Program-made: the position numbers and the translations under genes
Source of the DNA: Myxococcales bacterium
GTDB taxonomy: Bacteria; Myxococcota_A; Polyangia; Polyangiales; Polyangiaceae
DNA length: 38,220 nt
Assembly (NCBI GenBank): GCA_025351875.1
Contig: JANXVA010000263.1
Coordinates: 1-38,220, forward strand
Reading direction: 5' to 3'
Shown: in pieces, positions 1 to 38,220 of the stretch
Layout of the letters: every line of letters starts with the position of its first letter
How positions within the stretch are numbered: position 1 is the stretch's first letter
Notes under the pieces: model-generated
Seen by the model: only the letters and a program-made list of their open reading frames with translations
Told to the model about the DNA's origin: nothing
Databases searched by the model: none

Positions 1-2739
1 ATCGTCGGTGAGGCCCTTCGTGACCTCCGCGACGCGGCGGCGGACTTCGTCGTCGGCGACGAACTGATCTTTGACGAGCCCCCAGTACCAGCGGCCCATG
101 TCGTCCCAGCTCTTGTAGGTCGACACGTGCACGTGACCGAGCGATTCCGTGGGGGGCGGCTGCATCGGCTCGCTCTCGAGCGGCGCCACGTTCTCGGCCG
201 TGAAGTGCCAGATCTTCGAGTCGCCCTTCTCCTCGATCTTCTGTACGAGGCCGGCGACGTTCGGTTTGTTGAAGAAGAACTGCCGCGACTTCGGCGTGAT
301 GAGCACGTACTCGGAGCGCGCGATCGGCTCGTTCGACTGCATGTATACGACCTCGCCGAAGTAGTCGGCGAAGGCGTTGCGTGCCGTCACGTCCTCGACG
401 CGATACTGAAGCTCGACGACGTCTCCCGGGTTCAGCCGCGGGAAGTGCACGTAGAACGCGCGCGCGCTCGAGTACATCGCCATCGAGGGGTTGTCGGTCG
501 GGCCTTCGCCGCTCTCGATGGCCTCGTCGACCTGGCCGGTCTTGCGGTGGATCTTCGCGCCGCGGAGCTGCACCGTCTCGGTGTCGGCTTCGAAGGAGAA
601 GGCGTATTCGCGCGCGTCGGCCGCGGCCGCGTCCGTCAGGGGCTGGAACACGATCTGGTGGAAGCGGCTCGCGAGGCCGTTGGGGAAAACCGTGGTTACT
701 TGGAGGTCGACGAGCGTGCGCCGGTTGCGTCCGTTCGCCGGCTGGTCGCGGAGCTTGAGGAACTCCGCGGACGGGCGCGCGTAGGCCTCGTCCGCGCGCG
801 GACGGCTCGGTTCGGTGTGCGCGACGTACTCGCGGACGTCCTTCTCCTGCGGGCGCAGCTCGAGCACGCGCTTCAGGAGGCGGAGCTGCTCGTCGGGCTG
901 GCCGCCGAGCGCATAGACGTCGGCGAGGGAGCGAAGCGTCGTGACGTCGTCGGGAGCGAGGTCGAGCGAGCGTCGATGCATCGCGATCGCCTTTGGGCGA
1001 TCTCCGAGCGCGACGTAGGCGCGAGCCGCGGCGGCGAGGGCGCGATTGCTATCGGGGTTCGTCTCCACGAGGCGCTCGATCCAGCGTGCAGCCGTCGCGG
1101 GATCGCGGCGCGCGAGCGCGAGCTCGATGCGATCGGTGACGACCGACGTGTCGTCGAAGCGGAGCTGCGCATAGCGGGAGGTCAGCTCTTCGGACTCGGT
1201 CGTTCGGTCGAGCTCGCGGAGCGCCGCGGCCATCGCGCGGAGGAGCGCGACGGAGCGCGGCCTGCGCGCGAGCGTGAGGTCGAGCGAGGTGAGCGCCGTC
1301 TCGCGGAGCCCCGCCTCGGAGTAGAGCTCGACGCGTGCCAGGCTCGCGGGCACGTTGTCGGGGTCGAGCGTGAGGACCTTGTCGTAGTACGGGATCGCGT
1401 CGCGCCAGTTGGCGCCCCCGCGCGTGTGCGCGGCGCGTGCGAGCAGCACGTCGATGCGCTCCGCGACCGGCGTCGCCGTGCGTTTCGCGAGCTCCTCGGC
1501 GCGATCGATCCAGATGGCGCGCTGGTTGCGGTTCTCGGCTCGCTCGCCGGCGAGCAGGCAGCGCGGGATGGTGCGTGCCTTCTCCGCGGCGCGCCGTGCG
1601 AGGTCGCGTGCGCGGTTCTCCGCGGGGTCGTCGGACGACGTGAGCACCATGTAACGGGCGTAGGCCTCGAGGGCCGCGGGGTCGTCCTTGGCGGAGAGCT
1701 TCTCGAACGCGGTGACGGGACCGGTGAGCGTCGGCGTCGCGGGTTTTTCGCCCTTCCGGAACCGGACCGCGGCGGCCTCCTTCGAGTGCGCCGGATCCGG
1801 ATCGCTCTCGAGGTTCGCGTCGGGGGCGCCGCTGCTGTCGGCGAGCCGGAGTGCGAACATCGGCGCGTCCTCGTCCCCGCAGATCTTCACGGTGAGGCGA
1901 TGCCAGCCCTCGCGCAGCGTGAGCGCGATGCCAAAGCGCTCGCTGTCGAGATCTCTGTACTTTGCATCCTTCAGTGCTTCCTGGCCGTCGAAGAACACCT
2001 TCGAGGCGCCCGCGGCGCCGAACCAGACGGAGAACGGGCGCGCGGCAGGGGCTCCGGCCTTGCCGCTGCGGCGATCGCGCACGAACGTGGTCGCGTAGGC
2101 GCAGACCTTCTCGGCGGGCCGGACCATCGCACCGAGATCGACCCAGCCGTACGGGAAGACGTCCGGCGTCATGCGATTCACGACCGGGCGCTCCTTGCCG
2201 TCGTACGTCCGGGTCATGCTCAGCGGATCGTGAATCTCGTCCTCGGGACCGAACGAGCGATCGAGGCCGCCCTTGCCCTCGTTGTCGAACGGGCCGGCAA
2301 CCACCCAGCGGCCCACGAAGCCGAGGCTCTCGATGCGCGCCTTCGAGCCCGCGAGATCGCCGCGGCGCCGACGCGCATAGGACTCGAGCAGACCGGCATA
2401 GGCCCGGAGAGGTGGCGTGAGCCGCGCGTCGACGGCGAGCGCACGAAGCGCTTCCTCGACCTCGGCGGGATCCCCCTGATCCCATTCGGCCCAGAGCTGA
2501 CGAAGCGGGACGTAGCCGAGGGGCATTCCGCCACGAATCACATCCTCGGAGAGCTTGGTGAGGCGGGGAAGACGCTGCCCGACGTCCGCTCGGGCCGCGG
2601 ATTCGAGGGCAGGGACCGCGGGACAAAGCATCACGCAGAGGACGAGGGCGATGGGGGCGAGACGTTGCAAGAGGCCCTGGCGGCGGTGCGGCACGCGCGA
2701 GGTTGTCCGCCGCGTGCGTCCCCGAGTCAAGCGAGGCAT
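1..2739 (-). CDS. TPR and DUF3857 domain protein, 3' end outside window
   Basis: Large exported protein; 913 codons are visible and the frame is still open at base 1. The N-terminus is basic and followed by a hydrophobic stretch (about residues 25-50, LAPIALVLCVML), consistent with a signal peptide or anchor. Roughly residues 440-620 are TPR-like (for example DAIPYYDKVLTLDPDN and KAIAMHRRSLDLAPDD). From about residue 650 it matches the DUF3857 type, with the run QLRGAKIHRKTG and VVELQYRVED. In this family DUF3857 is usually followed by a transglutaminase-like domain, which would lie beyond the edge. The ATG at 2739 was chosen as the first start before the hydrophobic segment; no strong ribosome site is seen. 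The function is unknown in detail; such proteins are thought to act in the envelope. It is divergent from the UbiA gene. Confidence 0.8.
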   Translation of the reverse strand, partial: MPRLTRGRTRRTTSRVPHRRQGLLQRLAPIALVLCVMLCPAVPALESAARADVGQRLPRLTKLSEDVIRGGMPLGYVPLRQLWAEWDQGDPAEVEEALRALAVDARLTPPLRAYAGLLESYARRRRGDLAGSKARIESLGFVGRWVVAGPFDNEGKGGLDRSFGPEDEIHDPLSMTRTYDGKERPVVNRMTPDVFPYGWVDLGAMVRPAEKVCAYATTFVRDRRSGKAGAPAARPFSVWFGAAGASKVFFDGQEALKDAKYRDLDSERFGIALTLREGWHRLTVKICGDEDAPMFALRLADSSGAPDANLESDPDPAHSKEAAAVRFRKGEKPATPTLTGPVTAFEKLSAKDDPAALEAYARYMVLTSSDDPAENRARDLARRAAEKARTIPRCLLAGERAENRNQRAIWIDRAEELAKRTATPVAERIDVLLARAAHTRGGANWRDAIPYYDKVLTLDPDNVPASLARVELYSEAGLRETALTSLDLTLARRPRSVALLRAMAAALRELDRTTESEELTSRYAQLRFDDTSVVTDRIELALARRDPATAARWIERLVETNPDSNRALAAAARAYVALGDRPKAIAMHRRSLDLAPDDVTTLRSLADVYALGGQPDEQLRLLKRVLELRPQEKDVREYVAHTEPSRPRADEAYARPSAEFLKLRDQPANGRNRRTLVDLQVTTVFPNGLASRFHQIVFQPLTDAAAADAREYAFSFEADTETVQLRGAKIHRKTGQVDEAIESGEGPTDNPSMAMYSSARAFYVHFPRLNPGDVVELQYRVEDVTARNAFADYFGEVVYMQSNEPIARSEYVLITPKSRQFFFNKPNVAGLVQKIEEKGDSKIWHFTAENVAPLESEPMQPPPTESLGHVHVSTYKSWDDMGRWYWGLVKDQFVADDEVRRRVAEVTKGLTDD

Positions 2740-2858
2740 CAACTCTGCCGTCCGGGCTTCATCCTTGCATCGCCGAGTCCGCAACCGTGCAGAAACAAGT
2801 GGCGCAGGATCGTGTCGACGCTTTGGGACCTGGGGGTGCCTGGTGTATCAACGGGGAG

Positions 2859-3836
2859 GTGACTTCCGCCCTCGAGACCCCGACGCCCTCGCAGCACGTG
2901 AAAGCGAAGCGGTCGCTCATTCGCGGTCTCGTCAAGACTGTCCGCCCTCACCAGTGGGTGAAGAACGTCTTCGTCCTGGCGCCGATGGTCTTCCACAAGG
3001 ATCTCGTCTCGTTGACGGTCCACGGCGACCCGTCGCTGAACCTGCGCGTCGTCGGCACCGCGATGCTCGGGACCATCGTGTTCTGCTTGCTCGCGGGCGC
3101 CGTCTACACGATCAACGATCTGGTCGACGTCGAGGCCGACCGCATCCACCCGGTCAAGCGCAACCGTCCCATCGCGGCGGGTGCCGTCCCGGAGAGCTTT
3201 GCGTGGCCGTTCACGATTGCTCTCGTCGTGGCCGCGCTCGGGCTCGCGTCGTACTCGCTCAACTGGATGTTCGCTGCGGTGGCGGCGCTCTATTTCATCG
3301 AGAACATCGCCTACAGCTTCAAGCTGAAGAAGGTCGCGTTCCTCGACGTCGGGCTGATCGCGTTCGGTTTCGTCCTTCGCGTGTATGCCGGCGGCCTGGC
3401 GACCGACACGCACGTCAGCTGGTACATGCTGGCCTGCACGGCGCTGCTCGCGCTGTTCCTCGGCTTCGGCAAGCGGAGGCACGAGCTCGAGGGAGAGCAT
3501 GCGGGCAAACAGCGCGCGGCGCTCGAGGCTTATTCCAAGGGCTCGCTCACCGTGGCGCTCGCGATCACTGGCGCCGCGACGGCCATCACGTACATCGCGT
3601 ACACGCTCGACGCGACGACCCAGGCCTTCTTCCAGACGAGCTACCTGTGGCTGACGGCGCCGTTCGTCGTGTTCGGGATCTATCGCTTCCTGATGCTCGT
3701 CTCGGGCCGCGCGGGTCGCGGCAAGAAGAGCGAGAGCCCGACGCAGGAGATGCTGAGCGACGTCCCGTTCGTGCTCAACCTCGTCGCGTGGGTCGTCGTC
3801 GTGATCGCGATCGTGTACCGGCTCCGCCCCGGCTGA
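2859..3836 (+). CDS. UbiA-family decaprenyl-phosphate phosphoribosyltransferase-like protein
   Basis: Integral membrane prenyltransferase of about 325 residues. The family signature NDLVDVEADRIHP (about residues 86-98) gives the Asp-rich Mg-phosphate site. The segment IAYSFKLKKVAFLDV followed by FVLRVYAGG is typical of the subgroup that moves phosphoribose from PRPP to decaprenyl phosphate (Rv3806c type), rather than of quinone-forming UbiA enzymes. About eight hydrophobic segments are visible. In actinobacteria this step supplies decaprenyl-phosphoryl-arabinose for cell-wall arabinan; the product's use here is unknown. The start is uncertain. The frame opens at TTG 2703, inside the divergent gene. 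The GTG at 2859 is directly preceded by GGGGAG but with no spacing, and GTG 2898 is a later option. Residues before 2859 look non-conserved. Confidence 0.82.
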   Translation: MTSALETPTPSQHVKAKRSLIRGLVKTVRPHQWVKNVFVLAPMVFHKDLVSLTVHGDPSLNLRVVGTAMLGTIVFCLLAGAVYTINDLVDVEADRIHPVKRNRPIAAGAVPESFAWPFTIALVVAALGLASYSLNWMFAAVAALYFIENIAYSFKLKKVAFLDVGLIAFGFVLRVYAGGLATDTHVSWYMLACTALLALFLGFGKRRHELEGEHAGKQRAALEAYSKGSLTVALAITGAATAITYIAYTLDATTQAFFQTSYLWLTAPFVVFGIYRFLMLVSGRAGRGKKSESPTQEMLSDVPFVLNLVAWVVVVIAIVYRLRPG

Positions 3837-3929
3837 GCGCCAACGTCAGGCGTGGCAACCCAGGCGTGAAATCGGCGTCGCCGCGGCGCCGTTCGCCGAA
3901 GGCGAGTCACACAGCCGGGCAGGTCGCAT

Positions 3930-3945
3930 CGCGGGGAGGCCCGCG
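3930..3945. terminator. Hairpin between convergent genes
   Basis: CGCGGG-gagg-CCCGCG, a perfect 6-bp stem with a 4-base loop in the 129-bp gap between two converging stop codons. No clear U-tract follows on either strand, so a termination role is only plausible. Confidence 0.35.
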
Positions 3946-3965
3946 AAACGAGGGGCGGAGCCCAC

Positions 3966-4814
3966 CTAGAAACGGCGGATCACGACGTTGTCGTACTGCG
4001 CGTGCATCGAGCCCGCGAGCGTCGGTGACGTGCCGAACGCGCCGATGCGGACCTTGCTGCCGCCGGTAGTACCGGGGTCGACGCCGCCGACGTTGTCGAT
4101 GGCCGTCCCGTCGACGGTGATGCTGGTCGTGAACGAGGAGACGGTGGAGCCGGAGGGGCGCTCGAGCACGATGCGGGCGTGGTGCCAGAGGCTCTTGTCA
4201 TCCTTGACCGCAAAGTCCTTCGGGACGAGCCGCCCGAACACGTTGCCGTCGTAGACCGCGAAGCCGTGCTCCTTGATGGCGCCGCCGGGGAACTGCAGGC
4301 TGCCGAGCGCGACGTAGGCGAGCGACGCGGTGCCGACGACGCGGAAGTCGAGCTCGACCTCGTAGTGGAGGAACGAGTCGGGGGCGCCGGCGTCGGGGAG
4401 GTTCTTGGTGAGGAAGGCGGACTGCCCCGCGTCCGCCTTCTGGGTGAGCGAGATGTCGAGCACGTGCGTCTTGTTGCCGGTGCCGCCCTCGTCGGACACG
4501 CCGATCGCGGAGCCGCCGTCGGCAGTGAGCGTGCTCAGCTCGAAGCCGAAGAGCGGCGCCGACACGGCCTCGAAGTCGTCACACAGCACGAGCGACGACG
4601 CGTCGACGGTCGTGCACGAAAAAGGCACGATCGACGAGTCGACGATCGCCGCATCGGTCACCTCGACTCCGCTGTCGGGATGCGGGACGGGCCCGCCGTC
4701 CGTGACGAACGCGGGCGGCCGCGGCCCGGAATCGTCGGACGAGCACGCGATCGCAATCGACCCGGCGCCGGCGAGGGCGACTGCAAGGACGCCGATCCGG
4801 CGACGGTTCATCAT
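3966..4814 (-). CDS. Lipoprotein with concanavalin/LamG-like sandwich, paralog 1
   Basis: 282-residue exported lipoprotein. The signal peptide ends in a lipobox-like IAIAC (Cys 24), followed by a low-complexity Asp/Pro/Gly linker. The C-terminal ~200 residues look like a beta-rich concanavalin-type fold. They contain FLHYEVELDFRV, YVALGSLQF, HGFAVYDGN, WHHARIVLERPSG, and the ending YDNVVIRRF. The same pattern recurs in the neighbouring gene 4818-5717 (FYQHYEVQFDVRI, YYVALGTLSF, HGIAVNNGS, WHRVHLKLDRAG, FDNVFIRRY), so the two are paralogs 3 bp apart in one operon. The start is MM; either ATG (4814 or 4811) may be used. The likely location is the outer membrane or cell surface. Ligand and function are unknown. 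Confidence 0.85.
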   Translation of the reverse strand: MMNRRRIGVLAVALAGAGSIAIACSSDDSGPRPPAFVTDGGPVPHPDSGVEVTDAAIVDSSIVPFSCTTVDASSLVLCDDFEAVSAPLFGFELSTLTADGGSAIGVSDEGGTGNKTHVLDISLTQKADAGQSAFLTKNLPDAGAPDSFLHYEVELDFRVVGTASLAYVALGSLQFPGGAIKEHGFAVYDGNVFGRLVPKDFAVKDDKSLWHHARIVLERPSGSTVSSFTTSITVDGTAIDNVGGVDPGTTGGSKVRIGAFGTSPTLAGSMHAQYDNVVIRRF

Positions 4815-4817
4815 GCT

Positions 4818-5717
4818 TCAGTACCGTCGGATGAAGACGTTGTCGAAGACGGCCTGAATCGACCCGTTTCCGCCGGTGTTGAAGGTGCCGATCCGGAACT
4901 CGGCATCCCCGACGCTGCCGATGATGTGATTCGAGCTGCTGTCGACGGTCGTGGCCGTCACGCCGTCACTCTCCGTGACGGTGATCGTACGGGTGTACGG
5001 CGTTCCGACTCCCGCGCGGTCGAGCTTGAGATGTACGCGATGCCAGTGCGGCGGCGCGTTGGTGTCGGTCGCCGCGCCGGAGAATGTGGGGACCTTGCCG
5101 AAGCCCGAGCCATTGTTCACCGCGATGCCATGATCTTGCTCGGGGTCCGCGGTGCTCGTGAAGCTCAAGGTCCCCAGCGCGACGTAATAGAGAGTGGAGG
5201 TCCCAGACGCGATGCGAACGTCGAACTGGACCTCGTAGTGCTGGTAGAAGCTCGGAGGGTTGCCGGAGGCGAGAGCCTTGGCCAGCCAGAAGTGTTTGGA
5301 CGCCCCTCCGCTCGGGTACGTCATCATGAACTGATAGCCCATGCTGCCGTTCGTGCCGGCGCCGGGCGCGAGGGCCGCCGTGCCGCTGACGTCGTTCACC
5401 GTCGAGAACGCACCGCCGTCGTCGCTGTCGAAGTCCGTGCAGAACTGGAGACCGCTCTTCTCTACCGAATCGCAGAAGCTCCCACCGTCCGTCACCTGCT
5501 GATCGAGCTTCGCGTCGGCGCCCCCTTCCGTGCCGGGGACGAAGCCGTCCGGGAGCGCGCCGTCCTTGTCGACGTTGCCGTCGCCCGATCCGCCCTCTCC
5601 CGCGGAGCCTCCGCCGTCCGCGAGTCTGTAGTCGTCGGTGAGCCCCGCGATCGCGGTGCATGCGGACACCGCAGCGCCGAGGATCACGAGCGCGAGGCCG
5701 CGCGTCCGCCGCGTCAT
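4818..5717 (-). CDS. Lipoprotein with concanavalin/LamG-like sandwich, paralog 2
   Basis: 299-residue lipoprotein. The signal peptide ends in VSAC (Cys about 21) and a Gly/Asp-rich linker follows (GGGSAGEGGSGDG). The C-terminal domain is the paralog of 3966-4814 and ends in DNVFIRRY. The frame is open much further upstream, but that extension is Arg-rich antisense-like sequence overlapping the next gene. The ATG at 5717 shares one base with the preceding gene's TGA (TGATG), which indicates translational coupling. It lies in an apparent operon with the TPR protein and the kinase. Function unknown; probably surface-exposed. Confidence 0.85.
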   Translation of the reverse strand: MTRRTRGLALVILGAAVSACTAIAGLTDDYRLADGGGSAGEGGSGDGNVDKDGALPDGFVPGTEGGADAKLDQQVTDGGSFCDSVEKSGLQFCTDFDSDDGGAFSTVNDVSGTAALAPGAGTNGSMGYQFMMTYPSGGASKHFWLAKALASGNPPSFYQHYEVQFDVRIASGTSTLYYVALGTLSFTSTADPEQDHGIAVNNGSGFGKVPTFSGAATDTNAPPHWHRVHLKLDRAGVGTPYTRTITVTESDGVTATTVDSSSNHIIGSVGDAEFRIGTFNTGGNGSIQAVFDNVFIRRY

Positions 5718-6658
5718 CAGAACGTCCCTCGCAGTCCGCCGCCCATGGGCCCCACGTCCACGGCGACCGACGTGGTCACCTTGGGCTTGCCCCAGACGAG
5801 CCCGTAGATCCCGACCGCCGCGCCGACACCGCCGACGATGAAGCCGATCGTCGAGATCGTCCCGAGCGTCTGGCCGCTCTTGGCATCGTCGAGCGACGCC
5901 TGATCCGTGCACGCGCCCGAGGGGCACGCATTCTTCGCGTCGCTCCCCTTGCCGAGCGTCATGATCCCGAAGATCGACCCGACCGCGACGCCTGCGATGG
6001 CCGTCCCGAAACCGATGTACACGAGCGGGCTCGTTCCGCCCGCCGGGCTCTCCTTTTCGCTGCCGCCAGGGCTGCTCGGGGCCGCCGCCTTTGGTCCGCC
6101 GAGCTTCAGCTCGACGCGCTTGCTCTCTCCTTCGGCGATCGAGACGCTCTCGCTCGTGTCCTCGCGATCCTTCGCGTGCACGACCAGCGTGTGCGCACCG
6201 GGGTTCACGGGCAGCGGTACGCCCATCGACGCCGCGCCGAGCGCCACGCCGTCTCGCATCACCTCGGCGTCCGGCGGTGCCCCCGCGAGCACGATGGTCA
6301 GCTTCGGAATGCGCGTCTCGAGGGCCTTCGCCTTCTTCTCCGCCTCTTCCTGGATGGCCGCATTGCCCTCGGCCTGCGCGCGCCCGCGCGCCTCGACCCA
6401 GTGGCCGAGCGCGTCGGCGAGCTTGTTGGTCTTCTCCTCGCACGCGGCGAGGTTGATGAGCGTGATCGCCTTGGTGTCGAGCTTCAGGCTCTCGACGAAG
6501 TGGGGGATCGCTTCCTCGCACTTGCCGTCCTGAGCGAGCTGGTAACCGAGCTTCACCTGCTCGCGCGCGGCCGCAGGATCGCCCGCACGCGCAGACGTGC
6601 TCGCGAGGAGCAGCGCCGAGACGACGACGGACGCGCAAGCTACGCGACGGGGCCGCAT
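5717..6658 (-). CDS. Exported TPR protein with PEGA-like domain and C-terminal membrane segments
   Basis: 313 residues. There is a cleavable signal peptide (SALLLASTSARA). A TPR-like region follows (residues 25-120: KLGYQLAQDGKCEEAIPHF, LINLAACEEKTNKLADALGHW), then a helical Glu/Ala/Lys part. Next is a beta domain resembling PEGA repeats (DAEVMRDGVALGAASMG, VNPGAHTLVVHA). Two hydrophobic segments near the C-terminus (YIGFGTAIAGVAVGSIFGIM and GTISTIGFIVGGVGAAVGIYGL) could anchor it. This architecture is common in myxobacteria, often beside Ser/Thr kinases. It lies 38 bp downstream of the kinase and is coupled to the next gene. Exact role unknown; scaffold or envelope sensor is inference. Confidence 0.82.
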   Translation of the reverse strand: MRPRRVACASVVVSALLLASTSARAGDPAAAREQVKLGYQLAQDGKCEEAIPHFVESLKLDTKAITLINLAACEEKTNKLADALGHWVEARGRAQAEGNAAIQEEAEKKAKALETRIPKLTIVLAGAPPDAEVMRDGVALGAASMGVPLPVNPGAHTLVVHAKDREDTSESVSIAEGESKRVELKLGGPKAAAPSSPGGSEKESPAGGTSPLVYIGFGTAIAGVAVGSIFGIMTLGKGSDAKNACPSGACTDQASLDDAKSGQTLGTISTIGFIVGGVGAAVGIYGLVWGKPKVTTSVAVDVGPMGGGLRGTF

Positions 6659-6696
6659 GCCTCGATTGTACCGGAGGCTGACGGCAAAAATCGCCC

Positions 6697-8100
6697 TCAG
6701 AACGGTTTGTAGAGGTCGCCGGTCGCCGCCGCCGCCGGAGCGCGCTTGCCCGCAGGCTTCGCGGGTGCCGAGCTAATCGCTCCAGGCCTGGTGGTTGCTG
6801 CCGTCGTCGTCCCGGCCGCGGCCGCGGTGGTACCTACCGCCACGGCCGTCGTCGTGGGCACTCCCGTCGCCGCAGGCTTGCCGGCCGCGCCTTGCACGGC
6901 GAGGTCGATCCCGGCGCCGTCCGTGAGGCCCGTCGGCAAGAACCCCTGGCCGTTGTCGGGCTGCGCCGCTGCCGCGACAGGATGTGCGAGCGGCTTCTGT
7001 CCCATCGTCGTGTAGATGCCGAACGTGAGCGCGCCCGCGATGAGCAGTATGGCCGCGAGCGTCGAGAAGAACACGGCGCGTCGCGACGCGGGCTCGATGC
7101 GGTGCTCGCCCGTCATCGCCATGCCCATCTCGCGCATGCTCGGCTTGTCCGAGTCGCGCCTGGCCTGGACGGTCGGGAAGTTGCTCGCAGGATTGGCCGG
7201 CGGAGGCGCCGACGTCGTGCCGATCGGGCGACCTGGCTCGAGGCGCACGCGCCAAAGCTCGCGCCGCATCTCCGTCGCGGACGCCCAGCGGTCCTTCTTG
7301 TCGAAGCGGAGCGCGCGGCCGACGAGCGTCTCCACGTTGGCGGGCACCCCAGGGAGCACGCGCGCGACCGAGCGGGCGTGGAGTGTCGCCGCCTTCACGA
7401 GATGCTCCGACGAGCTCTCCGCGATGTGCACGAGCTCTCCGGACAGCAACGTGAAGATCGTGGCGCCGACGGCCCAGATGTCCGTCTGCTTGTCGATCTC
7501 CTTCGGTTTGGAGAGCGCCTGCTCGGGCGGCATGAAGGCCGGCGTTCCGATCATCTGACCGGTCTTCGTCGCCGTCGCCGCGCCCTGTTCGTCGAGCATT
7601 CGCGCGATGCCGAAGTCGAGCACCTTCAGCACGCCGTCCTTCGTCAGGAAGAGGTTCGACGGCTTGATGTCGCGGTGGACGATGTTCTTGTCATGCGCGA
7701 GCTCGAGCACCTCGAGCAGGCGATCCATGTATCCGAGCACCTCGTCGACCGCGAGGCGGCCGCCGAGGCGGACGCGTCGCTCCTCCAGGGTCTCGCCTTC
7801 GAGGAGCTCGAGGACGAGGAACGCGACGCCGTTCTCGTCGACGTCGTCGTCGAGGACGCGGACGGTGCCGGGATGCTCGAGGAGGTTCGCGAGGTAGGCC
7901 TCGCGCATGAAGCGGCGCGTGACGTCGCGCGACTTGCAGAGGTGATCGTGGAGGAGCTTGACCGCGAGCCGGTTGCCGTTCCGGTGGGTCGCGCGGAACA
8001 CGACGGCTGTTCCACCGACGCCCAGTACCTCCTCGAGGAAGTACTTGCCGCATAGCGTCTTCCCGATTCGATCTCGGGCTGAAGCGTACGCGACCTCCAT
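6697..8100 (-). CDS. Membrane-anchored serine/threonine protein kinase (PknB type)
   Basis: 467-residue Hanks-type kinase. The glycine loop is at about residues 27-34 (GVGGTAVV), the ATP-binding Lys at 48 (LAVKLL), the catalytic loop HRDIKPSN at 142-149, DFG at 162-164 and the APE-equivalent at about 190 (FMPPEQAL). All key residues are present, so it should be active. A juxtamembrane region leads to one membrane segment (about 343-364, FFSTLAAILLIAGALTFGIY). An Ala/Thr/Pro-rich exported tail of about 100 residues follows, with no sensor domain I recognise. ATG 8100 was chosen because the 76-codon upstream extension is not kinase-like and lies in the divergent promoter gap. It heads the 8100-3966 operon. 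Confidence 0.92.
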   Translation of the reverse strand: MEVAYASARDRIGKTLCGKYFLEEVLGVGGTAVVFRATHRNGNRLAVKLLHDHLCKSRDVTRRFMREAYLANLLEHPGTVRVLDDDVDENGVAFLVLELLEGETLEERRVRLGGRLAVDEVLGYMDRLLEVLELAHDKNIVHRDIKPSNLFLTKDGVLKVLDFGIARMLDEQGAATATKTGQMIGTPAFMPPEQALSKPKEIDKQTDIWAVGATIFTLLSGELVHIAESSSEHLVKAATLHARSVARVLPGVPANVETLVGRALRFDKKDRWASATEMRRELWRVRLEPGRPIGTTSAPPPANPASNFPTVQARRDSDKPSMREMGMAMTGEHRIEPASRRAVFFSTLAAILLIAGALTFGIYTTMGQKPLAHPVAAAAQPDNGQGFLPTGLTDGAGIDLAVQGAAGKPAATGVPTTTAVAVGTTAAAAGTTTAATTRPGAISSAPAKPAGKRAPAAAATGDLYKPF

Positions 8101-8309
8101 GCTTTCAAAGGTTATCAGCTCGGCTGCCCCGTGACAGTCCAACTTGTTGAGATTCTTGATGTCTTTCCTTGTCCCAGGAGCACCGCGGATGTGCGGGCCG
8201 CACCCTCTTGCCCTTGCGTGACGCGCGTCCCGTGGCGCTCTGTCGTCGCGATGCGTGCCCCACGGAATGGGCCGCGCGCGGCCCGAGTTGTTAGGTTGTG
8301 CCTCAGACC

Positions 8310-9068
8310 ATGGCGACCGCGGCAACAAGCCCGAACGAGCGGCTCACCGACCGCGCCGGGGCGTGGGTCGACCTCGGCCTCACGCTCCCGATCTTCCTCG
8401 TCTACCAGGTGGCGGTCGTGTTCCTGGGGGTCCAGAACGCCACCGACATGGTCACTGGTGCGCTCCTTCGACTGAGCGACGGCAGCCGGACGACCTACCT
8501 GCTGGCCACCATGGCGATCGGCGTCATCTTCGTCGGCGCGTTCGCCGTGCTCGGTCGAGGTCAGGCATTCCGGCCGCACAAGTTCGTTCAGATTGCGATC
8601 GAGGGCGTCGTCTACGCCGTGCTGATGCGGATCGTCGCGGGGTACGTCGTCGGCAGCGTGTTCGCCGGGCCGAACATCAAGGACGAGGGGCGATTCGTCG
8701 GCTTCGTCATGTCGATGGGCGCAGGCTTTTACGAGGAGCTCACGTTTCGCGTCATCCTCTACGGCCTCGGCGCGAAGCTGCTCGTATGGCTCGTCGCGCA
8801 CCAGAAGGTCGACCTCACGGGCGCCGTCCAGACGAGTCGCTTCTCGTTCCGAACACTCGGCGTGATGCTCGGCTGGGGCGTCGCCTGCGCGACGCTCTTC
8901 AGCGCCGTCCATTACATCGGGCCGATGTCGGACTCGTTCCAGATGCCGAGCTTCGTCTTCCGCCTGGTGCTCGGCCTGGTGCTCACGCTGATCTTCGCGA
9001 CCCGCGGCTTCGCAGCCGCGGTGTGGACGCACGCGCTCTACGACGTCTGGGTGCTCGTGTTTCGCTGA
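8310..9068 (+). CDS. CPBP-family glutamic intramembrane protease
   Basis: 252-residue polytopic protein with about 6-8 hydrophobic segments. It has the CPBP (CAAX protease and bacteriocin-processing) signatures: the EExxxR motif YEELTFRVILYG (Glu 142-143, Arg 147), a second-motif His in AVHYIG, and a third in WTHALYD. The motifs fit intramembrane proteolysis. Myxosortases that process MYXO-CTERM proteins belong to this superfamily, so such a role is possible but unproven. The start is ATG 8310; an in-frame GTG at 8298 is four codons upstream. Its 3' end overlaps the convergent MFS gene by 31 bp. Confidence 0.85.
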   Translation: MATAATSPNERLTDRAGAWVDLGLTLPIFLVYQVAVVFLGVQNATDMVTGALLRLSDGSRTTYLLATMAIGVIFVGAFAVLGRGQAFRPHKFVQIAIEGVVYAVLMRIVAGYVVGSVFAGPNIKDEGRFVGFVMSMGAGFYEELTFRVILYGLGAKLLVWLVAHQKVDLTGAVQTSRFSFRTLGVMLGWGVACATLFSAVHYIGPMSDSFQMPSFVFRLVLGLVLTLIFATRGFAAAVWTHALYDVWVLVFR

Positions 9069-10315
9069 GCGCGCGACGAGACGAGGAAGAGCGCAACGCC
9101 GGTCGCGAGCACCATCCCGAGCGCGCCGGCGGCGTACGGGGAGCGCGGACCGAGCGCGCCATAGAGGAAGCCTCCGAGCGCAGGTCCGAAGACGCGCGCG
9201 AGGCTCGCCGCGGACTGGTTGGTGCCGAGCGTCGCGCCTTGCGCCTTCGGGTCGGCGCGCTTGGACACGTACGCCGAGATGCTCGGCTGCGTGAGCCCGT
9301 TGCCTAGCGCCAGCAGCCCGCCGGCGGCGTAGAGCGCGCCGCGTCCGAACGAGGGCGCGGCCGCGAGCCCGGCGAACGCGAGCGCCTGGATGGCCGTGCC
9401 CCATCGGATCAGGATCGCCTCGTCGAAGCGCTTTGCGAGCGGGCGGATGAGGCCGCCCTGCACACCCGCGGCGACGATCCCGATGAACCCGAGCACGAGC
9501 CCGGTCTCGAGCGCGGTCATCCCGAACTTGTCCTCGGTGAAGAAGCGGAATGTCTGATCGAGGACGGTGAACGAGAGGATGAGCACGAAATTCACGAGCA
9601 CGGCGATCGCGATGCCGGGACGCGCGAACGCGTCGCGAGCGGCCGAGAAATTGAGCGGCGCGAGGCTCCGGCGCTCGGTGGAACGGCGCTCCGGTGGGAG
9701 CGATTCGCGCAGCCGGAAGTACACCCACGCGAGGTTCAGGACGGAGAGGCTCGCCGCGATGAAGCAAGGTACGGCCCCGGTGCGACCCGCGATCGAGATG
9801 CCGGCGAGCGCGCCGCCGATCGCGGGGCCGAAGATGAAGCCGAGGCCGAAGGCCATGCCGATCATGCCCATGCCGCGCGCGCGCTCTTCGGGCTTCGTCA
9901 CGTCGGCGATGTACGCGCTCGCGGTCCCGAGGTTCGCGGTCGCGATGCCGCTCGCGGCACGCGCCACGAAGAGCCACGCCACGCTCGACGCGAACAGCAG
10001 CCCGACGCCGAGGCACGCCATGCCTACTGCCGTCGCGAGAACGCTCCACACCAGCACGGGGCGGCGCCCGACGCGATCCGACACACGGCCCCACACGGGC
10101 ACGAAGAGGAACTGCATCAGCGAGTAGATGGCGCCGAGGAGCGTCCCCGTGAGCTCGGTCGTGTGGAAGGTGTCCCGCGCCTCCTGCGCGAGGAACGGCA
10201 GGACCAGGCTGAAGCCCAGGATGTCGAGGAAGACGACGAGGAAGATCGACCCGAGCCCGGGGATCGGCGCGCGCGCGGCGGCGGGAGGAGAGGGGATGGG
10301 TCTGGGGCGCTCCAT
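9038..10315 (-). CDS. MFS transporter, TetA/DHA1-like
   Basis: 425-residue major facilitator with about 12 membrane segments. The motif-A loop WGRVSDRVGRRPVLVW is between segments 2 and 3. The motif-C-like region is GMAFGLGFIFGPAIGGALAG in segment 5, which is typical of proton-coupled drug/H+ antiporters. The N-terminal 20 residues are Pro-rich and cytoplasmic. The substrate cannot be told from sequence. It is the last gene of the tight operon 14942-9038, starting 27 bp after tlyA, and its end runs antiparallel into the CPBP gene. Confidence 0.88.
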   Translation of the reverse strand: MERPRPIPSPPAAARAPIPGLGSIFLVVFLDILGFSLVLPFLAQEARDTFHTTELTGTLLGAIYSLMQFLFVPVWGRVSDRVGRRPVLVWSVLATAVGMACLGVGLLFASSVAWLFVARAASGIATANLGTASAYIADVTKPEERARGMGMIGMAFGLGFIFGPAIGGALAGISIAGRTGAVPCFIAASLSVLNLAWVYFRLRESLPPERRSTERRSLAPLNFSAARDAFARPGIAIAVLVNFVLILSFTVLDQTFRFFTEDKFGMTALETGLVLGFIGIVAAGVQGGLIRPLAKRFDEAILIRWGTAIQALAFAGLAAAPSFGRGALYAAGGLLALGNGLTQPSISAYVSKRADPKAQGATLGTNQSAASLARVFGPALGGFLYGALGPRSPYAAGALGMVLATGVALFLVSSRAQRNTSTQTS

Positions 10316-10342
10316 CGGGGTCGGGACCTTACTCTCGACGGG

Positions 10343-11098
10343 TCACTTTTTGCACGCGTGCACGAACGCCTCGCGGTTGCCTTTCGGTCCTTCGAGGGTG
10401 CTGTCGCACGCCGCGAGCACCTCGAGGCCGGCGGCCTTCACGTCGTCGGTCGCGCCGGAGATGGCCCGCGCGCGCACCTCGGGGTCGCGCACGACGCCCT
10501 TGCCTCGCCTGGCTTCCTCGCGGCCGACCTCGAATTGCGGCTTCACGAGGGCCACCAGCTCGCCCCCCCGCGCAAGGCAGCGGACGACGGCCGGGAGCAG
10601 CTTCCCGAGGCCGATGAACGAGGCGTCGATGACGACCAGATCGGCGAGGCCGCCGACGTGCTCGGGCTCGAGCGTCTTGGCGTTCGTGCGCTCGAGCACG
10701 AGCACACGAGGGTCGGTCCTCAGCTTGTGGGCAAGCTGTCCGTAGCCGACGTCGACGGCAGCGACGCTCGCGGCGCCGCGCTGGAGGAGGCAGTCCGTGA
10801 ACCCCCCGGTGGAGGCTCCGAGATCGATGCAGCGCTTGCCACGCGGGTCGACGCCGAACGTGTCGAGCGCTCCTGCGAGCTTCACTCCACCGCGGGAGAC
10901 GTAGGGGTGATCCTCGGCGCGGAGCACGATCGCCGCGTCGTCGGGGAGGAGCGCGCCTGCCTTGTCGATGCGCGTTTCGCCGAGATAGACCTTCCCGGCG
11001 AGCACGAGCGCCTGCGCGCGCGCGCGTGTCGGCACGAGGCCGCGTGCCACGAGGAGCTGATCGGCGCGGACCTTCACGTGCGGATGACCATAGCCCAC
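10343..11098 (-). CDS. tlyA: TlyA-family rRNA 2'-O-methyltransferase / hemolysin
   Basis: 251 residues. The N-terminal S4 RNA-binding domain (about residues 10-70) contains ADQLLVARGLVPTRARAQAL and VYLGETRIDKAG. Its end, YVSRGGVKLAGAL, is a TlyA hallmark. A FtsJ-like SAM domain follows (IDLGASTGGFTDCLLQRGA, about residues 90-108; DLVVIDASFIGL; LVKPQFEVGREEA). TlyA enzymes methylate ribose in 16S and/or 23S rRNA at the subunit interface and affect capreomycin sensitivity. The ATG at 11098 gives a short extra N-terminus; the GTG eight codons in (VKVRADQ) fits the usual TlyA start better. Seven bp separate it from the upstream lipoprotein gene. Confidence 0.92.
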   Translation of the reverse strand: MGYGHPHVKVRADQLLVARGLVPTRARAQALVLAGKVYLGETRIDKAGALLPDDAAIVLRAEDHPYVSRGGVKLAGALDTFGVDPRGKRCIDLGASTGGFTDCLLQRGAASVAAVDVGYGQLAHKLRTDPRVLVLERTNAKTLEPEHVGGLADLVVIDASFIGLGKLLPAVVRCLARGGELVALVKPQFEVGREEARRGKGVVRDPEVRARAISGATDDVKAAGLEVLAACDSTLEGPKGNREAFVHACKK

Positions 11099-11105
11099 CG
11101 CGTGC

Positions 11106-12071
11106 TCAAGGAACGACGACGTCGGGGTGGATGGCGCGCGCGAGCGTCGCGAGGCCGTCGCCGATGCGTGGCCCGGGCCGGAGCACGCTCTCGTCGGTGA
11201 CGGGCACGACGTGCCCCTCGGCGACGGCGCGAACGTGTGACCAGCCAGGGGTATCCTTGCTGATCCGCTCGTGGCCGTGTGCCTCGGCGATGGCGGCGTT
11301 GACGATCACGTCGGGGTCGAGGGTGATGACTCGCTCGACCCCGAGCGTCGGATAGCCGCCGCCCTCGGTGACGACGTTCGTGCCACCGGCGCGACGAATC
11401 ATCTCCTCCGCGAAGCTCGACGGACCTGCCACGCTGATCGGCTGGAGCCCGAACACGAGGAGGACGCGCACGCGCGGGCGCGCAGCTACGGCCTTCTCGA
11501 CGGCGGCGACGTGGCCGGCGAGCGCGTCGACGGTGGCCTTGGCCTCCTTGGCGCGACCGGTGCGCTCGCCGAGGCCGAGGATCATGGTGTCGATCTGCGC
11601 GAACGACTCGGTCTGCGGCAGGAAGGTGGCGATCCCCCTCGCGTCGAGGCGCTCGCTCATCGCGGCGCCGGCCGGCCCCCGCGCTCCGGTGACGAGGTCG
11701 GGCCGCAGCGCCAGGATCGCCTCGTAGCTCGGGTCGACGTAGCCGCCGATCACGGGGAGCTTCGAAACCTCCGGCGGCCAATCGCAATACCGCGACCGCC
11801 CAACCACGCGCTCGCCAGCACCGATCACGAAGAGCGTCTCGGTGGTCGACGGCGAGAGCGAAACCACCCTCGCCGCCGCCCCGCCATCCGTCCTCGCAGG
11901 CGCAGGAGGTTTTCGACAACCCAGGACGCCGAGCAGCAGGAGCGCCACGATTTTTACACGGCGGCTCGGAGACTCGGAGTTTTGTGGGCTCGCGGAGCGC
12001 GGAAGATTCTCGCTGCGGTTCCGACGAAAAAACTCCGAGCCTCCGAGCCGCCGTGTGAAATCTCGGGTCAT
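11106..12071 (-). CDS. Periplasmic-binding lipoprotein of the BtuF/FhuD class
   Basis: 321 residues. Helical-backbone metal-receptor type solute-binding protein: VVSLSPSTTETLFVIGAGER, VGRSRYCDWPPEV, then LPVIGGYVDPSYEAILALRPD. These strings are typical of BtuF-like cobalamin or metallophore binders. A lipobox-like LLGVLGC puts the lipid Cys at about 52. The preceding ~38 residues (RRLGGSEFFRRNRSENLP...) come from an inverted-repeat DNA element and look unlike a signal peptide. ATG 12071 overlaps the regulator's stop (ATGA), supporting this start. The next in-frame GTG would leave only a very short signal peptide. No permease or ATPase is adjacent, so its transporter partner must be elsewhere. 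Confidence 0.85.
   Translation of the reverse strand: MTRDFTRRLGGSEFFRRNRSENLPRSASPQNSESPSRRVKIVALLLLGVLGCRKPPAPARTDGGAAARVVSLSPSTTETLFVIGAGERVVGRSRYCDWPPEVSKLPVIGGYVDPSYEAILALRPDLVTGARGPAGAAMSERLDARGIATFLPQTESFAQIDTMILGLGERTGRAKEAKATVDALAGHVAAVEKAVAARPRVRVLLVFGLQPISVAGPSSFAEEMIRRAGGTNVVTEGGGYPTLGVERVITLDPDVIVNAAIAEAHGHERISKDTPGWSHVRAVAEGHVVPVTDESVLRPGPRIGDGLATLARAIHPDVVVP
11956..12056. repeat. Long inverted repeat, 28-bp arms, inside coding 5' end
   Basis: The left arm 11956-11983 (ACACGGCGGCTCGGAGACTC then GGAGTTTT) is the reverse complement of the right arm 12029-12056 at 27 of 28 positions. The 45-bp centre contains no recognisable gene. Each arm also holds an internal repeat of CTCGGAG. 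The element begins 15 bp inside the binding-lipoprotein gene and is read in frame as part of it. The form resembles a palindromic intergenic or in-gene mobile repeat; no transposase or clear target duplication is visible. Confidence 0.85.
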
Positions 12072-13435
12072 CCGCGATCGAGGAGGGAGTACTTGTGGAG
12101 CTTCTCGATGAGGGCTGGGCGGGAGACGCCGAGGCGCCTTGCGGTCTCGCTCTGGTTCTTGTTCGCGGCGTCGAACTCGGCCGCGATGATCGAACGCTCG
12201 AAGCCCTCCACGCGCGCACGCAGCGGGTGGCTCGGGCCGGGATCGCTCGAGAGAGAGAGGCGCGCGCTCGAAGGCGTGCCGGAGTCGAGCGAGCGCCAGA
12301 GGGCGAGCGTGAGGCTGTCGTCGGCGGTCAGCGCGAGGAGGCGTTGCACCGTGTTCTCGAGCTCGCGCACGTTGCCCGGCCAGCTGTGCGCCTTGAAGGC
12401 CTCGACGAGCGCGGGCTCGACGTCGACCTGACCCATTCCGTAGCGGTCGGCGTAGGTGCGGACGAACGCGAACACGAGCGGCTCGATGTCCTCGGGGCGC
12501 TCGCGCAGCGGCGGCACGCGGATCGGCACCACGTTGAGGCGATAGAAGAGATCCTCGCGGAAGCGGCCGGCCTTGGCCTCCGCGGCGAGGTCGCGGTTCG
12601 TCGCGACGACGAGGCGAACGTCGACGTTCTCCGTCCGGCCGCCAACCGACTGCACCTCGCCTGACTGGATGACGCGGAGGACCTTCGCCTGCATCGCCAG
12701 CGGAAGCTCGCCGATCTCGTCGATGAAGAGCGTGCCCTTGTCGGCTTGCTGGAAGTAGCCGAGCCGCGCCACGTGCGCGCCAGTGAAGGCGCCCTTCGAG
12801 TGACCGAAGAGCTCGGCCTCGGCGAGCTCGGCGGGAATGGCCGCGGCGTTGAAGCGGATGAGCGGCTTGTCCGAGCGCTTCGAGTGCGCATGGAGCGTCG
12901 CGGCGAGGACGTCCTTGCCGACGCCGCTCTCGCCCGTGAGGAGAACCGTGACGTCCTTCGGCGCGACGCGCGCGACGACGTCGAGGACGCGACGGAGCGC
13001 GGGGCTCTCGGCGACGATGGGGCGCCGCAGCGACGTCTCGGTACGGAGGCGCGCGTTCTCGAGCCGCAACGCGCGTGTCTCGACGCCGCGCTTCACGGCG
13101 AGGACGAGCTCGTCGGGGTCGAACGGCTTGGGGATGTAGTCGAACGCGCCGGCCTTCATCGCGGCGACCGCGACGCGCTCCGAGCCATGCGCCGTGAGCA
13201 TCATCACGGGCACGCTCGGGTCCTGCACGCGGAGCGTCGCGAGGACCTTCATGCCGTCGACCTCGGGCATCGCGAGATCGGTCAAGACGACGTCGGCGCC
13301 GTGCGCCTCGAAGTCGGCGATGCCCGCCGCGCCACCGTCGGCGGTATGCACGTCGAAGCCCGCGTCACCCAGGACCGCGTCGAGCGTGAAGCGCATCGCG
13401 GATTCGTCGTCGATGACCAGGACCCTGCGCGGCAT
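12068..13435 (-). CDS. NtrC-type sigma54-dependent response regulator
   Basis: 455 residues in three domains. The receiver (1-120) has acidic residues DDE at 9-11, phospho-acceptor Asp 53 (LTDLAMPEVDG), Thr 81 and Lys 103. The AAA+ domain has Walker A GESGVGKD at 168-175, GAFTGA at 215-220, Walker B GTLFIDE at 234-240 and an R-finger region RFREDLFYRLNV. The C-terminal Fis-type HTH is NQSETARRLGVSRPALIEKL. The intact GAFTGA loop means it should contact sigma54. It follows the histidine kinase by 40 bp and overlaps the next gene by 4 bp, so the pair probably controls some sigma54 promoter. Target genes are unknown. Confidence 0.95.
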   Translation of the reverse strand: MPRRVLVIDDESAMRFTLDAVLGDAGFDVHTADGGAAGIADFEAHGADVVLTDLAMPEVDGMKVLATLRVQDPSVPVMMLTAHGSERVAVAAMKAGAFDYIPKPFDPDELVLAVKRGVETRALRLENARLRTETSLRRPIVAESPALRRVLDVVARVAPKDVTVLLTGESGVGKDVLAATLHAHSKRSDKPLIRFNAAAIPAELAEAELFGHSKGAFTGAHVARLGYFQQADKGTLFIDEIGELPLAMQAKVLRVIQSGEVQSVGGRTENVDVRLVVATNRDLAAEAKAGRFREDLFYRLNVVPIRVPPLRERPEDIEPLVFAFVRTYADRYGMGQVDVEPALVEAFKAHSWPGNVRELENTVQRLLALTADDSLTLALWRSLDSGTPSSARLSLSSDPGPSHPLRARVEGFERSIIAAEFDAANKNQSETARRLGVSRPALIEKLHKYSLLDRG

Positions 13436-13475
13436 GGGCGAACTCTACACCGCGTGCCCGCTCACGCGAGCACGC

Positions 13476-14942
13476 TCAGGAAGGAACCTTCTCGGGTTGA
13501 GCGCGGAGCTGCGCCACGACGGCGGCTCCTGCGCTCGTCATGCCGCCCTCGGACTTGCGACCCGTGAGTGGCTCGAGCGCGTTCGCGAAGGCCTGGCGGC
13601 AGTTCGGCAGCTTCGTCTTCTTCGCCTGCGCCTCGCGTGCGCACGCCGGGAGGTGGACGGTCGCCGTCGTGCCGCGACCCGAGGTGCTCTCGAAGCGGAG
13701 GGTGCCGCCGTGCTGCTCGATGATGCCGCGCGCGACCGCGATGCCGAGGCCGGAACCGCCCTCTTTCGTCGTGTAATAGGGCTTCTGGATGCGGTCGAGG
13801 ATCTCCGGGCCCATGCCGGCGCCGCGATCCATGATGCGAACGACGGCGGCGCCGTCCGAGCAGCTCTTCGCGACCTCGAGGGTCACGGTGGTGCCACGCG
13901 TCGAGGCCTGCATCGCGTTGAGCACGAGGTTGAGGAGCGCCTGGCGAAGCTTCTTGTCGTCGGCGTTGAGCGACAGCTCGCGGCTGCCGCGCACCTCGAG
14001 GGTCACGCCGGCGTCCGCGGCGCGCGTCTCCAGGAGGAGCGAGAGCTCGCGTGCGATGTCGTAGGGCTTCGTCGGGCCGATGGTGAGGTCGTCGAGCCCG
14101 CGTGAGAACGAGAGGAAGCCTTCGACGATCTCCTGCAGGCGCTCGGCCTCGGAGGCCACGATGGTGAGCCGCTCCTTGACCTTCTCGTCCGTCGCGTTGC
14201 GCGCGACATGCGTGGAGAGGCCCTTGATCGCGGCGAGCGGGTTCTTCACCTCGTGGGCGAGGCGCGCGGCGATGCCTTCGAGCGCGCGCGTGCGACCTTC
14301 GCTCTCGTCGCAGAGCTCCTCGCGACGAACGGCGAGCTCGAGGGCGATGCGCTCGTACGCGAGGCTGATTTTTCGCCCCATCTTGAAGACGGCGATCGAG
14401 GCCATCGTGGCGCTCACGAACGAGAGGGCGATGAACTCGCTGCTCGCCCAGCTGATGCGCGGCGCGAGGGGCGCGCACAGCTCTCCGAGCACGGTGTTCG
14501 AGAACGCAGCCATGATCACGAAGCCGAACAGGAAGAGCGTCAGCACCGCGTGGCGCTTGCGGTCGAGGTTCGGGTTCATCGAGTTGCCGACGAGGAACGG
14601 CACCACGCTGAGGAGCAGCGGGCTCGCAAGGCCGCCGGTGTTGCCGATGCTGATCAGCATGGCGGTGCTGGCGACGATGAACGCGAGGACGCTGTGGTGG
14701 ATGTTGCGGGTCTTCTCCGCCGCCGTCATGGCGAGCAGGCAGAGCGCGAACGCGGCGACCTGGATGGCGAGGCGCGCAGGCGGCGCGCCCCGCGCGGCGA
14801 GGATCGCGACGACGATGACCTGGTAGGGCAACATCATCCAGTTGCGCTTGCGGGACGAGACGTCCTGCATCTCCTCGAAGACGCGACGACGAACGGCCTC
14901 GAAGCGGGCCCTCTGTCGGTCGGTCGCGAGCTCGGCTCCCAT
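13476..14942 (-). CDS. Sensor histidine kinase with polytopic membrane domain
   Basis: 488 residues. A short cytosolic start is followed by about six membrane segments between residues 36 and 195, with only short loops and no periplasmic sensor domain. Then come a coiled linker, the H-box LAHEVKNPLAAIKG (His about 230), the N-box LRQALLNLVLNAM, G1 DRGAGMG, the F-box KPYYTTKEGG and G2 GSGLGIAVARG, all complete. The tail carries a ~50-residue extension of unknown role. ATG 14942 was chosen because AGGGG lies at good spacing; the frame is open to 15026. It is the first gene of the run ending at 9038. The membrane-embedded input suggests sensing of a lipid, ion or membrane state (inference). Confidence 0.92.
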   Translation of the reverse strand: MGAELATDRQRARFEAVRRRVFEEMQDVSSRKRNWMMLPYQVIVVAILAARGAPPARLAIQVAAFALCLLAMTAAEKTRNIHHSVLAFIVASTAMLISIGNTGGLASPLLLSVVPFLVGNSMNPNLDRKRHAVLTLFLFGFVIMAAFSNTVLGELCAPLAPRISWASSEFIALSFVSATMASIAVFKMGRKISLAYERIALELAVRREELCDESEGRTRALEGIAARLAHEVKNPLAAIKGLSTHVARNATDEKVKERLTIVASEAERLQEIVEGFLSFSRGLDDLTIGPTKPYDIARELSLLLETRAADAGVTLEVRGSRELSLNADDKKLRQALLNLVLNAMQASTRGTTVTLEVAKSCSDGAAVVRIMDRGAGMGPEILDRIQKPYYTTKEGGSGLGIAVARGIIEQHGGTLRFESTSGRGTTATVHLPACAREAQAKKTKLPNCRQAFANALEPLTGRKSEGGMTSAGAAVVAQLRAQPEKVPS

Positions 14943-15043
14943 CGTGTTTCCCCTGAGCATACCGCGGTCTCCGGCTGCTTCTTCTGATGCCGGGGACGAG
15001 GGTACGGTTGTGGACGGGGGGGACACGAGGAACTCGGCCTAAT

Positions 15044-16375
15044 TTAGCCTTTTCGGCGCCGGCGGGCCACCGCGGCGGCGACGGCGAGCGCGAGCAGTCC
15101 CGCGGTCGTACCCGTGCCGGTGCCCGAGGTGGTGACGCTGCAACCCGAGGTGGTCGTCGCCTGGCCTGGTGCGGCGGCGGTCGCGGCAGGGGGTTCGCCG
15201 AGGTTTTGAACGCACACGGACGCCTTGCAGACGTATCCGTCCTGGCAGGTCGTCGGGTCCACGCTCTCGTCGCAGGCCGCCGTGCAGGCCAGGCCCGCGC
15301 CCGTGTCCGCGCAGACCTTGCTCTTGCACTGGGCGTTCGTGTCACACGCGAAGCCGTCGCCGAGGAGCGTCGGCGGCTTCGTCGCGGCATCGACGCCCGC
15401 GTCGGCCGGCGGCGGCACGTAGACCGTCCAGTCGGGGACAGGCTTCGGGTAGAGCGTCCAGTTGCTGGAAGCGCTGTTGGCGGTCTGGATCACGAGATCC
15501 CGGAACTTGTCGAGGCGAGTGTAGAGGGCGCCCTTGCAGAGCGTCGCGGCCTGTCCGGCATCTCCCGCGTTGTCGCCGCCGCGCGACAGCACGCCGAAGG
15601 ACACCGGCTTGTTCTGCAGCACGGACTGGTCGTCGAACGCGCTCGAGCCGCTGTCGCCTTCGCACGTCCCGTCGCCCGAGAAGAACTCGTTCGGGTTGAA
15701 CTCGGCGGGGCAAGGGATGAAGTCATCGCCGGGGATGCACTCGATGTGGATGCCCGCGCGGATGCGGCGAGTGCCGGCCGTGAAGCCCGTCGGACCGTCA
15801 TTTCCGTAGCCGATCGCGGTGACGCGTCGTGAGGGCCAGCGGTTGAAGTCCGTCATCGGGTACTGGACGACGGGCACGATCGGCTTCGCATCGGTGGCCG
15901 GCACCGACGTGCCAAGGACGAGCAGCGCGATGTCGTTGCCGCAGATGTGGTTGTCCGGCGGCGTCGCGATCGACGTCACCTGATGCCAGCCGGTGGTGCC
16001 CTGGTACATGTCGTTGCTGGTCGTGATCCACATCGCGCTGTGACGCGCGCCGAAGGTCGGGTTCGTCGAACAGTCGATGACCTTGGTCGTTTGATCGACG
16101 CAGTGGCGCGCGGTCGCGATCACGTTCGGCAGGATCAGCGCGCCCGAGCAGTAGCCCTCGCACTGAAAGTTGTTCTGCGCGCTCGGCTTGTTGCCGATGC
16201 ACACGCCGACCGCGTACGGATGCGCCGTGCCGTCGGCCGTCCCTCCCTGGATGCCCTGCTCGGTCACGCCCGTGCGCCCGAGATCGGTCGAGGAGTGGGA
16301 GGGCGACTGGGAGCAGCCGACGACGATGCCGACGAAGGAAAGCGCTGCTCCGGCGCCGAGTTGAGCCAATCGCAT
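15044..16375 (-). CDS. Trypsin-like serine protease with MYXO-CTERM-type tail
   Basis: 443 residues. The signal sequence contains a possible lipobox (IVVGC, Cys 21). The S1 domain has activation site GIQGGTADG (about 41-49), catalytic His 91 (ATARHC), Asp 148 (GNDIALL) and Ser 242 (GDSGSS), so the triad is complete. A Cys-rich segment follows at about 345-395 (CDTNAQCKSKVCADTG). The C-terminus is Thr/Ser/Gly-rich with SGC (Cys 412), a hydrophobic stretch (AGLLALAVAAAVA) and RRRR. That is the layout of the MYXO-CTERM sorting signal, cleaved and surface-attached by a myxosortase. Having both an N-terminal lipobox and a C-terminal signal is odd; the first may be fortuitous. Confidence 0.9.
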   Translation of the reverse strand: MRLAQLGAGAALSFVGIVVGCSQSPSHSSTDLGRTGVTEQGIQGGTADGTAHPYAVGVCIGNKPSAQNNFQCEGYCSGALILPNVIATARHCVDQTTKVIDCSTNPTFGARHSAMWITTSNDMYQGTTGWHQVTSIATPPDNHICGNDIALLVLGTSVPATDAKPIVPVVQYPMTDFNRWPSRRVTAIGYGNDGPTGFTAGTRRIRAGIHIECIPGDDFIPCPAEFNPNEFFSGDGTCEGDSGSSAFDDQSVLQNKPVSFGVLSRGGDNAGDAGQAATLCKGALYTRLDKFRDLVIQTANSASSNWTLYPKPVPDWTVYVPPPADAGVDAATKPPTLLGDGFACDTNAQCKSKVCADTGAGLACTAACDESVDPTTCQDGYVCKASVCVQNLGEPPAATAAAPGQATTTSGCSVTTSGTGTGTTAGLLALAVAAAVARRRRKG

Positions 16376-16566
16376 GGACGGCAGAGTCTACGAGCAGTTC
16401 TCCCAAGAGCAACTCGCCGCGTGCTTGCCGCTCCGCGTCACGCCCTCGACATCCGCGGCAGAGCGCTTCATTCGGCCGCGAATTTGGCCCGCCTCGACCC
16501 GCCGTGGCCTGCTGTGGGTCGCCGCGCGGACTTTGGAGCGCGGTGCCCTCGAGGAGACGAAACGCG

Positions 16567-17412
16567 ATGATTTGGACTGCCCGCACAGCTCTCTCGGTCT
16601 CAGTGGGTCTGGCCTTTGCGCTAGCGGCGCCGACGGCCCTCGCACAGGACACGACCGCTACCGGTACCGCCGAGGGCACACTTCCGCCCCCGAAGGTCAC
16701 CGCGCAGGTTCAGACACCGGTGGCCACCGCGGCCAAGCCCGCGTCCGCCGCCGCCGCGGAAGACGCCGTCTCGGACCACGAGAAGGTCGTCGGCCACATC
16801 GGCGTCGGCTACCTCGGTCTCACCACCCTGCCCCTCGCGCCAGGCAACGGCATCCCCGCCACCGTCAGCGCGCCGATCGTCGGCGTTCGCTACTGGCTCG
16901 CCGAGAAGATCGGCCTCGATCTCGGTGTCGGCTTCGGCCTCACGTCCGCGTCGACCGAGGTGGTCAACGGCGGCAACAGCCAGCAGCGCGACGCACCAAG
17001 CGTGTTCGGCGCGGCCATCCACGGCGGCGTCCCGCTCGTGTTCGCCCACGAGAAGCACTACAAATTCCTGCTCGTCCCGGAGCTGAACGTCGGCTTCGCC
17101 AAGGCGACCTTCACGCCGAACGTCCCGCCGGGGGCCCCCGCGCAGCCCGACGAGAGCCACAGCGGCTTCCACCTCGACGTCGGCGCGCGCATCGGCGCCG
17201 AGATCCACTTCGGCTTCATCGGCGTGCCCGCGCTCGCACTTCAGGCGACCGTCGGTGCGTTCGTCCGGCGCGACACGATCAAGGTGTCGTCGGAGCCCAA
17301 CGGCGGCACCCAGTCGTCGTCGACCGGCGTGACCTCGTTCGGAACGAGCGTCCAGAGCGATCCGTGGGCGCTCTTCGCGAACAACATCTCCGCCATCTAC
17401 TATCTCCCGTGA
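16567..17412 (+). CDS. Secreted beta-barrel-like outer membrane protein, unknown function
   Basis: 281 residues. The signal peptide ends ALAAPTALAQ. A Thr/Pro/Ala/Lys linker (about 25-65) is followed by alternating hydrophobic strands such as HIGVGYLGLTTLPL, IVGVRYWLAEKIGLDLGVG, KFLLVPELNVGFAKATF, and HLDVGARIGAEIHFGFIG. These suggest an 8-strand-like outer-membrane barrel. The C-terminus NNISAIYYLP is aromatic near the end but lacks a classic terminal Phe. The start ATG has GAGGAG upstream; the frame is open 63 bp further. It precedes the lipoprotein gene by 31 bp. Function unknown. Confidence 0.75.
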   Translation: MIWTARTALSVSVGLAFALAAPTALAQDTTATGTAEGTLPPPKVTAQVQTPVATAAKPASAAAAEDAVSDHEKVVGHIGVGYLGLTTLPLAPGNGIPATVSAPIVGVRYWLAEKIGLDLGVGFGLTSASTEVVNGGNSQQRDAPSVFGAAIHGGVPLVFAHEKHYKFLLVPELNVGFAKATFTPNVPPGAPAQPDESHSGFHLDVGARIGAEIHFGFIGVPALALQATVGAFVRRDTIKVSSEPNGGTQSSSTGVTSFGTSVQSDPWALFANNISAIYYLP

Positions 17413-17443
17413 ACGATCGCGCTATGTTCAAGGTGAGGTCGTC

Positions 17444-18007
17444 ATGAGGAACACGAAGGCCAAGCTCACACTCTCCGTCGCCTTCTTCGGGGCGATCGGC
17501 GTCGTCGCTTGCAGCAGCGGTAGCGGCGAGATCCCGATCCTCGGCGCCGCGTACGAGAATCACCCGGGCGACTTCGCGAAGCCGACCGAGGACAACCAGG
17601 ATCCTTCTCCTGCGCAGGGGTCGGCCGGGAGCGCGGCCACCGAGGATACGCAGGGCACGGACACCAGGGACGGCGGCTCCAGCGAGAGCAGCGGCTCGTG
17701 CGGGAGCAGCGGCTCGAGCGGGAGCAGCGGCTCGAGCGGGAGCAGCGGCTCGAGCGGGAGCACGGGGACCTGTCCGCCTTGCGATACGACCGTCACGTGC
17801 GACATCACCACCAAGGGCGGCTCCACGCAGCGCTCGTCGTTCCCACTCGTGACGAAGAACGGCGCGTGCGTCGTCAGCACGTCTGGCAGCGAGATCACCT
17901 TCGCGTGCGGAGGTGCGCTCACCACGAGCGGGCAGAACATCGGCACGTGGGCGAACTGCTCGCCGGCGAAGACGACCACGGTCGTCGACGCAGGCACGAA
18001 GGGCTGA
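17444..18007 (+). CDS. Lipoprotein with Ser/Gly hexapeptide repeats
   Basis: 187 residues. The signal peptide ends GVVAC (Cys about 23). A disordered Asp/Gln/Gly linker leads to a (GSSGSS)n block at about residues 80-106, encoded by an 18-bp DNA repeat. A small domain follows with six cysteines (CPPC, VTCDI, GACVV, FACGG, NWAxC-like), which may form disulfides. It lies 31 bp after the barrel gene and is probably co-transcribed. No family recognised. The repeat number probably varies between strains by slippage. Confidence 0.75.
   Translation: MRNTKAKLTLSVAFFGAIGVVACSSGSGEIPILGAAYENHPGDFAKPTEDNQDPSPAQGSAGSAATEDTQGTDTRDGGSSESSGSCGSSGSSGSSGSSGSSGSSGSTGTCPPCDTTVTCDITTKGGSTQRSSFPLVTKNGACVVSTSGSEITFACGGALTTSGQNIGTWANCSPAKTTTVVDAGTKG
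17684..17761 (+). repeat. 18-bp in-frame tandem repeat
   Basis: GGGAGCAGCGGCTCGAGC occurs at 17702-17719, 17720-17737 and 17738-17755. It is preceded by an imperfect copy at 17684-17701 and followed by a 6-bp partial copy. The unit length keeps the reading frame and codes for GSSGSS. Confidence 0.95.
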
Positions 18008-18014
18008 AAAGCCC
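18001..18014. terminator. Small hairpin across convergent stop codons
   Basis: GGGCT-gaaa-AGCCC spans the six bases between two convergent stops and overlaps both. The stem is short with a GNRA-type loop and no U-tract, so it is only a weak terminator candidate. Confidence 0.25.
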
Positions 18015-18883
18015 TACGGCGCGAGCTCCGCGCGGACGCCTTCGGGGACCAGCCCCGCGGCGCGTCCGCGCGTGAACAGCTCCTCGAGCGCCTGCCGCAC
18101 GTCGGCGGGCGCATCGAGGGTGTCCGCGTTCGCGTACATCTCGAGGTAGCGATCGAGCGACTTCGCGTCGAGGCCGACGTCCGCGCGCGTCTCTGCGTCG
18201 AGCAGCGCCTGCGCGACCACGCCCTTGTGCTCGAGCGCCCAGCGGATCGAGTTGCGGCAGATGCGCGAGACCTTCTCGATGAGCTCGGGACCGAGATCGC
18301 GCCGGATGGCGTTGCCGCCGAGCGGCAAGGGCAGCCCCGACGTCGCGTCGCGCCAGGCCTCTCCGATGTCGACGACCTTCTTCGTTCCCTCGCGCTCGTA
18401 GAAGAGCCGCCCTTCGTGGATGAGCAGCGCGGCCTCGACCTCACCGGCGCGCAGCACCTCGAACGAGCGCGCGTACGGCGCGATCGGAACGACGACGGGC
18501 TCGAACTCGGGGAGCAAGAGCTTGAGCACGAGGTATGCGGTCGTCCTCAAGCCGGGCACGCCGATGCGCTTGCCCGCGAGCGACGCGAGTGTTCGCTCGT
18601 CGAGCGAGACGACGACCGGGCCGTAGCCTCGCCCGACCGACATCCCGTGCGGCAGGAGCAGATAGTCCTTCGCGACACGCGCGTACTGCGCGATCGAGAC
18701 GGCGATCACGTCGGCGTTCTCTGCGGCTCCCTCGGCGCGCGTGTTCAGCGTCTCGGTGTCCGCGCGGTCGGCGACGAACGAGAGGCCTTCGCTGTCGACC
18801 TTCCCGTTGAGCAGCGCCCAGAACATGAAGATGTCGTCGCTGTCGGGCGAGAACGAGAGGCGTATCGGTCGAGCCTGTTGCAC
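18014..18883 (-). CDS. MqnD-like 1,4-dihydroxy-6-naphthoate synthase family protein
   Basis: 289 residues. Two-lobed periplasmic-binding-like fold of the MqnA/MqnD family. The N-terminal LSFSPDSDDIFMFWAL matches the family's SPxxxDxFxF pattern. Also present are VIAVSIAQYARV, LPHGMSVGRGYGPVVVS, GKRIGVPGLRTTAYL and ALLIHEGRLFYER. MqnD acts late in the futalosine route to menaquinone, converting cyclic dehypoxanthinyl futalosine. No other mqn gene is nearby, so assignment to this pathway rests on the family alone. GTG 18883 was chosen for the GGAAG just upstream; a second GTG at 18901 and a longer frame to 19126 exist but overlap the divergent gene. Confidence 0.78.
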   Translation of the reverse strand: MQQARPIRLSFSPDSDDIFMFWALLNGKVDSEGLSFVADRADTETLNTRAEGAAENADVIAVSIAQYARVAKDYLLLPHGMSVGRGYGPVVVSLDERTLASLAGKRIGVPGLRTTAYLVLKLLLPEFEPVVVPIAPYARSFEVLRAGEVEAALLIHEGRLFYEREGTKKVVDIGEAWRDATSGLPLPLGGNAIRRDLGPELIEKVSRICRNSIRWALEHKGVVAQALLDAETRADVGLDAKSLDRYLEMYANADTLDAPADVRQALEELFTRGRAAGLVPEGVRAELAP

Positions 18884-18966
18884 GCGAGCTTCCGTAGGCA
18901 CGGCGAGCCGGGAATTCAAGCGCCCCCTGCCCGAGGTGCGCGCGTTTCTGGTAGGGTCCCCACCCC

Positions 18967-19728
18967 ATGCGGATCGCGGTGCTCGAGAAGGACGGCCGGA
19001 GATCGTGGTACGCGCTCGAGGGCCAGAAGGCGCGGCGCTTCGCGCGCTCGCCGTTCGACGGCGGCACTGTCGAGAGCGACCTCGTTGCCTGGACCGACGC
19101 CGAGCTCCGCGCGCCCGTCGCGCCATCGAAGATCGTCTGTGTCGGTCGCAACTACGCCGCGCACGCGAAGGAGCTCGGCAACGAGGTCCCCACCGAGCCG
19201 CTGCTGTTCCTCAAGCCACCGTCGGCGATCATCGGACCAGGTGAGACAGTCGTGCTCCGCGCCGAGAGCGACAAGGTCGAGCACGAGAGCGAGCTCGCCG
19301 TCGTGATCGGCAAGCGCGCGACGCGCGTGTCCCGTGAGGAGGCACTCTCGTACGTCCTCGGCTACACGTGCGCGAACGACGTCACGGCCCGCGATCTCCA
19401 GAAGAAGGACGGTCAGTGGTCTCGCGCGAAGGGCTTCGACACGTTCTGCCCGGTCGGCCCGTGGATCGAGACGGATCTCGACCCGAGCGACCTCTCCGTC
19501 AAATGCATCGTCGATGGCCAGGTCCGTCAGGACGGCCGCACATCCCAGATGATCTTCGACGTGCCGACGCTCATTGCCTACGTGAGCCGCGCGTTCACGC
19601 TCGAGCCCGGGGATCTGATCCTCACCGGAACGCCCGAGGGCGTCGGTCCGCTCGCGCCCGGCAATCGCGTCAGCGTGGCGATCGAGAAGATCGGTGAGCT
19701 CACCGTCGTCGTCGCCTCGCCCGCGTGA
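18967..19728 (+). CDS. Fumarylacetoacetate hydrolase family protein
   Basis: 253 residues, the usual length for FAH-type hydrolases, decarboxylases or isomerases. It has the core signatures [47 protein letters not shown] and [17 protein letters not shown]. The Mg-binding Glu residues ([10 protein letters not shown]) are present, as is [11 protein letters not shown] near the C-terminus. These enzymes act on C-C bonds of beta-keto or oxo acids in aromatic-compound breakdown, or on oxaloacetate; the substrate is not clear here. It is divergent from the MqnD-like gene across 83 bp and is followed 17 bp later by the FGE-like gene. Confidence 0.92.
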
Positions 19729-19744
19729 TCCCCCCGACACGCGA

Positions 19745-20722
19745 ATGAAGAACAAGCTCGCCACCAAGCTCATCATCGCCGCGATGCTGATCGCCATGGC
19801 GCTCATCGCCAACGCGGTCGTCAAGCGGGCGATGCGCAGCGCCCCCGGTGGCGAAGGCCCCGCGGGCGACGCCGTGCCCTGCGGCGACGGCTTCTTCCGC
19901 CGCGGTCCGCGCTGCTGCCCGACACCCGAGCCGCTGTCGAAGCTCGGTGACGGGCTCTGCACGGTCATCATCCCATCGCCCTCGAGCTCTTCGTCTCCCG
20001 ACTCGCGGCCCGTGCCGATCTGCCCGCCCGCGCTGGTCCCGACCGAGCGTGGCTGCGATACGCCGGAGCGCAGCGTGGTCCGCGTGCCGAAGACGTCCGT
20101 GCTCATCGGTCCCTCCGACTGGGAGGCCGAGGGGCGCGTTCGCCCTCGCACCGTGCAAGCCGGGCCCTTCGACATCGATCGCTTCGAAGTGTCCATTGGT
20201 CACGTCCGCTGTCCCACGTGCCCGCCGAAGGTCGTCGATCGCCTGGGTGGACGTGACGCCGCGCGCGCCGCTTCGTACGTCGCGCTCGACGAGGCGCGCG
20301 CGATCTGCGTCGCGCGCGGAGGCCGCCTGCCGACGGAAGACGAGTGGATCGTCGCCGCGGCCGGCGACAGACCTCGCCGCTACCCGTGGGGCGACACCGG
20401 AGCTGTGTGCCGTCGCGCCGCTTGGGGGCTCACGCGCGGTCCATGTGGCAAGGGCGCGACGGGACCCGACACGGTCGGCTCCCATCCCGACGGGATGACG
20501 CCGCTCGGCATCCACGATCTCGCCGGCAACGTCGCGGAATGGGTGGAGGTCGCCGGGGGTTGTGACGCCGGCACCGAGCCGTGCCTCGGCGTCGTGCGCG
20601 GCGGTTCCTACGACACGGATCTCGCCACGGATCTCCGCACGTGGACCCGTCGCGAGGTCCCTGCGGGCTCCACGGAGGCGACGATCGGATTCCGCTGCGC
20701 ATACGACGTGAGCACCCCGTAG
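19745..20722 (+). CDS. FGE-sulfatase (SUMF1-like) domain protein, membrane-anchored
   Basis: 325 residues. An N-terminal membrane anchor (LIIAAMLIAMALIANAVV) is followed by a Cys-rich stretch (CGDGFFRRGPRCCPTP). The FGE-sulfatase fold then begins at about residue 125: FDIDRFEVSIGHV, ARAICVARGGRLPTEDEW, AAAGDRPRRYPWGD, LGIHDLAGNVAEWVE, VVRGGSYDTD, and IGFRCAY. Family members include formylglycine-generating enzyme and many non-catalytic C-type-lectin-like versions. The GFRCAY ending is general to the fold. The paired active-site Cys of true FGE cannot be assigned by eye and no sulfatase is nearby, so enzymatic activity is doubtful. ATG 19745 is preferred because it directly precedes the anchor. 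Confidence 0.85.
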   Translation: MKNKLATKLIIAAMLIAMALIANAVVKRAMRSAPGGEGPAGDAVPCGDGFFRRGPRCCPTPEPLSKLGDGLCTVIIPSPSSSSSPDSRPVPICPPALVPTERGCDTPERSVVRVPKTSVLIGPSDWEAEGRVRPRTVQAGPFDIDRFEVSIGHVRCPTCPPKVVDRLGGRDAARAASYVALDEARAICVARGGRLPTEDEWIVAAAGDRPRRYPWGDTGAVCRRAAWGLTRGPCGKGATGPDTVGSHPDGMTPLGIHDLAGNVAEWVEVAGGCDAGTEPCLGVVRGGSYDTDLATDLRTWTRREVPAGSTEATIGFRCAYDVSTP

Positions 20723-20734
20723 ACTCGCAGCCCC

Positions 20735-22012
20735 ATGACGTGCGCCGTCCTCTCCATTGGAACCGAGCTCACCCGCGGCGAGCTCGTGAATACGAATGCC
20801 GCGTGGCTGTCTGCGGCGCTGACCGATCTCGGCTTCGAGGTCGTCGAGCACGTTGTGGTCGATGACGACCGTCCGCGCATCATCGAGGCCCTCGAGCGTC
20901 TCGCGGCGTACGCGAACGTCATCGTCTGCACGGGCGGCCTCGGCCCGACCACCGACGACCTCACGACCGCGTCCGTCGCGGCGGCGCTGCGCGTCAACGT
21001 CGTGCGCGACGAAGGCTCGCTCGATCACATCCGCCGCCGCTTCGAGCGCATCGGTCGGCCGATGTCCGACAGCAACGCGAAACAGGCCGATTTTCCCGAG
21101 GGCGCGACGATCCTCCCGAACCCCATCGGCTCGGCGCCGGGGTTCGAGGTGAGGGTCCACGGGGCCCGCGCGTTCTTCATGCCCGGCGTCCCGCACGAGA
21201 TGAAGCGCATGTACGACGAGCAGGTCGTCCCGCGCATCCGTGACATCGCGCCCAACGACAGCCACCAGATTCGCCTTCGTACGTTCGGCCTTCCCGAGAG
21301 CGCCGTCGGCGAGAAGCTCGCAGGAGTCGAGGAGGCGTTTCCGGGAGTCACGATCGGTTACCGCGCGCACTTCCCCGAGATCGAGGTCAAGGTGCTCGCC
21401 CGCGCGCCCGGACCCGCGTCACGCCGGCCCGGCGCTCCGGTCCCTGCCGACCCGCAGGCGATCGTCCGCGAGCTCGCGGAGCGCGCCGCGCAAGAGGTCC
21501 GCGTGCGCCTCGGCGACATCATCTGGGGTGAGGGCGAGGACACGTTCGCCGGCGTCGTCGGCCGGGCGCTCCGCACGCGTCGCTGGACGCTCGCCATCGC
21601 CGAGTCGTGCACGGGCGGCCTCGTCGGTCACATGATCACGAAGGAGGCGGGCGCCAGCGACTACCTGCTCCTCGACGCCGTCACCTACGCGAACTCCGCG
21701 AAGCAGTCGGTCCTCGGCGTCGACGAGGACGTCCTTCGCGGCCACGGCGCCGTCAGCGCCGAGTGCGCCGGGCGCATGGCCGAAGGAGCGCGTCGCGTCG
21801 CTGGAGCCGACGTCGCGCTCGCCATCACGGGCATTGCCGGGCCCGGAGGCGCCACCGACGGCAAGCCCGTCGGTCTCGTCTACCTCGCCATCGCGACGGC
21901 GAAGGGCACCGAGGTGAAGGAGCGCACGTTCCCCGGCGATCGCCTCTGGATCCAGACGCTCGCGGCCTACGTCGGCCTCGCCATGGTCCGCGAAGCCTGC
22001 GCGCGCGGCTGA
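20735..22012 (+). CDS. cinA: CinA: competence/damage-inducible protein, NMN amidohydrolase
   Basis: 425 residues, full length. The N-terminal MoCF/COG1058 domain (about 1-170) contains LSIGTELTRGELVNTNAAWL, VCTGGLGPTTDDLT and FFMPGVPHEMKRM. The C-terminal CinA amidohydrolase domain (about 260-420) contains LAIAESCTGGLVGHMIT, LLDAVTYANSAKQSVLGV, HGAVSAECAGRMAEGARR and ALAITGIAGPGG. The C-terminal domain deamidates nicotinamide mononucleotide in pyridine-nucleotide salvage; the N-terminal domain hydrolyses ADP-ribose in some homologs. The start is 12 bp after the previous stop. It converges with the zinc-protease gene 10 bp later. Confidence 0.95.
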   Translation: MTCAVLSIGTELTRGELVNTNAAWLSAALTDLGFEVVEHVVVDDDRPRIIEALERLAAYANVIVCTGGLGPTTDDLTTASVAAALRVNVVRDEGSLDHIRRRFERIGRPMSDSNAKQADFPEGATILPNPIGSAPGFEVRVHGARAFFMPGVPHEMKRMYDEQVVPRIRDIAPNDSHQIRLRTFGLPESAVGEKLAGVEEAFPGVTIGYRAHFPEIEVKVLARAPGPASRRPGAPVPADPQAIVRELAERAAQEVRVRLGDIIWGEGEDTFAGVVGRALRTRRWTLAIAESCTGGLVGHMITKEAGASDYLLLDAVTYANSAKQSVLGVDEDVLRGHGAVSAECAGRMAEGARRVAGADVALAITGIAGPGGATDGKPVGLVYLAIATAKGTEVKERTFPGDRLWIQTLAAYVGLAMVREACARG

Positions 22013-22022
22013 GGCGAACGCG

Positions 22023-23411
22023 CTACTTCTGCGCGGCGATCTCGTCGGACCACTTCTTGGCGACCGCGCACGTGCTCGTCGCCGTCCAGGCGCCGGGCGC
22101 GACGCGTGCCGGTCCGTTGATCATCACGAGCTCGCGGCCATTTCGCGCGAAGAGCAGCGGCCCCAGCTCCTTGCGATCGAGGCAGATCGTCGTCGCGTCG
22201 CTGAGGGTCGGCTTGCCGAGCTTCTTCAGCGCCGGGACGAGCTTGCCGAACGCACGCTCGGCGTAGAAATCCGGCTTCGGCTGCGTGCTCGCCGCGTCGT
22301 AGCGAAGGTGCACGGCGTGCGCGATCTGATCCCCTTTCGTGAACACCGAGGTGCGGTCACCGCCCCAGCCCGCCGCGGCCTTGCGCGCGTCCTCGACATC
22401 CATCCACTCGGCGAAGCTGAGCGCGAAGCCGAGCTCACCGAAGGTGTCCTCGTCCTCCATCTTCCAGCCCTCGCCGAGCGCGTTGCCGCTCGGAGCCGGG
22501 ACCACCAGCGGCGCCTCGGCGGACTCCCACTTCTCGACGTGGAGGATCTGCTCCGTCGTCGTCGGAGGCCGATCCCATGCGCGATCGACGGCCTTCCAGT
22601 CGCCCTTGCGGCGAAGCTCGTGAACGAAGCCCAGCCCCTCCATGTAGGGCGCGATCAGGGTCGAGCGAAGGATGTGCGGGACGCTCTGCACGTCGCCCAT
22701 GTTCATGCCGCTCGCGAGGAGCTCGCGGAGCGCGTCGTCGGGGATGTCGAGCGCCGACTTGTCCGGCTTCATGAGGAAGTCGAGCATCAGGCTCGTCGCG
22801 TCACCCTCGGCGAGGCACGCGAGCGCCATCGACTCGTCGCCGCGGCCCGGCTTGTAGTCCGAGCGCTTCCGCAGGTCCCACTTCTGGTCCTGGAGCGCGT
22901 GGACGAGCTCGTGAGCGAGCGTCGCCTGCGCCTGCGGCCCCTTGAGGTCGGACGCGAGGTACATCGTCCCGTTCTTGGGCTCGTAGAAGCCCTCGAGCTG
23001 GGCCTCGAGCAGCTTCATCATCTGGCCGAGGTAGTCGAACGTCGGCGGTGCAAAGCCCGCGATCTGGAGGAGCAGCCCTTCGCGGCGGAGCGCCTCCGGC
23101 GGGTACTCGCGCAGCGCCTTGTCCTTCACGCGCGCGACGAGCTGAGCGCGATCGAGCTTCACGCCAGGGACGGCCTTCGTCGCCGCGATGCCGCGCATCT
23201 CGCTGACGAGCGCGAGCGTGCGAGCGACCTGCTTCGAGTCCTTCGAGGCGAGCGACCCCTCGGGGCTCGTGGACGCATTGCCCGGCACGACCGCCGGAGC
23301 GCCGCCCGCGTCGCCCACGATCGTCTCCGTCGCCAGCGGCCGAGGCGTCGGCGCGCTCGAGCACGCGGCGAGCGCGAGGGCGACGAGCGACGATGCGGCG
23401 ATCCGGTTCAT
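22023..23411 (-). CDS. Zinc-metalloprotease-like lipoprotein
   Basis: 462 residues. Signal peptide with lipobox ALAAC (Cys 17) and a Ser/Pro/Ala linker. The zinc motif HELVH (His 167, Glu 168, His 171) is followed by CLAEGDAT, whose Glu 202 fits the third ligand of a gluzincin. Flanking text [13 protein letters not shown] and [12 protein letters not shown] is typical of uncharacterised myxobacterial putative metallopeptidases. The C-terminal half is less conserved and includes a Trp-rich segment. The ATG overlaps the rpe stop (ATGA), so translation is coupled. It is probably anchored in the outer or inner membrane facing the periplasm; substrates unknown. Confidence 0.85.
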
Positions 23412-24085
23412 TTCTTTCCTCGGAGCGCGGCGATGGCGCTCGCGTAGCCGGCTTCGCCACCGTTGAACACAGCGCTGCCCGCGACGAGCACGCGCGCGCC
23501 GGCGGCGATGGCCTCGGGCGCCGTCTCCTTCGTGATTCCGCCGTCGATCTCGAGGTCGATCGCTCGACCGCTCGCGTCGATCATCGCCCGGATGGCCTTC
23601 ACTTTCGGCAGCACCTCGCGGATGAACGACTGCCCGCCGAAACCGGGGTTCACGCTCATCACGAGCACGAGGTCGGCGACGTCGATGACGTAGCGAAGGG
23701 TGTCCTCGTGTGTCGACGGGTTGAGGACCACGCCGGCCCGCTTGCCGAGCGACTGGATGTGACGAAGCGTCCGATGGAGGTGAGTGCAGGCCTCCACGTG
23801 GATCGTGATCGTATCCGCGCCAGCCTCGGCGAACGAGTCGACGTACCTCTCGGGCTCGACGATCATGAGGTGCACGTCGAGCGGGAGCTTGGTGACCTTG
23901 CGGATGGCCTTCACGATCGGCGGTCCCAGCGTGATGTTCGGGACGAAACGCCCATCCATGACGTCGACGTGCAGCCAGTCGGCCCCGGCCTTCTCGACGG
24001 CGGCGACCTCCTCTCCGAGGCGGGCGAAATCGGCCGAGAGGATGGACGGAGCGACGAGGATGCGGTCGTCCGGCGAAGGGCTCAT
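23408..24085 (-). CDS. rpe: Ribulose-phosphate 3-epimerase
   Basis: 225 residues, normal for Rpe. TIM-barrel with [34 protein letters not shown] (metal ligand His and catalytic Asp), [28 protein letters not shown] and LEIDGGIT (second catalytic Asp). It interconverts ribulose-5-P and xylulose-5-P in the pentose phosphate pathway in the cytoplasm. The frame runs 42 codons further upstream, across the divergent GNAT start, but Rpe similarity begins at [10 protein letters not shown], so ATG 24085 is chosen. It is co-transcribed with the downstream protease lipoprotein through a 4-bp overlap. Confidence 0.96.
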
Positions 24086-24158
24086 CGAAGATGTGCTTAC
24101 CACACGGGCTGTTTCGGGGGCTTGCGCTCGGCGGGCAGGTGCGAAAGGCTGCGGCTCG

Positions 24159-24608
24159 ATGCAGACGCGCAAGATCACCAAAGGCGACTTCGACCAGATC
24201 GTCGAGGTCATCGACCGTTGGTGGGGCGGACCGATGGCGAATTTCGCCCATCCGATGTTCTTTTACGAGCTGGGCGACAACGCGCTCATCGTCGAAGAAG
24301 ACGGGCGTCTCGTCGGCTTTCTGCTCGGCTTCATCGTCTTCAAGGCGCCGAAGACTGGATACGTCCACCTCGTCGGGATCCATCCCGACTTCCGCCGCAA
24401 GGGCGTGGGCCGGCTCCTCTACCAGACGTTCACCGAGCGCTGCCGTAGCCTCGGCTGCGAGCGCATGAAGGCGATCACGACGCCCGGCAACGAGGGCTCG
24501 CTCGCGTTCCACCAGGCCCTCGACTGGACGTCGTCGGAGCTCGAGGACTACGCGGGCCCCGATCGCCGCCGCATCGTCTTCACCAAGGACCTCGTCCCCG
24601 CGAACTGA
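24159..24608 (+). CDS. GNAT-family N-acetyltransferase
   Basis: 149 residues. The single GNAT domain has the acetyl-CoA motif [20 protein letters not shown] (about 70-90; the R/Q-x-x-G-x-G/A loop is RRKGVGR) and an upstream strand [20 protein letters not shown]-terminal FHQALDW is the usual motif-B position. It opens with [22 protein letters not shown]. The acceptor substrate is unknown. The 73-bp gap to rpe on the other strand must hold both promoters. Confidence 0.9.
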
Positions 24609-24712
24609 AGCCGAGACGACTCAGCGGTGACGTAGGCGGTTGTGCTTCCTATCGACGTCCCACGAGGGTCTCGTGGGTCGAGCCTGCGCCGCGGAATGAT
24701 AGAAATTGCGGA

Positions 24713-25570
24713 GTGCGGTTGACCTGGCGTTCGGGTGTCGGCTTCGTCTCTTGCCTCTGCTCGCTCGCGCTCGCGACCGTTGTGCTTGCTGCTTGCTCGT
24801 CGAGCTCCGAGCGCGCGCCCTACACCGAGGACTCACCGACGGTCCCGCCCGAGACGCCCGCGCAAAACGGCACGCCCGTCGCGTCCCCGCAGACCGCACC
24901 TGCGACATCCCAGACGGAGACCGACGCCGGCACGCAGCCAGACGCGCCTGACACCTGCAAGCGCACGGCGCCGAGCAACACGTGCGGTCTCGTCCCCCAG
25001 TGCGGATGCACGCTCGCCGAGACGTGCGACGTCGAGGACTCCAGCGGCAACGTCGGCTGCGTCGTCGCCGGCAAGGCCGTCATGGGCGCTCCGTGCGTCG
25101 CGACCGCGGGCTGCGCGCTGGGCCTCTCGTGCGTCTTCGGGACGTGCCACGCCTTTTGCGACACCCCGGGTAGCGCATGCACGGCGCCGAAGACCGGCGG
25201 ATGTGTCCAGGTGAAGAGCGGCACTCCTGCAACCGCCATCCCGAATTTCTCGGTCTGTCGTGTCGCCTGTGACCTCCGCGACGTGAGCGCCTGCGGCGGG
25301 ACGACGGCCGCAGGAACGGGCGTGTGTCAGGTCGACGGCAACGGCCTGACGGACTGCGCGATGGGCGGGACGCGCACGGTGGGCCAGAGCTGCACGCCTA
25401 CGGACGAGTGCGGGCCGGGCCTCGTCTGCGCGCTCACGGGCACGGCGACGACCGGCGCCTGCAGGAAGTGGTGTCGCGTCGGCAAGACCGACTGCGGCGG
25501 CACGGTGATGTGCAGCGGCTTCCAGACGAAGGTGATCGTCGCGGGCGTCGAGCACGGCGTCTGTCCCTGA
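24713..25570 (+). CDS. Cysteine-rich secreted lipoprotein
   Basis: 285 residues. The signal peptide ends VVLAAC (Cys about 28) and a Thr/Pro/Glu linker reaches about residue 80. About 20 Cys then appear in spaced patterns such as CGLVPQCGCTLAETCD, GAPCVATAGCALGLSCV, GTCHAFC, and GQSCTPTDECGPGLVCAL. These resemble the small disulfide-knot repeats frequent in myxobacterial extracellular proteins. No named family recognised. The start is GTG 24713; a TTG two codons later is an alternative. Probable surface protein. Confidence 0.75.
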   Translation: MRLTWRSGVGFVSCLCSLALATVVLAACSSSSERAPYTEDSPTVPPETPAQNGTPVASPQTAPATSQTETDAGTQPDAPDTCKRTAPSNTCGLVPQCGCTLAETCDVEDSSGNVGCVVAGKAVMGAPCVATAGCALGLSCVFGTCHAFCDTPGSACTAPKTGGCVQVKSGTPATAIPNFSVCRVACDLRDVSACGGTTAAGTGVCQVDGNGLTDCAMGGTRTVGQSCTPTDECGPGLVCALTGTATTGACRKWCRVGKTDCGGTVMCSGFQTKVIVAGVEHGVCP

Positions 25571-25630
25571 TCGCCTGCATCGAGCGCTACCGCGCTTTAC
25601 TCGGCCGGCGTATCGCGCGATGAATGGGGC

Positions 25631-26167
25631 ATGTCGTCGGTGAAGCCCCCGCCTCCGCGTCGCTCCGAGCCCCCGGTCACCGCCTCGCAGCTGCGCGACG
25701 TGGGCCTCTTCGGCGCCCTGTCGGACGAGTTTCTCGAGCACCTCATCCAGACCCTCGAGGTCCGGCGTCTCCTGCCTGGTGACACGATCTTCCGTGAGGG
25801 CGATCAGGCCCGCGAGATGTACGTCGTTCTCGAGGGGGAGATCGAGGTCCTGAAGAAGAGCCGCCGCGGTCGCGAGACGCGCGTCGCGATCCTGGGGCCG
25901 AACGACTGCTTCGGCGAGATGTCGATCATCGACATGCAGCCCCGTTCGGCGACGGTTCGCACGCTCGGGCCCGCGCACCTCCTCAAGATTTCGACCGAGG
26001 AGATGGACGCGTTCTACCGCTACGACCTCAAGTCCTACACGCTCATCGTGCTGAACATCGCTCGCGATCTCTCGCGTCGCCTTCGCGTGACCGATGGTCT
26101 CCTCGCAGACTTCACCGCGACGGTCATCGAGGAGTACGTCCAGACTCCGTCGAGCGCGAAGCGCTGA
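25631..26167 (+). CDS. Cyclic-nucleotide-binding domain protein
   Basis: 178 residues. A Pro-rich N-terminus is followed by a cNMP-binding fold (about 22-140): LFGALSDEFLEHLIQTLEV, LLPGDTIFREGD, EMYVVLEGEIEVLKK and the phosphate-binding-cassette region FGEMSIIDMQPRSATVRTL (Arg in RSATV). There is a helical C-terminus but no DNA-binding HTH, so this is not a Crp-type transcription factor. It may bind a cyclic nucleotide and act on a partner. The start ATG sits after a short 60-bp gap. Confidence 0.88.
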   Translation: MSSVKPPPPRRSEPPVTASQLRDVGLFGALSDEFLEHLIQTLEVRRLLPGDTIFREGDQAREMYVVLEGEIEVLKKSRRGRETRVAILGPNDCFGEMSIIDMQPRSATVRTLGPAHLLKISTEEMDAFYRYDLKSYTLIVLNIARDLSRRLRVTDGLLADFTATVIEEYVQTPSSAKR

Positions 26168-26173
26168 CCCTAG

Positions 26174-26193
26174 CGCGGGCGACAGCGCCCGCG
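26174..26193. terminator. GC hairpin between convergent genes
   Basis: CGCGGGCG-acag-CGCCCGCG, a perfect 8-bp stem in the 33-bp gap between two convergent stop codons. It lacks a U-tract but is well placed as a two-way terminator or RNA 3'-end stabiliser. Confidence 0.5.
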
Positions 26194-26200
26194 TGACTCT

Positions 26201-26497
26201 TCAGCCTGCGTCGGCGTCGGGGCCCGCGTCACCGCCGTCGGAGTCTGCGTCGCCGCCGTCGCCGCCTGCGTCGCCGCCGTCGCCGTCGGTCGGGAGCGGA
26301 GCGCCAGCGTCCTGGCTGGGCGGGGGGGTCTCGGGATCGTTGCCGAACGAGCCGCTGTCGGTGCGCGTGCTCGCATCGCCCGCGCCGAAGCTCGAGTTTT
26401 CGTCACTCGGTGGCAGCGGCTGTGGGTTCAGCGTGCAAGCCGCGAATGCGCCCGCTGCGGCGAGCCCCGCGAGGAGTGCGAGCTTGCGGAGATGCAT
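26201..26497 (-). CDS. Small LNPQPLPP lipoprotein, paralog 1
   Basis: 98 residues. The signal peptide ends AGAFAAC with the lipid Cys at about 21, immediately followed by TLNPQPLPPSDENSS. The rest is a disordered Asp/Gly/Ala tail (GGDAGGDGGDADSDGG). The neighbour upstream has the same LNPQPLPP box seven residues after its Cys. ATG 26497 shares one base with that gene's TGA. Function unknown; the conserved octapeptide next to the lipidation site suggests a sorting or interaction signal (inference). Confidence 0.7.
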   Translation of the reverse strand: MHLRKLALLAGLAAAGAFAACTLNPQPLPPSDENSSFGAGDASTRTDSGSFGNDPETPPPSQDAGAPLPTDGDGGDAGGDGGDADSDGGDAGPDADAG

Positions 26498-26757
26498 CAG
26501 TCGGCTCCGGAGTCGCCAGCGTCGCCGTCCGTACCCGCGTCCGCGGCGTTCGAGGGTACGCCGCCGCTGCTTCCGCCGACGCCCGTCGTGTCGCCGGTCT
26601 TGTCGGCGGGGTCGCGGGTCGGGTTCTCGCCACCACCGCTGCTGCTCTGCGGGGGAAGGGGCTGCGGGTTCAGCTCCGTCTCCGACGCGCATGCCTGCAC
26701 GCCGTGGAGCGCGAGGACGCCCGCACCAACGAACAGCAATTTTCGGATCGGGCTCAT
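26497..26757 (-). CDS. Small LNPQPLPP lipoprotein, paralog 2
   Basis: 86 residues. The signal peptide ends LHGVQAC (Cys about 23), then ASETELNPQPLPPQSS and a Gly/Ser/Asp tail. It has the same layout as the following gene and is coupled to it by TGATG. It is divergent from the ABC ATPase. No domain recognised. Both proteins probably act as flexible surface or periplasmic lipoproteins. Confidence 0.68.
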   Translation of the reverse strand: MSPIRKLLFVGAGVLALHGVQACASETELNPQPLPPQSSSGGGENPTRDPADKTGDTTGVGGSSGGVPSNAADAGTDGDAGDSGAD

Positions 26758-26913
26758 GGTTGACGAACCTATGGAAGCATCGCTGATGCCAGCACGAAAC
26801 TCCAAGGGATTTGCCATTCCTGCACGGCCCCGTCGCGACAAAGGCACGGAATGCAGGGCTGCCGCTGGCCCACCTTGGCACAACGGTCTTTCGCGCGCAC
26901 AATCCGGCCCGCG

Positions 26914-27651
26914 ATGCCCGACCACGAGGATGCCGCGACATCGGTGCCGCCCCGCCTGCCCTCGGCAAGTGTTCGGAACGTCGTGAAGCGAATCTGGGAC
27001 GGGCGCGAGCGCCGGACGGTTCTCGACGACGTCTCGTTCGACCTCGGGCGGGGGGAGCTCGTCGTCGTTCGCGGACCGAGCGGCAGCGGCAAGACGACCC
27101 TGCTCGCGATCGTCGGAGCCATGCTCTCGCCATCGAGCGGCGAGGTGCATCTCGACGGCGAGTCGACGTCGCGTCTGCGGGAGAGCCACCGCGCCGAGGT
27201 CCGACGGCGGAAGGTCGGCTTCGTCTTCCAGGATCTCCAGCTCGTCGACGGCCTCACGTCGCGCGAGAACGTGCTGCTGCCTCGGATCCCCGACGGGGTC
27301 CGCCCGCAAGACGAGGAGCGCGCCACGATGCTCCTGGAGCGCTTCGGGCTCAGCGCCATGGCACGCGTCGACGCGAAGAGCCTCTCCGGCGGCGAGCGCC
27401 AGCGCGTTGCCCTCGCACGAGCGCTCATCAACGATCCGCCCCTGCTCGTCCTCGACGAACCCACGGCCCACCTCGACGACGCTCGCGCGACCTCGATCGC
27501 CGAAGAGCTCGCCGCCCTTGCGGCCGACAACCGCGCCGTCCTGGTCGCGACCCATGACCCTCGCCTGGCCCAGAGCGCGGGGGTGACCCGCATTCTCGAC
27601 CTCGTCGCCGGCAAGCTCGGCCCAGGTGGGGCGCTACCCCTGACGACGTGA
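26914..27651 (+). CDS. ABC transporter ATP-binding protein (LolD/MacB type)
   Basis: 245 residues. Complete ATPase: Walker A GPSGSGKTT, Q-loop VGFVFQDLQL, signature LSGGERQRVALARAL, Walker B LLVLDEPTAHLD and switch His in VATHDPR. Size and LVDGLTSRENVLLP place it in the LolD/MacB/FtsE-like group that works with FtsX-type permeases. No such permease is next to it; the following gene is an 8-TM protein of another kind and then a NosL-like lipoprotein. ATG 26914 is preferred to the in-frame start at 26851, whose extension overlaps the divergent promoter region. Confidence 0.92.
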   Translation: MPDHEDAATSVPPRLPSASVRNVVKRIWDGRERRTVLDDVSFDLGRGELVVVRGPSGSGKTTLLAIVGAMLSPSSGEVHLDGESTSRLRESHRAEVRRRKVGFVFQDLQLVDGLTSRENVLLPRIPDGVRPQDEERATMLLERFGLSAMARVDAKSLSGGERQRVALARALINDPPLLVLDEPTAHLDDARATSIAEELAALAADNRAVLVATHDPRLAQSAGVTRILDLVAGKLGPGGALPLTT

Positions 27652-27751
27652 GCCTTGCCGAGGCGCGAGGCTGTGAGGTTGCGCTCGTCAGGTCTCGGGC
27701 GCTGGGGGTCCCCAACCTGGAACCGATCGCGCTAGAGTCAGGGGGCCGGGC

Positions 27752-28777
27752 ATGAATCTCCTCGAGCCCTGGGTCCTCCTTCGTCTCGTCGCCGGCCTCG
27801 TCGCCTGCCTCCTGTTCGCGCGAGGTGCGCTCACCGCGCAGAAGGTCCTGCGCCACTTCGACGTCCAGCGCGCCACCGAGGGACAGCTCGCGCTCGAGAA
27901 GCAGATCGAGCTCGGAGCCACCTTCGTGCGGGTTGCCGCCGTGGTGCAGGTCCTGGCTCTCGTGCTCTCTGCGCTCGGCGCCGACCGCATGAGCCGCGGC
28001 GTGCGCGGCGCGATGTGCGCGTACGGCGTGTTCGGCGCCAACGAGTGGGGCTTTCGCTCGCTTGCCGTGACGGGGGCCGTCGCGCTCTGCGCGGGCGTGC
28101 TCGCCCAGGTCTATGCGTTCGACGCGCGGGTTCGAGCGCTCGACCTCGCGCGCCCGCTCGCCATGATGACGCTCGCGATGTTTCCCCTCTCGGTCTTCGA
28201 CCTCGCGTGCGCGACCGAGTTCCTCGGCAAGCTCGATCTCACGGTCGTAGCGTCGTGTTGCTCGGTGCAGCTCGACCCCGTGGCGGCTGCCGGTGAAGGT
28301 TTCGCTTCCGGCCCGCGCGTCCTCGCGACGGTGCTCGCGGTGCTCGGCACGGTGGCGTCGATCGGCGCTGCGCTGCTCGCCGCGCGTTCGCCGACCAAGG
28401 CTCGGATCACGGTCGCGGGGGTCGTCACGCTCGTCTCGCTGCCAGCCGCAATCGCGGCGTCGGTGCTCGAGGTGGCGCCCCATGCCTTCGAGGTGCCCCA
28501 CCACGTGTGCCCGTTCTGCCTTCTTCGGAGCGACGTCCTCGCCATCGGCTACCCGCTCTACGGTGCGCTCTTCCTCGCGACGACGTGGGGCGTCGGCGCG
28601 GGAGTGAGCGCAGCGCTCGCTCGCGGTGCGGCGGCTCGCGAGGCGCTTGCACCATTCGCGCGCGTCTTGCTCCGGCGCGGCGCGCTCGCATGGGCGCTGG
28701 CGCTCGTCATCGCTGTGGCCCCGATCGCTCGCTTCGCCGTGGTCAGCGGCGGCGCTTCACTCTTTCATGGTCCCTAG
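27752..28777 (+). CDS. Eight-segment membrane protein with Cys pairs, NosL-linked
   Basis: 341 residues, about eight hydrophobic segments (for example VRVAAVVQVLALVLSALGA, LAVTGAVALCAGVLAQVYA, RVLATVLAVLGTVASIGAAL). Two Cys motifs lie in loops: a CC pair in SCCSVQLD (about 169) and HHVCPFCLL (about 250) with adjacent His. Such pairs could bind a metal or form disulfides. I do not recognise the family. Its stop at 28777 directly abuts the ATG of the NosL-like gene, so both are certainly translated from one transcript. A copper-related membrane role is inference from that neighbour. Confidence 0.75.
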   Translation: MNLLEPWVLLRLVAGLVACLLFARGALTAQKVLRHFDVQRATEGQLALEKQIELGATFVRVAAVVQVLALVLSALGADRMSRGVRGAMCAYGVFGANEWGFRSLAVTGAVALCAGVLAQVYAFDARVRALDLARPLAMMTLAMFPLSVFDLACATEFLGKLDLTVVASCCSVQLDPVAAAGEGFASGPRVLATVLAVLGTVASIGAALLAARSPTKARITVAGVVTLVSLPAAIAASVLEVAPHAFEVPHHVCPFCLLRSDVLAIGYPLYGALFLATTWGVGAGVSAALARGAAAREALAPFARVLLRRGALAWALALVIAVAPIARFAVVSGGASLFHGP

Positions 28778-29215
28778 ATGAATCGTCGCGAGCTGCTCAT
28801 CACCTTCGCCGCCGCGCTCGTGCTCTCGACGGGGAGCGGCTGCACGAAGAAAGAGGCGCGCTGCAAGCACTGCGGCATGCGCATCGACCCGACGAGCGCA
28901 TGGCACGCCGAGCTGATCGCTGAGGACGGTAAGGTCACCGCGTTCGACACGCCGAGGTGCGCGCTGACGTCGTGGCGCTCCGGCGTCACGCCCGCGAAGA
29001 CGATCCGGCTCCAAGAGTACTACGATCACCAGACCCGTGACGGCAGCGAGCTGCGCTTCGTGATCGGCGGGGACGTCGTGGGGCCCATGGGCCCGGATCT
29101 CGTCCCGGTAGACCCCCCCCGGAGCTCGAAGTTCATCCAGGATCACGCGGCTGACCGCGCGCTGAAGCTCGAGGAGATCACGCCGCAGGTGCTCGCGAGC
29201 ATCGGCGCGAAGTAG
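28778..29215 (+). CDS. NosL-like copper-binding lipoprotein
   Basis: 145 residues. Signal peptide with lipobox-like TGSGC (Cys 22), followed by CKHCGM (Cys 29, Cys 32, Met 34), the NosL Cu(I)-site pattern. The rest follows NosL: WHAELIAEDGKVTAFDTPRC, a positively charged middle, and a VVGPMGPDLVPV strand. NosL supplies copper to nitrous-oxide reductase, but no nosZ is in the window. Members outside nos clusters exist with unknown targets. It is zero-spaced after the 8-TM gene and 99 bp after that module starts the small downstream gene region. Confidence 0.88.
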   Translation: MNRRELLITFAAALVLSTGSGCTKKEARCKHCGMRIDPTSAWHAELIAEDGKVTAFDTPRCALTSWRSGVTPAKTIRLQEYYDHQTRDGSELRFVIGGDVVGPMGPDLVPVDPPRSSKFIQDHAADRALKLEEITPQVLASIGAK

Positions 29216-29257
29216 CCTTGAACATTGCCCCTGCCGCGTTAGGGTTAGGGACCACGA

Positions 29258-29548
29258 ATGGTCGACGCTCCCGCTCCTGCGCCTCCCGCTCCGCCGGCCT
29301 CCGCTCCGCCGGCGGCCGCGGCAGCCACGGCGCTCCCCCCACGGATCCGGCGAACACTCGAGCTCGTATACGGCGTCGAAGGCGTGACCGCCGCGCGCGT
29401 GTGGCATTGGCCGGGTCGTGTCTCCGTCGGCGTTCGACCGACGATGCTCTCCGCCCAGTCGGAGCTGCTTCGTCGCGTGGAGCACGCGGTCTCCGGCCTG
29501 CGTGAGCCCGACGAGACCTGGGACTTCGGTCTGCTCGACAGCGACTGA
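29258..29548 (+). CDS. Small hypothetical protein
   Basis: 96 residues. A Pro/Ala-rich N-terminus (about 1-26) is followed by a compact alpha/beta-looking part: RIRRTLELVYGVEGVTAARVWHW and VGVRPTMLSAQSELLRRVEHAV. No signal peptide or known domain is recognised. It is 42 bp after the NosL-like gene and may belong to the same unit. The codon bias agrees with coding on this strand. Confidence 0.6.
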   Translation: MVDAPAPAPPAPPASAPPAAAAATALPPRIRRTLELVYGVEGVTAARVWHWPGRVSVGVRPTMLSAQSELLRRVEHAVSGLREPDETWDFGLLDSD

Positions 29549-29549
29549 T

Positions 29550-29578
29550 CGTCGCGCCTCGTCGCGCCTCGTCGCGCC
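29550..29578. repeat. 10-bp direct repeat, three copies
   Basis: CGTCGCGCCT occurs twice and is followed by a truncated third copy, directly after the stop codon at 29548. Short and GC-rich; probably slippage. Confidence 0.7.
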
Positions 29579-29587
29579 GAGAACGAC

Positions 29588-29628
29588 AAAAAGCGAAACG
29601 CGCGAAGTGCTCTTTCGAGCACCGCGCG
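29588..29628 (-). terminator. Intrinsic terminator of cdnL
   Basis: Read on the minus strand, the stem CGCGCG/GTGCTC-gaaa-GAGCAC/CGCGCG with a 2-base bulge is followed by TTTCGCTTTTT. It sits 26 bp past the cdnL stop codon. On the plus strand it is followed by CTACTTTT, so it may also serve the small gene ending at 29548. Confidence 0.7.
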
Positions 29629-29653
29629 CGCTACTTTTGGGCTGTCCCAGCGA

Positions 29654-30160
29654 TCAGTTGCTGACGAAGATCGATTCGATCTCGGTCTTCACGTTCTCTT
29701 CGGTCTGCGCGCGGGCGATCGCGATTTCCTTCACGATGAGCCCACGTGCGGTGTCGAGCATACGGCGCTCGCCGAACGAGAGCTGCTTGTCGGTCTTGAG
29801 GCGGTAGAGGTCACGAAGAACCTCTGCCACGTCGTAGATCGAGCCCGTCTTGATCTTGTCCATGAAGCCGCGGTAACGGCGGTTCCAGGTCTGGTTGTCG
29901 AACGCGATCGTGCGTTCCTTGAGGATGTCGAAGATCTCGTTGATCTCCTGGTCGTTGATGACGCAGCGAAGCCCAACGGCGCTGGCGTTGGCAACTGGGA
30001 CCATGATCTTGCGGTCGGTATCCATGATCCGCAGGACGTAGAACTTCTGGCGGTTGCCGCCGATGTCCTTCTCCTCGATCTTGATGACCTCGGCCACACC
30101 CTGAGCGGGGTAGACAGCCTTGTCGCCAACCTTGAACGTGACGTCCGATCCAGCCTGCAT
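29654..30160 (-). CDS. cdnL: CdnL/CarD-family RNA polymerase-binding transcription factor
   Basis: 168 residues, the size of CdnL. The N-terminal CarD_CdnL_TRCF Tudor-like domain contains FKVGDKAVYPAQGVAEVIKI and KFYVLRIMDTDRKIMVPVAN, and binds the RNA polymerase beta subunit. The C-terminal helical domain contains NQTWNRRYRGFMDKIKTG, VAEVLRDLYRLKTDKQLSFGERRMLDTAR and has the promoter-DNA-binding Trp region. CdnL stabilises open complexes at rRNA and other housekeeping promoters and is essential in Myxococcus. ATG 30160 has AGGAG just upstream; the open frame further up (to 30262) is leader. A long 5' region and a clear terminator bound it. Confidence 0.95.
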   Translation of the reverse strand: MQAGSDVTFKVGDKAVYPAQGVAEVIKIEEKDIGGNRQKFYVLRIMDTDRKIMVPVANASAVGLRCVINDQEINEIFDILKERTIAFDNQTWNRRYRGFMDKIKTGSIYDVAEVLRDLYRLKTDKQLSFGERRMLDTARGLIVKEIAIARAQTEENVKTEIESIFVSN

Positions 30161-30206
30161 AGCGTCTCCTTCGTCCCAATCTGTCCTGGGCTCGGTAGGA
30201 GCCCGG

Positions 30207-30256
30207 ACCGTTTCAACTCGACGGTCCTGACAGACCGCGAGGTGAACCGTTTCAAC
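30207..30256 (-). repeat. Two direct copies of GTTGAAACGGT in the cdnL leader
   Basis: The copies are at 30207-30217 and 30246-30256 (plus strand ACCGTTTCAAC), 39 bp apart start to start. They flank a small CGGTC/GACCG hairpin. They could be an operator or leader-RNA motif. Confidence 0.6.
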
Positions 30257-30411
30257 AGTCACTCGAGCTTGTGCGCCTCGCCCTCAGCGCGCCTTTTTTG
30301 GGCGACTTCGGCGTGCGTGCGTCAGACCCACTCAGGCGAGCCCACTCAGGTGACCAGAGCACTCTTGGCGCGCTCATTTCGTCACCCGCGGCCACAACTT
30401 CAGGCGGGCGT

Positions 30412-30441
30412 ACTGTAGCGTCAATACCCCACATCTGTCAA
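30412..30441 (-). promoter_or_regulatory. Candidate sigma70 promoter of cdnL
   Basis: On the minus strand: TTGACA (30441-30436), 18-bp spacer, TACAGT (30417-30412). The -35 is a perfect match; the -10 matches TATAAT at four positions. Transcription would start about 245 nt before the ATG. Confidence 0.5.
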
Positions 30442-30640
30442 ATCATTTGTCCGGAAGTGGACAACCTCGCCTCATCGGCGGGGGAGCCGCATCGCCCTCT
30501 TAGGATGCATGGCGCCCATCACCGGTTGTCGAACAGCGGACCCATCCCTTTCGTTCCGGGTGTTTGCGTGACTACGCCCATTCTTGAAGTGGGAGTGTGT
30601 AAGGAAAAGGAGGCTTGCGCAAGGCGGATTCGCCCTCTCT

Positions 30641-31561
30641 CTATAGAGACGTGTTTGCAAGCTGCTCCGCGAGCCCCCAGCGCACGCCTCGGTCCGACAC
30701 CACGACGGACGGCGCTCCGACGTGCCTGAGGAACGCGACCGCGAGCACGCCGCCGGCGACGATCACGTCCGCGCGCTTCGGCTCGAGCCCAGGGATCGTC
30801 TTGCGCTCTTCGAGCGGGACGCCCGCGAGCATCGCGACGACGCGCTCGAGCTCAGCGAGCGGCATCACGTGCCCGTGCACGAGTGAGCTGTCGTACGTGC
30901 TCATGCCGAGCGAGACGGCGGCGAGCGTCGTGATCGTGCCTGCGATGCCGACGACCGGCGCACCCCGAACCGAATCGGGCACTGACGCGAAGGCCTCGTC
31001 CGCGGTCCGCGCGACGGCGGCGCGCTCCTCCTCCGACGGTGGGTCGCTCCTCACGTGCCGCTCCGTGAGCCGCACGCTGCCGACGTCATAGCTGTGCGCG
31101 AACGTGATCGCGCGCGTCGTCCGGTCGCCATCGACCACCTCCGTGCTCCCGCCGCCGATGTCGAAGACGACGACACGGCCCTCAGGGAGAGACAGTCCGC
31201 TCAGCGCACCGCCGAAGGTGAGGCGTGCCTCCTCGTCGCCGGAGATGGTCCGGGCGTCGACGCCGAATCGCGCCTTGACGTGCACACGCACGGCCTCGCC
31301 CCCGCCTGCGTCGCGCATGGCGCTCGTGCCGACCACGTCCGTCCTCACGGCGCCGAGCCGCGTCACGATGTCCGCGTAGCGATCGAGGCAGGCGTTCGTC
31401 CGCTCGACCGCCTCGGGGGCGAGGACGCGGGTCTTGTCGACGCCCTGACCGAGCCGCGTGATCGTGGCGTGCTCTTCGACGGCGACGAGCACGCCGTCGC
31501 GCTCCTCTGCGACGAGGAGCAGCACCGTGTTCGTCCCGATGTCGATAGCGGCAACGCGCAT
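30641..31561 (-). CDS. Ppx/GppA exopolyphosphatase family protein
   Basis: 306 residues: the short ASKHA-fold form without the C-terminal HD extension of long Ppx. Motifs: VAAIDIGTNTVLLLVAEE (phosphate 1), VVGTSAMRDAGGG, FGVDARTISGDEEARLTF (catalytic Glu region), RVVVFDIGGGSTEVV (phosphate 2) and GIAGTITTLAAV. It hydrolyses polyphosphate and/or pppGpp. ATG 31561 is preceded by GGAGGTGG, better than the ATG four codons earlier. It is 71 bp downstream of the OmpA gene's end, separated by a terminator. Confidence 0.92.
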   Translation of the reverse strand: MRVAAIDIGTNTVLLLVAEERDGVLVAVEEHATITRLGQGVDKTRVLAPEAVERTNACLDRYADIVTRLGAVRTDVVGTSAMRDAGGGEAVRVHVKARFGVDARTISGDEEARLTFGGALSGLSLPEGRVVVFDIGGGSTEVVDGDRTTRAITFAHSYDVGSVRLTERHVRSDPPSEEERAAVARTADEAFASVPDSVRGAPVVGIAGTITTLAAVSLGMSTYDSSLVHGHVMPLAELERVVAMLAGVPLEERKTIPGLEPKRADVIVAGGVLAVAFLRHVGAPSVVVSDRGVRWGLAEQLANTSL

Positions 31562-31573
31562 GACCACCTCCAC

Positions 31574-31609
31574 AAAAAGCAGAAGGCCCCGCGGCGTCGC
31601 CGCGAGGCC
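31574..31609 (-). terminator. Intrinsic terminator after the OmpA lipoprotein gene
   Basis: On the minus strand: GGCCTCGCGGC-gac-GCCGCGGGGCC followed by TTCTGCTTTTTG. An 11-bp GC stem with one wobble pair and a U-tract, 24 bp past the OmpA stop and just before the ppx start. Confidence 0.85.
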
Positions 31610-31632
31610 TCGCTCCGACGCTGTCTGCCCGC

Positions 31633-32481
31633 TCAGCGGATGTTGTTCAGATTCAGCATTTCCTCGACGTTCGGCTGAACGACGAGCTCGACGCGGCGGT
31701 TCTTCTTGCGGTCGTCATCCGACTGCTGAGGCGCCGTACCGGCGACCGGATCCGTCTCGCCGTAGCCCGCTGCGGCCCAGCGCGCCGGGTTGAGCCCGCC
31801 GCCGGAGGTCACCTTCGGGTTCTTCGGGTCCGTGGCCTTCGCCTCGCCGACGAGGAAGAGGAGGACCTGCCGCGCGCGCGCGAGAGAGAGGCCCCAGTTG
31901 TCCTTGAAGGTGCCGCCGGGCGGGTACTTCACGTTGTCGGTGTGACCGGCGACGAGGAAGTAGCGGTTCATCAGATCCTTGTCGCCGCGAATGACCTCGG
32001 CGACCTGACCGAGGACCTCCTTGCCGCTCGCCTTCAGCTCGTCCTTCCCGGAGTCGAAGAGGATGTCGCCCGGCAGCTGGATGACGAGGCGGTTGTTCCG
32101 GGGTACGACCTTGACGCCAATCGCGTTCAGCTTGTCGAGCTTCGAGCGAAGCTCGCGAAAGCGCTGCTCGATTACGGCGAGCTGGTCAGCACGCTGCTTG
32201 TACTCGGCGAGCGCCTGCGCGAGCCGCGCGGCGTCCTCCTTCGACTTCTCGAGGCCCAGGCCGGCGGCCCTGAGCTGCTCCTTCATCTTCTCGATCGAGT
32301 TCGATGCCTCGCTGAACTTCGCCTGATCATCGGCGATCTGCGCCTTCGCCGCCTTCAGGTCGGCCGAGAGCTTGTCGATCTCCCGCTGCTTCGTCGCCAT
32401 CTCCTCGTCGGTGTGTCCGCACCCTCCGAGAGCCAATGCGACCATCGCGACGCACAACCAGAGCCAAAGCTTCCTCATCAT
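31633..32481 (-). CDS. OmpA-family peptidoglycan-binding lipoprotein with coiled coil
   Basis: 282 residues. Signal peptide with lipobox LALGGC (Cys 21). Residues ~25-118 are a continuous coiled coil (KQREIDKLSADLKAAKAQIA through ADQLAVIEQRFRELRSKLDKL). The OmpA/MotB domain at about 130-270 has LPGDILFDSGKDELK, YFLVAGHTDNVKY (peptidoglycan-contacting Asp), WGLSLARARQVLLFL, AAGYGETDPVA and KKNRRVELVV. It ties the outer membrane to peptidoglycan. The start ATG ATG has GAGGAGGAC upstream; either may be used. A promoter candidate precedes it and a terminator follows, so it is likely monocistronic. Confidence 0.93.
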   Translation of the reverse strand: MMRKLWLWLCVAMVALALGGCGHTDEEMATKQREIDKLSADLKAAKAQIADDQAKFSEASNSIEKMKEQLRAAGLGLEKSKEDAARLAQALAEYKQRADQLAVIEQRFRELRSKLDKLNAIGVKVVPRNNRLVIQLPGDILFDSGKDELKASGKEVLGQVAEVIRGDKDLMNRYFLVAGHTDNVKYPPGGTFKDNWGLSLARARQVLLFLVGEAKATDPKNPKVTSGGGLNPARWAAAGYGETDPVAGTAPQQSDDDRKKNRRVELVVQPNVEEMLNLNNIR

Positions 32482-32505
32482 GTCCTCCTCGTTCGCCGTC
32501 GCGAC

Positions 32506-32533
32506 GGTATCGGGGGCGTGAACACGTCGTCAA
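32506..32533 (-). promoter_or_regulatory. Candidate sigma70 promoter of the OmpA gene
   Basis: Minus strand TTGACG (32533-32528), 16-bp spacer, GATACC (32511-32506). About 25 bp before the ATG, leaving a very short leader that still includes GAGGAGGAC. Confidence 0.4.
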
Positions 32534-32561
32534 GGCAGGGCGCGTGCGGAGTCACGTGAGG

Positions 32562-32611
32562 TGATCGCGGAGCGCGCGACCGAGGTCGTCGCGAGGAGAT
32601 CGCGGAGCGCG
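32562..32611. repeat. 14-bp direct repeat GATCGCGGAGCGCG
   Basis: Copies at 32562-32575 and 32598-32611, 36 bp apart, in the OmpA/H1-like intergenic region. Followed by further GATCGC/GTCGTCG-rich sequence and the A10 tract. Confidence 0.7.
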
Positions 32612-32877
32612 TTTTCGATCGCGTCGTCGAAGTCGTGATCGCAAAAAAAAAATAATTTCGTGCGCCCCCACGATCTCAGGGGTGCCGTCGACGAATGTGG
32701 ACATTCCATGTTGCGTCACAAACACGGAATTTCCTTGTTGACCGACGCTTGGCCGTAAAACAAGGCACATTCACGCGCGCGCTCAGCACGAAACTTGGCT
32801 GAGCTCCCCGATCACCCCCGGGGCCCCCCGACCCCCTCACGGACGCTCAGCCTGCGCGTCCGTCAAGTTTTTTTTGT

Positions 32878-32906
32878 TTGACAGGTAACGTAGGTGACCA
32901 TATACG
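32878..32906 (+). promoter_or_regulatory. Near-consensus sigma70 promoter of the H1-like gene
   Basis: TTGACA (32878-32883), 17-bp spacer, TATACG (32901-32906), preceded by a T-rich stretch that could act as an UP-like element. The start point would be near 32913, with a short leader carrying GCAGGAGG. Confidence 0.8.
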
Positions 32907-32939
32907 TGGGGTACATCACCTCTGCAGGAGGACTCTAAT

Positions 32940-33233
32940 ATGGCTGCTAAGAAGAAGTCTGCGAAGAAGACCACGAAGTCCGCGAAGAAGCCCGCCGCCA
33001 AGACGGCGAAGAAGAAGGCGGCGAAGAAGCGCACTGCCAAGAAGGCCGCAAAAAAGGCCCCAGCTAGACGAGCCGCGCCCAAGGCTGCAAAAACTGGGCG
33101 GTCTGCGGCAAAGAAGTCGTCTGGCAAGCGTGGCGCAAGCCGCGGTGCCAAGTCGGCTCCGCCGGTCGGTGTTCCGTCGATGTTGGGCGGCGCCCCGACC
33201 TCCAGCGCTGGGCTGGATGCGGGCGAGGAGTAA
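32940..33233 (+). CDS. Histone H1-like Lys/Ala-rich DNA-binding protein
   Basis: 97 residues. Residues 1-75 are repeats of AAKK, SAKK and TAKK type (AAKKRTAKKAAKKAPARR), as in the C-terminal tail of histone H1 and bacterial H1-like proteins. The rest is SAPPVGVPSMLGGAPTSSAGL with an acidic end, GEE. It is expected to bind DNA non-specifically, neutralise charge and help compact the nucleoid. A strong promoter, AGGAGG ribosome site and robust terminator indicate high expression from a single-gene unit. Codon use is less GC-biased (AAG-rich), as the composition requires. Confidence 0.85.
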   Translation: MAAKKKSAKKTTKSAKKPAAKTAKKKAAKKRTAKKAAKKAPARRAAPKAAKTGRSAAKKSSGKRGASRGAKSAPPVGVPSMLGGAPTSSAGLDAGEE

Positions 33234-33243
33234 CAACTCCGCC

Positions 33244-33263
33244 GCAAAACCGTTAGGTTTTGC
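33244..33263. repeat. Perfect 8-bp inverted repeat after the H1-like stop
   Basis: GCAAAACC-gtta-GGTTTTGC, 10 bp past the stop codon. No U-tract; it may stabilise the mRNA 3' end or be a regulatory hairpin upstream of the main terminator. Confidence 0.7.
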
Positions 33264-33303
33264 CGCCTAACTCGATCTACTCCGGTGGTTCGAGTGGGCA
33301 TTG

Positions 33304-33346
33304 GACGAGAGGGCGTACCCCGCAAGGGGGCGCCCTCTCGTCTTTT
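33304..33346 (+). terminator. Strong intrinsic terminator of the H1-like gene
   Basis: GACGAGAGGGCG pairs perfectly over 12 bp with CGCCCTCTCGTC. An inner CCCC-gcaa-GGGG extends the stem, and TTTTGTCGTTTG follows. Confidence 0.92.
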
Positions 33347-33367
33347 GTCGTTTGTTTCCCTCGGGTC

Positions 33368-33623
33368 GCTGCGCTCCCCTCGGGAAATGCCTGCCCGTCT
33401 TGAGGTTGGGGCTGCGCTCCCCTCGGGAAATGCCTGTCCGTCTTGAGGTTGGGGCTGCGCTCCCCTCGGGAAATGCTGCCCGTTTTGAGGTTGGGGCTGC
33501 GCTCCCCTCGGGAAATGCTGCCCGTGTTGAGGTTGGGGCTGCGCTCCCCTCGGGAAATGCCTGCCCGTCTTGAGGTTGGGGCTGCGCTCCCCTCGGGAAA
33601 TGCCTGCCCGTCTTGACGTTGGG
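33368..33623. repeat. Six tandem copies of a 42-43-bp unit
   Basis: Unit starts GCTGCGCTCCCCTCGGGAAA and ends TTGAGGTTGGG. Copies: 33368-33410, 33411-33453, 33454-33495, 33496-33537, 33538-33580, 33581-33623 (43, 43, 42, 42, 43, 43 bp). The two 42-bp copies lack one C in the TGCCTGCCC stretch. Variation is limited to a few bases. The unit is not a multiple of three, arguing against a protein repeat. Confidence 0.95.
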
Positions 33624-33762
33624 GTGTCGGGTCTCGGGTCTCGGGGAGCGATGGGAACGGATGAGCTTGATTCGTCGTCGCTCTCCTCCTTAGAGGTAGT
33701 GACGGAGGCACTCGGCCGTTCAGGGGCGCTCAGGTGCGTAGCCTCTCGTGTGTCCAGGTACT

Positions 33763-35448
33763 CTACTGTCGTGCAGTGTGCGTTTGCTGGTCGCCCAGAT
33801 AGAGCTTCAGCGACTCCGCGGCGGCCCGGCGATCGAACGGAACGTCCTTCAGCTCGTCGCGCTGCCCGATCTGTTCGAAGAGCTCCGTGAGGAACGTGTG
33901 GAACCGCTCGGCCTCCGCCACCGCAGGTTCGAGACGCTGCGGATCGAGTAGATCGGTCTCCTCGAGCGCGGTGAGCGCGCCGATGAACGCATCGAACCTC
34001 GGATAGTCGGCGGCGCGCAGCAGCGGGTAGCCCATCGCGCGGAAGTACATGAGGAACTCGCGCACGAACTGGAGCGACGAGGGACCGCTCCAGCGGTCGT
34101 CGCGGCTCGGTGCAGAGCGCGCCTTCGCCCCGAATGCGCGGACGATCTGCGCGAACATCCAGACGTCGCGGCGGAGCCGGGTCGAGAGCGACCGGCGTGC
34201 GGCCGCGTCATCGAAGACGCCGTGCTCGTCGAGCCGTGCGCCGAGCGCCTTGCCGAGGACGAGCACGCCGTTCTGGAGGGCCGGCCGGAGGTTGGCCGAG
34301 ACCGATGCGACGGCCGCCCGCAACTGCTCGCTCGTCGCGGTGCCGTCGGCATGAGGGAGGTCGTGCTCGAACGTACGCCGGAGCTCGAGCCGCACGTTCG
34401 CGGCGATGCCGCCGAGCGTCGACTTGATGGTGAGGAGGCGATGCGATTCGGCCATCATCTCGTCGTATTTTGCGGCGATCTGGGATGCCGGGATCTTGAA
34501 GAGCTCGCGCTCGTAGCTGTCGGCGAGCTGCTCGCCGGCCTGCTTGCGCAGGTAGTCCGTCAGCGCGCGCGCGTCCGAGCGGAGCACGCTCAGGATCAAG
34601 AACACGACCCCGGCCGGTCGCGGCTCCCGGACCACCTGCTCGAGGAGCGCGAGGTAGCGAAGCATCCGGAACAGCGAGAGGAAGGTGAGCGCGACGAGAC
34701 GGCGGGCCTGCTCGCCAGGCACCTGTCGCATCAACTCGAGGACGCGGAGGTTCGTGATCCGGTCGAACTCGGGGCGGAACTCGAGGGCCGTCAGCGGGTT
34801 GAAGAACGCCGACTGGGAGACCTCCCGGTGTGCCACCGAGAGCGTGGCGTAGAAGAGCCGGAACGGAACGCGCGGCAGCCTGGTCACTCCGCCGGTCACC
34901 TCGAGCAGGTTGGTGAGCGCGTGGCGCAGGAGGAAGAGCGACTCCTCGGGCGTGTCCTGCGTCATCGTTCCGCGGACGAGCCGGGAGCGCGCGCTGTCGT
35001 CGGGCAGCAGCATCTCGAGGTAGCGCTGGAAGACGAACGCGCGCTCCCGCTCACCGAGCAGGAGGCGACAGAGGGCAACCACGCGTGTCATGCCGTCGCG
35101 AGCGATGGCGAGCGCCTCGCGGTAATCCTGCGAGACGATCGCGGAGCGCTTCGGCGCGCCGGGGTGGTTGCGCGGGTTCGCGAAGCAGGCGAGGCCCTTC
35201 AGGAGCACCTCGAGCTCGAAGAGCGTCTCGTCGCGGCGGTTCTCGGGGAGCCGCGCCACCCACTGCTCCCGCGCGTGCGCCTGCTCACGCCTCAGCCCGC
35301 GCGTGTCGCGCAGGAGGTCGGAGTACGCGTCGGCCGGGCCCGGCGGGATCGACCGCGGCGCGCGGGGGTCGATCGACGCGAACGCTGCGACCGACCTCGG
35401 AGGCATCGACGCCGGAGGCCCCGCGTCGCCGCGCACCGAACGACTCAC
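33763..35448 (-). CDS. Large all-helical protein of unknown function
   Basis: 561 residues, Arg/Leu/Ala/Glu-rich, predicted mostly helical, with no signal peptide. Notable segments are LFELEVLLKGLACFANPRNH, DYREALAIARDGMTRVVALC, VVFLILSVLRSDARALTDYL and FVREFLMYFRAMGYPLL. I do not recognise a domain. Its ATG overlaps the TrmB-type regulator's stop by 4 bp (ATGA), so the two are translated together and may act together. Antisense frames of over 500 codons are shadows. Confidence 0.75.
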   Translation of the reverse strand: MSRSVRGDAGPPASMPPRSVAAFASIDPRAPRSIPPGPADAYSDLLRDTRGLRREQAHAREQWVARLPENRRDETLFELEVLLKGLACFANPRNHPGAPKRSAIVSQDYREALAIARDGMTRVVALCRLLLGERERAFVFQRYLEMLLPDDSARSRLVRGTMTQDTPEESLFLLRHALTNLLEVTGGVTRLPRVPFRLFYATLSVAHREVSQSAFFNPLTALEFRPEFDRITNLRVLELMRQVPGEQARRLVALTFLSLFRMLRYLALLEQVVREPRPAGVVFLILSVLRSDARALTDYLRKQAGEQLADSYERELFKIPASQIAAKYDEMMAESHRLLTIKSTLGGIAANVRLELRRTFEHDLPHADGTATSEQLRAAVASVSANLRPALQNGVLVLGKALGARLDEHGVFDDAAARRSLSTRLRRDVWMFAQIVRAFGAKARSAPSRDDRWSGPSSLQFVREFLMYFRAMGYPLLRAADYPRFDAFIGALTALEETDLLDPQRLEPAVAEAERFHTFLTELFEQIGQRDELKDVPFDRRAAAESLKLYLGDQQTHTARQ

Positions 35449-36323
35449 GGCGACGCCTTGGCTCGTGGTCCGCGGCCCCCGGTGCCCGAGTCACCGGCCT
35501 TCGGGGCACGGCCTTCCTCGCGCTTCGTGAGCAGCGTGTCGAGGCGTCCGACACGCGGACCGAGCATCTTCGCCATGACGCCCTCGATGTCGCGCCCGGT
35601 GCGCTGGGTGAGGAGCGTGATGTCGAGCGCGACCTGGCTCGTGACGATCTCGGCGATCGCGGTCGTCTCGCTGATCACGGCGGCGTCGAGGTCGCCCATC
35701 TCCGTGGCGCCGATGAGCGAGCGCTTGTCGTCCGCGACGACGACGAGGCGGTGCTTCCAGAACTCCTCGAGGCCCTTTTCCTCGAGGCCGTAGCTGAAGA
35801 CCTCGCCCGGGAGCGGTGGCAGCTCGGCGTGGGAGAAGACGACGATGTAGACCTTGCGCTTGGCCGCGCGCTTCAGCTCGGCGGTGATCTGCTCGATCTC
35901 CCGCGGCCAGCCGCTGAGGACGAGCCGATGTTGCGCGCCTCGGATGAGCCGCTCGGCCTCCTCGAGGATCCGCTGGTAGCCGCGGACGCTGAACGCATCA
36001 GGCGCGGGCGGCGAGGTGTCGATGCTGCGAATGGCCGTCTCCAGCTGCTCGGTGGAGGTGTCGAAGCGCTTTCGCAGCAGCACGAGGAGATCCTCGGCGG
36101 CGGCCGGAGCGAAGCGCTCCGGAGTGCCGGCGATCGACCTCGCCGCGCCGGCCTTCACGAGGCGACGGAGGACGCCGTAGACCGCGGAGCGCGGGATCTG
36201 CGCGCGCACGCCGACCTCGTAGCCCGTGGCAGGACTGTCCTGGAGTAGCGCGGCATACGCGCGCGACTCGTTCAGGCTGAAGCCCAAGGCCACGAGGGCG
36301 GGCACGACATCGGGTTCAGCCAT
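35445..36323 (-). CDS. TrmB-family transcriptional regulator
   Basis: 292 residues. The N-terminal winged helix of TrmB type (about 1-80) has VPALVALGFSLNESRAYAAL, GYEVGVRAQIPRSAVYGVLRRL and RFAPAAAEDLL. A helical hinge follows, then a C-terminal TrmB sensor-like region (LIRGAQHRLVLSGWPREIEQ, KVYIVVFSHAELPPLPGEVF, FWKHRLVVVADDKRSLIGATE). Family members are sugar- or redox-responsive regulators, mainly archaeal but also in bacteria. The ligand is unknown here. It is divergent from the bufferin-type cluster across 83 bp and coupled to the helical unknown gene. ATG 36323 was chosen over upstream in-frame ATGs because TrmB similarity starts right after it. Confidence 0.88.
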   Translation of the reverse strand: MAEPDVVPALVALGFSLNESRAYAALLQDSPATGYEVGVRAQIPRSAVYGVLRRLVKAGAARSIAGTPERFAPAAAEDLLVLLRKRFDTSTEQLETAIRSIDTSPPAPDAFSVRGYQRILEEAERLIRGAQHRLVLSGWPREIEQITAELKRAAKRKVYIVVFSHAELPPLPGEVFSYGLEEKGLEEFWKHRLVVVADDKRSLIGATEMGDLDAAVISETTAIAEIVTSQVALDITLLTQRTGRDIEGVMAKMLGPRVGRLDTLLTKREEGRAPKAGDSGTGGRGPRAKASP

Positions 36324-36354
36324 GCGCTCTTTTTCCCACGAAACGTGGCGCATG
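36321..36354. promoter_or_regulatory. Inverted repeats between TrmB regulator and bufA
   Basis: CATGCGC (36321-36327) is repeated inverted as GCGCATG (36348-36354). Within it lies CCACG-aaa-CGTGG (36336-36348). The left arm covers the regulator's start codon. The layout suits an operator for self-control and possibly for control of bufA, whose ATG is at 36407. Confidence 0.45.
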
Positions 36355-36406
36355 ACCAAGTGCCAGCGCACCGACCGGGACCGATTCTAGGCTACGCTTC
36401 CTCGTC

Positions 36407-36661
36407 ATGAAGCTCGGCAAGGTTCTGGCGACGACCGCGGTCTCGGGAATGCTGGCTGCCCTCTCGGGCTGCGCCGGCGGTGCGCAGGCTGCCCCGCCGA
36501 CCAAGGCGCCTTCCACGGATGTGCCCGCGATCGGCGAGAAGAACTGCTGCAAGGGCCGGAACGCCTGCAAGGGCAAGAGCGGCTGCAAGGGTGAGACGAA
36601 CGCGGCCTGCGCTGGCCAGAACGACTGCAAGGGCAAGGGCACGTCGTGCCCTCGGGGGTGA
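36407..36661 (+). CDS. bufA: Bufferin-like Cys-rich precursor peptide (MNIO substrate)
   Basis: 84 residues. The signal peptide contains VSGMLAALSGC and AGGAQAAPP, so either lipidation at Cys 22 or Sec cleavage after AQA is possible. The mature part is Lys/Gly/Cys-rich: NCCKGRNACKGKSGCKGE, then NAACAGQNDCKGKGTSC, with seven Cys spaced in CKGK-like repeats. Its size, export signal, Cys pattern and position directly before a DUF692 gene match bufferin (BufA)-type precursors, whose Cys are oxidatively modified to bind copper. The exact BufA subclass is uncertain. No clear ribosome site lies before the ATG. It is divergent from the TrmB-family regulator. Confidence 0.8.
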   Translation: MKLGKVLATTAVSGMLAALSGCAGGAQAAPPTKAPSTDVPAIGEKNCCKGRNACKGKSGCKGETNAACAGQNDCKGKGTSCPRG

Positions 36662-36692
36662 GCCTCCGGCCCCAGGAGGGGCCGCCGTTCCA

Positions 36693-37544
36693 ATGAGCTA
36701 CCGAGCGCGACACGCCATCCCCGATCTGGGCGTCGGGGTCGGCTTCCGCGTGCCGCATCATGGGCGGGTCCTCGACGAGCGGCCGCCCATGGGCTGGTTC
36801 GAGGTCATCAGCGAGAACTTCATGGTGGCGGGCGGTCGCCCCCTCGACAACCTCGCGCGGCTGAAGGACAGCTACCCCGTCGTTCCCCACGGCGTGTCTC
36901 TCGCCATCGGCTCGGTCGAGCCGCTCGACACGGACCATCTCACCCGACTCCGCGCGCTCGTCGATCGACTCGACCCGCCGTGGGTGTCGGACCACCTTTG
37001 CTGGGGGCGAGCGCCCGGGCTCCATCTCCACGACCTCTTGCCGCTCCCGTACACGCGCGAGGCCGTGGACCTCGTCGTCGAGCGCGTGAAGCGCGTCCAG
37101 GGCACGCTGGAGCGCCCCTTCGCGCTCGAGAACGTGTCGAGCTACATGACGTACCGCGCGAGCTCGATGAGCGAGTGGGAGTTCGTTACCGAGGTGGTCG
37201 AGCGCGCCGACTGCGGACTGCTCCTCGACTGCAACAACGTCTACGTGTCCGCGCGAAACCACGGCTTCGATCCCGACCGCTACATCGATGCGATCCCCGC
37301 AGACCGCGTCGTGCAGATGCACCTGGCCGGGCACACCGACAAGGGCACCTATGTGCTCGACACCCATGCCGAGCCCGTCTGCGACGAGGTCTGGGCGCTC
37401 TATCGTCGCGCGGTCGCGCGCTGCGGCGCGGTCGCGACGCTCGTCGAGTGGGACGACGAGATCCCCGCCTGGGAGGTCCTCGCCGGCGAGGCCGACCGCG
37501 CGCGTATCATGCGCGCCGACGTCCTCGCACGGAGCGTCGCGTGA
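36693..37544 (+). CDS. bufB: DUF692 / MNIO enzyme (BufB-like)
   Basis: 283 residues, the usual MNIO length. TIM-barrel of DUF692 (PF05114). Candidate iron ligands sit in recognisable strings: FEVISENFM, VPHGVSLAIGS, VSDHLCWG, FALENVSSYM, LLLDCNNVYVSARNHG, VQMHLAGHTD, LDTHAEPV and LVEWDDEIP. MNIOs (founder MbnB) use a two- or three-iron centre and O2 to rework Cys side chains of a peptide. Here the peptide is very likely the preceding gene. ATG 36693 has AGGAGGGG upstream at slightly long spacing; the frame opens at 36480 but overlaps bufA. Cytoplasmic. Confidence 0.95.
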   Translation: MSYRARHAIPDLGVGVGFRVPHHGRVLDERPPMGWFEVISENFMVAGGRPLDNLARLKDSYPVVPHGVSLAIGSVEPLDTDHLTRLRALVDRLDPPWVSDHLCWGRAPGLHLHDLLPLPYTREAVDLVVERVKRVQGTLERPFALENVSSYMTYRASSMSEWEFVTEVVERADCGLLLDCNNVYVSARNHGFDPDRYIDAIPADRVVQMHLAGHTDKGTYVLDTHAEPVCDEVWALYRRAVARCGAVATLVEWDDEIPAWEVLAGEADRARIMRADVLARSVA

Positions 37545-38220
37545 GCCTCGTCGACATGCAGCGGTCGCTCGCCGACATCCTGCGCCGAGCGTCGCCCGTG
37601 GCTTCCGACGTCGCGAGCACGGCCCTCGCCGACGGGATCGCCTCCGGAAACGAGCGTCTGACGCCCGCGATGCAGCTCGACATCTACCGCGAACAGTTCT
37701 TCCTCCGGCACCTCGACGTGCTGCGCGAGGATTTTCGCTCCCTCGCACACCTCCTCGGCGACGAGACGTTCGAAGCGCTCGCAACCGCCTATTTACAGGC
37801 ATTTCCTTCACGTTCGTTCACCCTGCGCGACCTCGGAGCCGACCTCGTCCGGTTCGTCGCGACCGCGCCGCGGTGGGCGGACGACGCGCTCCTCGCCGAT
37901 CTGGGGCGGGTCGAGTGGGCCTTCGTCGAGTGTTTCGACGCGCCCTCTGCGCCCGCGCTCGCCCTCGCTGACCTCGAAGGCGTTCCCGAGGAGGCGTGGC
38001 CGTCCGCAATCGTCGTCCTCCAGCCGTCCGTCCAGCGCCTGACCCTCCGTCACGCCGCGCACGACTACCGGCTCGCGATCCGAAACGGCGAGGCTGTCCT
38101 TGGCCGACCGGAGGCGCGTCCTTCCCAGGTCGTCGTCTTCCGGGGGCCGACGGCCCTCCAGTGTCTCGACCTCGAGCACGACGCCTACGCGCTGCTCGAC
38201 GAGCTCGCGCGCGGAGCGCC
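37541..38220 (+). CDS. bufC: DUF2063 partner protein (BufC-like), 3' end outside window
   Basis: 226 codons visible. GTG 37541 overlaps the bufB stop (GTGA). The N-terminal DUF2063 (PF09836) domain has the usual pattern MQLDIYREQFFLRHLDVLRE, LAHLLGDETFEALATAYLQ and FPSRSFTLRDLGADLVRF, then ADDALLADLGRVEWAFVE. The region after about residue 140 is the less-conserved C-terminal domain. In bufferin and Hvf clusters this protein binds the precursor and delivers it to the MNIO, as MbnC does for MbnB. The rest of the gene and any membrane partner (BufD, DoxX-like) or regulator would lie beyond the edge. Confidence 0.92.
   Translation, partial: MSLVDMQRSLADILRRASPVASDVASTALADGIASGNERLTPAMQLDIYREQFFLRHLDVLREDFRSLAHLLGDETFEALATAYLQAFPSRSFTLRDLGADLVRFVATAPRWADDALLADLGRVEWAFVECFDAPSAPALALADLEGVPEEAWPSAIVVLQPSVQRLTLRHAAHDYRLAIRNGEAVLGRPEARPSQVVVFRGPTALQCLDLEHDAYALLDELARGA

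Follow-up and report, generated by a model that had tools for sequence, protein, structure and literature searches.

A probable lipoprotein-type bufferin cluster in a Myxococcales bacterium, with a predicted signal peptide kept and a core exchanged among its relatives

Introduction

Three genes at the right end of a Myxococcales contig raise the question of which cysteine-rich peptide they produce, and which part of its precursor would be recognised by the accompanying enzymes. The window, which is the whole stretch of DNA analysed here, is an entire contig (C667; 38,220 bp) from an 8.9 Mb assembly in 805 contigs. A first-pass annotation had described a Cys-rich exported peptide, a DUF692 enzyme and a DUF2063 protein in this order, with a 4-bp overlap, and had taken them for a bufferin-type cluster of an MNIO and a DUF2063 protein.

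For comparison we used the accessible parts of three papers (PMC12452194, PMC13097082 and PMC12636315). Bufferins are described in PMC12452194 as copper chelators that carry thiooxazoles and aid growth under copper stress. Six Cys are reported there in 90% of Buf2, and about 16% of Buf2 are predicted lipoproteins. According to PMC12636315, lipidation of the MNIO products DybA and NedA was shown experimentally, and the EGKCG lipoprotein NedA was isolated in a tri-acylated form.

Results

The open reading frames agreed with the described gene order and overlap. The first gene, bufA (36407..36661, plus strand), is a complete ORF that starts with ATG and encodes a precursor of 84 aa. It is followed after a gap of 31 bp by bufB (36693..37544, plus strand), also complete, which encodes an MNIO (DUF692) oxidase of 283 aa. 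The third gene, bufC (37541..38220, plus strand), starts with a GTG at 37541 and overlaps the stop codon of bufB by 4 bp within a GTGA; 226 aa of this DUF2063 partner with a predicted RRE fold are seen, and its C-terminus is missing at the contig end. Because the window is a whole contig, this truncation is caused by the assembly. The gene found downstream of bufC in a related locus (L037) was sought in the window's genome to locate the next contig, and nothing was found. An Rfam search gave no match. A tandem 18-bp unit is located at 36539-36591, overlapping the part that codes for the BufA core.

Upstream of bufA lies a divergent gene for a TrmB-like regulator (35445..36323, minus strand; PF01978, 59 bits). 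As a dedicated regulator of the cluster this neighbour was rejected, as it was also present in four genomes without a BufB match (G015, G016, G023 and G062). Of the 98 genomes in the family to which the window belongs, 34 carry it. The stretch separating it from bufA was little conserved in five loci (mean column identity 45%). It is probably not specific to the bufABC cluster. Elsewhere in the window we observed a 43-bp tandem repeat with six copies and 96% matches (33368-33624), and an ORF of 97 aa, rich in Lys and Ala and built of AAKK repeats (32940-33233), which presumably resembles a histone H1-like tail.

Profile searches were in line with a bufferin-type cluster. BufB matched PF05114 with 370.4 bits (cut-off 25), exceeded the cut-off of the NCBIfam BufB model NF050167 (368.5 bits, cut-off 310) and matched the PDB entry 3bww (E 1.5e-44), and BufC matched PF09836 with 64.7 bits (cut-off 27.2). 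PF05114 and PF09836 are the two families whose absence would have spoken against the first-pass reading, which therefore withstood this check. With the HvfC model BufC scored 30.7 bits against a cut-off of 142. The RRE half, represented in Pfam by NGO1945_C, gave no match with BufC of the window and 21.3 bits (cut-off 27) with BufC of L037, and PDB sequence searches with BufC found none. Because NGO1945_C fails to match, the RRE assignment rests on a structural model. This AlphaFold2 model, built from an alignment of 17 rows, had a mean pLDDT of 87.6, and among the 91 structures returned by Foldseek three had E ≤ 0.001, namely TglI (8hci_A and 8hi7_A) and NGO1945 (3dee). By the model, BufC is predicted to be a PME-type 1 partner, with DUF2063 fused to an RRE domain, seen here without its C-terminus. 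It thus shares its predicted fold with TglHI (8hci, 8hi7) and NGO1945 (3dee), and the MNIO of TglHI is related to BufB in sequence. The substrate of TglHI, a pearlin enzyme, differs from BufA in lacking a signal peptide and is modified at a C-terminal Cys (PMC12452194).

The precursor BufA consists of a signal peptide with the lipobox LSGC22 (residues 1-22; 36407..36472, plus strand), which is predicted by pattern and is the conserved part in the family, an Ala/Pro-rich linker (residues 23-46) and a core from Cys47 to Cys81 (36545..36649, plus strand; CCKGRNACKGKSGCKGETNAACAGQNDCKGKGTSC). By its lipobox BufA looks like a lipoprotein, a feature that the first-pass annotation had overlooked. Core Cys were found at positions 47, 48, 54, 60, 68, 74 and 81, where C48, C54, C60, C68, C74 and C81 form a six-Cys set of the Buf2 type and Cys47 is an extra adjacent one. 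Mature BufA contains the 5-mer NACKG and four CKG triplets, a number that was reached in 0 of 20,000 composition shuffles. A Pfam search with BufA gave no family at E 0.1, hence no DUF2282 (PF10048), which bears out the earlier statement that the precursor is not a standard BufA1. The same annotation had regarded the CKGK peptide as a new kind, and this did not hold, since the Cys-Lys (Buf2) class is already described in PMC12452194 and PMC13097082.

BufA matched the NCBIfam model BufA2 (NF050166) with 33.2 bits (E 4.5e-8), below the curated cut-off of 60. When the scoring was extended to ten further precursors, 29.7 bits were obtained for the type found in L013 and L037, 28.6 for L039, 29.8 for L012, 43.4 for a paralogue in the window's own genome (C455), 63.7 for L061 and 84.9 for the Thiogranum precursor; the four Lys-poor precursors tried gave no match. 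By sequence we place the cluster in the Buf2/Cys-Lys class, in a lipoprotein branch that scores below the BufA2 cut-off. It has a bufferin-group MNIO, the order precursor-MNIO-partner, an export signal (by pattern) and six Cys with Cys-Lys motifs, and BufA has neither the BufA2 equivalog score (60 bits) nor the DUF2282 that marks Buf1.

With the Buf2 bufferins (Buf_6/12Cys; NF050166; PMC12452194) the cluster shares the bufABC order, an exported precursor, a six-Cys core and a DUF2063-RRE partner. It differs from them in the score of BufA (33 bits), in the extra Cys beside the first core Cys, in the last core Cys, which comes six residues after the fifth, and in that no DoxX gene was seen at the locus, where the contig ends in bufC. 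With the Cys-Lys group of the captophorins, which was modelled rather than assayed in PMC13097082, it shares core Cys followed by Lys (NACKG) and an Asp after the catalytic Asp. The same paper lists NACKG among common 5-mers tried on the enzyme FonBC, which left it unprocessed, and the words lipoprotein and signal peptide are absent from its main text. DybA and NedA are MNIO substrates with a signal peptidase II signal, as BufA is predicted to be, but DybA is of the ChrH type and NedA of the EGKCG type, and neither is Buf2 (PMC12636315). EGKCG repeats, a trait of the Oxazolin / EGKCG group, are absent from the window's sequence. BufA gave no match with plasmids.

The nearest named loci were found in two Labilithrix MAGs (L037 and L038) and one Myxococcales MAG (L039). 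In these the order bufA-bufB-bufC was identical, and identities to the window were 65, 67 and 59% for BufA, 79, 78 and 70% for BufB, and 54, 58 and 53% for BufC, respectively. The lipobox and the core were present in all three BufA homologues, and genes matching the TrmB-like gene and the gene for a 561-aa protein were located upstream. Because the order recurs in these loci, bufABC is no chance assembly. Nor is the system a stray, as a BufB-type match was obtained in 80 of the 98 family genomes and exceeded the cut-off in 72. In the class (240 genomes, family members included) the corresponding numbers were 165 and 86. The gene 3' of bufC varied among relatives. L041, L049 and L070 have UPF0047 there and L037 has a methyltransferase; L112 encodes an AraC-type regulator at this place and L038, on the opposite strand, a TonB_C protein.

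The window's genome contains two further MNIO loci (C455 and C801) that had escaped the first-pass annotation, giving three MNIOs and three putative precursors in all. The C455 locus has a CKG lipoprotein precursor. In the third locus (C801; L006, 3020-8558) the lipoprotein precursor has CGAG motifs and gave no family in an NCBIfam search, and the partner protein combines NGO1945_C with DUF2063.

DoxX (BufD) genes are frequent in bufferin clusters, in varying combinations. Four DoxX matches were detected in the window's genome, none of them on a contig with an MNIO, with the window contig ending inside bufC. At least one was detected in 9 of 10 relatives' genomes, and in one of the ten (L112; 3569-4048, minus strand) it was located near the cluster, divergent from bufA and about 1.6 kb before it with one ORF between; this locus is a relative of the C455 paralogue and not of the window's cluster. 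In the stretches examined of the other nine, including the three closest, DoxX was not found. Translation of three coordinate coincidences in L039 and L041 showed that none of them is DoxX.

To judge how strongly the signal peptide is conserved, we compared BufA with a control lipoprotein, matched in the window at 32299-32478 (minus strand); orthologues of both were available in 12 genomes. Over the 19 residues that precede the lipobox Cys, mean pairwise identity reached 0.58 in BufA as against 0.34 in the control, and BufA was higher in 63 of 66 pairs, which are not independent. In the first 30 mature residues the relation was reversed (0.43 and 0.59; 12 genomes). The contrast is understated, because the query for the control orthologues included the signal peptide. 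BamD as a control gave a weaker contrast in 10 genomes (signal peptide 0.55 for BufA and 0.41 for BamD; BufA higher in 31 of 45 pairs); a usable signal peptide was available at 17 of 30 loci for BamD and at 28 of 30 for the first control lipoprotein. No genome among the 98 reached the cut-off of the Pal profile, which had also been considered for a control. Signal-peptide identity across the full set of 47 BufA genomes was 0.46, and 0.29 after shuffling; L122, L243, L260 and L263 had been excluded before counting.

The subclade of the window has 18 tree rows. Two named loci and two unlabelled rows were excluded, and the comparison covered the other 14, of which 6 are Cys-Lys and 8 Lys-poor. 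Signal-peptide identity was 0.59 and 0.60 within the Cys-Lys and Lys-poor groups and 0.53 between them; in the whole mature parts the two within-group values were 0.67 and 0.56, and the between-group value was 0.37. On a BufB tree of 79 rows made with a quick method, 67 of them labelled for core type, the core type required at least six changes, three of which were forced by well-supported branches; the total fell to four changes once four rows with six-Cys cores under the second label were omitted. Judged from these sequences, the relatives appear to retain the signal peptide, and the core to have switched about four times between the Cys-Lys and Lys-poor types. This pattern of a conserved signal peptide and an exchanged core is, on sequence evidence, what is new here.

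The enzyme was examined for a corresponding change. According to PMC13097082, MNIOs of the Cys-Lys group have an Asp directly after the catalytic Asp, and in the alignment BufB has D254-D255 at the catalytic-base/selectivity site. Of the 66 rows with both traits, Cys-Lys cores went with Asp in 38 and without it in 10, and other cores with Asp in 3 and without it in 15. When phylogeny was taken into account, three independent pairs on supported branches remained (p about 0.25). With the six-Cys cores of few CK (L042, L053, L117 and L121) left out, the other cores numbered 3 and 11, with two pairs; three of the 15 remaining Lys-poor precursors (L021, L023 and L025) have one CK each. L038, with a BufB 78% identical to that of the window, has Glu at this site, yet a Cys-Lys core. 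Because several CKG-type relatives, including the C455 paralogue, have Ala instead of Asp, the residue is not diagnostic. Its association with the Cys-Lys core type is suggestive only, and with few independent pairs the residue was not upheld as proof of core type.

We also determined how common the lipoprotein signal is, calling the lipobox by pattern rather than by SignalP or experiment. Precursors were selected by rule (a signal-like N-terminus, Cys, and a position upstream of bufB), and a few, such as L029 and L172, are visibly wrong. Of the 71 distinct precursors that came from the window's family or from eleven named myxobacterial loci, 61 had a lipobox, as compared to 11 of 62 elsewhere; in other families of the class it was present in 9 of 32. 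A motif within the signal peptide, A[AVS].G[LMIV], was defined post hoc from sequences already seen. It occurred in 53 of the same 71 precursors (5.8 in shuffles), in 20 of the 62 others (5.3 in shuffles) and in none of the control lipoproteins (0 of 17 and 0 of 28, three of the 28 being probably mispredicted). A pre-specified hold-out from other families of the class (57 loci, 32 distinct precursors selected by the same rule) gave 3 of 32 as compared to 1.7 in shuffles. The motif was thus rejected as a universal signal-peptide motif: it does not characterise bufferins in general and, by the hold-out, is limited to the window's family.

Some precursors outside the window's group had other features. 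A twin-arginine-like N-terminus, RRx[FLVI], was observed in 13 of the 62 distinct precursors there (L058, L061, L065, L066, L072, L075, L080, L083, L084, L091, L097, L100 and L116), for example MDRRKFTQVMGAAVAGMVAG. We take 11 of the 13 records to be named Acidobacteria or groups belonging to them. These N-termini suggest export by Tat and not by Sec, and such export could serve as a check of finished modification. The term twin-arginine is absent from the accessible text of PMC12452194 and PMC13097082, and a literature search combining bufferin with twin-arginine returned nothing, a weak negative as subscription papers are mostly outside its scope. The putative precursor L080, from a Blastocatellia MAG, combines the RR N-terminus with an extended array of SCKGEKA repeats. 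Two other putative precursors, L320 and L326, are encoded upstream of MNIO genes and consist of numerous repeats resembling AGCPGTS or TAGCPTA; these are unlike the cores named in the accessible parts of PMC12452194, PMC13097082 and PMC12636315.

Discussion

The three genes most probably form a Buf2-type bufferin cluster of the lipoprotein, membrane-anchored kind, which would produce a modified Cys peptide that sequesters copper. Gene order, enzyme and partner families, partner fold, lipobox, core motif and family conservation are read directly from sequence or from the model. From these we infer that BufA is modified, and by what chemistry, as well as its lipidation, cell location and copper function. 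BufA would be synthesised in the cytoplasm and held by BufC (DUF2063 and RRE), probably via the signal peptide. BufB, an iron-dependent MNIO, would oxidise at least one Cys of the CKG motifs to a 5-thiooxazole. The modified peptide would then exit by Sec, be acylated at Cys22 and be cleaved by signal peptidase II. It would stay tethered to the membrane through the flexible Ala/Pro linker, and its thiooxazole and thiol groups would sequester excess periplasmic copper.

Instead of copper, the same modified lipopeptide might counter a different metal (zinc or mercury) or a stress (oxidative or sulphur stress). MerC fusions are reported in PMC12452194, where other metals are suggested, and no copper gene was identified beside the window's cluster among the flanking proteins scanned (the TrmB-like and the 561-aa protein). 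We consider this unlikely, as bufferins are described as copper chelators in the same paper and the C801 locus encodes a copper-type ATPase (TIGR01511, 524 bits, cut-off 397) at a distance of about 1 kb from its precursor, with a single gene in between. It is still less probable that BufA is an unmodified, metallothionein-like Cys-rich lipoprotein and that the MNIO has another substrate: some precursor genes have no MNIO linked to them (PMC12452194) and this genome offers three MNIOs and three putative precursors, but the precursor gene lies just ahead of bufB and the precursor-enzyme-partner order is kept in relatives. A released, methanobactin-like copper scavenger (chalkophore) in place of a tethered buffer, which membership in the MNIO family would allow, is hardly credible given the common lipobox in the family, the MbnB model score of BufB (56 bits, cut-off 325) and five scanned window proteins with neither exporter nor importer.

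For the tethered, copper-sequestering bufferin, the simplest reading of the conserved signal peptide and the exchanged core is that the precursor is organised into leader and core and that the signal peptide acts as the leader. Preliminary Buf1 data mentioned in PMC12452194 likewise assign the signal peptide to the recognition sequence. We tentatively propose, with some doubt, that the lipoprotein signal peptide doubles as a RiPP leader for BufB and BufC, and that the core, either six-Cys Cys-Lys or short Lys-poor Cys repeats (CSG, CSA, CNG, CGG), is wholly replaceable, perhaps to suit different metals, the enzyme residue that follows the catalytic Asp changing in step with it. The enzyme pair would then tolerate replacement of the core because the signal peptide is the leader.

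Taken alone, the window's locus is one additional bufferin cluster. It belongs to a branch that is overlooked by automatic naming, with BufA below the BufA2 cut-off and four Lys-poor precursors unmatched. PMC12452194 states that some mechanism must block export of the precursor before modification. For this question in Buf2-type lipoproteins the window's family would be a natural comparison, with a shared putative leader, differing cores and a single enzyme lineage.
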